From a virus: 62,409 nt of DNA. The stretch spans positions 1-62,409 of IMG/VR virus record IMGVR_UViG_3300042518_001073; one strand, given 5' to 3'. Shown here in pieces: positions 1-62,409 of the stretch. Position 1 is the first letter of the stretch, and each line of letters begins with the position of its first letter. The position numbers were made by a program, and so were the translations under genes. The notes below the pieces were generated by a model. It was not told the origin of the DNA. It searched no databases and saw only the letters and a list, made by a program, of their open reading frames with translations.

Positions 1-2518
1 CCAGCATCGAACGCGCCGAGTCGATGTCGCGATAGCCCTCGGCTTCGGTCTGCTCCTGCAACAACTGCAAGAGCTCCGCGTCGCTCGCAGGGCCGCCCTT
101 CTTTCGTCCACCAGGCTTCACGGCTCCTGGAGACAGGATCACGTTGCCGAAACGGTCCGTGTAGTACCCGGCGTTCTCAGCGCCGCCCAGCATGGTTGGG
201 CCGAGGTTCGGGTTCTGCCCAAGTACCTGCAACGGGATGTTGCTCGTTGCAAGGCTTGTCGGTGTTTGGCTCGTGGGAACCGTGCCCGGGGTCAAGCCGC
301 CCGTGTTGGGATTGAAGAACGGCGTGCCGGTGCCCGCGCCAGGCATCGTCGGCAACGGAGCGGCTTGATATCCCGGAATGGGAATAGGCGTCGGCGTGTA
401 GAACCCACCACCCCCCGGCGGCGCGGTTACAGGAGGATTGGCCACGGGCGGTCCGCTCACGTCTGGCGGCATCACCGGCCCCCGGTCGGGACGCGAGGGC
501 AGCCCTCCGCCTGTCTCTGGGATCGGAGTGATCGGCGTGTTGCCACCAGGAAGTCTCGCGCCCGACGAACCACGGCCCCCGCCAATGCGACGGAGAAGAC
601 GGCCGATGTCGGTGTCCTCACCAAAGAAACTACCGAAATTAAACCCGCCGCCTCCGCGCGAGGGGCGTTCGTTGCGATCGTCAATGCCGTTTAGGTTACG
701 GTCAATGAAATCCATTGTGCGCACCGGGCCGCCACCCGGCACCGTGCCCCCACCTGCTGGAGGCTTGATATCGACTACAGGTGGAAGGATCGGGCCCGGC
801 TCATCAGGGGCAGGTTTACCGCCGCCGGTTGGAACTTCAATGCCGCCTCCACCGGAAGGCGGGGGCTGTGTGACAGGAGGCTGTGTTGGAAGAGGACTGG
901 TGACAAGCCCAGGAGGAGTAGCTGTTCCCCCGCCTCCGCCAGTGCCTGGGCCGCCAGGGCTCGGACGGTTTTTTTCTTCCTCGGCTCGGCGACGAGCTTC
1001 CTCTTCAGCTTGACGGCGAGCTTCCTCTTCGGCGGCACGGCGCGCAGCCTCGTCTGCAAGACGGCGCTTCTCCGCTTCCTCGGCTACTCGACGGGCTTCT
1101 TCAGCCGCTCTACGAGCTTGAGCATCTTGCTCTGCAATTCGGCGAGCTTCTTCCGCACGACGAGCTGCGTCTTGTTCAGCAGCTCTACGAGCGGCTTCTT
1201 CTTCGGCAGCTTTTCGCGCAGCGTCTTCAGCGGCCTTTCGAGCGGCTTCTTCTTCTGCTGCTCTTTTGGCGGCTTCCTCAGCCGCACGACGATTGGCTTC
1301 TTCTTCAGCGGCTTTACGAGCGGCTTCTTCTGCTGCACGGCGTTGTCCCTCCTCGTCAAATTGAGTCCCCGCCCCGGCGGTTGGCCCACCAGGCATGTAA
1401 CTACCACCGAGCCCAATGCCTGACATATTGATGCCGGTCGTAAGATTGCCGAATCCTGCGGCGTTGATCTTGGCCAGTTCTGCCAACTGCTCCGGCGTCA
1501 AGGTTGGCGTGGCTGAGGCGCCAGTGAGTTGTGAAAGATCCGCGGCCGCGCTTCCGGGGGCAGTGATCGTCTCGCTCTCTTCCGTACGAGGCGCACGTTC
1601 GCGTGCCTCTTGCTCACGAATAAGTGCTGCCGTTCGCTCACGCTCCTGCTGACGAACGATCTCCGCCGCGCGCTCGGCTGCGGCTTGCTCCTGTGCAACA
1701 CGAGCCGCTTCTTGACGCGCGGCTTCTTGCCTTGCCACTTCCTGTGCAGCGGCTTCTTCTTGCGCGCGACGTGCGGCTTCTGCCTCGGCGAGTCTGCGCT
1801 GCTCTTCGGCACGACGGGCTTCTTCGTCGCGGCGAGTGCGGACAGTATCTTCCCGTGCGACCGTCTCTTGCGCACGAGTGCGGGGCGTCGTTGCAGGCTG
1901 GACCTGTTGGCGCGGAGCTTGTTGCGCGGCGCGTGCTGCGGCAGCGGCTTGCTCTGCCTGCTGACGTGCAGCCGCTTCTTGTGCCGCACGTTCCGCTTGT
2001 TGTCTCGCGGCCTCTTGTGCAGCACGCTCTTCCGCTGCACGCATGGCTGCCATGTCCTGCGCAGCGCTGCCCGGACGGGCTACAGGCTCTTCCCGTTGTA
2101 TGGGGCGAGTGACCATCGTAGGACGCATCGTCCCCGCGGACGACGGGCCGGGGCGCACGGACAGTGGAGAGGCTTGCGGCTCAGGCTGGGCAGCGGGCTG
2201 CGTTACCGCAGGAGCGGCTGCTGCACCAAACAACGGCTGCGTCGCCGCAGGAGCGGAGAACGTCGGGGTCGGCTCAACAACAGGTTGTGCCGCTTGGTTG
2301 AGTTGGTTGAACTCCTCCAGTGCCGTCTCTGCCGCACGCGAGACACCCGGCTCGCGCGCAAACCGCGACGCGGCCTTGTATTCCTTCAGCTTGGTCTTCG
2401 GGTTCTTGGTTCCCGCGCCGCCGAGCTTCTTCAACAGATCACGGGCCGTGGAGCTTAAGTACGCAAGCTCGGTATCGCCGCCACGGCCAGCCGAGGCAAC
2501 CTTCTTGATAAACGCTGC
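1..2518. repeat. Left copy of diverged terminal repeat
   Basis: This stretch matches 59784-62409 from its first base (the motif ccagcatcga begins both) to its last shared bases (aacgctgc). The right copy is 108 bp longer, exactly 36 codons, so the coding frame is kept. Differences are scattered substitutions plus a replaced block around 1345-1560. Two diverged ends of one gene suggest contig ends that overlap across a circular or permuted genome but come from different alleles. Confidence 0.9.
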
Positions 2519-2566
2519 GGTGTCCTTGCTGGACAACGGTTTCGACGACTTCTTGGCCTTCGGCAT
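1..2566 (-). CDS. Long Ala/Glu-rich, Pro/Gly-rich virion-type protein (left allele, 3' end cut by window edge)
   Basis: The ATG at 2564-2566 lies 43 bp after the terminase large subunit stop, and the frame stays open to the window edge (855 codons). The N-terminus begins MPKAKKSSKPLSSKDTAAF. Then come a short conserved domain, a TolA-like helical stretch rich in Ala, Glu, Arg and Gln, and a Pro/Gly-rich segment with an EF-hand-like loop (DRNLNGIDDRNE). Joined in frame to 59784-59002, as a circular genome would allow, it would be about 1,115 residues. Position between the terminase and the portal suggests a virion or ejected protein; this is inference. The same gene appears as another allele at the right end. 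Confidence 0.8.
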   Translation of the reverse strand, partial: MPKAKKSSKPLSSKDTAAFIKKVASAGRGGDTELAYLSSTARDLLKKLGGAGTKNPKTKLKEYKAASRFAREPGVSRAAETALEEFNQLNQAAQPVVEPTPTFSAPAATQPLFGAAAAPAVTQPAAQPEPQASPLSVRPGPSSAGTMRPTMVTRPIQREEPVARPGSAAQDMAAMRAAEERAAQEAARQQAERAAQEAAARQQAEQAAAAARAAQQAPRQQVQPATTPRTRAQETVAREDTVRTRRDEEARRAEEQRRLAEAEAARRAQEEAAAQEVARQEAARQEAARVAQEQAAAERAAEIVRQQERERTAALIREQEARERAPRTEESETITAPGSAAADLSQLTGASATPTLTPEQLAELAKINAAGFGNLTTGINMSGIGLGGSYMPGGPTAGAGTQFDEEGQRRAAEEAARKAAEEEANRRAAEEAAKRAAEEEAARKAAEDAARKAAEEEAARRAAEQDAARRAEEARRIAEQDAQARRAAEEARRVAEEAEKRRLADEAARRAAEEEARRQAEEEARRRAEEEKNRPSPGGPGTGGGGGTATPPGLVTSPLPTQPPVTQPPPSGGGGIEVPTGGGKPAPDEPGPILPPVVDIKPPAGGGTVPGGGPVRTMDFIDRNLNGIDDRNERPSRGGGGFNFGSFFGEDTDIGRLLRRIGGGRGSSGARLPGGNTPITPIPETGGGLPSRPDRGPVMPPDVSGPPVANPPVTAPPGGGGFYTPTPIPIPGYQAAPLPTMPGAGTGTPFFNPNTGGLTPGTVPTSQTPTSLATSNIPLQVLGQNPNLGPTMLGGAENAGYYTDRFGNVILSPGAVKPGGRKKGGPASDAELLQLLQEQTEAEGYRDIDSARSML

Positions 2567-2609
2567 GGCTACTACGCCCCCGCGGTGATTGGCCTTGACA
2601 TTCTAGTCG

Positions 2610-4076
2610 TCAATAGTATTCCGGTACAAGCGGCCGTCCCTGACCGGGCATGTCCTGGTAGTCCGTGTTCAACGACACGAAGTTGCCCTGACGGAAGCGC
2701 ATGATCGCCTGCGTCGTCGAGTCGACCATGTCGTCGTTGTCGCCGTTCGGGAATGCAGCGCACTCCTCGACAAGCTCTTCCGCCCAATCGGTGTCCGGGG
2801 CCCAGACCATTCCCGCCTCGAACACAGGGGCTACCGCATGCGCGCGGCTTACCTTGTCGGTGCCGGATCGCCGGCCACCCGGCGTGTACATCGTCACAGG
2901 AATGCCCATGCGACGAAGCTCCTGCTGCAACGTCACACCCGTTGCCTTGGCTTCGATCAGCACGTTGTCGGGATTCCAGCGCTTGTACTCGTCCTTCGCG
3001 ATCCGCTTCAGTTCAGGAAAGTCCCAACGCCCACGCACGACATCAAGCAAAACAATATTCGGCCCCGAGTCCTGGTTCGGATAAAACACACCCCAGGTCG
3101 TGATCACGCTATAGTCAGCGGTCTCCTTCTTGCTGTACGCCGTGTCGTAGCTCTGGATGATGTAGTTCACAATCGGGGGCTGCGGTTCAGGCCAGATCTT
3201 CCACCACTCGCGTTTCAGGATCGCGCCCTCGTCGTTCGTGGGCTGCTGCTGATACATCGCGTTCCACTTCTGCACGGAAAGCGAAGACTTCACGCCCTCC
3301 AACTCCTCGAGCGCCCAGAACTCCGGCCACAACGGTTTGCCAGACGGCAGGATTGCCGGGAACTCGATGACCTCCCACTTATCGGCGTTGTGGCTCGACT
3401 GAGCCTTGAGCAAGCGGGCCGTCAGATCCTTCGTGCCCCAGCGCGTCATGACGATGACGATCGCACCGCCTGGCTGGAGACGGGTTCGCGGACCGCCCTG
3501 ATACCATTCCCACGCGTTGTCCAAAGCCAGATCCGAGTACGCGTCTTGTTCCGAATGCGGGTCGTCGATGATGAGCAGATCCGCACCACGTCCGGTGACC
3601 GCACCGCCCACACCGACCGCGAAGTAGCTACCGCCATGGTTCGTGTCCCAACGGCCGGCAGCCTTGCTGTCCTGCTTAAGATCCACCTTCGGGAAGAGCT
3701 CTCGATAACGATCGGACATCATCAGGTCGCGCACCTTACGGCCGAACTTCACTGCGAGCTCTGCCGTGTGCGTCGCTTCAATCGTCTGCAATCGAGGTTT
3801 GCGCCCCATCAAGAAGGCCGGCAGTAGGTACGACGCGAACTCCGACTTCGTGTGACGAGGCGGCATGTTGATGATCAGCCGCTTCAGTGTTCCCTTGGCG
3901 ATACGATCAAACGCTGCACCCATGCGCCGATGGTGGTCGCCCAGGATCGCCTCGGGCCAGACGTACCGCACGAAGTCGATGAAGTTGTTACGCGCCTTGT
4001 CCTGCGTTTCCAGCAGCATCAGCCGGTATTCCAGCCGCAGCCGCTCTTCCTCAATGTCCTTCGGCACCGCGCTCAT
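2610..4076 (-). CDS. terL: Terminase large subunit
   Basis: This is the DNA-packaging motor: an ATPase that pumps DNA into the prohead and a nuclease that cuts the concatemer. The 488-residue protein shows an ATP-binding motif at 71-79 (MPPRHTKSE), Walker B at about 167-172 (LLIIDD), a coupling motif at 209-213 (VMTRW), and RNase H-fold nuclease acids at D311 (SYDTAY), E375 (IEAKATG) and the DNDDMVD cluster near 447-453. The ATG at 4074-4076 is preferred to an upstream in-frame TTG at 4106. Its partner small subunit lies 4.7 kb away, separated by accessory genes. A parS-like site lies about 95 bp upstream. Confidence 0.96.
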   Translation of the reverse strand: MSAVPKDIEEERLRLEYRLMLLETQDKARNNFIDFVRYVWPEAILGDHHRRMGAAFDRIAKGTLKRLIINMPPRHTKSEFASYLLPAFLMGRKPRLQTIEATHTAELAVKFGRKVRDLMMSDRYRELFPKVDLKQDSKAAGRWDTNHGGSYFAVGVGGAVTGRGADLLIIDDPHSEQDAYSDLALDNAWEWYQGGPRTRLQPGGAIVIVMTRWGTKDLTARLLKAQSSHNADKWEVIEFPAILPSGKPLWPEFWALEELEGVKSSLSVQKWNAMYQQQPTNDEGAILKREWWKIWPEPQPPIVNYIIQSYDTAYSKKETADYSVITTWGVFYPNQDSGPNIVLLDVVRGRWDFPELKRIAKDEYKRWNPDNVLIEAKATGVTLQQELRRMGIPVTMYTPGGRRSGTDKVSRAHAVAPVFEAGMVWAPDTDWAEELVEECAAFPNGDNDDMVDSTTQAIMRFRQGNFVSLNTDYQDMPGQGRPLVPEYY

Positions 4077-4168
4077 GAAAAGTCCGTTGCGTAGAAATTT
4101 GCACAAATTTTTGCACGAGTTGACAAGTTAATCAAAGGGGGTGGTTTTCCTTCCCCCGGGGTCGACGA

Positions 4169-4184
4169 TGTTCCACGTGGAACC
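4169..4184. promoter_or_regulatory. parS-like ParB-binding palindrome
   Basis: TGTTCCACGTGGAACC is a 14-bp perfect palindrome with flanks. It fits the bacterial chromosomal parS consensus TGTTNCACGTGNAACA at 15 of 16 positions and, from memory, equals a Pseudomonas parS variant. No parB gene was recognised in the window, so any binding would be by host ParB. I saw only this one copy. Confidence 0.6.
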
Positions 4185-4374
4185 AAAACCATTTTGCCGC
4201 TCATCCAATGTGTGAAATCGGGCATTAGCCCCCGAAGGCGAACAACCGGCCCGTTTTTTGGACCCGGCCCCCGTAACTCGTTGATCGGCCACGGGAAAAT
4301 TCGCCGCGGCGCGCGGCTCGCGGGCCAATACGTGCTGCCCTTGTAGGAAATAAACACTCAAAGAAATAACCAAA

Positions 4375-4420
4375 CACGGCCCGCGGACCACGGCCACGCG
4401 CCACGGCCCGCGGACCACGG
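4375..4420. repeat. 19-bp direct repeat, 27-bp spacing
   Basis: The sequence cacggcccgcggaccacgg occurs at 4375-4393 and again at 4402-4420 in noncoding GC-rich DNA upstream of terL. A degenerate further relative (gatcacgtaccacgggcacgg) follows. No function can be assigned. Confidence 0.75.
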
Positions 4421-4641
4421 ATCCGGCCGGCCGATCACGTACCACGGGCACGGAATCACAGCTCACGGGCCGCGCATCGCGGCCTAGCTAGTCGACGGGC
4501 CCGGCGGGCGGATCCGGCCGGGCGCTCGAGCTCGAGGGCGGCCGACGGGCACGCCGAAGGGCGGTCGGCTCCCATACCGGCCGACGGGCGGCCGGGCCCG
4601 GGAAAGGGCGCCGAAGCTCGGGAACGGCTCCCAACGGGCGC

Positions 4642-4671
4642 AAAAAAAAAGGGCCGGCGCATGGCCGGCCC
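4642..4671 (-). terminator. Rho-independent terminator after the 4702-5388 gene
   Basis: On the minus strand a GC hairpin (GGGCCGGCC-ATGC-GCCGGCCC type, 4651-4671) is followed by nine T residues (4642-4650). It lies just after the stop of the gene at 4702-5388 and would end the leftward accessory operon before terL. Confidence 0.9.
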
Positions 4672-4701
4672 TCAGTAGCACCAGGGCGAAAAACGGACAG
4701 G

Positions 4702-5388
4702 CTAGCCCGGGCGGCCGATATCGCCGACGACGTGGTGCCGGAGAAAGGATCCCGGCGGAAGCTCGCGGGCGAACCGCTCGAGGGCGGCCGCGTCATCGGG
4801 CGCGCCCTTCGAGCTTGTCGCGCGCCATTGCATGGCCACGTGGCCGCCGGATCCATAGCACCCGCCCGGCTCCTCGGTGCCAACGCGGCGAGCTTGCGAA
4901 CCGTGCGCCGTGAACACGACGACAAAGTCCCGATCGCCGCGGGCACACAACGGCTCGCCGTCGCCGCAATTCGAGCACGTGATATCGGACACTTCCGCCG
5001 GGCAGCGCACAAAGCGCACGCCGTCGACGCGTTTCGGAATCTCGACGCCGGCGCCGATCGTGAGCGTAGTTGGCCGCCCGAGCTTGCGAGCTTTCAACGC
5101 GGCCGCGAGCGTATCGGCCGAAAAATTGATCACGGTTTCACCGGCGGCCGGGGCCGGAAGCTTCGCGGCCGGAAAATGCGAGTAAGTCCACGCGCGGCCG
5201 TTCCGTGGCACGGCCCGCCGAAGGGCGGCCAGATATCCGCGATCGATAGCACCGGCGGCGGCGGCCGGTTGCGGATTCAACGGGCACGTGCGCGGGCACG
5301 TGGAAAATACGTTGGAAGCGCCGGCGCGGTACGTCACCGCGATCGGGCCAGTCTTCGAGTTTGCGGACACTTTCACAGTCTTAAGCAT
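4702..5388 (-). CDS. Conserved phage protein of unknown function, cysteine-containing
   Basis: The 228-residue product starts MLKTVKVSANSKTGPIAVTYR, a beginning I recognise from recurrent phage hypothetical proteins. The ATG at 5386-5388 follows AGAAAGGAG with 11-nt spacing, which decides against a longer frame. Cysteine pairs occur near the N-terminus (STCPRTCPLNP) and in the middle (DITCSNCGDGEPLCARGD), suggesting a metal-binding or disulfide fold. It is flanked by its own terminator and by the terminator of the next gene upstream, so it is probably a separate transcript. Function unknown. Confidence 0.85.
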   Translation of the reverse strand: MLKTVKVSANSKTGPIAVTYRAGASNVFSTCPRTCPLNPQPAAAAGAIDRGYLAALRRAVPRNGRAWTYSHFPAAKLPAPAAGETVINFSADTLAAALKARKLGRPTTLTIGAGVEIPKRVDGVRFVRCPAEVSDITCSNCGDGEPLCARGDRDFVVVFTAHGSQARRVGTEEPGGCYGSGGHVAMQWRATSSKGAPDDAAALERFARELPPGSFLRHHVVGDIGRPG

Positions 5389-5444
5389 GGCGAGAAATTC
5401 TCCTTTCTGGCCGGGCCGCCATGGCCCGGTTCGGAGAGTGTCGC

Positions 5445-5476
5445 AAAAAAGAAAGGGCCGGCGCAAGGGCCGGCCC
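5445..5476 (-). terminator. Rho-independent terminator after the DUF932 gene
   Basis: On the minus strand the hairpin GGGCCGGCCCTTGCGCCGGCCC (arms within 5455-5476) is followed by TTTCTTTTTT (5445-5454). Its stem is nearly the same as that of the terminator at 4642-4671. Confidence 0.88.
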
Positions 5477-5502
5477 TCGAGTAGCGCCCGGGCGCTCGGG
5501 AT

Positions 5503-6603
5503 CTAGGCGGCCAGATCCTCGAGAATGGCGCCGGCCGTCGCTTCGAATTCGACGCGCTCGGCGGTCCACGGAATCGAGCGAGCGTAGGCCGTGGCGCCCG
5601 TTACCGCATCCCATGCGGACTCGATCGGGCGGCCCTCTTCGGCCATGTGCACGGTTTTAATCCGATCGGCCACGCGCGGCCCGAATCGTGACGCCAAAAA
5701 CGCGTCGACCTTTTCGAGCTTCGAAGCTTGCGCCGTGCGCAGAATGTTCGACACGTTCGAAGCGCTCGCGCGTGAGTACTCGAGGAGCGCCGGGGCGGCC
5801 TCTTCGATGAACCGATCGGGCGCGCTCGCCGTGTGTCGAATCGAGATCTCCTCGAGCTCATGGGCGCCCCACACGATACGGTTGGCGCACACGTAGTCGA
5901 AAAGAAAGGTTTTTATTTTGAGCGCACCGGCGCCGGTTTCCGAATTGGTGACGAAAAACCCGCGGGCAAGCTCGCCGGTCTTACCGTCGCGCCGGTTCGG
6001 AAGCTCTATCCGGTTTTTCTCATCGGCGAGGAACACGAACATATCGCGATCGCCGGCGAATAGCGTGGTGTTCGCCGTGGTGACTTGCGAGAGCTCGCGG
6101 CCGAATTCCCCCGGCACGCGGAAGTCACCCGTCACACCATCGCCGAAGCGATCCTCGAGGGCGCGCACTACGTCGACATTCCAAATGCGCCCGTAGCGCG
6201 GGCCCGTGGCGGCCCGAAGCTCGAGCTCAGAAGTGCCCGGGCGCCGAGTGAGTAGCACGCCGGTATCGATCGCGTCACGTTCAACGCGTAGGCCGTAGTT
6301 CAGACAATCGGCCGCGAGAGGCGCCGGGAGTGTGCGCAAGTAAGCGCCCGGGGCGCCGGAGAGATTCGCCAACTGGCCAAAGGCCCAGTTAGTCGGGGCA
6401 GCCGCGCGGCCGTTCGGGCCCTCGATCACAATTCCGCGATTGTCGGCCGTCGGGATCGCCGAGAGTTGGCGTGAGCTGATCACCTTCGCGGATGAGTACG
6501 CGCGGAGCTCTTCGAGCTTTTCGCGCATCGCGGGCAGACTGGTGAAGCGCTCCTCGAGAGGGCGGGTCGACCATTGGCGGGAAGCTTGCATTAACTCAGA
6601 CAT
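5503..6603 (-). CDS. DUF932 family phage/plasmid-like protein
   Basis: The 366-residue protein has the layout of the DUF932 family, found on phages and plasmids next to replication or recombination genes; its biochemical role is unknown. Family-like stretches include AFGQLANLSGAPGAYLRTLP near residue 75-95, the GDRDMFVFLAD segment, RGFFVTNSETGAGALKIKTFLFDYVCANRIVWG near 220-250, and a C-terminal helical region. The start has AGAAAGGAG 8 nt upstream. It lies between a small acidic-protein gene and a terminator. Leu-Glu pairs are almost always written CTCGAG. Confidence 0.88.
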   Translation of the reverse strand: MSELMQASRQWSTRPLEERFTSLPAMREKLEELRAYSSAKVISSRQLSAIPTADNRGIVIEGPNGRAAAPTNWAFGQLANLSGAPGAYLRTLPAPLAADCLNYGLRVERDAIDTGVLLTRRPGTSELELRAATGPRYGRIWNVDVVRALEDRFGDGVTGDFRVPGEFGRELSQVTTANTTLFAGDRDMFVFLADEKNRIELPNRRDGKTGELARGFFVTNSETGAGALKIKTFLFDYVCANRIVWGAHELEEISIRHTASAPDRFIEEAAPALLEYSRASASNVSNILRTAQASKLEKVDAFLASRFGPRVADRIKTVHMAEEGRPIESAWDAVTGATAYARSIPWTAERVEFEATAGAILEDLAA

Positions 6604-6659
6604 TGTCAGTTCTCCTTTCTAGTGGCCGGCACGATATGCGCCGGTGGCCCGAGTATGGG

Positions 6660-7013
6660 CTAACGGTCAGGACGTTGCAAGGGTCGAAGAATTTCGCGCG
6701 ACTCGGGATCGAGCTCGAAGACTTCGCCGGCCGCGTCGACTCCGACGAAGGCTATTCCCTCTTCAGCTTCGAGCGACTCGCGCTCGATCTGCAAAAGTTC
6801 GGCAAGCTCTCCGCCCTCCGCGTCCGCGTCATGCTCGAGGGCCTCAAGCCGAAGGTCGATATATTGCGCGCGCTCTCCGTCCGCTTCCGCGTACGTGTCG
6901 AAGACTACGGGCTCCATGTCCGCGTCCGTCGATCCCTCGAGCGAAACCGACGGGCCGCAGAGCGTCTCAGTAACGCACGCCCACCCGGTGCGGACGAACT
7001 CCGGCGCGCTCAT
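6660..7013 (-). CDS. Small acidic phage protein, unknown
   Basis: The 117-residue product is strongly acidic (many Asp and Glu) with a central alpha-helical segment (LRLEALEHDADAEGGELAEL). The start overlaps the stop of the next gene upstream in an ATGA arrangement, and GGAGGG precedes it, so it is translationally coupled. I recognise no family. An acidic protein of this size in an early phage cassette could be a DNA mimic or host-factor inhibitor, but nothing in the sequence proves that. Confidence 0.75.
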   Translation of the reverse strand: MSAPEFVRTGWACVTETLCGPSVSLEGSTDADMEPVVFDTYAEADGERAQYIDLRLEALEHDADAEGGELAELLQIERESLEAEEGIAFVGVDAAGEVFELDPESREILRPLQRPDR

Positions 7014-7204
7014 CGATCGCCCTCCTCTTCGGCTTTCAGCGCCTTGATCTCTTCGATCTCCGCGTCGAGTTCCTCTTCGGTCATGTTGTTGAAGCCGACG
7101 AACCCCGTGAGCAAGTAATGCATGAGCAGCATATCTTCGTTGCCCTCGAGAATCCGGGTCATGGACTCATCCACCAAAAAATCGACCTTTTCATCACGTG
7201 TCAT
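7010..7204 (-). CDS. Small acidic helical phage protein, unknown
   Basis: The 64-residue product starts MTRDEKVDFLVDESMTRILE and ends in an acidic helix (TEEELDAEIEEIKALKAEEE). The ATG at 7202-7204 is chosen because GGAGG lies 6 nt upstream; a longer in-frame start has no such site. ATGA overlap links it to the gene downstream. No family recognised. Confidence 0.75.
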   Translation of the reverse strand: MTRDEKVDFLVDESMTRILEGNEDMLLMHYLLTGFVGFNNMTEEELDAEIEEIKALKAEEEGDR

Positions 7205-7226
7205 AACGCCTCCGATTGTGAGTGAT

Positions 7227-7958
7227 TCAAACATCTGCCCAACTAAACGTCCGCCCGAGCCCCTTGATGGTTTTTAGTCCGCGCTCACGCGCGAGCCGTT
7301 CCATCTCGAGAGCTTTGGCGTACAGATCCGGGTGTCGCTCGCGTAACTCGACGATCTCGTCACGCTTCGACGCCGGACAATGAAAGCAGCTCGATTTCGC
7401 CGGGATCGACAATCCGGCCGCGACGATCTCGAGCTTGCATCGATCACGATCCCATCCCCACTCGATCAACGGGAACCGATTTGTGTAACCGTCCGCCGCT
7501 TTGCCCTCCGCCTTAAATCGGCGAACGCTATCGCGAGGGCCGGCGTCGTAACCGACACATTGCGTAACGGTGAGGCCCTGCGCCCATGCGTCACGTGCCG
7601 GCTGCCAGTTCTTCACGAACTTTCGTTGCGGATCGATTTTCCACACGATCGAGCATTGATGCTGCCCGTACGCGAGAGCAGGGAGTACGCGATTGCGCAC
7701 ACAACTCTCCGAAAGGCTCCGATCGTTTGATTTCGGTCGCGGGTTCTTCACGACGGTGACGCGCGGGAATCCAACGCGATCGAGCCATCCGTTGATGACC
7801 TCGAGGTACGCGTAGGTTTCCGGCTTCTCGTCGCCCGTATCAGCGAAGAGAATCAGATCCGGCCGTTCGCCTTGTTGCCACAAGCCGACGAGCATGGCCG
7901 TCGAATCAACGCCCATGCCGTAAGCCACCACTAGCGGGTTTCGTGCAATCGGTTCCAA
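7227..7958 (-). CDS. PAPS reductase-like PP-loop protein
   Basis: The 243-residue protein belongs to the adenine-nucleotide alpha-hydrolase (PP-loop) group that includes PAPS reductase and DndC. It shows a PP-loop at residues 13-20 (YGMGVDST), FADTGDEKPETY, and near the end the cysteine pair SSCFHCPASK. In cells such proteins activate or reduce adenylylated substrates; the phage substrate is unknown. The best start is a TTG at 7956-7958, because AGAAAGGAG is placed 7 nt before it and lies inside the longer frame to 8006. No dnd or sulfur-transfer partner genes are nearby. Confidence 0.82.
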   Translation of the reverse strand: MEPIARNPLVVAYGMGVDSTAMLVGLWQQGERPDLILFADTGDEKPETYAYLEVINGWLDRVGFPRVTVVKNPRPKSNDRSLSESCVRNRVLPALAYGQHQCSIVWKIDPQRKFVKNWQPARDAWAQGLTVTQCVGYDAGPRDSVRRFKAEGKAADGYTNRFPLIEWGWDRDRCKLEIVAAGLSIPAKSSCFHCPASKRDEIVELRERHPDLYAKALEMERLARERGLKTIKGLGRTFSWADV

Positions 7959-8023
7959 TTCCTTTCTCCTTTCTGCGGCCAGAGGCCGAATCGAATCCTC
8001 GTACAACGGGAACGCCCTGTCAA

Positions 8024-8176
8024 CTATTTGCGATTCCTTCCATGCAGTATCGTCTGCCAGATCATAAACAGGATGAACTTAAACATATTTTTCTTTGGTG
8101 GGTCTTCCTCGAGCTTGATCGAGCCGGACGGAAACTGTTCTACGATCCTCGAGGCGTACCGATCACGCCGCGTCAT
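8024..8176 (-). CDS. Possible small basic protein coupled to the zinc-ribbon gene
   Basis: A 50-residue frame starts ATG at 8174-8176, overlapping the last 14 nt of the upstream gene, with GAGG just before it. The product ends with a hydrophobic stretch (MFKFILFMIWQTIL) and basic residues, so it may attach to membrane. Start and existence are moderately supported by position alone. Confidence 0.45.
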   Translation of the reverse strand: MTRRDRYASRIVEQFPSGSIKLEEDPPKKNMFKFILFMIWQTILHGRNRK

Positions 8177-8351
8177 CCTCGGCCTCCTCAAGATCTGGCA
8201 CATCCTCGTATCGTGTGCACTCGCACTCGGGGCACACGTCCCCTTCAAACAACGTCACCCATTGCACGCCGATCCCGTAGTCGATTCGCTCGCGATCGAC
8301 CAAGTGCAACGGTTCTTCGAATTCGTGACTGCAACTGCTGCATCGATACAT
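8163..8351 (-). CDS. Zinc-ribbon protein
   Basis: The 62-residue product has two CxxC knuckles, MYRCSSCSHEF at the N-terminus and DVCPECECTRYED near the C-terminus, the usual layout of a small zinc ribbon. AGAAAGGAG lies 5 nt before the ATG. The acidic tail follows the second knuckle. Such proteins often bind nucleic acid or partner proteins; no specific role can be given. Confidence 0.85.
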   Translation of the reverse strand: MYRCSSCSHEFEEPLHLVDRERIDYGIGVQWVTLFEGDVCPECECTRYEDVPDLEEAEDDAA

Positions 8352-8422
8352 AAAAACTCCTTTCTACTTTCTGGCTGGGACAACCCCAGAACCGCAACCC
8401 TAGTCGAACATCGCGCGCACCG

Positions 8423-8845
8423 TCAAGTGTTCATCAACTCGAGCTCGAGCATCGACCACGGCATCGTGCCGTAGTGCCATTCGGCCAGAGCGATCGTGTC
8501 CACGCCGGACTGCGCCAGCTCGAGCACCTGATCCCCGCGGTAGAGCTTGAGCACTCCCTCCTTCGTTGCCTCTTTCCCGTAAGGCACGAACAACACAAGC
8601 ACGTAGGTCGCGCAGCCGATTTCGGCGTGGCGGGAATGGAAGGCGATCTGGTGTGGCGACAGGCGCACCCGGCGCCCGTGCTTGACGACCTTCAGCTCGA
8701 CAGGGACGAACGTGCCCGATCGGGGCAGCGCGATGATGCAGTCGGGGATGCCGAGATTTACCCGCGACTCAATCCGGGTAATAAGGCAGTTTGATAGGTT
8801 TTCCTTCAGCCGCTGGTACAGCTTCGTCTCTGGCTTCGCCGGCAT
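8423..8845 (-). CDS. VRR-NUC-like PD-(D/E)XK endonuclease
   Basis: The 140-residue protein fits small phage VRR-NUC or Holliday-junction-resolvase-like nucleases. Visible elements are E26, the GIPD motif at 32-35, VELK at 49-52 and LSPHQIAFH at 62-70, which give the expected acidic and lysine catalytic set. It may trim branched replication products before packaging. The ATG at 8843-8845 has GGAGG upstream and lies within the 3' end of the terminase small subunit gene (77-nt overlap). Confidence 0.8.
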   Translation of the reverse strand: MPAKPETKLYQRLKENLSNCLITRIESRVNLGIPDCIIALPRSGTFVPVELKVVKHGRRVRLSPHQIAFHSRHAEIGCATYVLVLFVPYGKEATKEGVLKLYRGDQVLELAQSGVDTIALAEWHYGTMPWSMLELELMNT

Positions 8846-9473
8846 CCTCTTCCTCCTCGATGTCTGCTTCGACAGGCGGCTCTTCTTCCTTCGCAAGGCT
8901 CTTCTCCACCTGCTGCGGCGTCACGTCGATGATCGGGCTGCCGTTGCCGTAGAGCTTCTTGATCTCCTCGAGCTTGCGCATGACCTCTTCCTTGCTCATC
9001 GAGTCGATCGTGCCATGTCGAATTTCCTTCCGATCGATGTAGATCGTGCCGAGGGCTTGGCCTCGACGATACTCGGCTTGGACGGCAGCGCCAAAGGCCC
9101 CCGCGGCCAATGCTTGATCACGAATGAGCTGCAAGTCCCTCATGTGCCGCTCGTACGTGGTTGCGTACTTCTCGGCAAGCTCCGCCCGCAGCTTCTGGAT
9201 CTCCGCAACGATGTGCGGGTTGATGTCTGGATCGGTCAGCGTCTCGGCGTAGTACTTCGCCCGCTTCTCGGGATAGCCGGCACGCAGGGCGGCCTCCTTG
9301 GCGGTGACGTGTCCGTCGCCCGCAACGAACTCGTTGACGAACGTCCACTCCTGGGTGGTAAGGATCTGCTTTTTCTTCTTGGTCGCAGGGACAGGCTTGC
9401 TGATCTTGTCGAGCGTGGTTTGGGGAATGCCGCGGCCGATCTGCCTCATCAGCCGATCCGTCGTCTTACTCAC
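8769..9473 (-). CDS. terS: Terminase small subunit
   Basis: This subunit recognises phage DNA and hands it to the large subunit. The 234-residue product shows a terminase-2-type core after residue 35: LTTQEWTFVNEFVAGDGHVT, KEAALRAGYP, then a helical oligomerisation region (IQKLRAELAEKYATTYERHMRDL). It ends in an acidic, flexible tail. The start is GTG at 9471-9473, overlapping the upstream stop (GTGA), with GGAGG 6 nt before. The large subunit is encoded about 4.7 kb downstream rather than adjacent. Confidence 0.88.
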   Translation of the reverse strand: MSKTTDRLMRQIGRGIPQTTLDKISKPVPATKKKKQILTTQEWTFVNEFVAGDGHVTAKEAALRAGYPEKRAKYYAETLTDPDINPHIVAEIQKLRAELAEKYATTYERHMRDLQLIRDQALAAGAFGAAVQAEYRRGQALGTIYIDRKEIRHGTIDSMSKEEVMRKLEEIKKLYGNGSPIIDVTPQQVEKSLAKEEEPPVEADIEEEEDAGEARDEAVPAAEGKPIKLPYYPD

Positions 9474-9685
9474 GCCGTCCTCCAGACTCGCCAACCGCCC
9501 TCGACCTTCCGGCAGGAGAACTTCCACCCGTGCCGCTTGGAGTACATCCACGCTGCCGATCGGACGTTCTTGACCATGGACGGCTCCTCGATGAGGAAGC
9601 TATCGCCGATGTGCATATCCTGAAACGGGTACTTCAGCCGGGCATGGTTCTCGGGCGGTGGTACGTTGGACTCAATTTGCAACAT
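9470..9685 (-). CDS. Small conserved phage protein
   Basis: The 71-residue product has the pattern YPFQDMHIGDSFLIEEPS followed by a basic helix (SAAWMYSKRHGWKF) and the ending RKVEGGWRVWRT, which I know from many small phage proteins of unknown function. It is the first gene of the leftward terS operon, right after the AT-rich control region. Confidence 0.8.
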   Translation of the reverse strand: MLQIESNVPPPENHARLKYPFQDMHIGDSFLIEEPSMVKNVRSAAWMYSKRHGWKFSCRKVEGGWRVWRTA

Positions 9686-9722
9686 ACCGACAGTCTACCG
9701 GGACTCAACTGTCAATGCCAAG

Positions 9723-9762
9723 GCGTTTTACGCACTTTAGTTAAAGAAAAATAGGGTCAATG
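9723..9762 (-). promoter_or_regulatory. Left arm of inverted repeat, promoter-like
   Basis: Reading leftward the arm gives TTGACC, then a 15-nt T-rich spacer, then TAAAGT and GCGTAAAACG. The same order occurs in the right arm on the other strand. TTGACC resembles a -35 box but the 15-nt spacing and -10-like box are poor, so promoter function is inference. It points towards the 9685 gene start. Confidence 0.45.
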
Positions 9763-9824
9763 AAGAAAAAAAATTTCGAAAATTTGTCCGCGCGCGATTT
9801 TTATATCAAATTACACCTACAAAG

Positions 9825-9899
9825 AGACGTAATGAGTACTGTACGAATACAAGTGATTGATTTGAAACACTTCTTACGTCTATTACGTCTATTACGTCA
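9825..9899. repeat. 9-bp iterons (ATTACGTCT)
   Basis: Three head-to-tail units lie at 9873-9881 (cttacgtct), 9882-9890 (attacgtct) and 9891-9899 (attacgtca), with an exact 9-bp period. An inverted copy (agacgtaat) lies at 9825-9833. They sit inside AT-rich DNA, the usual setting of initiator or repressor binding repeats. Confidence 0.7.
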
Positions 9900-9928
9900 T
9901 TTTTGTAAAAAATAAAAAAATAATTTCT

Positions 9929-9967
9929 TGTTGACCCTATTTTTTTCTTACTAAAGGCGTAAAAACG
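9929..9967 (+). promoter_or_regulatory. Right arm of inverted repeat, promoter-like
   Basis: Reading rightward the arm gives TTGACC (9931-9936), a 15-nt spacer, TAAAGG and CGTAAAAACG. It matches the left arm in inverted orientation and points towards the HNH gene at 10131. Function as a promoter or protein-binding site is inferred from symmetry only. Confidence 0.45.
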
Positions 9968-10130
9968 TAATTTTGGCCACGATGCGGTTGTTTTTGGCCC
10001 GTGATCCGTGATTCTTGTCTCATCAAAACCACAGATTTGCTCACGCCCCACGGATCATGCACAATAGTCGCAGCCCTCCGGGAGTCCCATCCCGGAGAGC
10101 CACTTCCCATCAATCGAGGAGATTCGACCG

Positions 10131-10421
10131 ATGAGCAAACCTAATCTTGAGCGTATAGCCGAGTACTTTGAGTACGAACCGGACACCGGCACGCTGATCT
10201 GGCGGAAACGCAAGAAAGGGACTCGGATACAGAGTCGTACTATAGCAGGCTGGACGGATTGGCGCGGGGATAGGTGGGTCACCTTTGAGGGCAAGACCTA
10301 TGCCCAGCACCGCATTGCATGGCTCTTGGGCCATGGCGAATGGCCTCCTTTCCGTATCCTCCATATCAATGGCCATCCCGGGGACAATCGTCTCGACAAT
10401 CTTGCGCCGGGGGACATATAA
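10131..10421 (+). CDS. Short HNH-type endonuclease-like protein
   Basis: The 96-residue product matches the HNH_3 type of phage homing endonucleases: an N-terminal YFEYEPDTGTLIWRKRKKG segment, then GKTYAQHRIAWLLGHGE and HINGHPGDNRLDNL. It stops right after the NL motif, whereas relatives usually continue with a DNA-binding tail, so it may be shortened. GAGGAG lies before the ATG. It is one of few plus-strand genes and sits alone between a control region and the end of a minus-strand operon. Confidence 0.75.
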   Translation: MSKPNLERIAEYFEYEPDTGTLIWRKRKKGTRIQSRTIAGWTDWRGDRWVTFEGKTYAQHRIAWLLGHGEWPPFRILHINGHPGDNRLDNLAPGDI

Positions 10422-10449
10422 AAAACCCCGCCAACTTACGCTGGCGGGG
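10419..10449 (-). terminator. Rho-independent terminator of the replication/accessory operon
   Basis: On the minus strand CCCCGCCA-GCGTAAGT-TGGCGGGG (10426-10449) is followed by TTTTTT. It closes the leftward operon that ends with the gene at 10500 and overlaps the stop codon of the rightward HNH gene. On the plus strand no T-run follows. Confidence 0.9.
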
Positions 10450-10499
10450 TCGTGGCCAATGGCTGGAGTGCTTCAGGACTGGATAGCGGCCACTTAAAC

Positions 10500-10742
10500 C
10501 TATTGGACGTTCGTACCGAGTACGCCCTTGAAGTCTCCTTCTAGCATCCGTGCGGCGGCGTAGGCGGGCATGATCTCACCGAATTCGATGCCTGTGACAT
10601 CGAGGTCTTGGTCCATGATCCCTGGCACGTGGACCACGGGCCCGACGAGCGCGTACCGAGTCCCGTTGATCGTGACGACGATCATCTGGACGAGCGGTTC
10701 GTCGGCGGGGCCGCAGACGCCTGTGACGGTGAGGGTATTCAT
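10500..10742 (-). CDS. Small phage protein, unknown
   Basis: The 80-residue product starts MNTLTVTGVCGPADEPLVQM and looks beta-rich (MIVVTINGTRYALVGPVVHV). The ATG at 10740-10742 overlaps the upstream stop (ATGA), so it is coupled. It is the last gene before the terminator. No family recognised. Confidence 0.7.
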   Translation of the reverse strand: MNTLTVTGVCGPADEPLVQMIVVTINGTRYALVGPVVHVPGIMDQDLDVTGIEFGEIMPAYAAARMLEGDFKGVLGTNVQ

Positions 10743-10978
10743 GCCTCGTCCATCTTGCGCCCGGACTCGTACCAATGCAAATCGAGGAGGACGCGTTCGA
10801 GGTGTGTTTGGAGACCATCGCGTTCCTGTTTAAGCCGCCGGACATCCTCCACGAGGGATTCCAGCAGATCCTGTCCCACCTCGATCCGTCTACGGAGGGC
10901 GTAGACATACTCGCGGAGTTGGATGTCGTGGATCGGGATGGGCGGATCGTCCGTCGAGTTGATGGCAGGGCGCATCAT
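10739..10978 (-). CDS. Small coiled-coil phage protein
   Basis: The 79-residue product starts at one of two adjacent ATG codons (10976-10978 or 10973-10975) that overlap the stop of the gene upstream. After an N-terminal PPIPIHDIQLREYVYALRRR segment it is a continuous predicted helix (ESLVEDVRRLKQERDGLQTH), probably a coiled coil. Function unknown. Confidence 0.7.
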   Translation of the reverse strand: MMRPAINSTDDPPIPIHDIQLREYVYALRRRIEVGQDLLESLVEDVRRLKQERDGLQTHLERVLLDLHWYESGRKMDEA

Positions 10979-11496
10979 CTGATGACCCCCCGCATCCGAT
11001 CCGCGACGAGGGTCGCGTAGCCGGCAATATCGTCCCATTGGTCGACGCTCTCGGGATCCCCGGTGACGATCCGGGAGACCTTGGTCGCGATCATCTCGAG
11101 GGCTTCCCATTGGTCATCGGCGAAGGTCTTGCCAAGATCCTCCGCTTGCTCTGCCATGGCGCGTTTAAGAGCCTGGGCGAGGCGGGCGTTGTCGCGGAAC
11201 GATCCGTAGGTCGCGGCGCGTTCGTTGAGGATCCCCTTCACGCCGTCTTCGGGGAAGAGCTCCGACTTCACGGTCCACTGCTTCTGGGCCGGGAGCGTGA
11301 GCAACTCTTCGAGCTCGGCGTCCGAGACCAACGCATCGCGCTCATCCACCTCGTTCCCTGCCGCCTGATCACGGAGCTTGTAGGTATACGGCACAGAGAG
11401 CTTGAAGCGCTTGGCAACGGACATGGGCTTGGCGCCCGGGTTATCGAGGAAATGTTGATAGGCCTTTTGGGCTTGGGGCTTTTTGAACTTTTTCAT
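10975..11496 (-). CDS. Phage protein with DUF6378-like C-terminus
   Basis: The 173-residue product has a basic N-terminal half with a helix-turn-helix-like stretch (MSVAKRFKLSVPYTYKLRDQ) and a C-terminal half that matches my memory of DUF6378 phage proteins: ERAATYGSFRDNARLAQAL, then WEALEMIATKVSRIVTGDP and DQWDDIAGYATLVADR. Members are common in phage replication clusters; their role is unknown. Overlap of start and stop codons couples it to both neighbours. Confidence 0.8.
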   Translation of the reverse strand: MKKFKKPQAQKAYQHFLDNPGAKPMSVAKRFKLSVPYTYKLRDQAAGNEVDERDALVSDAELEELLTLPAQKQWTVKSELFPEDGVKGILNERAATYGSFRDNARLAQALKRAMAEQAEDLGKTFADDQWEALEMIATKVSRIVTGDPESVDQWDDIAGYATLVADRMRGVIR

Positions 11497-11714
11497 TGGG
11501 GCAGATCCTTATTCAAAGACAGAAGGGTGTAGCAGGACGCCGGGACGGCGGAGCTGCTGGAGTCGTAGGCACAGGCCGCGTAGAGCGGGTCGGGGGCTGC
11601 GGCGATCATCTGCGCGCGCAGGTATCCGCCGTAAGCGATCGCGGCGAAGAGCGCGAAGAGTAGCAACGCGAAGAACGAACCAATGGCCAAAAGGCCTTTT
11701 TCAAAACCATCCAT
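11493..11714 (-). CDS. Small single-pass membrane protein
   Basis: The 73-residue product starts MDGFEKGLLAIGSFFALLLF and has one hydrophobic segment at about residues 7-28. The ATG at 11712-11714 has AGAAAGGAG 7 nt before it, ruling out longer starts. Two cysteines lie in the outer part. ATGA overlap links it to the next gene. Function unknown. Confidence 0.75.
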   Translation of the reverse strand: MDGFEKGLLAIGSFFALLLFALFAAIAYGGYLRAQMIAAAPDPLYAACAYDSSSSAVPASCYTLLSLNKDLPQ

Positions 11715-11733
11715 AAACAATCTCCTTTCTAGG

Positions 11734-11883
11734 TTAGAAATAATCTCTGCCGCCTCGGCAACTCCTCCAGTTCGGGCGTGGCACGTGGCGCCACTCGTCA
11801 TCTTGAGGCTTGCGTCGGTAGCAGAAGTACAAGCTTATACCAAGTACGCATAACAGAATCAACAATAGCCACAACGAGCTCAT
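11734..11883 (-). CDS. Very small membrane protein
   Basis: A 49-residue frame starts MSSLWLLLILLCVLGISLYF and continues with a basic tail. One transmembrane helix covers residues 3-20. The ATG at 11881-11883 overlaps the stop of the HNH gene (ATGA) and follows GGAGAAAG. Size and context support a real gene; the role is unknown. Confidence 0.65.
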   Translation of the reverse strand: MSSLWLLLILLCVLGISLYFCYRRKPQDDEWRHVPRPNWRSCRGGRDYF

Positions 11884-12269
11884 GCTTTCTTTCTCCTGGC
11901 TTTCTTCTTTCTCCGAGCCTTTATACCCTGCCGCTCCCGCCAATGCAAGATCCGGTGGCAGTTCGAGCAGAGGGGGATGCACTTCTCCTCGGCCTCGCGG
12001 ATCGCGGCGGGGACGTTGCCGTACTTGACGGCAAGATCGTTGACCGATTGCTTGTTCTCGCGAATGACATGGTGGAAGTCGATCACCGCGGGGTGCGAAA
12101 AGCCACAATGGGCGCAGGCCTTGTCCGCTCTGTAGGCCTCCCAGCGTTTCTTCTGTTCTCTCTTGCGCCGCGCGACGGTGGCGATGGCCTTGGGTTTGTT
12201 GGAGAGATACCAGCGCCGCGAGTATTCCCGCTGCCGTTCGCGTCGGACTTGATCGTCCTTGAACGGCAC
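11880..12269 (-). CDS. HNH endonuclease
   Basis: The 129-residue protein has a zinc-binding HNH core: CAHCG near residue 52, IDFHHV near 64, and CIPLCSNCHRILHW near 96-109. The ends are very basic, suiting DNA binding. It starts with GTG directly after the stop of the acetyltransferase gene. It may be a homing enzyme or a packaging or replication nuclease; the operon position does not distinguish these. Confidence 0.85.
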   Translation of the reverse strand: MPFKDDQVRRERQREYSRRWYLSNKPKAIATVARRKREQKKRWEAYRADKACAHCGFSHPAVIDFHHVIRENKQSVNDLAVKYGNVPAAIREAEEKCIPLCSNCHRILHWRERQGIKARRKKKARRKKA

Positions 12270-12695
12270 TTAGAGCTTCTTTTTCCAGTACAGGGCTCGC
12301 GCGAAAGAGTAGGGGATGGTTGGCGTGTAGAGCTTGAAGCCACACGTGATGAGGTTATTGGCGCTTGGTTCGTTATCCGTGGTGTCTGACACGGCCCAGT
12401 TGTACCCCTGCCGCTTGGCCCATGTAAGGCGGACGCGGATGAGGCGGCGTTGGATGCCGCCCCCTCGAGCGAGGGGCGTGACCCCTGACCGGGAGAGATA
12501 GACCCCGTCTGGGATCTGCTGGGAAGGCACGAGACACGCGAACGCGACCGGCGTGCGCCGGTGGTACGCGATCCACCAAACCCCCTCTTCTGGGAAGTAC
12601 AAAGCATCGTGCGGCAGACAAGCCCGTTGCAGCTCGATGAGTGTTTCTTCGACTTCCGGGTTTGAAGGGTCAACTTTTTCACAGATGACCTTCAT
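12270..12695 (-). CDS. GNAT-family acetyltransferase
   Basis: The 141-residue protein carries the GNAT acetyl-CoA-binding signature YLSRSGVTPLARGGGIQRRL at about residues 66-86, followed by a helix and TCGFKLYTP near the end, as in the family fold. The acceptor is unknown; phage GNATs can modify host proteins. No Shine-Dalgarno site is visible: a GC hairpin ends one base before the start codon, so expression may depend on read-through from the upstream gene. Confidence 0.82.
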   Translation of the reverse strand: MKVICEKVDPSNPEVEETLIELQRACLPHDALYFPEEGVWWIAYHRRTPVAFACLVPSQQIPDGVYLSRSGVTPLARGGGIQRRLIRVRLTWAKRQGYNWAVSDTTDNEPSANNLITCGFKLYTPTIPYSFARALYWKKKL

Positions 12696-12696
12696 A

Positions 12697-12715
12697 GGCC
12701 GCGATTCTAGCGGCC
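12697..12715 (-). promoter_or_regulatory. Hairpin immediately before the GNAT start
   Basis: On the minus strand GGCCGC-TAGAATC-GCGGCC forms a 6-bp GC stem whose last base is followed by T and then the ATG. No T-run follows, so it is not a standard terminator. It could control translation of the acetyltransferase. Confidence 0.5.
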
Positions 12716-12722
12716 GGGGGCG

Positions 12723-13052
12723 TCATTTGAAACCGTATTCCTTGAGCTGATCGGGCGTTGTGTAGTATTTGAGCACTGTTTCAACGGCGAACAAATGGCC
12801 GTTGAGAGTTGCAATGTCGATATCTTTGTCCATGTCGAAGATGCCGATCCTCTTCCCCGCCTTGCGATCCTTGAGGTCGCGGGAGAGGGAAGTATGCAGC
12901 CCGACGAGCTCCTGGACGACGATCTGCTCGATGACGTCGGCCTCGACTTCCAGAGAGACGGTGCTGTGCGACACTTTCTTGGGCTCTTCGGACAAATATT
13001 TCTTGGCGGCCTTCTTGCCGAGTGTGCGCTCGAGTACGGCTTTGCGGTTCAT
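12723..13052 (-). CDS. Phage protein of unknown function
   Basis: The 109-residue product has a basic N-terminus (MNRKAVLERTLGKKAAKKYL), a middle beta/alpha stretch (TVSLEVEADVIEQIVVQELV) and the ending HLFAVETVLKYYTTPDQLKE, the last resembling phage proteins that list child or partner residues for small acidic domains. GAGGAG precedes the start. It begins the run of ATGA-coupled genes downstream of the polymerase. Function unknown. Confidence 0.75.
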   Translation of the reverse strand: MNRKAVLERTLGKKAAKKYLSEEPKKVSHSTVSLEVEADVIEQIVVQELVGLHTSLSRDLKDRKAGKRIGIFDMDKDIDIATLNGHLFAVETVLKYYTTPDQLKEYGFK

Positions 13053-13312
13053 GTTTGGTCTCCTCTTGCTTGAATGTATTCGGATGCCATCTCCAATGCC
13101 GCGCTGCGGATGTCGTTGTGACGTTGCGCCATCTCAAAGCACACCTTCGCACACGCCTCACGCTCCTGCTTCGCGCCCCAGTCAGCGGCGAGGGCGGCGA
13201 AGCGTTCAAGGTTTTCTAGGTTTGGGATATTTACAATGTATCCACCGACAACCTTAGTGCGTTCATGCAGATTGGCCTTTCTCGCCATACGGATAATGTC
13301 GTCGCGGGTCAT
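13049..13312 (-). CDS. Small conserved phage protein
   Basis: The 87-residue product begins MTRDDIIRMARKANLHERTK and ends in a helical region (REACAKVCFEMAQRHNDIRS). This type of short helical protein with an MTRDDIIRMA-like start is very common in proteobacterial phages, with no known role. Start and stop overlap both neighbours. Confidence 0.8.
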   Translation of the reverse strand: MTRDDIIRMARKANLHERTKVVGGYIVNIPNLENLERFAALAADWGAKQEREACAKVCFEMAQRHNDIRSAALEMASEYIQARGDQT

Positions 13313-13491
13313 CGGTTGCTTCCTCCTGGCACTTTGCTATGGATCCAGCCTTTGGGCGTTTGCTTGTAGCCGACGGCGACGAGCGCCTCGACGGAGCGAC
13401 AGTTCCCATCGACGCGCTTGTGCAGACGGAACGCATCGGGCGAGGCGAAGACTTGCTTGCACTCTGTGCAGCGGCGTGTGCGGGTAATCAT
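13309..13491 (-). CDS. Small zinc-finger-like protein
   Basis: The 60-residue product has a C2HC-type pattern: CTECKQVFASPDAFRLHKR then VDGNC. The ligand spacing fits a classical small zinc finger with cysteine as last ligand. It may bind nucleic acid. Coupled by ATGA to both neighbours. Confidence 0.75.
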   Translation of the reverse strand: MITRTRRCTECKQVFASPDAFRLHKRVDGNCRSVEALVAVGYKQTPKGWIHSKVPGGSNR

Positions 13492-13688
13492 TGGTTGCGC
13501 ATCTCCAGCATGGCATCGGCGAGCCGATAGGCGTCCTCCGCAACGTAGAACGGCGTGTTCGCCGGGGTGTTGGGGTTCGAGAGAATCCCTGTCAGCGCAG
13601 CGGCGGCGTAGTAATCCCGCAGCGTGATCCCGCCCTCGATCTTCGCGGAGCCTTTGTCATCGGTCACTCGTTCTGGAAATACGTTCAT
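13488..13688 (-). CDS. Small conserved phage protein
   Basis: The 66-residue product contains ITLRDYYAAAALTGILSNPN and AYRLADAMLEMR, a pattern seen in many small phage and prophage proteins of unknown function. It is coupled to both neighbours by ATGA overlap. Confidence 0.82.
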   Translation of the reverse strand: MNVFPERVTDDKGSAKIEGGITLRDYYAAAALTGILSNPNTPANTPFYVAEDAYRLADAMLEMRNQ

Positions 13689-13921
13689 GTTTCTTCCTCT
13701 CTCAATGCTTCAATGATTTCATCTTCGAGCAGCATGCGCTGCGATTCGCTCAATACTTTCAGGACGTTCACGCGCGCCTTCTTGCCGTCCTCTTTCTCAA
13801 GCTCGGCGTAGGCGGCTTTGATCTCGACCATCGCAGGGAGCACAGCGTGCTCCAGTACGATCGGATCGAGGATGTCGAACGAAAGCTCAACGTCCAGGCT
13901 TATCGACGTACGGTGATACAC
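13685..13921 (-). CDS. Small acidic phage protein
   Basis: The 78-residue product begins with GTG at 13919-13921 (VYHRTSISLDVELSF), placed 6 nt after GGAGAA and overlapping the upstream gene by 35 nt. It is helical and acidic, with LSESQRMLLEDEIIEALREE at the end. Longer in-frame starts would run through the upstream gene. Function unknown. Confidence 0.65.
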   Translation of the reverse strand: MYHRTSISLDVELSFDILDPIVLEHAVLPAMVEIKAAYAELEKEDGKKARVNVLKVLSESQRMLLEDEIIEALREEET

Positions 13922-14303
13922 TGTTCTTCTCCCGGTTCTTTTCAATGCGAGCGAGTAGCTCGGCCTGTTTGTAGGCTTCCTCGAACATCGGCTCGACGTG
14001 CTCGCGGATGATCTGCGACATGCTCTTCTTGTAGAACTTCGACAGCTCTTTGAGCTTGAGGTACACGTCCATCGGCACCATGACCGACGAGAACTTCTTG
14101 CCCTTACGCTTGTGCGGGGGCTCCCGGCCTGGATAGCGATAGAGGAAACGCTTCTTGCGGCGACGTTTCTCGAGGCGCGCGGCTCCAAGCCGCGGGAAGG
14201 TGCGGATAAAATCTCTGTCAAACATAAACGTCCATTGTCGACCCTTAGCAGTCGGACGTACCTTTTTCTTCGGCTTCTTTGGAGCGTCTTCAGTCACGCG
14301 CAC
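13887..14303 (-). CDS. Basic protein with ribbon-helix-helix-like segment
   Basis: The roughly 138-residue product is very basic (KRRRKKRFLYRYPGREPPHK). Its second half, SSVMVPMDVYLKLKELSKFY followed by KSMSQIIREHVEPMF, looks like a ribbon-helix-helix DNA-binding unit. The start is one of two GTG codons (14301-14303 or 14295-14297) after AGAAAGGAG. It could be a transcription regulator of the operon; this is inference. Confidence 0.68.
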   Translation of the reverse strand: MRVTEDAPKKPKKKVRPTAKGRQWTFMFDRDFIRTFPRLGAARLEKRRRKKRFLYRYPGREPPHKRKGKKFSSVMVPMDVYLKLKELSKFYKKSMSQIIREHVEPMFEEAYKQAELLARIEKNREKNSVSPYVDKPGR

Positions 14304-14354
14304 GTTTCTCCTTTCTTGAACGCTGAATGTACCGTACCAGAATCTTCGCCGCAA

Positions 14355-16223
14355 CTAACCTTTCGCTTCGCCCCACGACGGGCCGATCTCGACGTCGACG
14401 CGGGAGGGGACTTCGAGACGGACGGCCTCTTGCATGATCCGTGATGCGTGGTCCGCGGTCTCTTTCCCATCGACACTGATCGCGATTTCGTCATGCACTT
14501 GCAGGAGGAGCCGCATCCCGGCCTTGTGCAGCGCGACCATGGCGGCTTTGGTCTGATCGGCCGCGGAGCCTTGGATGAGTCGGTTGAGACCCTTGTAGGT
14601 CATGGCGCGCTTGATCCGTGGGCCGTACTCAATGACGGCTTGTTCGCGCGGCAGTGCCTTGTTGATGCCGTACTCGACGGGCTCCCAGAGGGGGAAGCGG
14701 CATTTGCGCCCGAGTAGCGTACGGATCGAGCCGCCCGAGGCCGGGTGTTCGATGCGGCGCATGACGGCGTCGATCGTTCCGCGAAGGAAGGGGACTTTGG
14801 AATGGAAGGTGCCGATGAGTTCGGCGGCTTCGTCGAGCGGGAGGTCGAGGGAGTTGGCGAGCTTTTGCTTGCCCATTCCGTACATCAATCCGAGTCCGAT
14901 GGTCTTGGCGGCTTTGCGTTTGATCCCCGCCATATCTGCCACCATTTGGTGGAAGTCGGTGTTGGGATCGTTGCGGTATGCCTCCGCCATGCGCTCCGCT
15001 CCTGGGAGATCGAGTAGGGTAGCGTAGTGGACGAGAAGCCGAGGCTCCTGTGAGCTGAAGTCGTTGGCTGCCCAGAGCTGTCCTTCTTCAGGCAGGAAAA
15101 GCGATCGTACCAGCGGACCGATGATTTCATGGCGTGCGGGAACCTGTTGTAGGTTGGGGTTGTTCATGGAGAGGCGGCCGGTGACGGTGCCGCCGTCCTC
15201 CGATCGCATCTGGTTGATGTGCGGGTGGATACGTCCGTCGACGGCGCTATGTCGAAGGTAGGGCTCCAAGAAAGTTCCGTGGGTCTTGTTGAATTCTCGG
15301 GCTTCCACGATCAGCTTGGCCACCGGGTGGTCATGGCTATCAAGAAACGTCTTGGTAAAGCTAGGAAGTCCTGTCGCGGTCTTCGGGTACGGCAGCGAGA
15401 GCTTGTCGAATGCCTTGGCGATGCTCGCAGCGGCCCAGATGTCGACCTTCTCGCCCGAGAGCGACTTGATCTGCTTGATGTGCTCGAGCTCTTTGCGCTT
15501 GAACTCGTCGATGAGTTGCTCGCACTTCGGGCGATCGAAGCGGATGCCTTGGAAGGTGAGGTCGATGAGGATCGGCAGGAGTTCAGTCTCCAGCGTGAAG
15601 ATCGACTCGACCTCTTCCTTCTTGATGAGCGCCTTCAGGTGGTGCCAGAGCTTGAGTGTGAGGGCCGCGTCCTGCTCGGCGTAGTCCCCGACGTACATAG
15701 CGGGGAGTTTCCAAAGCTCTTTCTTGGCGTGTACGCCGAAGTCGGAGGCCGCGTCCTTGAGCCCCTGCTCGGACTTGATCTCCTTGAGGTAATCGAAGCC
15801 GAGTGAGTTGAGCGCGTAGCTGTAGCGGTTCTCATCGATCAGCGGCGCGGCGAGCATGGTGTCGTAGACCGTGCCGTTGACCGTGAAGCCTGATGCGCGG
15901 AGCCAGCCGAGGTCGTATGCAGCGTTGTGCATAATCTTGTCGCACGGCAGCTCGAGGACTTTCTTCATCCACCGATTGACGATGCGATCGTCGAGGTTGC
16001 CGCCGCCCTTGTGGGCGATGGGGAAGTAGCCCTTCCAGCCGTCTACCGCGATCGCATAGCCGACGATGTAGCCATCCTTCCGGGGCCATCCTGGGCCCAT
16101 CGACTCCATGTGGGGGTCACATGTTTCAAGGTCGATCGCAATCTCCGTTGCGCTAGAAAGATCTGGGAAAGAAGCAGGCGGCGTCCATTCGGACGGCCGC
16201 GGAAACAGGGGAACGGTGTTCAC
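14355..16223 (-). CDS. polA: DNA polymerase, family A, with 3'-5' exonuclease
   Basis: The replicative polymerase of the phage. The 622-residue protein has exonuclease motifs DLET (31-34), HNAAYD (99-104) and YAEQD (180-184), and polymerase motif A with D387 (NDFSSQEPR), motif B 435-448 (RKAAKTIGLGLMYG) and motif C VHDE (575-578). There is no 5'-3' exonuclease domain. The residue matching Phe762 of E. coli Pol I is leucine (L443). The start overlaps the helicase stop by ATGA, so they are made together. Confidence 0.97.
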   Translation of the reverse strand: MNTVPLFPRPSEWTPPASFPDLSSATEIAIDLETCDPHMESMGPGWPRKDGYIVGYAIAVDGWKGYFPIAHKGGGNLDDRIVNRWMKKVLELPCDKIMHNAAYDLGWLRASGFTVNGTVYDTMLAAPLIDENRYSYALNSLGFDYLKEIKSEQGLKDAASDFGVHAKKELWKLPAMYVGDYAEQDAALTLKLWHHLKALIKKEEVESIFTLETELLPILIDLTFQGIRFDRPKCEQLIDEFKRKELEHIKQIKSLSGEKVDIWAAASIAKAFDKLSLPYPKTATGLPSFTKTFLDSHDHPVAKLIVEAREFNKTHGTFLEPYLRHSAVDGRIHPHINQMRSEDGGTVTGRLSMNNPNLQQVPARHEIIGPLVRSLFLPEEGQLWAANDFSSQEPRLLVHYATLLDLPGAERMAEAYRNDPNTDFHQMVADMAGIKRKAAKTIGLGLMYGMGKQKLANSLDLPLDEAAELIGTFHSKVPFLRGTIDAVMRRIEHPASGGSIRTLLGRKCRFPLWEPVEYGINKALPREQAVIEYGPRIKRAMTYKGLNRLIQGSAADQTKAAMVALHKAGMRLLLQVHDEIAISVDGKETADHASRIMQEAVRLEVPSRVDVEIGPSWGEAKG

Positions 16224-17719
16224 AGTCTAAAAGCCTTTTGGGTGTTCTTGGGCAGCACAATGTGCAGAGTCTGCTTGGCACGGGTGATGCCAACGTAAAA
16301 GAGACGGTTGAGGTCATCGGCGTTGCGGTCGTACTCCTGCGCGAACTTCGTCGAGAGGTCGCTAATCAGAAGGACGTTGTCCGCCTCGCCGCCCTTGGCG
16401 CCGTGGATCGTGGAGAGTTTGATGGGCACTTTGCCCGTGAGCTTCACGCCTCGCCGCAGGAGAGCGACGATGTAGTTGCGCTTGTCCTCGCCGATCTTCG
16501 TGAGCGCCTCGTGCCAGATGGCATCGGTCAGCAGTCCGTGTTTCTCGGCAAGCAGGGCGTGTGTGTACATCGTGTGTACATCCGCCGTCTTCAGCCCCTT
16601 GTGTCCGTGCTTGATGAACTTGCCATCGAGGTACTTGTAGACGAGCTTGACCGTCTCGTAGGGAACTTCTTGCCCCTTACGCAGCCGCTCCCAACCCACT
16701 ACGGCGTGGATGACGGACTCGGGGATGCTCCGTTGTCCGTGGCGCTCGAAGAGTAGCCCTTGGGATTTGATCCACTCGTGCATGTCCGTGAGCATGTAGT
16801 TCGCGGCGGCGAGCACGAGCCACTCGCCCTGGGTGAGGTCGACGTGGTGGAAGTCGTTGTGGAAGATGATCGCGCCGCCTTCGGTGCGGGGCTTCCAGAC
16901 CTTGGGCTGGCGTTTGCGGATCCGTTTGACGACCTGGTCGGCGAGCGCGTGGATCTTAGAGGGCACTCGGTAGGACTGATCGAGGATGCGGATGTTGCCT
17001 TCGAGGGTCAGGAAGCTATCGACGTCGGCGCCGGCCCAAGTGTAGACCGCCTGATCGTCGTCCCCGGCGATATAGGTCTTCTCTGCCCGTTCGATCAGCT
17101 CTTTGACGAGCCGCCACTGGAGCTTGGAGAGATCCTGCGCTTCGTCAATAATTAGCGTCTTGAGCGACGGCAGCCGTTCCGGTTCGTCCACGACTCGCTC
17201 TAGGAGGTCGGTGAAATCCAGAAGACCATGTGAGGCTTTGTAATGTCTGTAAGCTCTGTCAACGTACTCGAAGTGATGCCACTCGATCGTCATGCCGCTC
17301 TCGTTGTAGTGCTGGCGAAGATCCTTTCCCTTGATTCGCGCGATGTTCACCTCGTTCAGGATCGGGTGGTCGGCCTTGATGGCAAACTCCTCTTCTCCCT
17401 GCTCAACGGCGAGCTCGATCCCCGCTTCCTTCGCGAACTCTGCGTAGTGCTGCGGCGACATCATGTCCCTGGGGCCGATGCCGAGGCAGCGGTAGGCAAG
17501 TGAGTGCAGCGTACGGAACCATGGGAAGTCGAGATCCGGGTTCAAGTGCGGGAACTTCTGCGTCGCGCGATCACGCGCTTCGGTTGCGGCCTTGCGGGTG
17601 AAAGCGTAGTACCCGATCTGGGTCGGATGGACATCCGCAGCCAACTCCCGCTCTACAACGGAAAGCAGATAGGTCGTCTTGCCAGCGCCCGGAGGGCCGA
17701 ATACTTTCTCGACGCTCAT
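16220..17719 (-). CDS. UvrD/Rep-like SF1 DNA helicase
   Basis: The 499-residue protein has SF1A motifs in order: Walker A GPPGAGKTT (8-16), DEAQD (192-196), GDDDQAVYTWAG (about 219-230), a motif near SYRVP, STIHGAKGGEADNV and YVGITRAK near the C-terminus. It unwinds DNA 3'-5' in its family and here probably serves replication with the polymerase, to which it is coupled by start-stop overlap. Confidence 0.95.
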   Translation of the reverse strand: MSVEKVFGPPGAGKTTYLLSVVERELAADVHPTQIGYYAFTRKAATEARDRATQKFPHLNPDLDFPWFRTLHSLAYRCLGIGPRDMMSPQHYAEFAKEAGIELAVEQGEEEFAIKADHPILNEVNIARIKGKDLRQHYNESGMTIEWHHFEYVDRAYRHYKASHGLLDFTDLLERVVDEPERLPSLKTLIIDEAQDLSKLQWRLVKELIERAEKTYIAGDDDQAVYTWAGADVDSFLTLEGNIRILDQSYRVPSKIHALADQVVKRIRKRQPKVWKPRTEGGAIIFHNDFHHVDLTQGEWLVLAAANYMLTDMHEWIKSQGLLFERHGQRSIPESVIHAVVGWERLRKGQEVPYETVKLVYKYLDGKFIKHGHKGLKTADVHTMYTHALLAEKHGLLTDAIWHEALTKIGEDKRNYIVALLRRGVKLTGKVPIKLSTIHGAKGGEADNVLLISDLSTKFAQEYDRNADDLNRLFYVGITRAKQTLHIVLPKNTQKAFRL

Positions 17720-17892
17720 GGTTCCATCGGCGGTGAGGGGTAATACGGGGCGAGCGTGATCATGAAACGCTCGGGCTCTTCCTGGCGCTTGTCGTCCGCA
17801 TCGCGATAGTCGTCGTACACGCCGACCACGATGCTGCCGTGATCGAGCGCGACGTACATGACGACGAAGACCATGCGCTGATGGTTATTCAC
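17716..17892 (-). CDS. Small phage protein, unknown
   Basis: The roughly 58-residue frame starts GTG at 17890-17892, overlapping the upstream stop, after GGAGG; an ATG at 17872-17874 is the alternative (52 residues). It contains GSIVVGVYDDYRDADDKRQE and ends in a proline-rich tail. It overlaps the helicase start by 4 nt. No family recognised. Confidence 0.6.
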   Translation of the reverse strand: MNNHQRMVFVVMYVALDHGSIVVGVYDDYRDADDKRQEEPERFMITLAPYYPSPPMEP

Positions 17893-18175
17893 GCTGCTCG
17901 GCCTCCTGATCCTCGACCATCTCGTTGACCTTTTGCATGGTGCACGGCCAGACGATGATGGGCGTTGTCTTGCCGACGTACGCGCCTTCGATGTTGTAGC
18001 TGATGTACTCGAGCGCCTCCTCGTAACCCATGCCCGAGTCGGAGATGAGAATGCCGACAAGGGCGTCGCCGTTGTAAATCAACGTATCTAGTCGTTCGGC
18101 ACTACCGTCAGGACTCTTTTGCCAAACGGTCGCGATGCCAATCAATGCGCTATCAAAGCCGTCTATCTTGAGCAT
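17885..18175 (-). CDS. Conserved phage protein of unknown function
   Basis: The 96-residue product matches a protein type found in very many phages next to replication genes: MLKIDGFDSALIGIATVW, then DTLIYNGDALVGIL, GMGYEEALEYISYNIEGAYV and GKTTPIIVWP. Its role is unknown. Start shares a base with the primase stop. Confidence 0.88.
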   Translation of the reverse strand: MLKIDGFDSALIGIATVWQKSPDGSAERLDTLIYNGDALVGILISDSGMGYEEALEYISYNIEGAYVGKTTPIIVWPCTMQKVNEMVEDQEAEQRE

Positions 18176-19707
18176 TAGAATGGACTCCTGCCTTTCTTCT
18201 GTTCTGGCGTATCAAACGGGGAATCCTGTCTTTCAAAGCGCGGCATGCGCCAGCAGCGCACGGTGCGGTTCTTGAGAAACAGACTGATCGGCTCGCCACC
18301 GATATCGCGGATACGCTGTGCGATCTTTGGCGACGAGAGGCCCTTGAAGTTGTTGCGCAGAAGGTGCTGGTTCAGATCCTTCATGCGGAAGTACGTCTTG
18401 CCCTCATCATCATTCGTCCACGGGCGACCGAGCAGCATCTCGTCCCGATCCATCGCCTGTTGCAAATGTGTGCAGAACTCCTCGAGCAGGTCATTGAACT
18501 GCCCCGTGACCGTTGTGTCTTCGCTCGCGACCGTGATCTGTTCGGTCTCGACCATCTCGACGAGCAGGGCGTTCAGAAGCTGCTCCCAATCCTGCTTGCG
18601 CACGGCAGGGGGCAGCACGTTCAACTTCTCCACGCATGCCTTTTGAAAGGCGATCTGGTTGAAGAGGCTTTCGGTGTCGAGCTCGATGCGCTTGCCGTTG
18701 ACATCGAGGAACCACAGGGGCGGTTCGCTCGCGTACTTGGAGAGCGCGGAGAGCTGCGGGGAGTCTGGCCCGTGGGCCCCGATCCCGTGTTTGCGAGTCC
18801 TGCACAGGCCGCTATTGCAGAAGGCGTTGAGCGGTGCGTCCTTGCACTTGTACTTGTAGTCCTTCTTGTTGAGCTGCTTGATGATGACCTGGAGCTCGTT
18901 GTTCGGCAGCGGAGGGCTGACGTACTTGAAGTTGTACTCAAGGATCAAGTTGTCCCACGTACCGGGGTGCGCCTTCTTGAGGTATGTGCCGATCGCGAAG
19001 AGCGCGTTGTTCCGTGTTCCTTCGGGAACGCCTTGTGCGCAGATCGCCTGAAGGCACGGCGGCCCGTCCTTGACTGGCGTCTCCGCGGCCTTGGGGGCCT
19101 CGGGGATCTTGAGGTCTTTGTCCTGCACGAACTTGTCGTACAGCGCGTAAAACTCTTCGAGCGTTGCGGCCTTGCCCTCATCGTTGAAGGCGTAGCGCAT
19201 CGTGTCGTCGCCGCCGAAGTACGGCAGGTTCAGGAAGTTCCCGGTATCGCCGCGCTCGACGAGGATCTCCGATTGCTTCGGGAAGATCTCGCGACCGGCC
19301 TCGCCGAGTAACGCCGCCGCGCCCTTGAGATACTTTTGCATCTCGGCAGCAGGGATCGGCTCTTTGGTAAACAGGAATACGTGCGCGCCGCCAGACTTAC
19401 TGCGGCACACGACAAGGGGCAGCTCGAGGCTGCGGATCTTTTTGATCAGCCCAGCATGATCCAGAGGATACTGATCAATATCAATGCATCCCCAAATGCA
19501 GGAATTGTCCGCACGAATAGGGATGATGCCGAGGGAAGGCTCCACACCTTCCAAATGCTTTTGCCAAAGTTCATCGGTTGGGGGCTTGCGAACGACAACG
19601 GCCTTCCCGGCTTGTTTGCCGTTGCCCTTTTCGCCCTCGATTTTGTAGGTTCCATAGGCAATATCCAAGCCCGTGAATATCGCTTTGAACCGTGTGATAT
19701 CGGTCAT
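18175..19707 (-). CDS. Primase-like protein (archaeo-eukaryotic primase type)
   Basis: The 510-residue protein resembles the archaeo-eukaryotic-type primase domain known from TOTE-type systems. Seen are the metal-binding CIDIDQYPLD (D76, D78), RSKSGGAHVFLF (102-113), FPKQSE and GNFLNLPYFGG. A cysteine cluster near 308-325 (KCKDAPLNAFCNSGLC) suits a zinc site. The C-terminal half has a helical domain ending in FLKNRTVRCWRMP, which resembles a winged-helix end. It likely lays down primers for the phage polymerase. No separate replicative DnaB-type helicase was seen. Confidence 0.82.
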   Translation of the reverse strand: MTDITRFKAIFTGLDIAYGTYKIEGEKGNGKQAGKAVVVRKPPTDELWQKHLEGVEPSLGIIPIRADNSCIWGCIDIDQYPLDHAGLIKKIRSLELPLVVCRSKSGGAHVFLFTKEPIPAAEMQKYLKGAAALLGEAGREIFPKQSEILVERGDTGNFLNLPYFGGDDTMRYAFNDEGKAATLEEFYALYDKFVQDKDLKIPEAPKAAETPVKDGPPCLQAICAQGVPEGTRNNALFAIGTYLKKAHPGTWDNLILEYNFKYVSPPLPNNELQVIIKQLNKKDYKYKCKDAPLNAFCNSGLCRTRKHGIGAHGPDSPQLSALSKYASEPPLWFLDVNGKRIELDTESLFNQIAFQKACVEKLNVLPPAVRKQDWEQLLNALLVEMVETEQITVASEDTTVTGQFNDLLEEFCTHLQQAMDRDEMLLGRPWTNDDEGKTYFRMKDLNQHLLRNNFKGLSSPKIAQRIRDIGGEPISLFLKNRTVRCWRMPRFERQDSPFDTPEQKKGRSPF

Positions 19708-19725
19708 TTCTGCTTTCTCGAAAGA

Positions 19726-19776
19726 GGGGGCCTACTAACAATAAGTGGTTGCGGGGATGCATTGCTTTCGGCCCCC
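19726..19776 (-). promoter_or_regulatory. Long-loop inverted repeat between ssDNA-binding and primase genes
   Basis: The arms GGGGGCC (19726-19732) and GGCCCCC (19770-19776) could pair in the mRNA around a loop of about 37 nt. It sits in the only gap of this operon stretch and could reduce expression of the downstream primase relative to the binding protein. No T-run follows. Confidence 0.4.
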
Positions 19777-19784
19777 GGAAAACA

Positions 19785-20558
19785 TCAGAACGGAACCGCA
19801 CCCGAAGCGGATTCCGCGCCTTCACCTTCGTGCTTCGTCTTCACCTGGCCGGAGCTAACCGACTGGGCAAAAGCCTTTGCAATCTGGTAAACGCCTTCGT
19901 CTTCGACCGTACCGATACGTTCGACTTCCCAACCGAACCACTTGCCCTTGTCGTTCGACTCGGCTTGCGTGGTCAGGCGGTACAACTGCGAGTACATCGG
20001 CGGGGTGAAGAGACCGTTCTTACCCTGCAACTTCACCGACTGCATCATGCTGTTCCACTTGCGGCTCTTCTTGAGCTGCGTGGACTTCATGACGATGAGC
20101 GCCGGCGCAGGTACGCCGTTCTCGTCCACCACCATCACGTAGTGATTGGCTGTGTTCTCGATGTAGTTGCCGTTGTCGAGGTAGTCCTTGTTCTCGCCCG
20201 GTTCGCGATGCGTACGCGACAAGATATCGGAGGTCGACGGGTAGATATGGATCGGAGCGCCCGATCCGCTACCACGCGGAGCCCACTCGATGTACTGACG
20301 CACGTATGCGCACGGGATGACTTGGATGCCCTTCTTACCGTCGTAGAGCTGCCCCGTCACGCTGTTGTAGATCATGCCGGGAAGGGCCCCGTCAATCTCG
20401 CCGACTTCCGGCGACGTGTTGGTGAGAAGGCGCAGGAACGGCAGGGCGAAGTCGTCCTGGTTCATGCCAGCAAAGCTGCTGCTGGCATCCTCCTCAAACG
20501 CGGTGGCGATGGCCAGAGCGGTGCCCTGGGTCTTTTCTGCAAGTGCTGATTTAGCCAT
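19785..20558 (-). CDS. Probable ssDNA-binding protein
   Basis: The 257-residue protein lies at the head of the replication operon. Its ending ESASGAVPF recalls the acidic, Pro-Phe-terminated tail by which ssDNA-binding proteins recruit partners. The body has beta-rich segments (GMIYNSVTGQLYDGKKGIQV, HYVMVVDENGVPAPALIVMK). I recall similar phage proteins annotated as ssDNA-binding, but no single decisive motif is present. Confidence 0.65.
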   Translation of the reverse strand: MAKSALAEKTQGTALAIATAFEEDASSSFAGMNQDDFALPFLRLLTNTSPEVGEIDGALPGMIYNSVTGQLYDGKKGIQVIPCAYVRQYIEWAPRGSGSGAPIHIYPSTSDILSRTHREPGENKDYLDNGNYIENTANHYVMVVDENGVPAPALIVMKSTQLKKSRKWNSMMQSVKLQGKNGLFTPPMYSQLYRLTTQAESNDKGKWFGWEVERIGTVEDEGVYQIAKAFAQSVSSGQVKTKHEGEGAESASGAVPF

Positions 20559-20578
20559 TTGTATTGGTCCTTGGTTAA

Positions 20579-21133
20579 TTAAGATTTAATCGTCGCTTTT
20601 TTGCCGATGAAGGCACCAAACAGTTCCGTGGGGAACTCTTGGCCACGCTCCACCCGCTCCTTGACCCAGGCCTTGAGGGTCTGGGGTTCTATCTTCTCGG
20701 ACTGATCGGCCGGATAGCCTTGCTGCCCGAGTAGATTCAGTAGACGAGCGCAAAGCTCGTCCTCGCCGCGGCCGAAACGGACGCTGACGGTGTTCTTGAT
20801 GATGTCGTCAAAGCCGTGGTCACGAAGCCACTGGAAGGCTTCCGCGCGTCGGGCTTCGCTGATTGAAGCACTGTAGAAGGGCTTGATGTCGATCGAGCTG
20901 CCGTCGTCCATACGGAACGACGTCATCCCGAGCTCGGCAAGCGCCTCTGGCAGGGCTTCTTCTGTGATCTTACGGAACTGGGACTTAAGCTCCTTGAGCG
21001 TGTCCTCCTGATCCGCGATCTCCTTCTCGATCTGCTTGGCGCGACGCGCCAGAGCCGAGATTCCCGAGAGCTGGTCGTTTCCGACTTTCAGCGCATCGGC
21101 TTCACTTTCAAATAAGCTCGTAAGGCTCATCAT
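20579..21133 (-). CDS. Conserved phage protein with N-terminal coiled coil
   Basis: The 184-residue product has a coiled-coil N-terminal half (QIEKEIADQEDTLKELKSQF), then a beta/alpha domain (GMTSFRMDDGSSIDIKPFYS) and the ending KAWVKERVERGQEFPTELFG. I recognise the pattern from proteins next to ssDNA-binding and exonuclease genes in many phages; role unknown. Start is one of two adjacent ATG codons after AGAAAGGAG. Confidence 0.82.
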   Translation of the reverse strand: MMSLTSLFESEADALKVGNDQLSGISALARRAKQIEKEIADQEDTLKELKSQFRKITEEALPEALAELGMTSFRMDDGSSIDIKPFYSASISEARRAEAFQWLRDHGFDDIIKNTVSVRFGRGEDELCARLLNLLGQQGYPADQSEKIEPQTLKAWVKERVERGQEFPTELFGAFIGKKATIKS

Positions 21134-21452
21134 GTTCTCCTTTCTTGAAAAGATCCACCTCGAGCGGGATGTAGCGGCGTTCCCGCTTATCCCACTTGAG
21201 ACACTTGAAACGACCATTGTTTTTGAATGCCGCTACAGCACAACAGATGCCTATCGCTGACGGGTCACCGATGAGGAGCAGATAGTCCGCATCGGTAAAC
21301 TTGTCGAGCTTCCGCTGGATCCGACGCACGGTCGGCATCACGGAAAAGGCTATCTGTGCATTGGGCGGCAGAATGGTCTCAATCTGGCCGTAATCGAGAG
21401 CACTTGCAATGTTGTGCTGCAAAGTCTCGGAAACGACATACACCGTAGGCAC
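21108..21452 (-). CDS. Conserved phage protein, first gene of replication operon
   Basis: The 114-residue product starts with GTG at 21450-21452 (VPTVYVVSETLQHNIASALD), after AGAAAGGAG. It contains FTDADYLLLIGDPSAIGICC and CLKWDKRERRYIPLEVDL, a widespread phage pattern of unknown role. A sigma70-like promoter lies just upstream. Confidence 0.85.
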   Translation of the reverse strand: MPTVYVVSETLQHNIASALDYGQIETILPPNAQIAFSVMPTVRRIQRKLDKFTDADYLLLIGDPSAIGICCAVAAFKNNGRFKCLKWDKRERRYIPLEVDLFKKGEHDEPYELI

Positions 21453-21483
21453 TGATATTTCTCCTTTCTCAAAACCCGGGGCC

Positions 21484-21512
21484 AGTGTAGACTCGCGCTT
21501 CAGGGATTGCAA
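21484..21512 (-). promoter_or_regulatory. Sigma70-like promoter with palindromic operator
   Basis: On the minus strand TTGCAA (21507-21512), 17 nt, and TACACT (21484-21489) fit -35 and -10 boxes for the leftward replication operon. The -35 lies in the centre of an 18-bp near-palindrome, CAGGG-A-TTGCAA-G-CCCTG (21501-21518), a likely repressor site. It lies between divergent genes. Confidence 0.6.
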
Positions 21513-21536
21513 GCCCTGTTAGAAAGCGAGAGGAAC

Positions 21537-22988
21537 ATGAGCCAATTCTTACAGACGTATCGGTTTAAAAACAAGCCTTTTGTTCACCAAGCAGCGTACC
21601 TACAACGCTTTTGGGATCATCGAGTAGCTGCATTATTTGCAGATACCGGCACAGGCAAGAGCTACATGCTCATCAACAACATTGCGATGTTGTATGACCA
21701 AGGCCGCATCAATGCGGCATTGATCGTCGCGCCGAAAGGTGTGTATCGCAATTGGTTGCGAGTGGAAATTCCAAAACACCTTCCCGAGCACGTTGTACAT
21801 CGTGTAGCGCTGTGGACTCCAGCACCACGCAAAGCAGAACAGCAGGCGCTTGATTCATTGTTCGAGATCACTGAAGACCTGAAGATCTTGATCATGAACA
21901 TCGAAGCATTCTCCACGCCTAAAGGCACTGCATTTGCCAAGCGGTTTCTGCTCGTTCACAACGCAATGATGGCGATCGATGAAAGCACGACCATCAAGAA
22001 CCACACGGCAAAACGTGCAAAAAACACTGTAAAAATAGGCAAAGAAGCTAAGTACCGACGGATCATGACGGGCTCTCCTGTGACAAAGAGTCCGATGGAT
22101 CTTTACCAACAATGCGAGTTCCTGTCGCCAGACTGCCTAGATTCACCGAGCTTTTATTCGTTCCAGGCGCGATATGCGCACGTCATTGAAAGGCGACTAG
22201 CCTCGCATTCCTTCAAACAGGTTGTTGGGTATCAACGTCTTGATGAACTCAAAGAAAAAGTAGATCGCTTTAGTTTTCGTGTGCGCAAGGATGAATGCTT
22301 TGATTTGCCAGACAAGATATTTTTGAAGCGTGAGGTTGAACTTAGTCCAGAACAGCGTCGCGCGTATGATCAAATGGTAAAGGCCGCGCTTGCTACTTTT
22401 GAGCAGGGCATGACTACAACGGTAAACGTGCTTACGCAGATCATGCGCCTACAGCAAATCGTATGCGGGCATGTCACGCTTGACAACGGCCAGATCGTAT
22501 CACTGCGAAATAACCGCATGGATGAACTGTTAGCGGCCACCGAAGAATCCGACGGAAAGATCATCATTTGGGCGCACTTTCGGCAGGACATTGAGGCTAT
22601 CAAGTTGCTGCTTTCAAAACAGTATGGGATGGAGTCCGTGGCGACTTACTTTGGGGACACGGAGGGGGAAGAAAGAGCCGAGATTGTGGCGAGATTCCAG
22701 GATCCAGATAGTGGACTGCGGTTTTTTGTCGGTCAGCCGAGGACAGGGGGGTACGGCCTTACCCTGACCGCTGCGCATACGATGATTTATTACTCAAATA
22801 GCTATGACCTTGAAGTACGACTGCAATCAGAGGCGCGGATCGATCGTTATGGTCAGACCAACAAAATGACCTATATCGACCTCATGGCCCCGGACACCGT
22901 GGACGAAAAGATCGTCGAAGCCCTTCAAAAGAAGATGGATATTGCCAATCTCGTCCTTGGGGAAAAGGCCCGTGACTGGATCAAGTGA
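21537..22988 (+). CDS. SNF2-type SF2 DNA helicase/translocase
   Basis: The 483-residue protein has SF2 helicase motifs: DTGTGKSYM (36-44), a DExx box IDESTTIKNHTAKR near 148-160, TGSP, and the C-terminal helicase half with GKIIIWAHFRQD, FVGQPRTGGYGLTL and the arginine-finger motif SEARIDRYGQTNK. Phage members are thought to help replication or recombination. It starts at ATG 21537 after GAGAGGAA and is divergent from the replication operon. Confidence 0.92.
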   Translation: MSQFLQTYRFKNKPFVHQAAYLQRFWDHRVAALFADTGTGKSYMLINNIAMLYDQGRINAALIVAPKGVYRNWLRVEIPKHLPEHVVHRVALWTPAPRKAEQQALDSLFEITEDLKILIMNIEAFSTPKGTAFAKRFLLVHNAMMAIDESTTIKNHTAKRAKNTVKIGKEAKYRRIMTGSPVTKSPMDLYQQCEFLSPDCLDSPSFYSFQARYAHVIERRLASHSFKQVVGYQRLDELKEKVDRFSFRVRKDECFDLPDKIFLKREVELSPEQRRAYDQMVKAALATFEQGMTTTVNVLTQIMRLQQIVCGHVTLDNGQIVSLRNNRMDELLAATEESDGKIIIWAHFRQDIEAIKLLLSKQYGMESVATYFGDTEGEERAEIVARFQDPDSGLRFFVGQPRTGGYGLTLTAAHTMIYYSNSYDLEVRLQSEARIDRYGQTNKMTYIDLMAPDTVDEKIVEALQKKMDIANLVLGEKARDWIK

Positions 22989-23017
22989 CATGTGGTAGGA
23001 TTGTCTTATCACATGTC
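22987..23017. promoter_or_regulatory. 8-bp inverted repeat between helicase and endonuclease-like genes
   Basis: gacatgtg (22987-22994) and cacatgtc (23010-23017) are exact inverted copies with a 15-nt loop. The site overlaps the helicase stop and lies 12 bp before the next start, so it could be an operator or an RNA stem controlling the downstream gene. Confidence 0.5.
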
Positions 23018-23028
23018 GCGAGGGATTT

Positions 23029-23517
23029 ATGGCAAAGAAACACGGGCACACACGAGCCAGGAATGGCCGATGGTCGCGGATTTACATCCGTTTTATGAAT
23101 CTTAAAGCTAGGTGTTTGCGCCCAAGTGACCCTGATTACGTCCGTTACGGGGCCCGAGGGATCACTGTCTGTGAGCGGTGGTTACACGGGGAGGATGGGC
23201 TAACCGGCTTTGAATGCTTTCTTGCCGACATGGGGGAGCCCCCGTTTGAGCAGGCAAGTATTGACCGCATAGACACCACAAAAGGTTACACCCCTGAGAA
23301 CTGTCGTTGGGCATCAGCCAAAGAGCAGGGAAACAATCGTCGAACGAATCGATGGGTCGAGATTGACGGAGTGAAGCACACCGTACAGCAGTGGGCAGAC
23401 ATCAGCGGGGTCGGCCCAAAAACTATCACCTATCGGCTAAATCAGGGAATTCCTCCCAAGGCCGCTGTTTTCACCCTACCGGACCATGCCAGGCGTTGGG
23501 CAAAGGAGACTTTGTGA
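23029..23517 (+). CDS. Endonuclease-like DNA-binding protein
   Basis: The 162-residue protein matches a phage family with the pattern YGARGITVCERW, FLADMGEPP, SIDRIDTTKGYTPENCRW and QGNNRR, often annotated as HNH or homing endonuclease. The C-terminal part (WADISGVGPKTITYRLNQGI) is a helix-turn-helix that would bind DNA. GCGAGGG precedes the ATG. It sits between the helicase and exonuclease genes and may be an inserted mobile gene. Confidence 0.75.
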   Translation: MAKKHGHTRARNGRWSRIYIRFMNLKARCLRPSDPDYVRYGARGITVCERWLHGEDGLTGFECFLADMGEPPFEQASIDRIDTTKGYTPENCRWASAKEQGNNRRTNRWVEIDGVKHTVQQWADISGVGPKTITYRLNQGIPPKAAVFTLPDHARRWAKETL

Positions 23518-24230
23518 TTGACCTAATCCCGATCAGAAAGCTTTACAAGTACGAAAGACTCGAGCGGATCGACGCCCCAGAAGGCCGGCGATACCTGGAC
23601 GGTAATGCGGTCGCGTTGCCAAGCGTGACCACGATCCTGTCTGGCACGAAGGATAAGTCTGGCCTTGAGGCGTGGGCCGCGAAGGTTGGTGAGGCCGAAG
23701 CGAACCGGATCCGTAACGAAGCGGCTGCGGTCGGCACTCATATGCACAACGTCATCGAGCGTATGGTGGCGTACAGAGACCTTCCGCGACCGACGAACTG
23801 GCTCATGATCAAGGGCTACGAGATGGGCTATCGGCTCGTGAACGAGTACTTTCGGAACCTGGATGAGATCTGGGGCTCCGAAGTAAGTCTGCACTACCCC
23901 GGAAAGTACGCGGGAACGACGGATCTTGTCGGCGTGTACCGCGGCAATCCCTCGATCATCGACTTCAAGCAGTCGCTAAAGCCGAAGAAGCACGAGTGGA
24001 TCCAGGACTACTTCCACCAGCTTGCCGCGTACGCGCTGGCGCACGATGTGGTGCATGGCACCACAATCAAACACGGTTACGTGCTGATTGCGCTGCAATC
24101 AGGCGGCACTCAGGAGTTCAGTACGACAGGCTCCGAGTTCGATCGCTACAAGGACGAATGGCTGAAGCGCGTCGAGGCGTTTAGCCAGGCATCGGCGGCG
24201 TCCCCGCCTGAACCGCAGCCGCTCCCATAA
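23514..24230 (+). CDS. PD-(D/E)XK exonuclease (RecB/Cas4-like)
   Basis: The 238-residue protein has the motif order of this nuclease fold: GTHMHNVIERM near residue 75, GKYAGTTDLVGVYRG with the catalytic Asp near 136-150, SIIDFKQS as the D-x-K strand, and the QDYFHQLAAYALA helix with Gln and Tyr. It would serve recombination or DNA-end processing with the SNF2-type helicase. Start is GTG at 23514-23516, overlapping the upstream TGA, after AAGGAG. Its 3' end overlaps the convergent late gene by 50 bp. Confidence 0.88.
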   Translation: MIDLIPIRKLYKYERLERIDAPEGRRYLDGNAVALPSVTTILSGTKDKSGLEAWAAKVGEAEANRIRNEAAAVGTHMHNVIERMVAYRDLPRPTNWLMIKGYEMGYRLVNEYFRNLDEIWGSEVSLHYPGKYAGTTDLVGVYRGNPSIIDFKQSLKPKKHEWIQDYFHQLAAYALAHDVVHGTTIKHGYVLIALQSGGTQEFSTTGSEFDRYKDEWLKRVEAFSQASAASPPEPQPLP

Positions 24231-27200
24231 TCGCGTCGTTCGGGAAGAGCTGCTGGAGCATCATCCGGCTCTGAGAGGTCGGCGGAGCTCCGCCGCCTCC
24301 ACCAGCCGGGGGCGCGCCACCCGCCGGAGGGGGATTTAGGCCAGGCACGCCACGCGTTGTGGGAGCTGGCGGCGCTGTGCGAATACGGCGGGCTTCATCG
24401 CGACGGCGCTGGACGTCTGCTTGACGCTCTTCGGTGACGTTCAATGCAGGGATCGTAGCGCGCTGGCCGTATCCGACGAGGATACCTGCGGCATTGAACT
24501 GCTGCTGTAGGTCGCGCAAGAACGCGAGTTTTTCCTGATCCGTGCGGCCTTTGCGCAAGAGCGCAGCCATGAGTTTTGGATCGGCGGCCGCTTCACGCAA
24601 GCCCGCAAGGGCATTGAGCCGTGGCATTTGATTGAATAGCTGTTGCGCAGTGTTCGACACCGCACTGGCCGCGGCAAGGGAGCCGGGGCCGGACGGGATC
24701 GCGGCCGAGCTGCCGTGCAGCGCGAGCCAACGAACGGCAAACACTTCAAGCGGGTTACCGCCAGAGAGCACGTTCTCGATAAAAAGTCGATTGTTCTTGG
24801 CATCGTCGATGCGGCGCATCGTGCCGAGCATGCGACGAATGTTCTTGACCTCATCGCTCGTCATCAGCCCTTGCGTGCGCAGAAGGTTGACGATCGAGGG
24901 CTGCCCCGGCGCAAGCGGCTTGAAAAGATTGTCGTCAAACGCCTTGACGCTGAACTGATTGCCCGTGCCGCCGGCCTTAGTGTAGGCCCACTCAAAGATG
25001 GACGACTTCAAACCGTTGAGTGCGGACTTTGAATTCTGCGCACTGTTCGCCACATTGATGACGCGGCGCAGATCCGTTACCGGCGTGCGGCTGGCCAGAA
25101 TGTCTGAGATTGCCGCGGTCGGATTTTCGCCACCGGCAAGCACCGTAGCAAAGTCCTGTTGATCGCGAACCTGGCGTGCCGCTGCGCTATTGGGATCCTT
25201 TAGTGCCGCAAATGCGTTCTCCGCATCCAGCGCGGTCTTGAGATCGTTCTTAAGCGAACCGAATTTGTTGAGAGTGGCCTCGTTGCGGGCCATCCAATTG
25301 GCAAGTCCTTGCGCATTTACGCGACCCGTTTGCGGGTTCACGACCGTCGGATCCGTCATAGCGATGCGCAACACGCGATCCATTGCATCCGTAACGGATA
25401 CAACACGCTCGCGCGAAAGCTCCGCCAACGGGCGCAGCTCTTCGAGCTGTTGTTTGACGATGCCGATCTGACGTGCAGGAGCTTTGGCCGCGCGAAGCTG
25501 CACGAGCTGTTGGCTTAACGCCTCGAACTGCTGGTTAAAGAAGCCTACGGCATCTTCGACTTGTTCCATGCGAGCGTACGTTAGGTCGCTGTTGCGACCA
25601 AACATCTGGCTTACCAAAACCTCGGCAGGAATACGTTCTGCGCCGGCCTTGGTCACCGCCGTGATGTCACGTGCGTAGCTGCGGGTGAAGCTGTCGTTCA
25701 GTGACTTCGAGAACTGACGAGCACGATCGTACGCCCTGGTGTTGAGCTGCGAGAAGTCATCGAGGATGGACTCCGCCAGCATGCCGTAGATACGAGCATC
25801 GTTGGGGGATCGCTGGTTCTTGCTGGAAGCCGAGTCACGGGCCCAACCAAGCAGGTCGCTACGAATACGAATGAGCTCATCCACATCCGTCTTGTTGCCA
25901 AGCGGCAAGAAGACAGGCTTGTAGTTACGAGCTTGACGGACGCCGCCGATGAGGTACTCATCAGGTACGCGGCCAGTCTCCAGATACTCTGGCGTGCGCA
26001 TGCCTCGTTTGTACGAAGCGATCGCGTAGTCATTGACGCCAAGACGCGCCATGATCGAGCGAATCTCAGACGGCATTGCCGCATAGCGCTCGGGCGTCAT
26101 GTTGGAGACTACATCCAGGAACGAAGTCAACGTCTTCTTGGGAACAACCTGTTTGGGCACGATCTGCCCAGCACGAACTTTCGTGCTCTGTTGATAGGCC
26201 TGACGCCACAGAAGCTTTTCGTAGTCGCGAGCTTCGCCCAGCGCTTCATCCACATTTCGCTTGATGACATCGCCGATCAATTGACGATTAGCAGGCGTAT
26301 CTCGTGAGATACGGGACACGGCATCCGCTGCGGTGCGTTCGGCTGCACCGATACGACCGAGAATCATCGAGTCGTAGAGTTGAGCCTGCATTTCAGCAGC
26401 CGTGCGCAGGGCCACAGGGCTGCCAATGTTCTGCAACGCGCCGATCAGTGCCTGTTGTGCGCGTAAGGCAGACTTTGCCTGCTCGGAAACCTTCGCGCGG
26501 AATGCAGCATCGCCCCGGGCAAGGCTCTCTTCGAGGAGAGCGAGTCCCGGATCGCCTGTCGCTTGGGCCGCGGTCGGTCGTGCTTCAGGCGGGAAGTTTG
26601 CCTCAAGCTGACGAATGAGGTTCTTGTAGTAGCGATCGCGCAAAACCTGTGCACGTGCCAAGGCATCGGGCGTGCCGAGTTGCTCGAGCTCTTTGATCGG
26701 CGCTGACTCTTTCAGCGTGTTGTCGAGAATGCTGTAAAGACGATTTGCACGGGCCGTATCCACGGCCGAATCGCTGAACTTTTGTCCGATCAGATTCTTC
26801 GTGACGTTGTAGCCCGTTGTAATGCCGTTCAACAACAGTCGACCTGGCGTAAACACGCTCGCGCCAAACTCAGACGCAAAGCGCATGCCTGCGTCGCCGG
26901 GGTAGAACGCCTCGGAGGCGCCGCCTGCCGTGCCTGCGGCACCTGCGGTCAGTGCTTCGGCTCCGAGATAAGCTCTTGGATTGCGCTTGGCGAGTTCCGC
27001 GCTGTAATCAATGATTTTGTAGATACGAGAGGCAGTACCATTGCCTACATACACAGCAGAAGGCGCACGCAGAAGCAGTGCCGAGGGGGCACCTGCTGCA
27101 ATGCCGCCCGCAGTGATTGCACCTTCACGATAGGGGACAAGTTCTTCACGCGGCGGGGCCGGGAAAAAGTCGGCTATCGTATCGCCGAGCAGATATGTGC

Positions 27201-27789
27201 CGCCGTACGCTCCAGCCGCGGCGACAAAAGGAATAAGCTTTGCTTGTGGCACAGGCACCAGTGCTGCAACGGGCAGCGTGGCGTTATAGGCCGCAGTTGC
27301 TGCATAAGCAGGAGTGCCGTAACGAACAGCTCCCTCCGTTAGGCCAAGACCTATCTGCCCAGCTTTCTCTCCAAAGGTGGGAGAGATAGCCATCAAGGAA
27401 TCAGGTAGCGGGGGGACGTTCTCACGAAGAGGATCCGTGATTACTCCTAGCAATGAATCAGTGCCGGACTCCGTAACGGGAACAAGGCTTGGGGGGAGTA
27501 CGGCAGCCGAGGGCGCAGCCACTGAAGGCCCTTGGTCCGTGGTCGGCGCAGCTTGATCAAACGTCTGATCGCCAATGCGCGTAACGGTTACATCGGGTTG
27601 CGCAGAGGCCTGCCTGATGTTCCCAAGCTGGGAGAACAATGCCTGTCGTTTGTCTTCTGGAAGCGTGTTGAAAGTCTCCGCATTCATCGCGAACTGCGGA
27701 TCGAGGCCCATGCCGGACATGTATCCGCGTACAGCAGATACGTCATCCGGCGTCATGTCCTCAAAACGAAAACGACCTGGCGTTGCCAT
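24181..27789 (-). CDS. Very large virion-type protein, unknown (1202 aa)
   Basis: The last gene of the late region. After an N-terminal variable part, residues near 150-230 hold hydrophobic Ala/Gly segments (ATAAYNATLPVAALVPVPQA, LIPFVAAAGAYGGTYLLGDT) that could cross or disturb membrane. The rest is long helix (LEANFPPEARPTAAQATG and following) and a Pro/Gly-rich end. No enzymatic motif is visible. Size and position after other giant proteins suggest an internal or ejected virion protein; this is inference. Its 3' end overlaps the plus-strand exonuclease gene. Confidence 0.85.
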   Translation of the reverse strand: MATPGRFRFEDMTPDDVSAVRGYMSGMGLDPQFAMNAETFNTLPEDKRQALFSQLGNIRQASAQPDVTVTRIGDQTFDQAAPTTDQGPSVAAPSAAVLPPSLVPVTESGTDSLLGVITDPLRENVPPLPDSLMAISPTFGEKAGQIGLGLTEGAVRYGTPAYAATAAYNATLPVAALVPVPQAKLIPFVAAAGAYGGTYLLGDTIADFFPAPPREELVPYREGAITAGGIAAGAPSALLLRAPSAVYVGNGTASRIYKIIDYSAELAKRNPRAYLGAEALTAGAAGTAGGASEAFYPGDAGMRFASEFGASVFTPGRLLLNGITTGYNVTKNLIGQKFSDSAVDTARANRLYSILDNTLKESAPIKELEQLGTPDALARAQVLRDRYYKNLIRQLEANFPPEARPTAAQATGDPGLALLEESLARGDAAFRAKVSEQAKSALRAQQALIGALQNIGSPVALRTAAEMQAQLYDSMILGRIGAAERTAADAVSRISRDTPANRQLIGDVIKRNVDEALGEARDYEKLLWRQAYQQSTKVRAGQIVPKQVVPKKTLTSFLDVVSNMTPERYAAMPSEIRSIMARLGVNDYAIASYKRGMRTPEYLETGRVPDEYLIGGVRQARNYKPVFLPLGNKTDVDELIRIRSDLLGWARDSASSKNQRSPNDARIYGMLAESILDDFSQLNTRAYDRARQFSKSLNDSFTRSYARDITAVTKAGAERIPAEVLVSQMFGRNSDLTYARMEQVEDAVGFFNQQFEALSQQLVQLRAAKAPARQIGIVKQQLEELRPLAELSRERVVSVTDAMDRVLRIAMTDPTVVNPQTGRVNAQGLANWMARNEATLNKFGSLKNDLKTALDAENAFAALKDPNSAAARQVRDQQDFATVLAGGENPTAAISDILASRTPVTDLRRVINVANSAQNSKSALNGLKSSIFEWAYTKAGGTGNQFSVKAFDDNLFKPLAPGQPSIVNLLRTQGLMTSDEVKNIRRMLGTMRRIDDAKNNRLFIENVLSGGNPLEVFAVRWLALHGSSAAIPSGPGSLAAASAVSNTAQQLFNQMPRLNALAGLREAAADPKLMAALLRKGRTDQEKLAFLRDLQQQFNAAGILVGYGQRATIPALNVTEERQADVQRRRDEARRIRTAPPAPTTRGVPGLNPPPAGGAPPAGGGGGAPPTSQSRMMLQQLFPNDAIMGAAAVQAGTPPMPG

Positions 27790-27791
27790 TC

Positions 27792-29957
27792 TTATCGGCC
27801 CCTAATTTTTGCCGGAGTTACGCCCATCCACAGAACTTCTGTGACATTAGGCGGAAGTCTAGCAATTTCTTCCTCACTATAGACGGCCGGCGGCAAGCCC
27901 AGATTGGACTTTACGCGCTCAAGAACCTTAACCTTTTTACGGGCATCGGCTACTTGGTCTGGGGCTAGGGTGGCTCCCACACTACCCGGAGCGGTGTCCG
28001 CCTTTGCACGATTGTCAGCAAGTGCCTGATCAATCATCGTCGACAAGGCAATAAGCTGTGTGCCATAGGCCTCGGGATCCTTAAGAAGCGCGGGCTTCAA
28101 CTGCAATACGCCTTGCAGCATGCGCTGCTCGGTGACGCTGTTTTGTGCGCTCTTCAAGAATGCCTCGACGACCTCTTCTGTCACGAGGTTGGCTTGCGAA
28201 CGAGCAAGTGTGATCTCGCGCATAGGATCGCCAAGGCCCGGTACTTGCGAAATTCCGGCATAAACCGTGGCAAATGGCCCAGCGATCTTTGCGCGATCGC
28301 GCCAGAGCGATACTGGAGAGGCCATTGCCTCTTCTCGCGGCAGATAATTTGGTTCGTCGACAGGGCGATCGGCAGGACGGGCAGTGCCTGCCACGGTCGG
28401 TTCACGGCCGCCCTCAGAGAGCAGTGGCTCGGGGGTTTCGACCGGAGTTTCGCTTCTAGGCGGCGTTGTGCTGGGCGGGGCTTCCGTACGCGGCAGTGTG
28501 ACTGCACCTGCGGTCGGGACGCCGGATCCACGCACGCGACGCGCTTCCGTGACGAAGTCTGGCAGGCGGTTGCCTGGCAGTTCTTGGTAGCCACTTGGTT
28601 GACGTGTAACAGGATCAACGACCGCTTGGTATTTTGGCTGTGTCCAGCTCGTAATTGCCGAGTTGACAAGATTCGTTTCTTGCGGAGTTGATTGCCCCGC
28701 AGCGAAACGCTCTATGAGCCCGGGTGTATTGAAGACGTTCATCTCCCACTCACCACGCGTGCCTGTCGCAGCGGCTACGCCACTACGCATCTGTGCCGCA
28801 CGCGATCTAGCGTCGGCCGTTAAGACTGTGTTGAGGATGGAACGCTGCTCGGTGGCCAACTTAGCGTTGAGGTTTTGAATCTCATCACGATCCTTCTCGC
28901 CCGCCTGGAGAGCCAAGAGGCGCAACTGACGTTTCGTGTCCTCAATGTCCGACACGCGCTTCTGTACGGCGGCGGGCAGGTTGCTGAACGCACCGGCAAG
29001 ACGCGCCATGGGCGAGCCGCGGAGGACTTCGCCGCGTGGGCCGCGATTCGCGGCGAAGTTTAGTGCCGCACCAGCAATGTCAAAAAGTAGTCCTGACTGC
29101 GAAGCCGACTTATCGGGAGCCAGAAGACTCTCATATTCCGGGAGTCGTGATGCCATGGCCTCTTTAAGCGTTGGAACAGGCGCAGCCCTTTGTGCCAGCG
29201 TACGTGCCGCTTGCATCTGCGCAAAATCCACCAGCTCCGGCGAATACAGCAGGTTCGCCGCAGAAGTGCGGTCCTCGGGAAGGCCTTCTTCGTCCGCTTG
29301 GGTCACGCCTTCCTCGGTTGACCCGTTCTTAAAACGCTGGACCAGCCCTCCGTCCTTCATCTGGATCGGCGGCATGCCTTCTGGCGGAATAGGTTGACCA
29401 TCTGGCCCAATCATCGGGCCAGCGCCCGGAGGAGGTCCGCCCGGCGGGCCACCCGGTGCCATGCCGCCCCCGGGAGGAGGGCCGGCAGCAGCAAGAAGTG
29501 CGGCCATATCACCGCCGGCAGGCGGCGGGGGTCCACCAGGAGGAAGCGGCGGAGCCCCGGGAGGCGGCGCTCCCATGTCTCCTCCCGAGGGCGGCGGCAT
29601 TGGAGGTTGTGGCCCTTGAGCCATGGGCCCTGATTGTGGAAGCGCGCCAAGTCCGCCCTGTTGCGCGAGCACGGGTTGGAGCATGGCGAGCACGGCATCC
29701 GGTGTTTCGGCTGCCGCGTCGTAGCCGACGAGATCGGCGAGCTCTTCGCGACGCGCATCGACTGAGCGCATGTCACCGCGAAGATTGTTCATGAGGATTT
29801 CAGGCGAATCGGGGCGACGATTGAGAACGCGTGCGGCGGAGGACTCTTCCGAGCCTTCCTCCTCCTCGAGTTCGTCTTCTTCCTCGCCCACCTGGTCGAG
29901 GAATCCCTGCATGATTCCGACGTTCTCGACGTCGTCGTCCATCATTTCGTTTTTCAT
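27792..29957 (-). CDS. Large proline/glycine-rich virion-type protein (721 aa)
   Basis: The N-terminal 45 residues are very acidic. Residues about 105-200 are almost only Pro, Gly, Ala and Met. Then comes MKDGGLVQRFKNGS, a short motif I know from large structural proteins of aquatic podoviruses. The rest is helical with a TPPRSETPVETPEP linker. It ends 3 bp before the next gene. Likely part of the virion; no specific role. Confidence 0.82.
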   Translation of the reverse strand: MKNEMMDDDVENVGIMQGFLDQVGEEEDELEEEEGSEESSAARVLNRRPDSPEILMNNLRGDMRSVDARREELADLVGYDAAAETPDAVLAMLQPVLAQQGGLGALPQSGPMAQGPQPPMPPPSGGDMGAPPPGAPPLPPGGPPPPAGGDMAALLAAAGPPPGGGMAPGGPPGGPPPGAGPMIGPDGQPIPPEGMPPIQMKDGGLVQRFKNGSTEEGVTQADEEGLPEDRTSAANLLYSPELVDFAQMQAARTLAQRAAPVPTLKEAMASRLPEYESLLAPDKSASQSGLLFDIAGAALNFAANRGPRGEVLRGSPMARLAGAFSNLPAAVQKRVSDIEDTKRQLRLLALQAGEKDRDEIQNLNAKLATEQRSILNTVLTADARSRAAQMRSGVAAATGTRGEWEMNVFNTPGLIERFAAGQSTPQETNLVNSAITSWTQPKYQAVVDPVTRQPSGYQELPGNRLPDFVTEARRVRGSGVPTAGAVTLPRTEAPPSTTPPRSETPVETPEPLLSEGGREPTVAGTARPADRPVDEPNYLPREEAMASPVSLWRDRAKIAGPFATVYAGISQVPGLGDPMREITLARSQANLVTEEVVEAFLKSAQNSVTEQRMLQGVLQLKPALLKDPEAYGTQLIALSTMIDQALADNRAKADTAPGSVGATLAPDQVADARKKVKVLERVKSNLGLPPAVYSEEEIARLPPNVTEVLWMGVTPAKIRGR

Positions 29958-29972
29958 GTGTGTCTCGACCTA

Positions 29973-32837
29973 TTAACCGAAAAGTCCGGCCTTTGCCGCG
30001 CCTGCCGCGGCCGTCAACCCCGCAAGGCCGATGCCTGCGGCCTGTTGGAACGGGCTCGCGGAGGGTTGGCTGACCGCTGTCGTCGCCATCTGCGTGGACG
30101 GCGCACCGCGATAAATGTCTGACAAGAACCCGAGCTGCTGATACGGAGCATAAAGTCTCTGCATCTGCGTCGCACGCTGCGCATCGAGTCCTTGTTGGTT
30201 GAACGCCTGCTGCGCCTGACCGACGTTGTAGAGGAAGTTGATGTCCGACTGCTGCATGCCTTGCGCAGCCTGGCCGATGCCGAGCTGGTTAATGGCCTGC
30301 TGGCCGTACTGCTGGCCCAACGCGCCAAGGCCGGTCGCCATTTGCTGGCCGATGCCGAACTGCTGGCCTGCCAGTGCGCCCACGCCTTGGGCAATATTTT
30401 GGAACTGCCCTGACTGCTGGCCGTAGATACCGGCAAGTGCCTGCGCGGCGTTCGTGCGGCCCGCACCCTGCTGCATGAGCAGATTCGAGATGTTTTGTTG
30501 GATGTTGGACTCTTGTCCGGCAAGTGCACCCTGCTGCGAAGCAAGGTTGCCGTAGCCCTGTGCAGCCTGTTGATAAAGACCGGCAGCGGACTGGCCCAAA
30601 CGCGCTTGTTCCACGCCTAACTGACCGAGGCCTTGACCGGCAGCGATCTGCTGCTGCGAAAGGTTGCCGTAGAGGCCCGCAGCGCCCTGCCCAAGCTGTG
30701 CTTGCTGCACGGCTTGTTGCCCTGCGGTCTGGCCGATGTTGGCGATCTGCCCCGCAGCCGCTTGCTCTGCCGCAGCACGCTGCGCTTCGAGCGAGCCCAT
30801 GGCTTGCCCCGCCTGTACGCCAAGTCCTGCTTGCTGGGCCGCGATCTGCGCAGCCTGTTGCTGCAAGCCGGCCTGCTGCCCCGCCTGCTGCGAGAATGCG
30901 CTGCCGATGCCTTGGTAAAGCTGAGACTGTTGCGCAGCCTGTTGCTGCTGCGTTTGCTCGAGTTGTGCCATTTGCATCGCGGTGTTCGCATCGAACCCCG
31001 CCTGCTGGAAGCGTTGCTGCGCAGCTTGGAACTGGAGCTGCGCCTGTTGGCCCGTGAGCTGGCCCTGGAGCCCCGCTTGTTGTGCCGCGAGCTGGGCAGC
31101 GGTTTGACCAAGCTGCGCTTGTTGCACGCCCGCACCAATGCCTCCGGTGCCTGCGGCCTGCATCATTTGTGCAGCCTGTTGGCCGAGCCCCGCCTGTTGC
31201 GCGGCAGTGGAGGCCTGCAACTGACCGGCTTGCGCGAGCTGCTGCGCGGCTTGTTGGCCGAGCCCCGCCTGTTGCGCCGCGACCTGTGCCGCCTGCCCCC
31301 CGAGTTGGCCCGTGGCCTGTGCGCCTTGAAGCGCGCGCTGCTGTTGCTGCTCAAAGGTGGCCATCGCATTGGCCTGAGCCTGCGAGTAGCCCTGCGAGAG
31401 AAGGTTGGCAATCGTGCCGGCCTTCTGCTCAAGCAGACCGCGCTGCATCTCTGCGCGCTGCACGCCTTCGCGTTCGCCACCGAATGCGCCTGCACGAACG
31501 GCCTGCGCTGAAAGCCCCTGTTGCGCAATGGCTCCCTGACGCTCGATCTGCCGCATCGACTCGTCGATGACCTGCTGGCGGTATGGGTCCATGAAGGCCT
31601 GCGCACGCGAAGGATCGTAGCCCTGCGTGCCACCACCGATCGCACCGATGCCCTGCTGAATCGCCTGCTGCGCAGTCTGGAAACCGGGCTGCTGCGCCGC
31701 TTGCTGTGCTTGTTGCGCGGCTGTCAGTGCCGTGCCAACACCCTGTTGGAACCCCGGCTGCTGCGCGGCCTGCGCCGCTTGTTGCGCGCCTTGATATAGC
31801 GCACCGATGCCCTGTTGGATCGCCGGCTGGGCGGCAGCTTGCTGCGCCATGGCAATGGCTTGCTGGCCCTGGCCGATTGCTTGCCCAAAGCCTGGCTGTT
31901 GAGCGGCTTGCGATGCCATGCGGGAGGCCTCTTCGGCCGTGAACCCCGCACCCTGCAATCGCGCCTGTTCGGCAGCAAAGTTAGACGGGCCCGCTTGTCC
32001 CGCCGCACCCATCGCGGCCCCCAGTGCCCCTGTCGCTTGGGCAAACCCCGGCTGGAAGGCCGCTTGCTGGGCCATTTGTATGGCCTGCTGCCCAGTGCCA
32101 AGCCCTTGTCCGATCGTTCCCTGCGCACCGGCCATTTGCGGCACACCGGCCGCTCCCGCAGCGCGCTGCGCAGCGTTCATCAAAAGTTGTTGCGAGCCGG
32201 AAAGGTCCGCACCGGCTGCCCCCGCAGCCATGCGCTGCGCGTCGGAAATACCGCGCATGCCCTGACCGATCGCGGCGGTGGCAGGCGTCAGATCCGCCTG
32301 TGAGGCACGCGCCGCCATGTTCTGCGACGTGGCAAGTGCATTGATGCCGGTGCCGATGTCTTGGTATGCCGCACCGAAGCGACCCGTGGTGTCCGCGGCC
32401 AGCGCACGCTGCCCCGCCAGATCCATGTAACCAAGGCCCGTATTGATCTGATTAATACCGCCGCTCATGCCCGCAGCGGCTGCGCCGGCTTGCCGCATGG
32501 CGGCCTGCGCATCGGTAAACTGAGCACGCGTGTCTGCGCCACGGAGGATGTCGCCCGCTTCACGGGTCGCGGTCATCGCGCCTGCGAGGCCCTGGTTCGC
32601 GGCTGTTACATACGGCGAGAACGCCCCGACGCCTTGCTGCTCGGCAGCACGCATCGCAGCGATTTGGGCCGGGGAGAAGCCAGCGACCTGATAACCCGGA
32701 AGCTGTTCAGCAAATCCCTGCTGCGTGGCAAGGTCTCTCGCCTGCTTTAAAAGGTCAAGCTTATAGGCTTCGATCTCCGGGGCTTCCCGGACGATCTGTT
32801 GCTGAATGCTGGTGTCTGCTCCTGCTACGCTTGCCAT
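29973..32837 (-). CDS. Gln/Ala/Gly-rich repeat protein (954 aa)
   Basis: After a 70-residue start (MASVAGADTSIQQQIVREAP) nearly the whole protein is built of Gln, Ala and Gly with irregular repeats such as QQAGLGQQAAQ and AQQPGFQQGVG. A more ordinary central segment, YDPSRAQAFMDPYRQQVIDE, is recognisable from aquatic phage structural proteins. The C-terminus has YAPYQQLGFLSDIYRG. It probably forms long helices. Position among virion genes suggests a structural or ejected protein. Confidence 0.85.
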   Translation of the reverse strand: MASVAGADTSIQQQIVREAPEIEAYKLDLLKQARDLATQQGFAEQLPGYQVAGFSPAQIAAMRAAEQQGVGAFSPYVTAANQGLAGAMTATREAGDILRGADTRAQFTDAQAAMRQAGAAAAGMSGGINQINTGLGYMDLAGQRALAADTTGRFGAAYQDIGTGINALATSQNMAARASQADLTPATAAIGQGMRGISDAQRMAAGAAGADLSGSQQLLMNAAQRAAGAAGVPQMAGAQGTIGQGLGTGQQAIQMAQQAAFQPGFAQATGALGAAMGAAGQAGPSNFAAEQARLQGAGFTAEEASRMASQAAQQPGFGQAIGQGQQAIAMAQQAAAQPAIQQGIGALYQGAQQAAQAAQQPGFQQGVGTALTAAQQAQQAAQQPGFQTAQQAIQQGIGAIGGGTQGYDPSRAQAFMDPYRQQVIDESMRQIERQGAIAQQGLSAQAVRAGAFGGEREGVQRAEMQRGLLEQKAGTIANLLSQGYSQAQANAMATFEQQQQRALQGAQATGQLGGQAAQVAAQQAGLGQQAAQQLAQAGQLQASTAAQQAGLGQQAAQMMQAAGTGGIGAGVQQAQLGQTAAQLAAQQAGLQGQLTGQQAQLQFQAAQQRFQQAGFDANTAMQMAQLEQTQQQQAAQQSQLYQGIGSAFSQQAGQQAGLQQQAAQIAAQQAGLGVQAGQAMGSLEAQRAAAEQAAAGQIANIGQTAGQQAVQQAQLGQGAAGLYGNLSQQQIAAGQGLGQLGVEQARLGQSAAGLYQQAAQGYGNLASQQGALAGQESNIQQNISNLLMQQGAGRTNAAQALAGIYGQQSGQFQNIAQGVGALAGQQFGIGQQMATGLGALGQQYGQQAINQLGIGQAAQGMQQSDINFLYNVGQAQQAFNQQGLDAQRATQMQRLYAPYQQLGFLSDIYRGAPSTQMATTAVSQPSASPFQQAAGIGLAGLTAAAGAAKAGLFG

Positions 32838-32838
32838 C

Positions 32839-35232
32839 TTAGTTACCCTTCACGTTGCCGCCTTCCAGCATCTTCATGAGTTTATACATCCGACGTGCGC
32901 CTTTGCGACGACTGCCCTGGCCCGCGTTGCGTACGGCTTTGGCCGTGAACACGAACTCGCCGTCCGAAAGCATCGCCGGGATTGAATCCGACGTTCCCGT
33001 GCCCGGTCCGTTGATCGGGCCGGTTTTACGCGGGAATTTCGTCGGCTGCCCGCCTTTGCGAAGCCCCTGAACGCCCATAATCCCCCCTCGATCAAGTGCC
33101 TGTACGGCCATTCCCGCCTGCTGCGCAGCTTGAGGGCCTGCGAACAGCATCGCTTCGGTCTGCGCGACATTGACGGGGTTGCTCGTCGCCGCGCGAACGG
33201 CGTTGTCTACCGCTCCACCCCGTGCATAGCCCGGCGGACGGGAAGTGGGCTGCACAGGATTTCCATACAACAGCGGAACGCCGTAAAGCCCCGAGACATT
33301 GTACGGCTGCGGAACACCGCCCGGCATGTTTGTCACCGCCCCTGGGGGCGGCATGTAGGTCGGCGTCGGTGAGATCGGCAACGTAGATATCGTCGACGGT
33401 CCAGTAGAAGTCGACCCCGCACTAGGCTGCCCCAGTCCATAAGAGGGCGTTTCGACGACCGGATTGTACGGTTCGAGCTTCGTCGGCTGGACGCGGTTCT
33501 TAAAGAGCTCCGGGTTGTCGCGGATGTAGTCCGCTCCGGTGTAATCCCGATCAAAAAGCGGGTTTTCTTCGGCTTTTCCGGCCTTAAATCCGCCCGTTGC
33601 GCCCGTAACAGCCAACGCGGTCGCTACTCCGGGGGCGTACTTGCCAAGGGCGGTTGTCGCCTTCGGATTGACGAGGAAGGCATCCGTGAAAGTGCTCGTC
33701 GAGGGCTTTTCAAAGAATTGCCCAACGCGGCCAAAGAACGTATCCGCAGGGGCCACGCCTGTCGGAGCCGCCGTTGTCGGCATTCCGGTTGAAGGCGTTG
33801 CGGCCGCCGTGGGCGTAATGCTTCCCGGCGCGTTAATCCCGTAGGCAGAAGATCTGTAAGGAACGGCGGATGACGCCGGAGCAGCCGGGCCTTGTGGGGC
33901 GGCGCCTTCGGGGAAGTACTGCTGCCCAGTCTGTCGGACAATCAGTGATTCGGGGGTGCCTCCTGTGGTGGGAGTACGGTAGGCCGCTCCGCCTTCTGGG
34001 CTAAACGCTGCGCCTTGCTCGCCCCCCAGGGCCACTTCTCCCGTAACGGGAGCAGGCGGAGCCTGTTGCCCTTGCGAACTAAACTGCGACATATCTCCAC
34101 GCATTTCAGGAGATTGCGTAGCTTTCGCCGCCGCCGCATTCGCACGAGCGGTTTGAATGCCCGTCATGATGCCGCTTTGGAGGCCCATGCCGAGCGCTTC
34201 TTCGGTGCCCATGCCGGCCAACTTGCCAATACCCGCGCTGGTGACGCCCGCGCCAATGCCCTGCGCAACTGCGCCGCCCGGAGTGACACCGGGGATTCTG
34301 CTAGCGAGTTCTGCAACTTTGCCAACAGGATTTATGCCGCCGATCGTACCGCCTGCGCCAAAGTAACTAGTCGCGGCGTTGATCAGGAGGCTCTTGGCAT
34401 TGAGCTTTTCGCCTGCCATTGCGCTGACCGCAGCGGAGGACAGCGTCGCGCCTGCTGCGGTAGTCGCCGCAGTAGACATCGCAATACCGACCTTTCCTGC
34501 CGCCGCCGCGGCTGCCGGACCAAGGACCGTGGCAAGCGCCACCGTCGCAATGATGCGAACGATGGGGTTCTTAAGAATCTTCTTAACCGCCTTCTTGACC
34601 TTCTTGAAGATCTTCTTCAGGAAGAACTCAGGCAGCCCCGTCTCCGGGTTAATCGTGCCCGAACCGCCCATAGACTTGAGCAGCCGCGCCTCGGATGGCG
34701 TGATGTGAGCGAGCATCGTGTCGCCATTGCGGCCCCTGGAGGCAAGGTACTTAGCCATGTCGGCTAGTCCACCTTCGGCCATGGCCATGGGCTCAAGGCC
34801 TTCAACGACCGGGGCCATCTCCATCGGAGCCTGGGCGCCCTGCACCCCCGCCGCCCGGTATTCGTTCAGGGCCATGATGGCCATGCCGAGATATGCCGGA
34901 TCGTAGGCTTCCGGCAGGTCGTCATCGTCCATCATCCCCATTTCGATCAGCCGCTGGCGGATCTGGGGGTACTCGCTCGGGTTCTGGGACATGTACTCGA
35001 GAACTTCGAGTAGCGAGTCCACTTCGGTCGGGCTGAGATCGAGCTCGTCAATGCTCTCGCGAACGGCCTGTTTCACCGCTTCGATTTGAGCAGGGTCGTT
35101 ACTTGATGCCCCAAGCGCCGTCAGCGCGGCATCATACGTGTCCGCGCTCGATACATAGATCGGCTGGTTTGTGGGCCCCTGGTTTTGCATGGCCTGCCCT
35201 TCGGGCAGACTCATGATGCCTTCATTTTCCAT
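32839..35232 (-). CDS. Large virion-type protein with membrane segment (797 aa)
   Basis: A helical N-terminus is followed by GRNGDTMLAHITPSEARLLK near residue 170. Then comes a Lys-rich amphipathic stretch next to a hydrophobic one (KKVKKAVKKILKNPIVRIIA), which could insert into membrane. After linkers, the C-terminus has DSIPAMLSDGEFVFTAKAVR, a motif shared by many marine and freshwater podovirus structural proteins. It is probably an internal or ejection protein. Confidence 0.83.
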   Translation of the reverse strand: MENEGIMSLPEGQAMQNQGPTNQPIYVSSADTYDAALTALGASSNDPAQIEAVKQAVRESIDELDLSPTEVDSLLEVLEYMSQNPSEYPQIRQRLIEMGMMDDDDLPEAYDPAYLGMAIMALNEYRAAGVQGAQAPMEMAPVVEGLEPMAMAEGGLADMAKYLASRGRNGDTMLAHITPSEARLLKSMGGSGTINPETGLPEFFLKKIFKKVKKAVKKILKNPIVRIIATVALATVLGPAAAAAAGKVGIAMSTAATTAAGATLSSAAVSAMAGEKLNAKSLLINAATSYFGAGGTIGGINPVGKVAELASRIPGVTPGGAVAQGIGAGVTSAGIGKLAGMGTEEALGMGLQSGIMTGIQTARANAAAAKATQSPEMRGDMSQFSSQGQQAPPAPVTGEVALGGEQGAAFSPEGGAAYRTPTTGGTPESLIVRQTGQQYFPEGAAPQGPAAPASSAVPYRSSAYGINAPGSITPTAAATPSTGMPTTAAPTGVAPADTFFGRVGQFFEKPSTSTFTDAFLVNPKATTALGKYAPGVATALAVTGATGGFKAGKAEENPLFDRDYTGADYIRDNPELFKNRVQPTKLEPYNPVVETPSYGLGQPSAGSTSTGPSTISTLPISPTPTYMPPPGAVTNMPGGVPQPYNVSGLYGVPLLYGNPVQPTSRPPGYARGGAVDNAVRAATSNPVNVAQTEAMLFAGPQAAQQAGMAVQALDRGGIMGVQGLRKGGQPTKFPRKTGPINGPGTGTSDSIPAMLSDGEFVFTAKAVRNAGQGSRRKGARRMYKLMKMLEGGNVKGN

Positions 35233-35340
35233 AGGTGTCCTTTCCAGTTTGTGCCAAAGACCCTAAGACGGGTCGCGCGCCGGGAAAGGACGCGAGGATG
35301 ACTCGGATTATGGGGTAAGTTGTCAAGTGTTGTCCACCTG
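35233..35340. other. 108-bp gap before the giant-protein genes
   Basis: No gene. On the minus strand a perfect TTGACA lies at 35318-35323 but no good -10 box is found at the right distance, so a promoter is only possible. The rest shows nothing. Confidence 0.35.
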
Positions 35341-35673
35341 TTATGCCCGATCAATCTCTAGGTATGACAGGTAAAAATCAACGTCCGCGACGCTTGCGGT
35401 CACTTTCAATACGTCCCCCGCGATTAGTACACAGGGAACGCCCGAAAAGACGTCCATGGTCTGGCTCGTCGGCAGGGCATATGTCTTTAAGAGCTTGTAT
35501 GGCGTCGCTCCGCCGGCAGGGTAAATCGCCGCGCTGATGTTGGCGACACTGGCGTTGTCGTTCGTGACCCGAAGCGACGACAGGACGGCATTGTTGGCCG
35601 CAGGAGCCGTGTAAATGGTCGTCTCCGTAGCGGCGCTCGGGGTTAGATACAGGCGTAGGTATTTGTTTGCCAT
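35341..35673 (-). CDS. Small beta-rich virion protein
   Basis: The 110-residue product starts MANKYLRLYLTPSAATETTI and is beta-rich throughout (DNASVANISAAIYPAGGATP). Similar short proteins lie among tail and fibre genes of aquatic podoviruses. Exact role unknown. Confidence 0.78.
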   Translation of the reverse strand: MANKYLRLYLTPSAATETTIYTAPAANNAVLSSLRVTNDNASVANISAAIYPAGGATPYKLLKTYALPTSQTMDVFSGVPCVLIAGDVLKVTASVADVDFYLSYLEIDRA

Positions 35674-35674
35674 G

Positions 35675-36388
35675 TCACATCGCCGAGATGAAGTTAATGG
35701 TCAGGATGACCGACGAGATAGTGGGGCGCGTTGGACTAGTGTCTACCGGATACTGCTCAAGAAAAACATCCGTACTGCTCGCCCACCAAGCAAGTTGAAG
35801 GTAATTGGCTGACGGGTCGTTGACCGTGAATATGCCTGTGATTGTGGGCACTACATGCGACCACGTCGTAGCATCTTTGCGTGCTGCGATGTCAAAACGG
35901 CTCCGACTGGCCGGGTAGTTAACGCCCGTGTCCTTTGCCCAAATCTCAAACTCTTGTGCCGCATTGCTGCGGTTAGAAACCTGAACACGTATGGTCACAA
36001 GATAATTCCCCGCACAAGGGACATAGATCTTGGTGTTGTCAACAACGCGAATCCCGTTAGCAACCGGGGTTGAGTTGTAGGTAATAAGTTCTTCGGTGGT
36101 GATGCTGGTTAAGTCTTGATCCTCGTCTGACATCAACATCGCATGCGGCAGGATGATGCCGTTGCTGAGTTGAAAGCCCCGGACACCGCCCGCAAAACCA
36201 CCGCCCGCACCGGAACCTGCCGCGAACCACGAGCCCGCGCCGGCCTTGTCCTCGGTGACAATCGGCGTGTAAGTGTTGTTAAGCTGAAAAATAACCTGCT
36301 CAAGCGATCGCACGAGCTGATCAAACTGCTCCGCGCTGTACCCCTGCTGGGCCGCGTTTGGCAGACGGACATTGTTGATCTTGCTCAT
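35675..36388 (-). CDS. Fibre-like protein with C1q/TNF-type domain
   Basis: The 237-residue product has a short helical N-terminus (QFDQLVRSLEQVIFQLNNTY), a Gly-rich linker (GSGAGGGFAGGVRGF), and a C-terminal beta domain with TKIYVPCAGNYLVTIRVQVS and FDIAARKDATTWSHVVPTIT, like the jelly-roll trimer domain of phage fibres. It probably sits on the virion surface. Start overlaps the next stop. Confidence 0.78.
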   Translation of the reverse strand: MSKINNVRLPNAAQQGYSAEQFDQLVRSLEQVIFQLNNTYTPIVTEDKAGAGSWFAAGSGAGGGFAGGVRGFQLSNGIILPHAMLMSDEDQDLTSITTEELITYNSTPVANGIRVVDNTKIYVPCAGNYLVTIRVQVSNRSNAAQEFEIWAKDTGVNYPASRSRFDIAARKDATTWSHVVPTITGIFTVNDPSANYLQLAWWASSTDVFLEQYPVDTSPTRPTISSVILTINFISAM

Positions 36389-38238
36389 CTCAACCCGTCA
36401 GGTTGGATATCCACACGCATCGTGCCAAAGCGCCACCTGGTGTCGATGTCGCTGCTCTCAATCTGCAACGCAACCTGGCGACCGCGCGCGCGGGTATCGA
36501 CCTTCTGCGTACTCGGTTCGATGATATACGGATCGAGCGAACTCGGTGTCGCAGGGGCCTGTGGGTACAAGCGCAACAGCAAACGAACCGTAAGATTGCC
36601 TTCCTGGTTCTTGAAGTCCGGGATAAAGCGCTTCATGAAGAGCACCTGATCGCCATCGCCGATGTCAAAGTACCCTGACTTCACATACGCGAGGATCGGT
36701 TGGCCATCTCCGTTCGCGCCATTCTCCTGGTTAAAGATCCGTGAGCGGCCGGCCGTGAGCCCGTTGATCGTGCTAATCGTCGCAGCGGTGCTGTCCGGAT
36801 CGTACGTTGTGGCAAGCGGATAAGCATAGGGGCCGAGATCCGTCCAGGCCGTGCGGGGCATCGTGCCCACGGACCAGACCTGCTCAAGGTAGTTGTAGGT
36901 AACAAAGCGGTCGATGTAGTTCGTATCGGCCGTGCAATACCACCACGTCACTTCGTTGAACTGTGTGTTGATGCCGACGTGTACTTTCTGTGCTTGGGTG
37001 AAGTTCAAATCCTTGAACACGTAGTCCTGCACGGTGCACGGGAGCTTCTTTACCGTACCGTCGAACACGAAGAACGCGTCCTTGGCCATCCAGTACGCCA
37101 CACCGTTCACATCCGCAGACGCATGCGGACCGATCAGGCCGCAGTTGGCACCGAGCTGCTGGAAACCAAACGTGTACGGCGGCCCAAGGTACTGCATGCC
37201 GTGAAGCGCCGTGTCCGTCCAGATCAAGATCTGCCCGCGTGAACGCAGTGCCGAAACAATGAAGTTTCCGTCTGTCAGACGCTGGCCGCCGGCGGTGTTC
37301 GTGGCCGTAGCGACGAAAGTGTTGATGTCTTCTTGGCTCGAGAACCGCACAAACATCGGATCCTGCGACGAAGGCGTACCAATCGTGCTTTCCGTGCCGA
37401 AACAGATCAGATGTCGATCCGGCGTCGATACCAATGCGTACTTACTCTTGGTCGGCGCACCAGAGATGGCCGCAGCACGCACACCAATGCCCGTACTCGG
37501 CAACCACTCGTAAATGCCGCCGTCCACGAGCTGCATAATGAGGTTTTCGCCGTACGTGTCGAACTGCCAGACGCTCGAGAAGAGCGAAACCGATGCCGAA
37601 GGCGGTCGCGGCGTGCCCCAAGTGGACAACCCCCACGTTCCTGTGCCCCAGCCGAAGTCCGCGTAGCTGACATCGCTGCCAGTGTTGATTTGATAGGTCG
37701 CGGTCGCGGTGCCAGCAGCCGTAGCAGTGGAGCTGGCGTTGACAGACGCCTGAATGACGTACTCGTTGGCGTTTGGGACTTCTAAGATCTCGTATTCGCC
37801 ATTCATCGTGGCGTTGGCAATGCCACCGGGGTTGCCCGAAGTAGCCGAAATCGTCACAAAATCGCCCGTGATTGCCCCGTGTGCGGCGTCGTTCACTGTG
37901 ACGCGGTTGCTTCCCGAGGTTGTATCGAACGTCACACCCGTGGCCGTGTCCCGAACAGGGGTGATATCGGCCCATGCGCCGCCGTAATAGACGTAAACCT
38001 TCTTGTTGGTGCCTACGACAACGTAAGGAGAGCCCTCAAGGTCGTTCCAGGTAAAGACTTCGCTCGGCGCACCGACGAAATAGACGACGTTTTCGCCAAA
38101 CTGGTTCCATCCGCCGACTTTTTCGGGCAAACCATAGCGGAAACGCACGTAATCGGAGTCGATCCACCCGCCTTCCGCGCCGTATTCGGTGTTTTGCTTG
38201 TCTACACCAGGTTTGAGGAACAGTCTGAGGAGTGCCAT
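36385..38238 (-). CDS. Packaged-DNA stabilisation protein-like (gp10-like)
   Basis: The 617-residue protein begins LKPGVDKQNTEYGAEGGWID and DYVRFRYGLPEKVGGW, then shows beta-propeller-like repeats (SPYVVVGTNKKVYVY, ALRSRGQILIWTDTALHG, DAFFVFDGTVKKLPC). I recognise this from podovirus tail proteins related to P22 gp10, which plug the portal and link it to the tail needle. Residues about 95-190 look like an inserted beta domain. Confidence 0.78.
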   Translation of the reverse strand: MALLRLFLKPGVDKQNTEYGAEGGWIDSDYVRFRYGLPEKVGGWNQFGENVVYFVGAPSEVFTWNDLEGSPYVVVGTNKKVYVYYGGAWADITPVRDTATGVTFDTTSGSNRVTVNDAAHGAITGDFVTISATSGNPGGIANATMNGEYEILEVPNANEYVIQASVNASSTATAAGTATATYQINTGSDVSYADFGWGTGTWGLSTWGTPRPPSASVSLFSSVWQFDTYGENLIMQLVDGGIYEWLPSTGIGVRAAAISGAPTKSKYALVSTPDRHLICFGTESTIGTPSSQDPMFVRFSSQEDINTFVATATNTAGGQRLTDGNFIVSALRSRGQILIWTDTALHGMQYLGPPYTFGFQQLGANCGLIGPHASADVNGVAYWMAKDAFFVFDGTVKKLPCTVQDYVFKDLNFTQAQKVHVGINTQFNEVTWWYCTADTNYIDRFVTYNYLEQVWSVGTMPRTAWTDLGPYAYPLATTYDPDSTAATISTINGLTAGRSRIFNQENGANGDGQPILAYVKSGYFDIGDGDQVLFMKRFIPDFKNQEGNLTVRLLLRLYPQAPATPSSLDPYIIEPSTQKVDTRARGRQVALQIESSDIDTRWRFGTMRVDIQPDGLR

Positions 38239-38247
38239 ACGCGCATC

Positions 38248-38691
38248 CTACTTGATTGGACCGCCCACGAGCCACGCATCGCACGTCCGATCGCCCGCGC
38301 ACTTAAAGTGAAAGAGCTCGCAATAGCCAAGGTTGGCCGCTTCGACCACATCAGGCGCGTAGTTCTCGTGTTCAGGCCCCTCCTCACTCGCTTCAATGCC
38401 ATTTTCGATACAGGCAATCATCTCCGGCGTCTGTATGAACGCCGCGCAGTTACCGCAACGGGCCTTCTTCGCCTCGCGAACGGTCGTCTGCCAAAGCTCG
38501 GCCTTCTTGTCCCAGAACGCACGAGACTCCGACTCCGGGTTCAACGGCCCGTAGCCGTACTCCTTGATCGCGTTGTTGCGATTCTTGAGATTGACGTGGA
38601 TATCCACCGTCGCTTCCGGGCAGCCCTTCTGGCCACGCTCGTACGACTTGCGGATCTCCTGTCCGATCGCGTCCTTCTTCACGCTCGCCAT
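38248..38691 (-). CDS. Cysteine-rich protein resembling high-potential iron-sulfur proteins
   Basis: The 147-residue protein has cysteines at 79, 82, 94, 124, 131 and 137. The segments CGNCAAF and GYCELFHFKCAGDRTCDAW recall the cluster-binding pattern of HiPIPs (CxxC, then a CxLF-K and CxAW near the C-terminus). Whether a 4Fe-4S cluster is bound is not known. It lies among late tail and lysis genes, so it could be part of the virion. Confidence 0.68.
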   Translation of the reverse strand: MASVKKDAIGQEIRKSYERGQKGCPEATVDIHVNLKNRNNAIKEYGYGPLNPESESRAFWDKKAELWQTTVREAKKARCGNCAAFIQTPEMIACIENGIEASEEGPEHENYAPDVVEAANLGYCELFHFKCAGDRTCDAWLVGGPIK

Positions 38692-38695
38692 GATG

Positions 38696-38929
38696 TCACC
38701 TGTACTGTGCCGTCTTACGTGCGATCGCCTTCGGCTGCTTTACGAATTGCTTCCCTTTAGCTTTGCCACGGCGCTTTGCAGCCGTTGTGCGAGCGTACTC
38801 AGCAGGGCTGAGAGCCTTGATCGCAGCTTCTGGAAGATATCTTTCGCCTGTTTTACTAGATGGCTTACCACTTTTGGTTCTCCACTTCTGGGCAGTCCAG
38901 TTTTTCAGTGACTGTTGGGGTGCGCGCAT
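38696..38929 (-). CDS. Small basic phage protein, DUF5872-like
   Basis: The 77-residue product has the pattern WTAQKWRTKSGKPSSKTGER, YLPEAAIKALSPAEYARTTA and a very basic tail. I recall this as a DUF5872-like pattern in phage genomes. A basic protein of this size in the late region may bind DNA in the head. Role unknown. Confidence 0.75.
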   Translation of the reverse strand: MRAPQQSLKNWTAQKWRTKSGKPSSKTGERYLPEAAIKALSPAEYARTTAAKRRGKAKGKQFVKQPKAIARKTAQYR

Positions 38930-38931
38930 GG

Positions 38932-39126
38932 TTAATCCCTGTACCCGCCGCCTGCGGCTTTATAGCGTTTGGCTAAAAGCTGTGCTTTGCGGGCCGACCA
39001 TTTTCCTGCGCCCGTGCCTTGAGTGTTCGCGGCCTTGATGGAATTAAACAGGCGCTTACGCATCTCAGGCTTCGTGTAATTGCCTGCTGCGTTAACGCCG
39101 CTCTTGGCTTTTGCCTTGCGCTTCAT
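38932..39126 (-). CDS. Small basic phage protein
   Basis: The 64-residue product starts MKRKAKAKSGVNAAGNYTKP and has a basic helix (AGKWSARKAQLLAKRYKAAG), a recurrent type in phage late regions. The ATG at 39124-39126 overlaps the upstream stop (ATGA). Longer in-frame starts are not supported. Confidence 0.78.
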   Translation of the reverse strand: MKRKAKAKSGVNAAGNYTKPEMRKRLFNSIKAANTQGTGAGKWSARKAQLLAKRYKAAGGGYRD

Positions 39127-39338
39127 CGTAGCGTTGCTCCTGCTGCTGCCGGCACGGTCGTCACCTGGATCGACACGTGTTGTCGAAGATTCAACACTTG
39201 CCCACAGTCCGAGCAGGTGTCGGCCTCCAGTTCGGCCTCGTCCAGATCGTATCCGCAGGCCGCGCAAAGGACTTCGATCGCATGAGCGGGTTCGATCACC
39301 CCGAGATCCGTGGTCCGTGGTTCGTGACTCACTCTCAT
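39123..39338 (-). CDS. Small zinc-ribbon protein
   Basis: The 71-residue product has two knuckles, LCAACGYDLDE and DTCSDCGQ, typical of a zinc ribbon. GGAGGAGG lies before the ATG at 39336-39338, which overlaps the endolysin stop. A CCGTGGTCCGTGG tandem in its 5' part is coding. Confidence 0.75.
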   Translation of the reverse strand: MRVSHEPRTTDLGVIEPAHAIEVLCAACGYDLDEAELEADTCSDCGQVLNLRQHVSIQVTTVPAAAGATLR

Positions 39339-39700
39339 GTGACCCTCCTCCATTCAGGCTTGCCCGCGCCTCTTGAGAAATGCGGCGTGTCGACAAGCTT
39401 CACGCCGTTGCCGCCCCAGGAGTTGAGGGGGTTTAACGATTCCCAGTACGCGCCTAACGGCGCAAGGACGTGCTTGTCATAGACGAGCTTCCCGTCCTTA
39501 AAGAAGTTCAGGTCCACCGCCCGACGGCTCAAGTGCAGGCTGTTCATGGTCTTGCTGCGACCGGCCTTGACGTGAATCTGCTGTTGCTCCGGGGTGCGGT
39601 ACAACTCGCCGCCTGTGACCACAAAGCCCATCTCGGTCGCCTTCTGGATCAACTTGCACATATCCAGCAAGAACGCAGCCTGTTCGGCAACGGCGCTCAC
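39335..39700 (-). CDS. Endolysin, M15 peptidase (VanY/L-Ala-D-Glu type)
   Basis: The lysis enzyme that cuts the peptide part of the cell wall. The 121-residue protein shows zinc ligands H56 and D63 (SLHLSRRAVDLNFF) and H107 (VDTPHFS), with GGELYRTPEQQQIH in front, as in T5-type endolysins. No signal peptide is visible, so a holin is needed for export. It overlaps the holin-like gene. Confidence 0.92.
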   Translation of the reverse strand: MSAVAEQAAFLLDMCKLIQKATEMGFVVTGGELYRTPEQQQIHVKAGRSKTMNSLHLSRRAVDLNFFKDGKLVYDKHVLAPLGAYWESLNPLNSWGGNGVKLVDTPHFSRGAGKPEWRRVT

Positions 39701-40239
39701 TTGAGAGCCTCCTTGAGTTGCTCGCCCTTGTCCTTGCTGCCTTGTGAGGAGCCGAAGTAGTAGGAGACGATCTGGGTGGCAATAGCCGACAAGACACCCA
39801 ACACATAAATCAGGATGTCCTTACGGGATGATTCGACCGGCGTGTTGTCGAACATGACAACGCCAAACAACACAAAGGTCAGAATCAGAATAGACAGCGC
39901 AAGGACTGGGGTGACGATTTTATTCAATAAAGGTGCTTTGTCTGAAGTCGCAATCGACACTTCACGGTCCCGCGCTGAATCGGTGTCCTTGAGCCGCATC
40001 TCTAGTTCGGCCAAGTCAAGTTTGTTTTCCTCTATGCGCAGCCGGAGCAACTCTTCTTCGTGCTCCATTTCGGCTGTCTTCAAGCGAATGATTTCATCCG
40101 GCGACATGTCGGGCTTCAATTCCACGCCGAGCTTCTTCTCTACGTAGTCTTTGCCCTTGGCCATGACGGCATTGGCCACGAGATTTAACCCGTTGCCAAG
40201 TAGTGGCGTAAGGATCGCGCTTAAAGCTGCGGGGATCAC
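39697..40239 (-). CDS. Holin-like membrane protein
   Basis: The 180-residue protein has a weakly hydrophobic N-terminus, a central acidic helix (EIIRLKTAEMEHEEELLRLR) and two C-terminal transmembrane segments (VTPVLALSILILTFVLFGVV and IYVLGVLSAIATQIVSYYF) with the ending GSSQGSKDKGEQLK. This arrangement is frequent in holin genes next to endolysins of phages. It would open the inner membrane to the M15 enzyme. Confidence 0.8.
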   Translation of the reverse strand: MIPAALSAILTPLLGNGLNLVANAVMAKGKDYVEKKLGVELKPDMSPDEIIRLKTAEMEHEEELLRLRIEENKLDLAELEMRLKDTDSARDREVSIATSDKAPLLNKIVTPVLALSILILTFVLFGVVMFDNTPVESSRKDILIYVLGVLSAIATQIVSYYFGSSQGSKDKGEQLKEALK

Positions 40240-40481
40240 GGCTTGTCTGCCTTGCCATCCAACTTGTCAAAGATCTTGCCGAGCATGTCCTTGATCTCAT
40301 CAATGTCTCGGGCGTACCGGGCCTGATCGCGGTTATAAGAATCTTGAGTCACATACGTCAGCGGCATCTCGCGCACATCCTCGTCCAGTTTCTCAATGGA
40401 TCGGGAGATATTGTTCAAGATCCAGCCGCCGAATACACCGGCAACGCCTACGATGATGTTAAATAGGATCTGCGTGTCCAT
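40236..40481 (-). CDS. Small membrane protein with coiled coil, lysis cassette
   Basis: The 81-residue product has one N-terminal transmembrane helix (LFNIIVGVAGVFGGWILNNI) and a soluble helix (RDIDEIKDMLGKIFDKLDGK). This is the layout of XhlA-like or spanin-type accessory lysis proteins, but a lipoprotein partner was not seen. Overlaps neighbours. Confidence 0.65.
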   Translation of the reverse strand: MDTQILFNIIVGVAGVFGGWILNNISRSIEKLDEDVREMPLTYVTQDSYNRDQARYARDIDEIKDMLGKIFDKLDGKADKP

Positions 40482-40759
40482 TACTTCTTACCCTGTATCA
40501 CATCCAAGTTGTTATTCACGACCCACAGGTACATCGCGCACATAAGACCCGTGAGCCAGTACATGTCCACCCACCACAGTGCCGAAATGGCCGCAACCTT
40601 AAAGCTAACCATTACCGGCAATGGATCGTACTTTTCAAACAGTTTCGCCAGTATCGGGTTCATTTCCCGATGCCCCCTCTTCAACGCCACCAGCGTTGTC
40701 CAGATGTCGAGCACCTGAAGCAGTACGAAGATGACAAGGAAGAGGGTCTGGCCGGTCAC
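40481..40759 (-). CDS. Small multi-pass membrane protein, DUF5658-like
   Basis: The 92-residue product has three hydrophobic segments (TLFLVIFVLLQVLDIWTTLV, VMVSFKVAAISALWWVDMYW, GLMCAMYLWVVNNN) and the DIWTT..REMNP pattern of DUF5658-like proteins. In this place it may act in lysis. Function not shown. Confidence 0.72.
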   Translation of the reverse strand: MTGQTLFLVIFVLLQVLDIWTTLVALKRGHREMNPILAKLFEKYDPLPVMVSFKVAAISALWWVDMYWLTGLMCAMYLWVVNNNLDVIQGKK

Positions 40760-40971
40760 GCGATTGCGTCCTGCAACGGCTTCAGGTCTTCGTTCGTCCA
40801 GAAGTCCTTTGCCAGCATGATGCCAAGGTGTTCCTTATTGCGCTTGACGCATTCGGCCCAGTCTTCGTCAGACATGCCTTCCGGCTTGCCAGCATTCAAT
40901 AGGTTGACGCTATCCATCGCGGCGCGGTAATCCCCGGCGATGTCTTCTGCGCTACGGATTTCGTTTTCCAT
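40756..40971 (-). CDS. Small acidic phage protein
   Basis: The 71-residue product starts MENEIRSAEDIAGDYRAAMD and includes MSDEDWAECVKRNKEHLGIM and WTNEDLKPLQDAI. It is helical and acidic, and is coupled to the membrane-protein gene. Related short proteins of unknown role are common in podovirus late regions. Confidence 0.72.
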   Translation of the reverse strand: MENEIRSAEDIAGDYRAAMDSVNLLNAGKPEGMSDEDWAECVKRNKEHLGIMLAKDFWTNEDLKPLQDAIA

Positions 40972-40981
40972 GATTAAACTC

Positions 40982-41887
40982 CTAAGCAGTCAAGCAATAT
41001 ACGTTTTCGACCGGATTGCTGCCCTTAGTCAACTTGTCCTTGTACGCCGCCACGATAACCGCCGGATCAACGAGGACGTTGCGCGGATCGTTCGGGTCGA
41101 ACTTGGAGTCATCCCACTTACCTTTCATGTGGAACTGCAAGTTGGCATTGTGACTGTAGCCAAACTGCGTCCAGCGAGTTGATCCCCAGATCACCACACC
41201 CGCTTTCTTGGCGCTGGCTGAGAAGTGCTGTAAGCAAGAATCAATGCTCACGAAGCCTTCTGCGCCCTTTAACATTTCATGGACCACGGCCCAGTGTTCG
41301 TCGCACTTGAGCGCACCGGCAAATGACGGTTCGTTCGGCAGCGTTGCGTCGATGATAGCGACGTTTGGGAACTCAGCCTTCAGCATCGATACAACTTGTT
41401 GGGCAAGGTACGCGGGGTAATTTCGACCGGGGTTGTTGCTCTGGTACTGGCTGTTTGCGTTCCAACCAATTGGCGGCTGACCCCCGCTGAACTGCACGAA
41501 CATGTACTTGCCCGTCACGCCGTTCTTCTTGAGCCACTCGGCAGCGCGACCCGCAAGATGATCGGTGTACAACTTCGGGGTCATAGCCGGGTCGTATTCC
41601 ACGCCCATCAGTTCGCAGAACGATTCAATGAGATGCTGCTTGCCGAGCGCAAAGTTTGACTTGTACGGCTCGCAGTAATACAGGTTGTCCGACGCCATAA
41701 TGCGCGGATCGTTTAGCGGCAACGACTGCTCGAAGGCCATCTCAACATCCGGGTTGTTGGCAAAGCAATCGATATACGGCGTGTATACCTGAATCTTCTG
41801 TCCAGCCTTCTCAGCCAGTTTCGGCACGAGCGCGGTGAACGCTGTGCATTTGCCGATTCCGCCTTCTACGACGTAGGTATTCAGCAT
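40982..41887 (-). CDS. Glycosyltransferase (GT9/heptosyltransferase-like)
   Basis: The 301-residue protein has a Rossmann-type N-terminus (MLNTYVVEGGIGKCTAFTAL) and the C-terminal acceptor or nucleotide-sugar motif GFVSIDSCLQHFSASAKKAG with VVIWGSTRWTQFGY, close to the heptosyltransferase pattern. It may glycosylate a virion or host component; target unknown. The ATG at 41885-41887 lies 2 nt after the upstream stop. Confidence 0.75.
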   Translation of the reverse strand: MLNTYVVEGGIGKCTAFTALVPKLAEKAGQKIQVYTPYIDCFANNPDVEMAFEQSLPLNDPRIMASDNLYYCEPYKSNFALGKQHLIESFCELMGVEYDPAMTPKLYTDHLAGRAAEWLKKNGVTGKYMFVQFSGGQPPIGWNANSQYQSNNPGRNYPAYLAQQVVSMLKAEFPNVAIIDATLPNEPSFAGALKCDEHWAVVHEMLKGAEGFVSIDSCLQHFSASAKKAGVVIWGSTRWTQFGYSHNANLQFHMKGKWDDSKFDPNDPRNVLVDPAVIVAAYKDKLTKGSNPVENVYCLTA

Positions 41888-41889
41888 GA

Positions 41890-42123
41890 TTACGGCACCA
41901 CCGGCAGCGTTGACCACGCATAGTTAGCGATATCCAAGTACCACGGCTCTGCGCCAAGCACCTCGTTCGCCTGCGGATCGTTGACCGCAAGCACACAGCG
42001 CCAATATGTTTGCGAGATAACCTCGCCATCCTTCAGCACTTCGGTCGTCTTGCGAACGCCAATGCTGCCGTTGGACTGCACGTTAAACTCGCTGATAAAA
42101 ACTCGTTCTTCAAAAGTTGCCAT
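41890..42123 (-). CDS. Small virion-region protein, unknown
   Basis: The 77-residue product starts MATFEERVFISEFNVQSNGS and contains GEVISQTYWRCVLAVNDPQA. AGGAGATAAAC lies before the ATG. It sits between the large fibre and the glycosyltransferase. Its place suggests a fibre chaperone or attachment part, without proof. Confidence 0.7.
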   Translation of the reverse strand: MATFEERVFISEFNVQSNGSIGVRKTTEVLKDGEVISQTYWRCVLAVNDPQANEVLGAEPWYLDIANYAWSTLPVVP

Positions 42124-42151
42124 GTTTATCTCCTATGGTAGGACTGTCCGT

Positions 42152-42169
42152 CTGCACCGTCCGATGCAG
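42152..42169 (-). promoter_or_regulatory. Short hairpin with TCGGACGGTGC loop motif
   Basis: CTGCA-TCGGACGG-TGCAG (minus strand) lies in the gap before the 42123 gene. The 11-mer GCACCGTCCGA (plus strand) recurs in a hairpin at 54526-54543 and once in coding DNA at 42694-42704. Confidence 0.4.
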
Positions 42170-42173
42170 ATAA

Positions 42174-45100
42174 TTAAACTTCATACGTTACTGTGAACCA
42201 AATATCCGCAGAGGTGCTAGTTAACGCGCTAACCAAAACTGTATCGGCAATGTACGCAAACGAAACGTATGTAGTTGCTTCAACAACTATTCCAACCGGC
42301 TGAATTTTAGTTACATTTCCAGTGAAATAAGTTGCGCACACATAATAACCTGTTGCTGCCGGAGTATTGTATGCTGTGAACGGAAGCCCACGGACATAAA
42401 GGACGTTTCCAGCCGTCAGTCCGGTCGTATCAATGTTTACGGCAGAACAAGTTGCCGTTACAAGTCGGCCCACTTTTGTATACGTTCCAACACATACCGT
42501 GCTGCTTGCATTTCCTCCAGTCGCAGCATCTGCAACAACTGGCGTCCACGCGCCCTCTTCGTAATCATCCAACGTATTCGCGTTGGACGATGCCGATTGC
42601 GTGGCAGGGAAGGTGATGCCGGTGCCAGCCTGTGGAACTGCGTTATCCAGTGCAACCGTTCCGCCTTCATACATGGACAGTTGGCGATTACCTGCACCGT
42701 CCGATACAACGACGTAATTGTTGCTGGTGCGAATATCAAGACTGTCTTGGTTTCCGTTGTACGAACCAAGGATCGTGTTGCACGCGCCGGTGGTGATGAG
42801 GCAGCCAGCGTTAAATCCAACTGCCGTATTAGTAGCACCACTAGTCGTAAGTTGTAGCGCAAGATCACCAATAGCCGTGTTGCATGATGCCGTAGCCGTG
42901 ATCAGCGCACGCGCGCCGACTGCTACGTTGCTTCCACCTGTGGTGTTGCAAAAACCAACAGTACGAGAAAGCCCCGTGTCCGCCGCGCCAATAAAGACGT
43001 TGAATGATCCTGTTGTATTGCACGTGCCGGTTTGCGGACCGATAAATACGTTCGCGCAACCAGTAGACGTTACCAAGCCAGCACGATCACCAATGCCAAT
43101 GTTAAAGCAGCCAGTGCTGTTTGTGAAAAGCGCGCAGCATCCAATTGCCGTATTTCTAATACCAGTCGTGTTAGATCGTAGAGCGCAAAGGCCGAATGCA
43201 GCGTTTGTTGAACCCGTCGTGTTGTTAAGTAGGGCATTAAAACCAAATGCGTCAATGCCTATACCGGTGGTATTGCATCCTCCCGCGCTCTGTCCGACGG
43301 CAGTGTTATTAGAAGCCGTCGTTTGTGAGCCAAGCGCAAAAACCCCAATTGCGGTGTTATTGCTTGCGGTCACAAGAGTAGCCGTTGCGACCGTAAAGCC
43401 TGAACCCGTACCGCCAATGGACGCAGCAGGGGCGGTCATGATCGTCGTTGTGTCGCGAAACACAGAGCCGCCACTGACAAGCGCAACTGCCGTTACCGCG
43501 CCCCCCGAGACGGTGATGTTTGCGACCGGGTAAGTGACCGCCGCTGTGCCGGATGAATACGTCAACTGAACGGAGTTATACGTTCCGTCCGTATACCCAG
43601 AACCACCGACAATCGCGCCAAACGTCGCGAGAGAAGAAGTTAAATTGCGACCGGCTATCGCTCCAACACCCGTGTTATTTAATCCAATTGTGTTGCACGC
43701 TAATGCAAGAACGCCAATTCCAACATTGCACGAAGCAGTAGTGTTTTGAGTTAATGCAGATGCACCAATTGCAACACTACACGCGCCAGTTGTGTTCTGG
43801 TTTAAAGAACTTTGACCAACCGCTACGTTGAGCGCTCCGGTTGTATTGCAAGTGGCAGACAAAGACCCAACGAACGTATTGCATCCGCCTGTCGTTGTAT
43901 TAACGCCTGCGTTAGAACCTACCGCAGTATTTTGAGCAGCAGTGGAGCATTGAAGCGCAGCAATGCCCATAGCAGTGTTATTGCTGCCGGTTGTGTTTGT
44001 TGTTAGTGCGCTTAAACCAACCGCGACGTTACAGGTTCCACTAGAGTTGTTCAGTAGTGCTTGAGTACCAACTGCGGTGTTGTTATTTGCGGTGTTAGCC
44101 GAAAGCGCGCCACTTCCAACCGCGACGTTATTTATACCAGTTTGATTACATTGCAGTGATTGGTAACCAACGGCAGTGTTAGCATTTCCAGTCGTATTTG
44201 CACGTAAAGCGCACCCGCCAACCGAAATGTTTTGGCATCCCGTCGTGTTTAATATCGACGCGCATGCACCAATTGCAGTGTTATCCGGTCCGGTATTTGT
44301 AAATAGAGCGCACCAGCCAATCGCCGTGTTGTTGTTAGAAGTGGTATTGCATCGAAGCGCGGATAAACCAACAGCGGTGTTCTGAGCACCCGTCGTATTT
44401 GCTGCAGCCGCCAAGTAACCGACTGCCGTGTTATCGGCGGCGGTGTTTGCCGTCAAAGCGCAGAAACCGACAGCGGTGTTATTATTTGATGACGTGTTAC
44501 AGATTAACGCTCTAGCGCCAAATGCGGTGTTGTTGCTGCCGGTATTTACTGCTAATGCGCTACACCCAACAGCGGTGTTGCTACTTCCAGTTTGATTGGC
44601 TCGCAGTGCAGCAAGCCCAACTGCCGTATTACCTCCACCCGTTGTATTGGAACATCCCGCGCAAGAACCCACTGCAACATTATTTTGCCCAGTAGAGTTA
44701 AGCGAAAACGCCTGATTACCAACAGCGGTGTTATCTGCGCCCGTCGTATTTGCCGCGAGTGCGCTCGCACCTACAGCAGTGTTGCTGGCGACGCTCCCTG
44801 CGCCCTGCCCAACGGCCATCCCATCAATAGTCGCCTGATTAGTAGAGACTAGCGTGTTGCCGGTTAATGTCGTGCCATCAAAAGTTAAATTCGTCGATCC
44901 AACAAGTTGTTTAGAGGCGTTGAGATACTGAACCTGATCTGCCGTACCGCCATTGACGGTGACCGTGCTTGAGCTCGTGAGCGTAGTGAACGTGCCAGCC
45001 GCGGCGGAAGAACCACCGATCGTGGTGCCGTCGATCGTGCCGCCGTTGATGTCGACGAAATCATCCATAAAGATGACATCAGTGCCGTTGACGTAGAGGT

Positions 45101-45473
45101 GCGCCTTGCGGCCGTTCGGCACCGTGATGCCCGTACCCGCCGAGGTCTTGACCGTGATGCTCTGGGATCCGGTGGTGTTGTTCTGGACGATGTATTGCTT
45201 CTGGATCGTCGGGACGACGAGCTCGCGCGTGCCCGTGAGGCTGACTGCGGAGGTGACGTTCAAGACCAGCGCACGGGCCGCCTGGGCAGCGTTGGTGTCC
45301 GTGTAGGTCAGGGTCAGGTTAGCGTCCGAGGCGTAGCTCGGGTTGCCGTAGCCGACGATAGCCTGCTCGAGCGCGGTGCCGAGGTTGGTGTTGGTGATGT
45401 TGCCCCAGGTGCCGGAGTTTTCGCCGGTCGCCTGCAACTCGATCTTCAGGTTTGAGGAGTACGAACTAGGCAT
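42174..45473 (-). CDS. Large tail fibre with NTAVG repeats (1099 aa)
   Basis: An N-terminal attachment-like part (MPSSYSSNLKIELQATGENS, GTWGNITNTNLGTALEQAIV) is followed by a beta-rich linker. From about residue 230 comes a long array of about 17-residue repeats of the form NTAVGxxALxxNTTGxx, many with Cys. These resemble the beta-roll of YadA-type adhesins, though those repeats are usually 14 residues. The array is broken near residues 610-690 by a different beta domain (GGSGYTDGTYNSVQLTYSSG). A C-terminal domain (TLDDYEEGAWTPVV on) ends the protein. It should be the receptor-binding fibre. Confidence 0.9.
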   Translation of the reverse strand: MPSSYSSNLKIELQATGENSGTWGNITNTNLGTALEQAIVGYGNPSYASDANLTLTYTDTNAAQAARALVLNVTSAVSLTGTRELVVPTIQKQYIVQNNTTGSQSITVKTSAGTGITVPNGRKAHLYVNGTDVIFMDDFVDINGGTIDGTTIGGSSAAAGTFTTLTSSSTVTVNGGTADQVQYLNASKQLVGSTNLTFDGTTLTGNTLVSTNQATIDGMAVGQGAGSVASNTAVGASALAANTTGADNTAVGNQAFSLNSTGQNNVAVGSCAGCSNTTGGGNTAVGLAALRANQTGSSNTAVGCSALAVNTGSNNTAFGARALICNTSSNNNTAVGFCALTANTAADNTAVGYLAAAANTTGAQNTAVGLSALRCNTTSNNNTAIGWCALFTNTGPDNTAIGACASILNTTGCQNISVGGCALRANTTGNANTAVGYQSLQCNQTGINNVAVGSGALSANTANNNTAVGTQALLNNSSGTCNVAVGLSALTTNTTGSNNTAMGIAALQCSTAAQNTAVGSNAGVNTTTGGCNTFVGSLSATCNTTGALNVAVGQSSLNQNTTGACSVAIGASALTQNTTASCNVGIGVLALACNTIGLNNTGVGAIAGRNLTSSLATFGAIVGGSGYTDGTYNSVQLTYSSGTAAVTYPVANITVSGGAVTAVALVSGGSVFRDTTTIMTAPAASIGGTGSGFTVATATLVTASNNTAIGVFALGSQTTASNNTAVGQSAGGCNTTGIGIDAFGFNALLNNTTGSTNAAFGLCALRSNTTGIRNTAIGCCALFTNSTGCFNIGIGDRAGLVTSTGCANVFIGPQTGTCNTTGSFNVFIGAADTGLSRTVGFCNTTGGSNVAVGARALITATASCNTAIGDLALQLTTSGATNTAVGFNAGCLITTGACNTILGSYNGNQDSLDIRTSNNYVVVSDGAGNRQLSMYEGGTVALDNAVPQAGTGITFPATQSASSNANTLDDYEEGAWTPVVADAATGGNASSTVCVGTYTKVGRLVTATCSAVNIDTTGLTAGNVLYVRGLPFTAYNTPAATGYYVCATYFTGNVTKIQPVGIVVEATTYVSFAYIADTVLVSALTSTSADIWFTVTYEV

Positions 45474-45485
45474 GTGAATATCCCT

Positions 45486-46457
45486 TTACGTCGAAATCTG
45501 AGTCCAAACCACCGTATTGCCATCGTTGACTAAAGCCCAATTCTGCGCTTGCGAGTCGTCTACTGCCTGCCAAGTTGCGGCCTGTGCAGCGTTGACTGTA
45601 GCCCAGTTTTGTGCCTGCGAGTCATCGACATTCTGCCAGTTAGGAGTCTGGTTGTCATTAATCACGCCCCAAACGAGGACGCCGCTGACCACACCCGTGG
45701 CTTGGACGCCGGTGAGAAGTACGTCCGCATTAGCTGCTACTGTAACGGAGCCAACTTGGCCCGTCGCGGAAACGCCCGTGACCGGGACGTTCTGTTCGGT
45801 GACGATCGTGACATCGCCTAGCTGAGCCGTCGCGGAAACGCCTGTAAGCGTGACATTGGCGTCTCCGGTAAGTGCAACCGAGCCAACCTGCCCCGTTGCC
45901 GAAACGCCTGTAACAAAGACGTTTGTGCCCGCATTGACGTCAACCGATCCGACTTCGCCGGTGCCTTCAACGCCTGTAAGCGTGACATTGGCGTTGCCGC
46001 TGATCGTGGCGGTGCCGATAAACCCGGTGGCCTGAACGCCTGTAAGCAGTACGTCCGCACTGCCTGTGACCGTAACGGAACCGACGGAGCCTGTCGCCTC
46101 CAAGCCGATGACGGGGACGTCTGCATTGGCGGCGACTGTGACCGACCCGACCTCGCCCGTGCCCGCAACGCCGGTAAGATCGACGTTCGCGGTGCCGGTA
46201 ACCTGGACGGATCCGACGGCACCTGTGGCCTCTAGCCCCGTAACGGGGACATCTGCCCCAGCGGTAACAGTGACCGTGCCGACAACGCCGGTGGCCTCGA
46301 CGCCCGTAAGACTGACGTTTGCATCGCCAGTCGTCGCAACGGACCCAACCTGGCCCGTCCCCGTCGGAAGTGCCGCGAGGCTTTCACCCCAAGGATCGTC
46401 GCCCCAGCCTACGCCAGAAGCATTCCACCCTTGGAAAGCAACGACAGCATCGGTCAC
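45486..46457 (-). CDS. 22-residue beta-repeat protein (323 aa)
   Basis: After GWGDDPWGESLAA the protein has ten repeats of exactly or nearly 22 residues (VGSVTVTGSADVLLTGVQAT type), with alternating beta strands. The C-terminus has three Trp-centred repeats (TPNWQNVDDSQAQNW, AATWQAVDDSQAQNW). It is probably a surface or tail component. Similar strings occur in aquatic podoviruses. Confidence 0.82.
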   Translation of the reverse strand: MTDAVVAFQGWNASGVGWGDDPWGESLAALPTGTGQVGSVATTGDANVSLTGVEATGVVGTVTVTAGADVPVTGLEATGAVGSVQVTGTANVDLTGVAGTGEVGSVTVAANADVPVIGLEATGSVGSVTVTGSADVLLTGVQATGFIGTATISGNANVTLTGVEGTGEVGSVDVNAGTNVFVTGVSATGQVGSVALTGDANVTLTGVSATAQLGDVTIVTEQNVPVTGVSATGQVGSVTVAANADVLLTGVQATGVVSGVLVWGVINDNQTPNWQNVDDSQAQNWATVNAAQAATWQAVDDSQAQNWALVNDGNTVVWTQIST

Positions 46458-46469
46458 TTCCGCCTCGGA

Positions 46470-46907
46470 TTAGGCGATGCGGATGATCGCGCTGGTCGAA
46501 TCAGCGGTCGGAAAGATGATCGTGAACGTGCCGTTGGTCGAGGTCTTCGCACCACCGAAGTCGAGCACACAAACCGCCGGGTCGCCCGCCGCCGAGTCGT
46601 TGTAGATCAACGCGCCATAGGCCGTGATCGTCGCGCTCGTGAACGAGAGATCCGCAAAGTCCGTGAACGCCGTCGTGCCCGAGCTCGTCGGGGTCACGTT
46701 CGTGAGCGTGCCGCCGCCAGCAGAGTACGTGCCGGAGTTCGCCACTTCGTTGCTCGACGTGTACGCCGTGGTCGCGGCCGTGAAGGACGCGTTGTTGTCG
46801 TACAGCGCCAGCTTGAAGGTGTTGCCGGTGCCGTTCGTGAAGTTGTGAACCGCCCGCATCAGCTCCACTTTGAAGCTGGTGCACATGAAATTGCCTGTAA
46901 ATGCCAT
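46470..46907 (-). CDS. Virion structural protein, beta-rich
   Basis: The 145-residue product has MAFTGNFMCTSFKVELMRAV, TFKLALYDNNASFTAATTAY and SGTYSAGGGTLTNV, a pattern recurrent in aquatic phage structural regions. It probably belongs to the head or tail surface; its specific role is unknown. Confidence 0.82.
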   Translation of the reverse strand: MAFTGNFMCTSFKVELMRAVHNFTNGTGNTFKLALYDNNASFTAATTAYTSSNEVANSGTYSAGGGTLTNVTPTSSGTTAFTDFADLSFTSATITAYGALIYNDSAAGDPAVCVLDFGGAKTSTNGTFTIIFPTADSTSAIIRIA

Positions 46908-46909
46908 TT

Positions 46910-47197
46910 TTAATCTCCCAACAAATGAACCAGCTCTGGATGCCCCGCCTCACGAAGACGATTGGCCAACGTAAGCCGGTCCTGCTCGACGGCCTCCCTC
47001 AAATAGAAGGCGACCACGTGCTTTACTTGCGCTTTAAAGGCTCGCGCCTGCGCCTGGACAGCCGGATGCGACTGATCCCCGACGAAAATGATCTTGTCCG
47101 CGGCCCGTTGAGCGAGTTCTTCGACGTCCCAACCCCGATTCTGGGTCGTGGCGACCGATACTCCGTTCGTCAAAACAGGCATTTCTACAGTAATCAT
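46910..47197 (-). CDS. Small phage protein in adaptor region
   Basis: The 95-residue product has GWDVEELAQRAADKIIFVGD and a helical C-terminus (VVAFYLREAVEQDRLTLANR), a common podovirus pattern. It overlaps the adaptor gene by 4 nt. Function unknown. Confidence 0.78.
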   Translation of the reverse strand: MITVEMPVLTNGVSVATTQNRGWDVEELAQRAADKIIFVGDQSHPAVQAQARAFKAQVKHVVAFYLREAVEQDRLTLANRLREAGHPELVHLLGD

Positions 47198-47850
47198 GGG
47201 CCAGGTGACTCCGATTTGACCGGAATACGAATCATACCATCGCGGTACTCGTCGCGGCGGCGGCGTCCCTGCTGCTCGATGCCGAGGCCCTGGATCGCTT
47301 GCTGATAAGCGTTCTGGAAGTACTGCATCATCTCCGGCGGACCCTTGGTATAGCTATATGCCTGGATCATGCAAGCATAAAACAAGGCTTCCGGGGCGTT
47401 ATTGCTGATCCAAGTCGTCGGAGTGGTCGACGAGAGCTGCGCCGGGCGGTAGATATAGCCCAGTTCGACCACAAAATTAGCGTTTGGGGTCGGTGCGATG
47501 TAGAAGGTGTTCTGATCCCAGACCGAATAATACTTGGGGACGCCCGTGCTGGCCCCGTTTGGCCAGTATTCCTTCATGAAGGACGTGTCACGGAAGTCCA
47601 AAAAGATCTGATCGTTGCCCGAGGTGATCATCATGTAACGATGGGTGAGGATGTCACTCGGGGCGGTCAGAAACTTGTTGCCCGAAGTCATGTTTCCGCT
47701 GACTTCGAGCTTAAAAACGTCCAAATCGATGTCGCGGAGGATCCGATTCTCCGCAAACGTGATGAAAGTGTTGATTACTGCGTTGGTAAAGACGTTAGAA
47801 CCCGTCTCCGAGTAATTCCGAATGTCCGTAACCAGTTCATCGTACGTCAT
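47194..47850 (-). CDS. Head-tail adaptor-type protein
   Basis: The 218-residue product starts MTYDELVTDIRNYSETGSNV and includes FITFAENRILRDIDLDVFKL, DTSFMKEYWPNGASTGVPKY and ALFYACMIQAYSYTKGPPEM. I know this layout from podovirus adaptor proteins between portal and tail, comparable to P22 gp4 in place. Assignment rests on pattern memory. Confidence 0.75.
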   Translation of the reverse strand: MTYDELVTDIRNYSETGSNVFTNAVINTFITFAENRILRDIDLDVFKLEVSGNMTSGNKFLTAPSDILTHRYMMITSGNDQIFLDFRDTSFMKEYWPNGASTGVPKYYSVWDQNTFYIAPTPNANFVVELGYIYRPAQLSSTTPTTWISNNAPEALFYACMIQAYSYTKGPPEMMQYFQNAYQQAIQGLGIEQQGRRRRDEYRDGMIRIPVKSESPGP

Positions 47851-48197
47851 GACGTGACCACCGTGACCGATCCTACGAGCCCTGTGGTAATCAAGGCCTG
47901 CCCAACGATGTATGGTCGCATGTCGTTCGTGTTTCTGGCAGTGCCAAAGCTCTGAAAAGCGGTGAAACCGGGCGCCCCGACGAACACGGAGACAGGTTCA
48001 ATGCGGTCGGGGCGAGGATCGCGCAGTGCGATCGCATCTCCGCGATACCGTAGCGGCTCCAACTGCGGCTCTTTCGGCTCGTAATCGTCAGGGCAAACCA
48101 TGTATCCCTGCCAATTTTTGCGCAGGACGTTGTATTTGTACCGCTGGCCGCAGTAATCACACAGCGCAAGCGAGTATTTGCCAGTTGCGTAGGCCAT
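47847..48197 (-). CDS. Structural-region protein with zinc-ribbon-like N-terminus
   Basis: The 116-residue protein begins ALCDYCGQRYKYNVLRKNW and has a second pair site at MVCPDDYEPKEPQ. This CxxC-type start is common in aquatic phage proteins of the adaptor region. Its C-terminus, GLVGSVTVVTS, resembles the 22-residue repeats of the neighbouring 45486-46457 protein. Confidence 0.78.
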   Translation of the reverse strand: MAYATGKYSLALCDYCGQRYKYNVLRKNWQGYMVCPDDYEPKEPQLEPLRYRGDAIALRDPRPDRIEPVSVFVGAPGFTAFQSFGTARNTNDMRPYIVGQALITTGLVGSVTVVTS

Positions 48198-48862
48198 TAG
48201 ACCCCCAAATCAGGCACGAACTGCACGCTCGCCGTGTCCCGATCCTCCATCGCAGCGCGGTTGAAGTCTTCTTCGTAGATTGCCTTGAGCGCAGGGGTGC
48301 GATCCGGGGCAAACTTCAACGACAACTGGTACGCCAGGCCCGAGGTCAAGCAGGGCAAGAAGCGGAAGTTGACGTCTGAGGTGTTGGTGTAAACACCAGC
48401 ATCCTGGATCCGACGGATTCGGTAGTACACGAACGTGTACGTCTGATCCGCCGCCGGATAGAAAAAGACCTTCGGCGTATTCGTGCGCTGCACGTAGAAC
48501 TGCGCAGGACGCGCCTGAGTGGTCTTGTCAGGCACATTGAGCCAGTCCTCGCGACTGATCCGCTCGATGTAAACGTCCGTGTTGATGCCTTGGTTGTTCT
48601 GGCGAATGATCGCCTCCAAGACATTGACCGTGTCATTGGCTAACGAGATCTCGTTGATGCCCTGCGTCAGCGTGTACGTTGCCTGCTCAATCGTCCAGAG
48701 GTTGAGACCCCTGTTGGCCCAGTCCAGAAATAGCAAATTGAGCGAGCGACGTGCGGACGTGAGGTGATAACCACTCGTCGGCCGCATGCCGCATCGCTCA
48801 AACGCCTCTTCAATCAGATCGTCGATCGATAGATTGAAGTCTGTGGTGCCAGAAGTAGCCAT
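48197..48862 (-). CDS. Tail/adaptor-type structural protein
   Basis: The 221-residue product starts TSGTTDFNLSIDDLIEEAFE and RCGMRPTSGYHLTSARRSLN, then has LWTIEQATYTLTQG and RPAQFYVQRTNTPKVFFYPA. This is a widespread pattern of podovirus tail or adaptor proteins. It shares a base with the next gene. Confidence 0.8.
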   Translation of the reverse strand: MATSGTTDFNLSIDDLIEEAFERCGMRPTSGYHLTSARRSLNLLFLDWANRGLNLWTIEQATYTLTQGINEISLANDTVNVLEAIIRQNNQGINTDVYIERISREDWLNVPDKTTQARPAQFYVQRTNTPKVFFYPAADQTYTFVYYRIRRIQDAGVYTNTSDVNFRFLPCLTSGLAYQLSLKFAPDRTPALKAIYEEDFNRAAMEDRDTASVQFVPDLGV

Positions 48863-48865
48863 CGA

Positions 48866-49120
48866 TTAGCCGCAAGACCCGCCGTAGCGCATCTTCTTGA
48901 CCTTTTTCTTGGCCATGCCGCCCTTCTTGTATCCGCGCATCGGCATACCACCGCCCATCATGCCCATGGCCATTTCTTTGTGCTGGTTCATCATGCCGCC
49001 CTTGGCCGCCATGACAACCTTGCCAGTCTTCATGCTGGGTTCAGAGAGCATCTTGTTCTTCGGGCCTTTGCCCACTGCGCCGCCGCCACGGACGGCTGCG
49101 CCCATTCCACGACCTGCCAT
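48866..49120 (-). CDS. Met/Gly/Lys-rich small basic protein
   Basis: The 84-residue product starts MAGRGMGAAVRGGGAVGKG and ends KKKVKKMRYGGSCG; it is rich in Met, Gly and Lys. ATG at 49118-49120 follows GAGGG. Two neighbours have similar composition. Such proteins could neutralise DNA in the capsid; function unknown. Confidence 0.72.
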   Translation of the reverse strand: MAGRGMGAAVRGGGAVGKGPKNKMLSEPSMKTGKVVMAAKGGMMNQHKEMAMGMMGGGMPMRGYKKGGMAKKKVKKMRYGGSCG

Positions 49121-49121
49121 A

Positions 49122-49286
49122 TTAGTACCCTCGCATCGCGCGACCACGCGCGTCTTTGCCGCCCTTCTTCATAGCACGGCCTTTCTTATCGGCCATGCCA
49201 CCCTTCTTCATCTTGCCGACGCCGTCAGCAGCGAAGGACGGAACCTTTTTACCGCCCTTCATAACCATCTTCATCTTGCCAGGCAT
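49122..49286 (-). CDS. Lys/Met/Gly-rich small basic protein
   Basis: The 54-residue product starts MPGKMKMVMKGGKKVPSFA and ends KDARGRAMRGY. AAGGAGG is 8 nt before the ATG at 49284-49286; an ATG 6 nt upstream is the alternative. Composition matches its neighbours. Confidence 0.68.
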   Translation of the reverse strand: MPGKMKMVMKGGKKVPSFAADGVGKMKKGGMADKKGRAMKKGGKDARGRAMRGY

Positions 49287-49306
49287 TGTCATTTCCTCCT
49301 TAAGGA

Positions 49307-49633
49307 TTAACACTTCCACCGACGACGCGCTTGACGGATCCGACTATTCGGATTCTTAGCGGCCTCGGGGTACATCTTCATCTGCCCCGCCGAACGAGCG
49401 CAAAAAGACTTGCGCCGTTTGGCTCGAGCAGGGCCAGGGGTACTTTCCGTTACTGCGGTCTGAAGCTTGCTGCCGGGATTGGCGCGACGGTATGCCGCCA
49501 CGCCTTTCCTAGTCATGCCCGCCCCGGATTTCGTAGAACGGAAGTTTCCGCTTTTGACCGACGTGGCAATGCCCATGCCTTTGCGAACGGCACCGCCGCC
49601 ACGAAGAGCCAGGCCCATGCCGTTACGTCTCAT
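49307..49633 (-). CDS. Small basic protein with conserved C-terminus
   Basis: The 108-residue product has an N-terminus similar to its neighbour (GMGLALRGGGAVRKGMG). The C-terminal half, AYRRANPGSKLQTAVTESTP and RAKRRKSFCARSAGQMKMYP, then NSRIRQARRRWKC, is a well conserved phage pattern. It should be a structural or DNA-binding small protein. Confidence 0.82.
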   Translation of the reverse strand: MRRNGMGLALRGGGAVRKGMGIATSVKSGNFRSTKSGAGMTRKGVAAYRRANPGSKLQTAVTESTPGPARAKRRKSFCARSAGQMKMYPEAAKNPNSRIRQARRRWKC

Positions 49634-49935
49634 TACGCAGGCGCTCCGCCGACATACAACAGCGTGACGCTGAGTACTTCGGCCGAGGAAAGCGTGGCAT
49701 GCACGCCGTTCGTGGCCAAAATACCGTCGTCCGGGATGATGATGTCGTAGGCACCGGCAGCGGCCGGAGTCTTAATTTCCATCACCGTCGTGCCACCAGA
49801 TCCTCCCGTTTTTAGGGTGATCGCAGCAGCCGTCCCCGTGCAGGTGTAGTAGACGCCTTGGATACGCGTGCGGCCATTCACCATGTCGCCTGTAGCAGTC
49901 ACGGTTTTGGACTTAACGTCACTTGCAAAACTCAT
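49633..49935 (-). CDS. Small beta-rich structural protein
   Basis: The 100-residue product starts MSFASDVKSKTVTATGDMVN and has RIQGVYYTCTGTAAAITLKT and DIIIPDDGILATNGVHATLS, as in short phage structural proteins near the capsid genes. Start shares bases with both neighbours. Confidence 0.78.
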   Translation of the reverse strand: MSFASDVKSKTVTATGDMVNGRTRIQGVYYTCTGTAAAITLKTGGSGGTTVMEIKTPAAAGAYDIIIPDDGILATNGVHATLSSAEVLSVTLLYVGGAPA

Positions 49936-50132
49936 TTGTTTGCTTCCTCTATCGGGATGGGATCGGGAAGCCCCAGGTCAGACACTTCTGACACTGGGGC
50001 ATCCAATCGCTTCACCAAAGATTGCAAGGTGTCCACTGCGGCCTGGCAAGCAATCGCAACCTCATGTGCATGAGTACGCTGCTTTTCCAGACGAACGATT
50101 TCGTCTTGCAGATATTCCTTGGTGATTTCCAT
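49932..50132 (-). CDS. Small coiled-coil protein
   Basis: The 66-residue product starts MEITKEYLQDEIVRLEKQRT and is one long helix with an acidic-proline tail. This type of small protein is common among phage head genes; it could be a scaffold or trimerisation part. Confidence 0.75.
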   Translation of the reverse strand: MEITKEYLQDEIVRLEKQRTHAHEVAIACQAAVDTLQSLVKRLDAPVSEVSDLGLPDPIPIEEANK

Positions 50133-50719
50133 TAGGCGATCGTGCTCACCATGATGTAGTACGTGGTGCCCGCGCTCACAATCGGAATGGTGTGCGTGGC
50201 AGCCGGGCTGCCCACCGCCGCGCGGAACACACCGCCTGTGGCCGCTGCCGGAAACACCGCAAAGGTGCCTACGGTGCCAGTGCCCGAGTTGGTGACGCGG
50301 AGGAACGAAGCATTGCTCCAGGTGCCACCCGAGGCGAAATCACTATCAAGCTGAAGCGCCGCAAGCGTGCCGCCTGGATTCGTCGACGAGCCACCGATCG
50401 TCACGCGGAGCGCGTTACCCGCGCCCGAGACCGTGCCCGAACCATTGATCGACAGCGAGATGTGGCCGCCGTTGACCGTGCCGCCAGTAGCAGCGTTGGC
50501 CGCCGTGACGCGCGTGAGCCAGCGGCCCGTTTCGCCCGAGCCCGTGCTCGCAACTTCGAGACGGCTGTAGTTCAGACGGACGTCGCCAGTCGTGGCCGTT
50601 GAGGTGGCGTACGAGCTAGAGATATTGCCGGCGGTGTTGACAACGACCGGAGAAGAGGCAGTGCCGGAAATAAAGCCATTTTGCGACTGTACCGGCCCAG
50701 AAAACGTGGACAAACTCAT
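50132..50719 (-). CDS. Beta-rich head or fibre structural protein
   Basis: The 195-residue product starts MSLSTFSGPVQSQNGFISGT and includes GGHISLSINGSGTVSGAGNA and FLRVTNSGTGTVGTFAVFPA. It is low in charge and rich in Gly, Ser and Thr, typical of fibre or decoration proteins. It follows the capsid gene. Confidence 0.8.
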   Translation of the reverse strand: MSLSTFSGPVQSQNGFISGTASSPVVVNTAGNISSSYATSTATTGDVRLNYSRLEVASTGSGETGRWLTRVTAANAATGGTVNGGHISLSINGSGTVSGAGNALRVTIGGSSTNPGGTLAALQLDSDFASGGTWSNASFLRVTNSGTGTVGTFAVFPAAATGGVFRAAVGSPAATHTIPIVSAGTTYYIMVSTIA

Positions 50720-50743
50720 AGAATTTTCCTCACATGCGAGTTA

Positions 50744-50788
50744 GGTACGTCTGTCTGCATGTCGTCAGCCGGGTCTGTCAGACGTACC
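50744..50788 (-). promoter_or_regulatory. Stem-loop after capsid gene
   Basis: ggtacgtctg (50744-50753) and cagacgtacc (50779-50788) form a 10-bp perfect stem around a 25-nt loop. It is in the 154-bp gap between capsid and structural genes, downstream of the terminator. No T-run follows; an RNA processing or stability element is possible. Confidence 0.6.
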
Positions 50789-50830
50789 GGAATTTCCCCG
50801 GAGACTTGACTATACGTGAAGGAAGTGCAT

Positions 50831-50856
50831 AGAGAAAGGGGGCCTTGCGGCCCCCT
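50831..50856 (-). terminator. Terminator after major capsid gene
   Basis: On the minus strand GGGGGCC-GCAA-GGCCCCC (50838-50855) is followed by TTTCTCT, 18 bp after the capsid stop. It would set capsid mRNA apart from the genes below; read-through is likely needed for them. Confidence 0.8.
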
Positions 50857-50873
50857 TCCACCTTGCTTGCCTC

Positions 50874-51782
50874 TTAGGCCGCACCAGGCGAACCGAAGAT
50901 GCCTCTCGGATCAGAAAATCCGAAGCTGTACCGCTCTCGCGCTTTATAGCGCACGTTGCCGGTATCGAAGTCGCCCTCGAAACCAGTCTTGATGGCAACA
51001 CGCTGGAACATCTTCATGCCGTTCGGGGCGTCGGTCTTGATAAACCAAGCGTCCGGGTCGGTCAGGAAGTGGTTCACGGTGTAGCCCTGCGGCACCATGC
51101 CCATGTTCTTCACGGCGTTGATGTCGTTATCCGCAGTGCCAACGCGAAGCGTCGACTTGAGGATACGGTCAGCCGTAAACATGAGTTCCTTCGGGATGAT
51201 GAGCTTCAAGCCCTGAACAGCGATCTTCAAGCCACGCTCGTCGGTGAACGCAGCGATGTCGATCAAAGCCTGCTCAAGGGAAGTTTCACTCAGGTCAGCG
51301 GAGGTCGCCAGCTCGTTCTTCAGATTCGGGCCCGAGAGGGTCGGGTGGTCATCTGCGCAGAGCGGCTTTCCGTCGCCACCAAGCGAAGTCGTGAACGCGC
51401 CGTTGAGCACGCTCGCCGCCTTGATCTGCTTGGTCTGAGCCATGGAACGGGCCAGCGCCTTCGTGTAACGCGCCGAGAGACGGTCGTAGAGGTTGTCCTC
51501 AACGGCTTCTTCGGTGAGCGAGAACGCGAGGGCGACAGTCTCGTGGGTGTAGCGCGCGGTGTAGACTTCCTGCGCCTGGTCGTATGCAACGCCAGCGCCT
51601 TCCGTCTTAACCGGAGCTTCCGCGAAACCCGATTCCATCACTTCTTCTTCAAACGCACGATCGGAGCTCTCGACCGAGTAGATCTCGGCGTGCTCGTTCT
51701 CGTAGTTCTTGTACTCAAGGCCGAACAGGGCATTCAAGCCCGGCTCGAGTTCCTTGACCAATTGTGCACGTGAAATTGCCAT
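50874..51782 (-). CDS. Major capsid protein
   Basis: The shell protein. The 302-residue product starts MAISRAQLVKELEPGLNALF and GLEYKNYENEHAEIYSVESS, has AGVAYDQAQEVYTARYTHET and LCADDHPTLSGPNLKNELAT, and ends RERYSFGFSDPRGIFG. This matches the Mu-type (gpT-like) HK97-fold capsid family of many podoviruses. It is preceded by scaffold and decoration genes and followed by its own terminator, which suits high expression. Confidence 0.93.
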   Translation of the reverse strand: MAISRAQLVKELEPGLNALFGLEYKNYENEHAEIYSVESSDRAFEEEVMESGFAEAPVKTEGAGVAYDQAQEVYTARYTHETVALAFSLTEEAVEDNLYDRLSARYTKALARSMAQTKQIKAASVLNGAFTTSLGGDGKPLCADDHPTLSGPNLKNELATSADLSETSLEQALIDIAAFTDERGLKIAVQGLKLIIPKELMFTADRILKSTLRVGTADNDINAVKNMGMVPQGYTVNHFLTDPDAWFIKTDAPNGMKMFQRVAIKTGFEGDFDTGNVRYKARERYSFGFSDPRGIFGSPGAA

Positions 51783-51800
51783 TTTTTATGCCCCTATATA

Positions 51801-52379
51801 TCAGGTTACGGCCTTGACGCCGGCGCTGCCGTACAGGTGCTCGTTGATTTTCACAACGACAACGGCAAAGTCCCCAAGCGCGTTGCCCGGGACGTTCCAC
51901 AGGCCAACGATCTTAAGGTTAAGAGCCGCCGTGTCCGCGATGGTGGACGAATCCAATTCCATCGAAGAAACGCCCGTGGTGGTGCTACCGCCCGTGCCAA
52001 CGACATCCGCGTTCTTGCCGATATCGGCCTGCTCGATGTCTTCGTCGGCCTGGATGATGAACAACTGACTCGGATCGTCGATCACGTCGGCAGTGATTTT
52101 GCCTTCGGTGATGTTGACGCTGCCCGGGTAGTAGTTCTTCCAAGTCGGCTTACCGCTCGTCGGATCGATATAGAAGCAGCCGTTGAAGACGCCGAGCGCC
52201 GCAGAATGCGTAGCCGGAGCAAACTTCACGACATAGCCGTTCACGATCGTTACCAGGTCACCCTGGTAGATCACGCCTGCTTGAGTATCCGCAATCTCGT
52301 AACCGTACTGCTTCTGGGATCCAGTCGCAGACAAATTGCCGAGAGGACGGAGACCAAAGGCTTTGTCTACATTAGCCAT
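51801..52379 (-). CDS. Head decoration-type protein
   Basis: The 192-residue product starts MANVDKAFGLRPLGNLSATG and has YEIADTQAGVIYQGDLVTIV and FNGCFYIDPTSGKPTWKNYY. I know this MANVDKAFGLRP pattern from phage head proteins next to the capsid gene. It is probably a decoration or cement protein. Confidence 0.85.
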   Translation of the reverse strand: MANVDKAFGLRPLGNLSATGSQKQYGYEIADTQAGVIYQGDLVTIVNGYVVKFAPATHSAALGVFNGCFYIDPTSGKPTWKNYYPGSVNITEGKITADVIDDPSQLFIIQADEDIEQADIGKNADVVGTGGSTTTGVSSMELDSSTIADTAALNLKIVGLWNVPGNALGDFAVVVVKINEHLYGSAGVKAVT

Positions 52380-52400
52380 TTGATTAATCCTCTGAAAAAG

Positions 52401-52892
52401 TTATTCACTGGTTCCATTTGTTTTGGAACCTCCGAATGAAACGCGAGATCTACGGGTCGGTCGCTCAATGACCATGCTCGAGTGAGCATTGCTCTTGAGA
52501 AGCTCGTTATCCGCAGCCTGCATTTGGTCGCTCGCTCTGCGGGCATAATATGCCGCGCGCTCTTCCACGCTCTCTTCAGGGATACGTGCCAGAAGAAGAC
52601 CTCCCACGCTGATTACTCCAGCATGTCGGCCGTCGTCTGCCACTGAAGCTGGGAAGTCAGGATATTCGTCCGCACGAACCAGCTCGTACCCCTCACGGAG
52701 ACGACCTGCAATGTTCGAACGGTCTTCTACCCCGCCTGCCGAAGCCCGAATCCAGCGGTGTTTGTACCCCATAGGAGCTGGCGGTGCGTCCAGTCGTGAA
52801 GGTGGAGCCCATGGGCGACGTCGCGCGGTCTTCGTACGAGTATCGGTCTCGCGGGAAGCGCGGTTGATGGTAGGCATTTTGACGTCTGACAT
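52401..52892 (-). CDS. Capsid-region protein of unknown function
   Basis: The 163-residue product has LDAPPAPMGYKHRWIRASAG, NIAGRLREGYELVRADEYPD and GVISVGGLLLARIPEESVEE, a pattern always seen near phage head genes. It may be involved in capsid assembly. Ends with a Ser/Thr-rich tail. Confidence 0.82.
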   Translation of the reverse strand: MSDVKMPTINRASRETDTRTKTARRRPWAPPSRLDAPPAPMGYKHRWIRASAGGVEDRSNIAGRLREGYELVRADEYPDFPASVADDGRHAGVISVGGLLLARIPEESVEERAAYYARRASDQMQAADNELLKSNAHSSMVIERPTRRSRVSFGGSKTNGTSE

Positions 52893-52896
52893 AGTT

Positions 52897-53805
52897 TTAC
52901 TCCTTCACGTACTTGGCATATTCCTCGAGAGGAACGCCCAGCTTTTTAGCAATTGCCACTTGACTTGGCGTCAACCTGACAGTGCGGCGTGCAGCATTGT
53001 TGATCCCGGAGGATCGCGAGGCAGGCGCAACCGTTTGCACGTTACGGCCCCTGCTCTGCGTGCTCGAGCCGCTTTCCTGAAACTTATGCGGAAAAGCGTC
53101 TCGAATACGTTTGTCAAGCTCATCATAGTACTCGTCTGAGTTGGGGTCAACGCCGTCAACTTGTACCAACTGACGGTGAATGCCCCACGCGGCATGGGTC
53201 ATGACGGTGTCACGGCCATACCACTTGTTCTTCTCGGCCCACTCCTCGACCCGGGGGTCGACCTGTTGGACCTGCTGAACCGGCTGCTGGTAGGCCTGTT
53301 GTTGCTGCTGATAGGCCGCCTGCTGCTGCATGTAGGCTTCGCGCTGGGCATTGGCCGCCTGGATCTGCGAGTTCTCCAGGGTCAAGGCCGTCAGACGCTG
53401 CTGGGCCTCGGTTTCGGTGTCCACGTCGCCCTCTTCACGGGCCTTGCGGATGATCTGCTTGAGCGCCACGGCCTGGGTTTCGACCCGGTTCTGCGCCTCG
53501 ACGAGCCGCTCGGCGTCACTTCTCACGTACCGTTGCTCAAGCTCTTGCGCGCGCGACTGCACCTGCTTGGCATAGTCCAAGGCCGCCTGCTCACGGCGTT
53601 GGGTCTCGCGCAAACGAGCCGTCAGCTTGTCAATGCGCTTTTTGACCTTGTCACTGTAGTCATCGAGCTCACGCTCGTTCTTTTCCGATGCGGCCGCCTC
53701 GTTATTGACCTGCGGCAGCGTGGGAGTTTCCTCCTCCATCGGCACCTGGACGGTGGCGGGCTGTTCGCCCTCCCCGACACTAAATTCCAACTGTTCGTTT
53801 ACCAT
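52897..53805 (-). CDS. Scaffolding protein
   Basis: The internal guide for capsid assembly. The 302-residue product has an acidic start, a long coiled coil (KKRIDKLTARLRETQRREQA on), a Gln-rich middle (QQQAAYQQQQQAYQQPVQQV) and a basic C-terminus (NNAARRTVRLTPSQVAIAKK) that would bind the shell. Length and place between GroES-like and capsid genes agree. Confidence 0.85.
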   Translation of the reverse strand: MVNEQLEFSVGEGEQPATVQVPMEEETPTLPQVNNEAAASEKNERELDDYSDKVKKRIDKLTARLRETQRREQAALDYAKQVQSRAQELEQRYVRSDAERLVEAQNRVETQAVALKQIIRKAREEGDVDTETEAQQRLTALTLENSQIQAANAQREAYMQQQAAYQQQQQAYQQPVQQVQQVDPRVEEWAEKNKWYGRDTVMTHAAWGIHRQLVQVDGVDPNSDEYYDELDKRIRDAFPHKFQESGSSTQSRGRNVQTVAPASRSSGINNAARRTVRLTPSQVAIAKKLGVPLEEYAKYVKE

Positions 53806-53817
53806 CTAGAACTCTCC

Positions 53818-54285
53818 TTACCACATGTGAAGGACGTCTTCAGGATCGTTCACGACCCCCAAGACCTCGTCATCGTTGATGAGCCGGATCTCGCCGCCGT
53901 CGATGGGGATACGCGCTCCCGCATAACGGCCAAAAATGATCCAATCACCCTGCTTGCACCACGGGCCGGTCGGGAACTTGCCCTCGTCGGCGTAGGCGAT
54001 CGGACCGACCTTCAAAACGTAGCCGCATACAGTCGTCAACTGCTGCTTGCGCTGCGTCTCTTCGGAAAGAGCGATGCCGCCCTTGGTCTTCTCAGCCCCG
54101 CGATACGGGAGAATGGCGATACGCCAGCCCGTAGGCGTGGGAATGCGATCCACCACCGACTCGTCGAGTTTCTCAGGCTTGAACCCTTCGGCCGTGTAGG
54201 CGTCCTCTAGGCTCGGCACGTGTTTGGCTGCCTCTTCCGCCCACTTCTTCTCAAGTGCGGTCGGCTCTTTTGCTGCTGCGCTCAT
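53818..54285 (-). CDS. GroES-like co-chaperonin (Cpn10)
   Basis: The 155-residue product has the Cpn10 fold pattern: IPTPTGWRIAILPYRGAEKT, GGIALSEETQRKQ as the mobile loop, VCGYVLKVGP, KQGDWIIFGRYAG and GEIRLINDDEVLGVV. An N-terminal 45-residue helical extension is added. Like T4 gp31, it would replace or alter host GroES so that GroEL can fold the capsid protein, which is encoded nearby. Confidence 0.9.
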   Translation of the reverse strand: MSAAAKEPTALEKKWAEEAAKHVPSLEDAYTAEGFKPEKLDESVVDRIPTPTGWRIAILPYRGAEKTKGGIALSEETQRKQQLTTVCGYVLKVGPIAYADEGKFPTGPWCKQGDWIIFGRYAGARIPIDGGEIRLINDDEVLGVVNDPEDVLHMW

Positions 54286-54294
54286 AAGTCTCCT

Positions 54295-54495
54295 TTAGAT
54301 TGAAAAGCCATCGTCATCCGTTCGCGATTTCAAAAGCGCTCTCACGGATTCCTCTACTAGCTTCAATCCTTCAAGACGACCCATCATGAAGCGATAACGC
54401 TCCATGTCAGCAATCGTGCCGTTCAGGACGATATCTTCCGATGCTTCACGGAGATTTCTAATTTCTTTCAGAACTGCTTCTGCAAATTCAAGCAT
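54295..54495 (-). CDS. Small helical phage protein
   Basis: The 66-residue product starts MLEFAEAVLKEIRNLREASE and contains ADMERYRFMMGRLEGLKLVE. It is a conserved small protein in the head region of aquatic phages, of unknown role. The ATG at 54493-54495 is chosen because it begins the conserved part. Confidence 0.75.
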   Translation of the reverse strand: MLEFAEAVLKEIRNLREASEDIVLNGTIADMERYRFMMGRLEGLKLVEESVRALLKSRTDDDGFSI

Positions 54496-54525
54496 GGTAG
54501 GTTTCCATGAAAAGCAGACGGTTTT

Positions 54526-54543
54526 GCGCACCGTCCGAAGCGC
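54526..54543 (-). promoter_or_regulatory. Short hairpin with TCGGACGGTGC loop motif
   Basis: GCGCT-TCGGACGG-TGCGC type stem (minus strand) lies in the gap before the 54495 gene. It has the same 11-mer as the hairpin at 42152-42169. Confidence 0.4.
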
Positions 54544-54552
54544 TTAATCAAC

Positions 54553-54792
54553 TTAATAAATCTTGACTGGGCGGTTACCGTCCTTTTTCTTGACCGTACG
54601 CACACCACCGCCGGTGCCCATCTTGCGCGACTTGCCCGCCTTGGCGTACGCAATCGCTGCGGCCTGCTTCACAGCAGCGCCCTTGCTCTTCGGCTTGCTC
54701 GTGCCAATGCGGCCCTTCTCTTTGTAAGCCCCGACGAGCTCGCCGATGTTGCGGCTAATCGTCTTCTGGCTTGATCCTTTCTTAAGCGGCAT
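54553..54792 (-). CDS. Small basic phage protein, DUF6496-like
   Basis: The 79-residue product has RNIGELVGAYKEKGRIGTSK and SKGAAVKQAAAIAYAKAGKS, as in DUF6496-like phage proteins, and a basic end. The ATG at 54790-54792 overlaps the portal stop. Function unknown. Confidence 0.78.
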   Translation of the reverse strand: MPLKKGSSQKTISRNIGELVGAYKEKGRIGTSKPKSKGAAVKQAAAIAYAKAGKSRKMGTGGGVRTVKKKDGNRPVKIY

Positions 54793-57109
54793 TTCGTCCT
54801 CCTTTTGCTGCTTGTAACTGCAACCGCGCCTGGTCGATTTGCAGCGACTGCTGCATCTTTTGCGTCTCCAATTGCAGCTTGGCTTGATCCAACTGCATCT
54901 TGGCCTGGTCAGCCGCGGCCCGCTGATCAAGTTCTTGCTTCTTGAGCGCGACAAGGGGGTCTTCTCCGCCCGCACCTTCGCCGGAGATCTGCGACTGCAT
55001 GTTGCGCATCTCCTGCATGTAGGTCGTCGCCTTGATCGCGATCATGCCTTCCTTCTGGATCGACGAAACTATGCGATCAGGGTCCACGCCGTACATACGG
55101 AAGAGATCCGCCTCGACATCCTCTTCGGCCTTGATCCGCAGATGCTCCAAAATGTGCTGCTGAAGCTCCATCGCGGCCATCGGATTGGACTGAAGCATCG
55201 GCGACATGCCCATCATCAAATGCGCCGCAACATGCGCGTCGTGCTGCTGACCCGCGAACGCCTTGAGCTTCATGTTGTTCAAAACAGCACTGTTCTCGGA
55301 CAGTGGGTCGCGCGGCATCTGGTTGTTTTGTGGTAACAACAACCCGTCGATGTCGCGAATGTTCAGCGCGGCGTACACACGGTAGTACGCCTCGTACATG
55401 TTGTGCATGTTTGGCGCGCTCTGCGCCATCTGCAACTGCATCTGGGCAAGTTGAATGCGCTGCGCGCTGCTGAAGATGTTCGGATCGGCGACCGGCTGCA
55501 CCGACACCATGTTGTCGAAGTCCGCACGCTTGATCTTGCGGCTCGCCCCCGGCACATCGTACGGATATTCGTCCGGCAGGTACTGGCCAAAGCCCTCAAA
55601 GAGCAGCCGGAACTCCAACGACTGCGCATAGTGCAACCGTTTATGGATCGCGGACATGACCATTGCGCCGCGCTCGAGCAACGCGAGCGTCGTACCGACC
55701 TGCGCGTACTGGTTGCCGTCGCCGACCTGCATATCGGCCGTGCTCGAGAGCCGTTTGCCAGCGTCCACGACAAATCCGAGCAGCGCAAACAGCACTTGGC
55801 TCGGCTCCTTGTACGGAAGCGGCAACAAAGACGAAGAAAGCTCCGCGCCACCCGCGTCGATGTCGCGCCACTCGCCCGGCTGGATCGGATCCGAGTCGTC
55901 CGCGATGCGTGCGCCCTTGGCTTTGAAGCCCGCAGGCAGGTTGGCAAGCGTTCCAGCGTCAATCAACTGCCGCAACGCGCTCGAAGCCGCCTTGGAAAGG
56001 CCGCCGATGAGGTGCACAAAGCCCAAGCCGTACGCGCCAGGGCCCTCGACGAGCACGTAATGCACAAAATAGTTGCGACGACGCTTTGTCTCATCGTCTT
56101 CGCGCCAGTTTCGGCGGATTCCGATAACTTTGAGCGTGTCTTCGGCCAGCGTGACAACGTACGGGAGCTTAATCCCCGTCGGTTCGCCGTTTTCGCCCTT
56201 GTCTTCAAAGCCCGGAAGGTCCAAATCGACCAGCATTTCGAGCAAAAAGACCTCTCCGGCCTGATCCGTGGGCTGTACGCCCGTCACTTTGTCGATCGCA
56301 GCCTGGATTTGGCTCGGATCTGCGGGGGTCGGCTCTAGTTCAACGGCAATATCTAAATATTCACCGATTAAAACGCGCTTGCGGTACTCGTTTGCGTCCA
56401 TCGCAATGCGGTGAGTCAGCCGCGAACACTGCGACACGACACTCGAACCGTTATACGGGATGTATACATCGTCCGCGAGGCATAGTTTTGACACCATGCG
56501 ACCGAGCTGCATGTCGTAATAGACCTTCTTGAAGGTCGATCCACCGTATCCGGTGTAGTACAGGAGCTGATCGAACTCCGGTGTGTACTCTTCCATCACC
56601 GTCGTGATCTGGTAATTCATGAAGTCCTGCACGCGCGAGGCCTGCTGGAACTTGTCGACGGTCTCTTTGCCTAGAATTTGCGTGCGAACAGGGCCGCCAG
56701 CCGGCATCAGCTCCTTAAAAGCCTGCGCCTGGAACTGAATAATGGCCTCTTGCAGCATCGGATGGGTCACGCCAGCCGCGCCACGAAAGGGTTTGGTGCG
56801 CTCTTCCATGCGCAAGCCCAAAAGATCAAGGCCCTTGGCGTACATCTGCTCCCAATCGGAGCGCGATCCCTTGTCCGCCTCGAACATTGCGGACACGTCT
56901 AGGGCAATCCGGCCTAGCTCATCGGGGTCAACAACTTCCGCAAGGTTGGCGTAGAAGTCGACTTCCTTCGCCTCGCTCTCGCCAATCTCGATAACCGCCC
57001 CGCCTTCCTCGTCCAGGACAATCTCGACGTCCGGCATCTCAGGCGCTTCCTCGGCAATCACCAGGATGCTGGCGTCCGGGGCTTGGTTAATAGCTTTGTC
57101 AATTGGCAT
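54782..57109 (-). CDS. Portal protein (P22-like)
   Basis: The dodecameric ring through which DNA enters the head. The 775-residue product has KGLDLLGLRMEERTKPFRGA and AGVTHPMLQEAIIQFQAQAF, YYTGYGGSTFKKVYYDMQLG, IPYNGSSVVSQCSRLTHRIA, and VLVEGPGAYGLGFVHLIGGL with STADMQVGDGNQYAQVGTTL, which are typical of P22-type portals. The C-terminal 90 residues form a Gln-rich helical barrel-like tail. It lies right after the 57128-59002 gene. Confidence 0.93.
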   Translation of the reverse strand: MPIDKAINQAPDASILVIAEEAPEMPDVEIVLDEEGGAVIEIGESEAKEVDFYANLAEVVDPDELGRIALDVSAMFEADKGSRSDWEQMYAKGLDLLGLRMEERTKPFRGAAGVTHPMLQEAIIQFQAQAFKELMPAGGPVRTQILGKETVDKFQQASRVQDFMNYQITTVMEEYTPEFDQLLYYTGYGGSTFKKVYYDMQLGRMVSKLCLADDVYIPYNGSSVVSQCSRLTHRIAMDANEYRKRVLIGEYLDIAVELEPTPADPSQIQAAIDKVTGVQPTDQAGEVFLLEMLVDLDLPGFEDKGENGEPTGIKLPYVVTLAEDTLKVIGIRRNWREDDETKRRRNYFVHYVLVEGPGAYGLGFVHLIGGLSKAASSALRQLIDAGTLANLPAGFKAKGARIADDSDPIQPGEWRDIDAGGAELSSSLLPLPYKEPSQVLFALLGFVVDAGKRLSSTADMQVGDGNQYAQVGTTLALLERGAMVMSAIHKRLHYAQSLEFRLLFEGFGQYLPDEYPYDVPGASRKIKRADFDNMVSVQPVADPNIFSSAQRIQLAQMQLQMAQSAPNMHNMYEAYYRVYAALNIRDIDGLLLPQNNQMPRDPLSENSAVLNNMKLKAFAGQQHDAHVAAHLMMGMSPMLQSNPMAAMELQQHILEHLRIKAEEDVEADLFRMYGVDPDRIVSSIQKEGMIAIKATTYMQEMRNMQSQISGEGAGGEDPLVALKKQELDQRAAADQAKMQLDQAKLQLETQKMQQSLQIDQARLQLQAAKGGRNAA

Positions 57110-57127
57110 GTTGTAATCCTAGTACGT

Positions 57128-59002
57128 TTAGTCGCGGCCGTAAATGTTTTTCGCGTCCAGTGACTTTTTATACCCCTCCAGAAGAGGCGTTAGATACGAT
57201 GAAGATTCCTCTATAGCAATGGGCTTGATGCTTTGATCTAGGAACTGATAAACCGAATAGTCATAGTTGCTTGGTGGTTTATTGCCCGTAGCGCGACCAT
57301 TGCCCTTGATCTGCGAAACAATCGGACCTTGCTTGGTGTTCTTTACCTCGATCGTTGTCACCGGACGGTTGCGATCGTCCCGTAGCGAATAGATCGATAC
57401 ATCACCATTAACAAACCGTTGATAGGCGTCAGGGCCGTATCCGCCACCCTTCGAGTATCCGCCTACGGAATGTCCTACATATGCCCCTTCTGGAGCAGTA
57501 GCCTCTGGATCTTCGATCTTACGCCAAGTGAACCCAGGATTCGGGCTGTCGTCCCCAAAGGTCAAAAGCGGGGCGCTGACTCCTTCTGTAAACACACGAT
57601 CTGGAACTCGCCGACCTGCCTTAATGTCCGCAACAATCGAATCACGTTCCATGAATCGCTTGTTGTATTTAGCAGCATTGATTAACGCGTCCTCGAAACG
57701 AATGCTTTGGATTTTGTTCGCAGGCAGTGTGCTCAAGTATCGAACAAGCATCCTTTCGTCAAACGCGTGTTGGAGAGAGCCTTTTGGAGACATGGTGTAC
57801 AAGGGCTCCCCTTTCTCCATCGCGCGCTTTAGGTTCTCAGGGAGTTTTTTCTCACCCGCCGCTTCCAGGAGCGCAGACATGGTGGAGTCATACACTCCTG
57901 GAAAACGATCTCCGGCCGGTACAGCCAGTTCCATTTTGACATTGGCCTGGGACACAGGAACGCCCTGTGCCAGCAGCTCTTCGATTTGTCTTTCCTGAAG
58001 CCCCATTTCCTGGGCGCGAGCAACGTCCGTTTTCCAAGTGCCTTCTGGGTTTAACAATGACGGATCGTTTCTGTAGACGTACGACTGTACGTTAGCCAGT
58101 TCGTCATAACGTCGAGTAAGGCTTGGCAACAGATCAGGGTACTTCGGAAAGAACCGTGTCTCCCCCGTTGGGGATACCTTGGTTTTACCTTGAGTTAGTG
58201 CGTCAATACGATCTCGCGGGAAATCATCCATCATCTTCGTGTTGGATAGATCGCCACGCAGGATTGCTTTGAAAACCGGATCGTTTGGTGTTCCAAACTG
58301 TTTTACAAAATAGTTCTTTGCTTTGTTTTCAAAGAAAGTCTTAATGGCCGTTTTCTGCTCTAAACTCAGTGGTTCCGTTGTGTACTCAACAGTCCGCTTA
58401 CCGTCACGAACGTACCTGTCTACAAAACTTCTTGGGATGTCTTTGTCATAAACCCCAGTGACAACCTGACCGATGTTCTCTGGGCGAGAAGCCTCAAGTT
58501 TGGTCCGAGTGCGGCGCCCCGGAGTAATGTTGCCTGCAATGAACTCCGTCATACTGGCTGGGGATTTAACAGCTTCCGCCCCAACGTCTACAAAAGCAGA
58601 AGCTAACTTACGCGCGGCCGCAACAGGATCTCCTGCCGCTTCTGCCATCGCTTGGTTGGCCATGTCAAAAGTTTCCCGACTCTGTGCGGGTGCGGTGCCA
58701 CGAAGCTCTTCAGGCGATCGCTCGCGAATAGACTGCATCAGCCCGCCAAGATAGTCTCGTGCGGATCCAGCTAATTGCTTCGTGCCCTCAAGCGCGCCCG
58801 TAATGCCACGGCCCGCGGCGGCACTAAGTACTTGCGGGTCGTACGCCTCGATGTCCCGCCAACTCGGCTGCTCGGCAGGAGCGGCCGTCGGAAAGCTCGT
58901 CGGCACCGAGCGCAGCAAATCCGCGCTCGTCTCGCCCGTACGCGGGCTGCCGTTCGCGCGGCGCTTCGGTCGTACTTTGAGCCCTGCCAGTGCGTTCTTC
59001 AT
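57128..59002 (-). CDS. Virion-type protein with PcfJ-like C-terminal domain (624 aa)
   Basis: After a variable N-terminus with helical parts, the C-terminal part (about residues 500-600) has EGAYVGHSVGGYSKGGGYGP, VSIYSLRDDRNRPVTTIEVK and GPIVSQIKGNGRATGN. This is the MxHCVGGY..IYSLRD..TIEV..IxQIKG pattern of PcfJ-like proteins, which are encoded on mobile elements and in phages; here the usual Cys is Ser. The function is unknown. Its position between terL and portal suggests that it is packaged. Confidence 0.78.
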   Translation of the reverse strand: MKNALAGLKVRPKRRANGSPRTGETSADLLRSVPTSFPTAAPAEQPSWRDIEAYDPQVLSAAAGRGITGALEGTKQLAGSARDYLGGLMQSIRERSPEELRGTAPAQSRETFDMANQAMAEAAGDPVAAARKLASAFVDVGAEAVKSPASMTEFIAGNITPGRRTRTKLEASRPENIGQVVTGVYDKDIPRSFVDRYVRDGKRTVEYTTEPLSLEQKTAIKTFFENKAKNYFVKQFGTPNDPVFKAILRGDLSNTKMMDDFPRDRIDALTQGKTKVSPTGETRFFPKYPDLLPSLTRRYDELANVQSYVYRNDPSLLNPEGTWKTDVARAQEMGLQERQIEELLAQGVPVSQANVKMELAVPAGDRFPGVYDSTMSALLEAAGEKKLPENLKRAMEKGEPLYTMSPKGSLQHAFDERMLVRYLSTLPANKIQSIRFEDALINAAKYNKRFMERDSIVADIKAGRRVPDRVFTEGVSAPLLTFGDDSPNPGFTWRKIEDPEATAPEGAYVGHSVGGYSKGGGYGPDAYQRFVNGDVSIYSLRDDRNRPVTTIEVKNTKQGPIVSQIKGNGRATGNKPPSNYDYSVYQFLDQSIKPIAIEESSSYLTPLLEGYKKSLDAKNIYGRD

Positions 59003-62000
59003 TAACGCTTCTTCCGCTTTACCGCCCCGCCCCTGGCGTATCCCGTACGCTCTTCCTTCGGCAGGATCTTCGCCTTGTTCTTCTCGACATACTCGCGCGC
59101 CAGACGCACGACATCCTGCTCATCCTTCGCACGCTGACCAATCTCCCGCCCAAGCGCATCGTTAAAACGATCCATTTCACGCTCGGCTTCCGTCTGCCCC
59201 GGCGAGCCCAGCCGCGACTCGTACGCCATGCTCACAAGGTCAGCAATCGTCGGATTCGTCTTGCGCGTTAGATCAGCCTGATACATCAAGTGCCGCATCG
59301 CATCCGCTTTGCCGCCACCTGACTCCTTCACACCAAACGCCGCGACCGACTCGCGCTCTGCACGGGCAGGAATGTCCGCAACGCCGAGCAACTCCGCCGC
59401 GCCACGCTTCAATTTCCGCGTGCCACGGCCCGCGTACTCCACAAGCTCGTCCAACTTCTCTCGCGCCGAGCTCTTCGCCTCGCCGCCTTCGTTAAACCGC
59501 TTCGCCAGCAGCTCGCCTTCGCGCGCAAGACTCGCCTGCGAAAACGTCGGCATGCCGAGCGTCTCACGGATTAACTCCATCTTCTGCCGCGACTCCTCGG
59601 TCTGGCGCTTGGTCCGTGGGCCTTGGGTCTTGGTGACCTCTTCAAACTCCATGGCCATGCCACGCGCACTACCGCGATCCGTCTCTTGACGAATCGGACG
59701 ACGCGACGTGCGACGGACGCTCTGTGAGGTGGGCGACAAACTGACTTCGGTCTTCGAGGACGCCGGCTGACTCATGAGCTGATCCAGCATCGAACGCGCC
59801 GAGTCGATGTCGCGATAGCCCTCGGCTTCGGTCTGCTCCTGCAACAACTGCAAGAGCTCCGCGTCGCTCGCAGGGCCGCCCTTCTTTCGTCCACCAGGCT
59901 TCACGGCTCCCGGCGAAAGGATCACGTTGCCGAAACGGTCCGTGTAGTACCCGGCGTTCTCAGCGCCGCCCAGCATGGTTGGGCCAAGGTTCGGATTCTG
60001 CCCAAGCGCCTGCAACGGGATGTTGCTCGTCAGGAGACTCGTCGGCGTCTGGCCCGTGGGGATCGTGCCCGGAGTCAAGCCGCCCGTGTTGGGATTGAAG
60101 AACGGCGTGCCGGTGCCCGCGCCAGGCATCGTCGGCAACGGAGCGGCCTGATATCCCGGAATGGGAATAGGCGTCGGCGTGTAGAACCCGCCACCGCCGC
60201 CCGGCGAAGTGACAGGAGGACTCGTAACAGGAGGCGCGCCGCCACCAGGAGGCATCACGGGCCCCGGACCGGGGCGCGCGGGCAGACCGCCGCCTGTCGG
60301 CGGTAACTCGGGGGTTTTTCCACTACCCGGCTCACGGGGGCGCGGTACATTTCCACCGCCCCTACCTACGCCACGGCCGATACGGTTGAGCAAACGGCCG
60401 ATGTCGGTATCGTCGCCGAAGAAGCCGTAGTTAAACCCAGGACGTGGACGAGCAGGGCCACCAGCCATAGGAATGTCACGTACGGGAGGCTCATCCTTCG
60501 TCGGTGGTTTTCCACCGCCCGTCGGGACTTCATCACGATCGTCAATGCCGTTTAGGTTGCGATCGATGAAGTCCCCTGTTCGCACATTACCGCCGCCCGG
60601 TACGGTGCCGCCAGTCGTCGGGGGAGGTTGAATGCCGCCACCGCCAGAAGGCGGAGGCTGTGCAGGAGGCGGCGTTGTCGGAAGAGGGCTGTCGATCAGA
60701 CCAGGAGGCCTTGCAACGCCGTCGCCACCGGGGCCACCGGCACCTGGGGCGCCAGTCCCTGGGCCGCCCGGAGTACCACCACCACGGTTCTTCTCTTCCT
60801 CCCTGCGACGGGCTTCCTCCTCGGCTCTACGGCGAGCCTCATCCTCCGCCGCCTTACGCGCGGCCTCGTCTGCAAGACGACGCTTCTCCGCCTCTTCGGC
60901 TACTCGACGGGCTTCTTCAGCCGCTCGACGAGCTGCTGCATCTTGTTCTTCACGTCGGCGAGCTTCTTCTGCACGACGAGCTGCTTCCTCTTCAGCAGCT
61001 CTACGAGCGGCTTCTTGTTCGGCAGCTTTGCGAGCAGCCTCTTCAGCGGATTTACGAGCGGCTTCTTCTTCAGCGGCTCTTTTGGCGGCTTCCTCAGCCG
61101 CACGACGATTGGCTTCTTCTTCAGCGGCACGACGGGCCGCCTCTTCTTCTGCCCTACGGGCGGCTTCTTGTGCGGCACGGCGTTCGATCTCCTCTTGAGC
61201 AATTCTCTTTGCCTGGTCGCCATAAGGCTTCCAAACATTCGTGATGTCAGGACGGTTGGCAAGATCCTCTTTACTGCGCAACCGCTTCAAATCCTCCGCC
61301 GCGGTGCCGCCAGTGGTAATCGTCTCGCTCTCTTCCGTGCGAGGGGCACGATCACGAGCTTCTTGTTCACGAATAAGAGCTGCTGTTCGCTCGCGTTCCT
61401 GCTGGCGAACGATCTCCGCCGCACGCTCGGCTGCGGCTTGTTCCTGTGCAACACGAGCGGCTTCCTGACGCGCGGCTTCTTGCCTTGCAGCTTCTTGTGC
61501 CGCGGCGGCCTGGGCAGCTTCTTCTTGTGCGCGACGGGCGGCGGCTGCTTCAGCAAGTCTGCGCTGCTCCTCGGCACGACGGGCTTCTTCGTCGCGGCGA
61601 GTGCGGACAGCATCTTCCCGTGCGACCGTCTCTTGCGCACGAGTGCGGGGCGTCGTTGCAGGCTGGGCCTGTTGACGCGGAGCTTGTTGACGGGGAGCTT
61701 GTTGCGCGGCGCGTGCTGCGGCAGCGGCTTGCTCTGCCTGCTGACGTGCAGCCGCCTCTTGCGCTGCACGTTCGGCTTGTTGTCGTGCAGCCGCTTCCTG
61801 CGCCGCACGCTCTGCCTGCTGACGCGCGGCCGCTTGTGCCGCTTGCTGACGGGCCGCTTCCTGCGCGGCTTGTTGTCTCGCGGCCTCTTGTGCTGCACGC
61901 TCTTCCGCTGCACGCATGGCCGCCATGTCCTGCGCAGCGCTGCCAGGACGAGCGACAGGCTCTTCCCGTTGTATGGGGCGAGTGACTGTCGTAGGGCGCA

Positions 62001-62409
62001 TCGTCTCCGCGGACGACGGGCCGGGACGAATGGATAGCGGGGACGGCGTTGGTTCCGCGACAGGTTGTGCCGCTGGCGGCGGAGCCGCAGCTTGCGGAGG
62101 CGGAGCAGTGGGCGCACCGAACAACGGCTGCGTCGCCGCAGGGGCGGAGAACGTCGGGGTCGGCTCAACAACAGGTTGTGCCGCTTGGTTGAGTTGGTTG
62201 AACTCCTCCAGTGCCGTCTCTGCCGCACGCGAGACACCCGGCTCGCGCGCAAACCGCGACGCTGCCTTGTATTCCTTCAGCTTGGTCTTCGGGTTCTTGG
62301 TCCCCGCGCCGCCGAGCTTCTTCAACAGATCACGGGCCGTGGAGCTTAAGTACGCAAGCTCGGTATCGCCGCCACGGCCAGCCGAGGCAACCTTCTTGAT
62401 AAACGCTGC
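59002..62409 (-). CDS. Long Ala/Glu-rich, Pro/Gly-rich virion-type protein (right allele, 5' end cut by window edge)
   Basis: 1,135 codons of the same gene as at 1-2566, missing about 16 N-terminal codons. Order: short conserved domain (GAGTKNPKTKLKEYKAASRF), Ala/Glu/Arg/Gln helical stretch with EEAARRAAEEEA-type repeats, Pro/Gly-rich part with an EF-hand-like loop DRNLNGIDDRDE (60529-60573), conserved linker (YTPTPIPIPGYQAAPLPTMP), and a C-terminal domain with GKADAMRHLMYQADL and MDRFNDALGREIGQ, resembling domains seen at toxin ends. It may be carried in the virion and injected. Confidence 0.82.
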   Translation of the reverse strand, partial: AAFIKKVASAGRGGDTELAYLSSTARDLLKKLGGAGTKNPKTKLKEYKAASRFAREPGVSRAAETALEEFNQLNQAAQPVVEPTPTFSAPAATQPLFGAPTAPPPQAAAPPPAAQPVAEPTPSPLSIRPGPSSAETMRPTTVTRPIQREEPVARPGSAAQDMAAMRAAEERAAQEAARQQAAQEAARQQAAQAAARQQAERAAQEAAARQQAERAAQEAAARQQAEQAAAAARAAQQAPRQQAPRQQAQPATTPRTRAQETVAREDAVRTRRDEEARRAEEQRRLAEAAAARRAQEEAAQAAAAQEAARQEAARQEAARVAQEQAAAERAAEIVRQQERERTAALIREQEARDRAPRTEESETITTGGTAAEDLKRLRSKEDLANRPDITNVWKPYGDQAKRIAQEEIERRAAQEAARRAEEEAARRAAEEEANRRAAEEAAKRAAEEEAARKSAEEAARKAAEQEAARRAAEEEAARRAEEARRREEQDAAARRAAEEARRVAEEAEKRRLADEAARKAAEDEARRRAEEEARRREEEKNRGGGTPGGPGTGAPGAGGPGGDGVARPPGLIDSPLPTTPPPAQPPPSGGGGIQPPPTTGGTVPGGGNVRTGDFIDRNLNGIDDRDEVPTGGGKPPTKDEPPVRDIPMAGGPARPRPGFNYGFFGDDTDIGRLLNRIGRGVGRGGGNVPRPREPGSGKTPELPPTGGGLPARPGPGPVMPPGGGAPPVTSPPVTSPGGGGGFYTPTPIPIPGYQAAPLPTMPGAGTGTPFFNPNTGGLTPGTIPTGQTPTSLLTSNIPLQALGQNPNLGPTMLGGAENAGYYTDRFGNVILSPGAVKPGGRKKGGPASDAELLQLLQEQTEAEGYRDIDSARSMLDQLMSQPASSKTEVSLSPTSQSVRRTSRRPIRQETDRGSARGMAMEFEEVTKTQGPRTKRQTEESRQKMELIRETLGMPTFSQASLAREGELLAKRFNEGGEAKSSAREKLDELVEYAGRGTRKLKRGAAELLGVADIPARAERESVAAFGVKESGGGKADAMRHLMYQADLTRKTNPTIADLVSMAYESRLGSPGQTEAEREMDRFNDALGREIGQRAKDEQDVVRLAREYVEKNKAKILPKEERTGYARGGAVKRKKR
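59784..62409. repeat. Right copy of diverged terminal repeat
   Basis: Counterpart of 1-2518, 2626 bp long. The region 61186-61316 is unlike the left copy (1345-1560), while flanks agree. The match stops at the window edge, so the true extent is unknown. Confidence 0.9.

Follow-up and report, generated by a model that had tools for sequence, protein, structure and literature searches.

The pSC101 and R6K gamma origins are single-copy cis-acting sites in which short tandem direct repeats, with units of about 21-22 bp, are combined with an AT-rich segment and an IHF site by the iterons. In lambda, cosB consists of repeated terminase sites and an IHF site, with the repeats placed around the IHF bend and the small terminase gene lying downstream. 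Phage homing endonucleases such as I-HmuI and I-HmuII of SPO1 and SP82 exclude the allele of a competitor. HEG islands of phages have been described (PMC10448857), and ICP1 encodes Odn, an origin-directed nuclease of homing-endonuclease descent that cuts the origin of its satellite (PMC10448857). For the widespread freshwater phage group studied here, targeted text searches found no published origin.

The region analysed here lies in a virus record of 62,409 bp, the whole of which is called the window, and is best explained as a single-copy cis-acting nucleoprotein site. With the pSC101 and R6K gamma origins it shares the short tandem direct repeats, the AT-rich segment, the IHF site beside the iterons and the single copy, but its units are shorter (8-9 bp), its arms are symmetric and point outward, its context is a phage, and no adjoining Rep gene was identified. 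Like lambda cosB, it lies upstream of the small terminase gene and has its repeats around a putative IHF bend; unlike cosB, its arms swap freely with TerS unchanged, and there is no sign of a fixed DNA end. As with phage homing endonucleases, an HNH gene is co-inherited with flanking DNA, with sharp boundaries between near-identical phages, whereas what is linked here is neither a gene nor an intron but non-coding DNA that resembles an origin, and one clade of the proteins has lost catalytic residues. ICP1 Odn is likewise a homing-nuclease-derived protein tied to a replication origin; here, in contrast, the gene for the protein adjoins a candidate origin belonging to the phage itself, and the protein often looks nuclease-dead from its sequence. 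The best reading of the region, to which we give a probability of about 0.55, is that it is the replication origin of the phage, IHF-bent and iteron-bearing.

Genome setting and layout of the region

The window encodes a terminase, a DNA polymerase A, a UvrD-like helicase and an AEP-type primase, which place it with Phage DSL-LC04, and its TerL is 77% identical to that of DSL-LC04. By these genes it is a phage of about 60 kb and kin of DSL-LC04, for which the family name 'Dishuiviridae' has been proposed (PMC10611076); HTVC023P-type pelagiphages are more distant kin. The genome has a G+C content of about 58%. The ends of the record (1-2518 and about 59784-62409) overlap in diverged homologous, repeat-rich sequence with 80-90% identity over the longest pieces, from which we read the record as an assembly that spans two strain variants of a circular genome of about 59.8 kb. 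The arms and the core occupy a 445-bp gap between a rightward HNH_3 gene and a leftward operon that opens with a 71-aa ORF and the small terminase gene. The features are as follows:

8769-9551, minus strand: terminase small subunit (TerS), conserved neighbour (Pfam Terminase_2 below cut-off; PHROG 51)
9470-9685, minus strand: 71-aa ORF, first gene of the leftward operon
9692-9721, minus strand: predicted sigma-70-like promoter TTGGCA-18-TAGACT upstream of the leftward operon
9724-9768, minus strand: left arm, outward element TTGACCCTATTTTTCTTTAACTAAAGTGCGTAAAA in minus-strand reading (shuffles; matched arms in relatives)
9789-9796, no strand: conserved alternating CGCGCGCG block
9810-9817, minus strand: conserved related unit GGTGTAAT, adjoining ATATAAAA and CGCGCGCG
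9825-9833, plus strand: inverted iteron, an exact copy (ATTACGTCT on the minus strand)
9850-9862, minus strand: IHF-consensus site AATCAATCACTTG (consensus WATCAANNNNTTR), the most conserved element of the core
9873-9899, minus strand: three tandem 9-bp iterons (GACGTAAT units), namely CTTACGTCT (9873-9881), ATTACGTCT (9882-9890) and ATTACGTCA (9891-9899)
9924-9967, plus strand: right arm, outward element TTGACCCTATTTTTTTCTTACTAAAGGCGTAAAA (shuffles; matched arms in relatives)
10131-10421, plus strand: HNH_3 endonuclease gene with intact catalytic motif, in the exchangeable cassette (domain and motif)
10424-10451, minus strand: predicted intrinsic terminator of the incoming replication-gene operon

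An earlier note on this DNA had described two outward arms of about 40 bp enclosing AT-rich DNA with three tandem 9-bp units and one inverted unit, and each of these elements was recovered. Aligned with two small gaps, the arms span 41-45 nt; without gaps they match over 37 nt at 78%. They point outward with a spacing of about 155-170 bp. Their gapped local score was 29, above all 1000 dinucleotide-preserving shuffles of the same 271 bp (maximum 19, mean 12), and each arm contains one exact copy of the 14-mer TTGACCCTATTTTT, the only two in the record. Among the tandem iterons, one is exact and two carry one mismatch each; the GGTGTAAT unit at 9810-9817 is an addition to the earlier list. The A+T content across the region is about 60-88% in 40-bp windows.

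Conserved core and variable arms

We inspected 80 TerS loci upstream of TerS and aligned 40 dereplicated loci; GenBank phages excepted, these relatives are metagenomic contigs. A non-coding stretch of about 250 bases including both arms occurs once per genome, and the arms and core lie upstream of the small-terminase gene in 13 of 13 complete relatives. The 40-locus alignment gave a shared core of about 115 bp made up of three GTAAT-type iterons, ATCAATnnGTTA, an ATTAC unit in inverted orientation, GGTGTAATT, in many loci TATAAAA, and CGCGCGCG, bordered by A/T tracts and by both arms. A coding reading, with ORFs of 51 and 81 aa running across the region, was rejected because the core alignment has indels of 1-2 bases. 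In each of 11 genomes, DSL-LC04 among them, the core HMM matched a single place, and the core motif was single-copy in all 3 further genomes. G009 gave an additional weak match to the core profile on the opposite strand (E=0.023), inside the same core, and G010 and G012 gave similar internal matches. A motif scan added 92 new loci, 86 of them with the full core; the other six are near chance expectation by our own estimate. TerS lay on the same strand, 164-693 bp from the core, in all 78 testable contigs, and the orientation was constant. No related element was found in pelagiphage HTVC027P or phage 023Pt_psg01. Two loci with the iteron and IHF motif but without the full core were called suggestive and left out of the evidence: L249:5844-5874, beside a VapE-like primase-helicase gene, and L279:2956-2985, adjoined by two DnaA-box-like sequences and an Sf6-type small terminase.

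A WATCAANNNNTTR-type site occupies a fixed place in the core, between the iterons. The exact IHF consensus was present in 16 of 39 loci versus 0 of 39 in shuffles, and with at most one mismatch in 33 of 39 versus 8 of 39; from this motif we infer that IHF binds at the centre of the core. Clustering the cores of about 120 loci set apart a type B of 25 loci; the core types had first been recognised by eye and were then recovered by clustering.

The arms vary from phage to phage. In 43 of 55 dereplicated loci, with related loci counted as separate, left and right arm are matched within the genome (p<=0.01), and the matched word differs by genome, being TTGACCCTATTTTT in the window, TAGACCCCTCTGAGGTTCTACTA in L100 and AGAGAGTGTATC...TATAGGAA in DSL-LC04. 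A loose outer consensus, TCTAnnnAAA, is shared, and the outer boxes are 193-199 bp apart in most type-A loci with both ends located. No third arm copy was found in the 11 genomes scanned, and an arm-word pattern search of viral contigs gave no matches because the arm sequence is genome-specific. Such arms could be read by something variable, could need only to match each other, or could be kept alike by gene conversion. In L228 the arms, which lie between about 140 bp to the left of the core and 100 bp to its right, form a near-identical 53-nt pair, as if one arm had recently been converted or duplicated from the other. In one subgroup (L222, L289, L224), the outer arm ends carry CTCTATAGGGA or a close variant and look similar to a T7-type transcription start.

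Exchange of the block and the neighbouring HNH proteins

Most of the sequence common to contigs G014 and G010 is about 94-98% identical, with one differing block (G014 3650-4406 versus G010 23580-24153) that comprises the HNH gene, the core and the arms; smaller differences lie elsewhere, e.g. at G014 1-2263 and 7478-7979. In relatives such as these, the swapped block starts just beyond the upstream terminator that ends the incoming replication-gene operon. The same island was seen in L100/L101 and L104/L102 (same lineages), L112/L141 and L145/L146, and less sharply in L113/L125, spanning about -750 to -150 bp from TerS and reaching about -1050 in L112/L141. Flanks of the swapping phages are 94-100% identical, and the HNH gene often travels with the block. 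These alignments show near-identical phages swapping the block as a cassette. L101 and L141 have HNH genes 98% identical and core plus arms 93% identical, on backbones whose TerS are 90% identical. Across 20 loci, HNH similarity followed that of the core and arms after removal of TerS similarity (partial r=0.71, permutation p=0.0005). In our reading, HNH endonucleases would settle beside the site and bring about its replacement in mixed infections.

Conversely, TerS is 98-100% identical in L100/L101, L112/L141 and L145/L146 while core and arms are only 39-41% identical, and this argues against TerS reading the arms. Since both core types work on near-identical backbones, the shared iterons and IHF site are likely the targets of common machinery. 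With a 250-bp candidate and natural swaps on near-identical backbones, origin function becomes directly testable.

The HNH gene of the window (10131-10421) has an HNH_3 domain with catalytic His and Asn present, and a search with this protein found no close relative. In type B, an HNH-like protein of one clade was present in 24 of 24 loci with a visible neighbouring gene, many of them near-duplicates (13 distinct proteins). The remaining loci comprised at least 64 without HNH, 19 with an intact-motif HNH and one sequence type (3 contigs) with a B-like protein. In the B clade HNH_3 is still recognised, weakly; the catalytic His is changed to F, Y or R in most members and DNR to DIR or NIR, with Ile in place of the Asn of DNR. 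The median pairwise dN/dS of about 0.28 points to purifying selection, and by sequence the proteins look like DNA-binding remnants maintained by selection. In the type-B lineage, the catalytically degenerate protein would have become a fixed partner of the site. We put forward only tentatively, as something we doubt more than we believe, that the HNH family has been domesticated to serve as a partner of the origin, with the nuclease-dead type-B protein obligate for a distinct origin type and binding its arms. Origin and protein would then pass between phages as an identity cassette and, when two near-identical phages infect the same cell, settle which one replicates. If true, the type-B pairing would show a selfish nuclease turning into a replication partner; the same pairing suggests competition among phages through their origins.

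Candidate replication origin and alternative functions

The origin reading draws on the layout and on strand composition. Tandem short repeats lie inside an AT-rich non-coding segment, as in iteron-type origins. In the window genome, the minimum of the detrended cumulative GC skew is 283 bp from the core centre, close to the 9.85 kb at which a skew change had been suggested as a check, and the family-mean profile is also lowest at the core (KS p=3e-4, genomes treated as independent). In 5 of the 14 genomes the minimum falls no more than 350 bp from the core, and in 13 no more than 8 kb. These genomes have few 16-mers in common (7% or less, with G004/G005 the exception at 25%); their common gene content leaves them non-independent. 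Genes flanking the core are mostly on the same strand on both sides. Computed from TerS-strand genes only, the skew has the expected sign in 12 of 14 genomes (p=0.001). Third codon positions alone, the strictest control, gave 9 of 14 (p=0.08), which is only suggestive. G006 and G008 lack the skew. We regard the skew as moderate support for an origin, not proof. The initiator-bound origin of the earlier note is partly supported: the conservation, the iteron and IHF layout and the skew in this genome, in the family mean and on the TerS strand fit it, and the third positions are weak.

Against an origin we count that no initiator gene was identified and no DnaA boxes were noted, and that the constant TerS neighbourhood is equally expected of a packaging or regulatory site. 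If the region is an origin, an initiator, phage-encoded or host, would bind the iterons, IHF, bending the centre by about 160 degrees, would draw the arms next to each other, and the strands would open either in the inner AT-rich segments or at the outer, TATA-like ends, so that two forks could depart in opposite directions.

Transcriptional control is the alternative that survives best, although we hold it to be unlikely. The iterons would be operators of a phage regulator, and IHF would aid a promoter that turns on the leftward 71-aa/TerS operon and also the rightward HNH gene in genomes that have it. The site does divide two transcription units, a terminator ends the incoming operon, the sigma-70-like promoter just outside the left arm has a -10-like box kept in relatives, and relatives depend on host RNAP (HTVC027P, PMC12753301). 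However, a single promoter needs no mirror symmetry over about 200 bp, the arms match each other and no other site in the genomes scanned, and the skew minimum is left unexplained. The narrower proposal that the arms are matched promoters for left and right genes is not supported: no sigma-70-like promoter was found within them, the sole candidate sits beyond the left arm, immediately before the leftward gene, the arms have no copies elsewhere in 11 genomes, and both are kept in L087, L091, L098 and L142, where no convincing divergent gene follows the right arm. A T7-like promoter pair also appears unlikely: the genomes scanned have no extra arm copies, and no single-subunit RNA polymerase was found by PF00940, a search whose control was silent in every genome. 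HTVC027P is stated in a study of it to encode no RNAP (PMC12753301). The -10-like box of the leftward operon lies about 6 bp ahead of the ATG of the 71-aa ORF (9685-9721), which suggests a leaderless transcript or one with a very short leader.

Packaging initiation, with TerS and IHF assembling on a pac or cosB-like core beside terS, is somewhat more improbable again. Its position and orientation upstream of TerS are invariant, and lambda cosB also pairs repeated terminase sites with an IHF site. Nevertheless, the near-identical TerS over diverged arms speaks against TerS reading the arms (the iterons common to both core types are possible TerS targets), and a pac site predicts no skew change. 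Contig ends are not enriched at the core, and a cos-type end was rejected on this ground.

We give very little credence to a selfish homing-endonuclease cassette in which core and arms serve chiefly as control and target DNA belonging to the HNH gene. The TerS-independent HNH-core correlation and the sharp en bloc exchange would fit it, but the core is universal and HNH is not: in 46 of 69 further contigs, scored with a home-made profile, HNH is missing and the core is retained, mostly together with matched arms. Because cores persist without HNH or any convincing divergent gene, the structure does not exist for the HNH gene. A structured non-coding RNA, an invertible element or an attachment site, suggested by long complementary arms flanking a conserved core, is similarly far-fetched, as RNAalifold finds no consensus structure on either strand and Rfam no match, the core never changes orientation (78/78), no integrase is seen in the DSL-LC04 annotation, and the strict core pattern is absent from 84,980 bacterial and archaeal genomes.

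Two further observations concern the surroundings of the candidate origin. The small protein encoded at positions 13887-14354 has no Pfam match, but judged by eye its C-terminal stretch resembles a ribbon-helix-helix, which makes it a possible candidate for binding the iterons. GGATCAC/GGACCAC-type repeats with a 7-bp period lie at 9996-10013, and also at 4385-4423, 10610-10642 and 39305-39316; those just beyond the right arm are conserved in most relatives.
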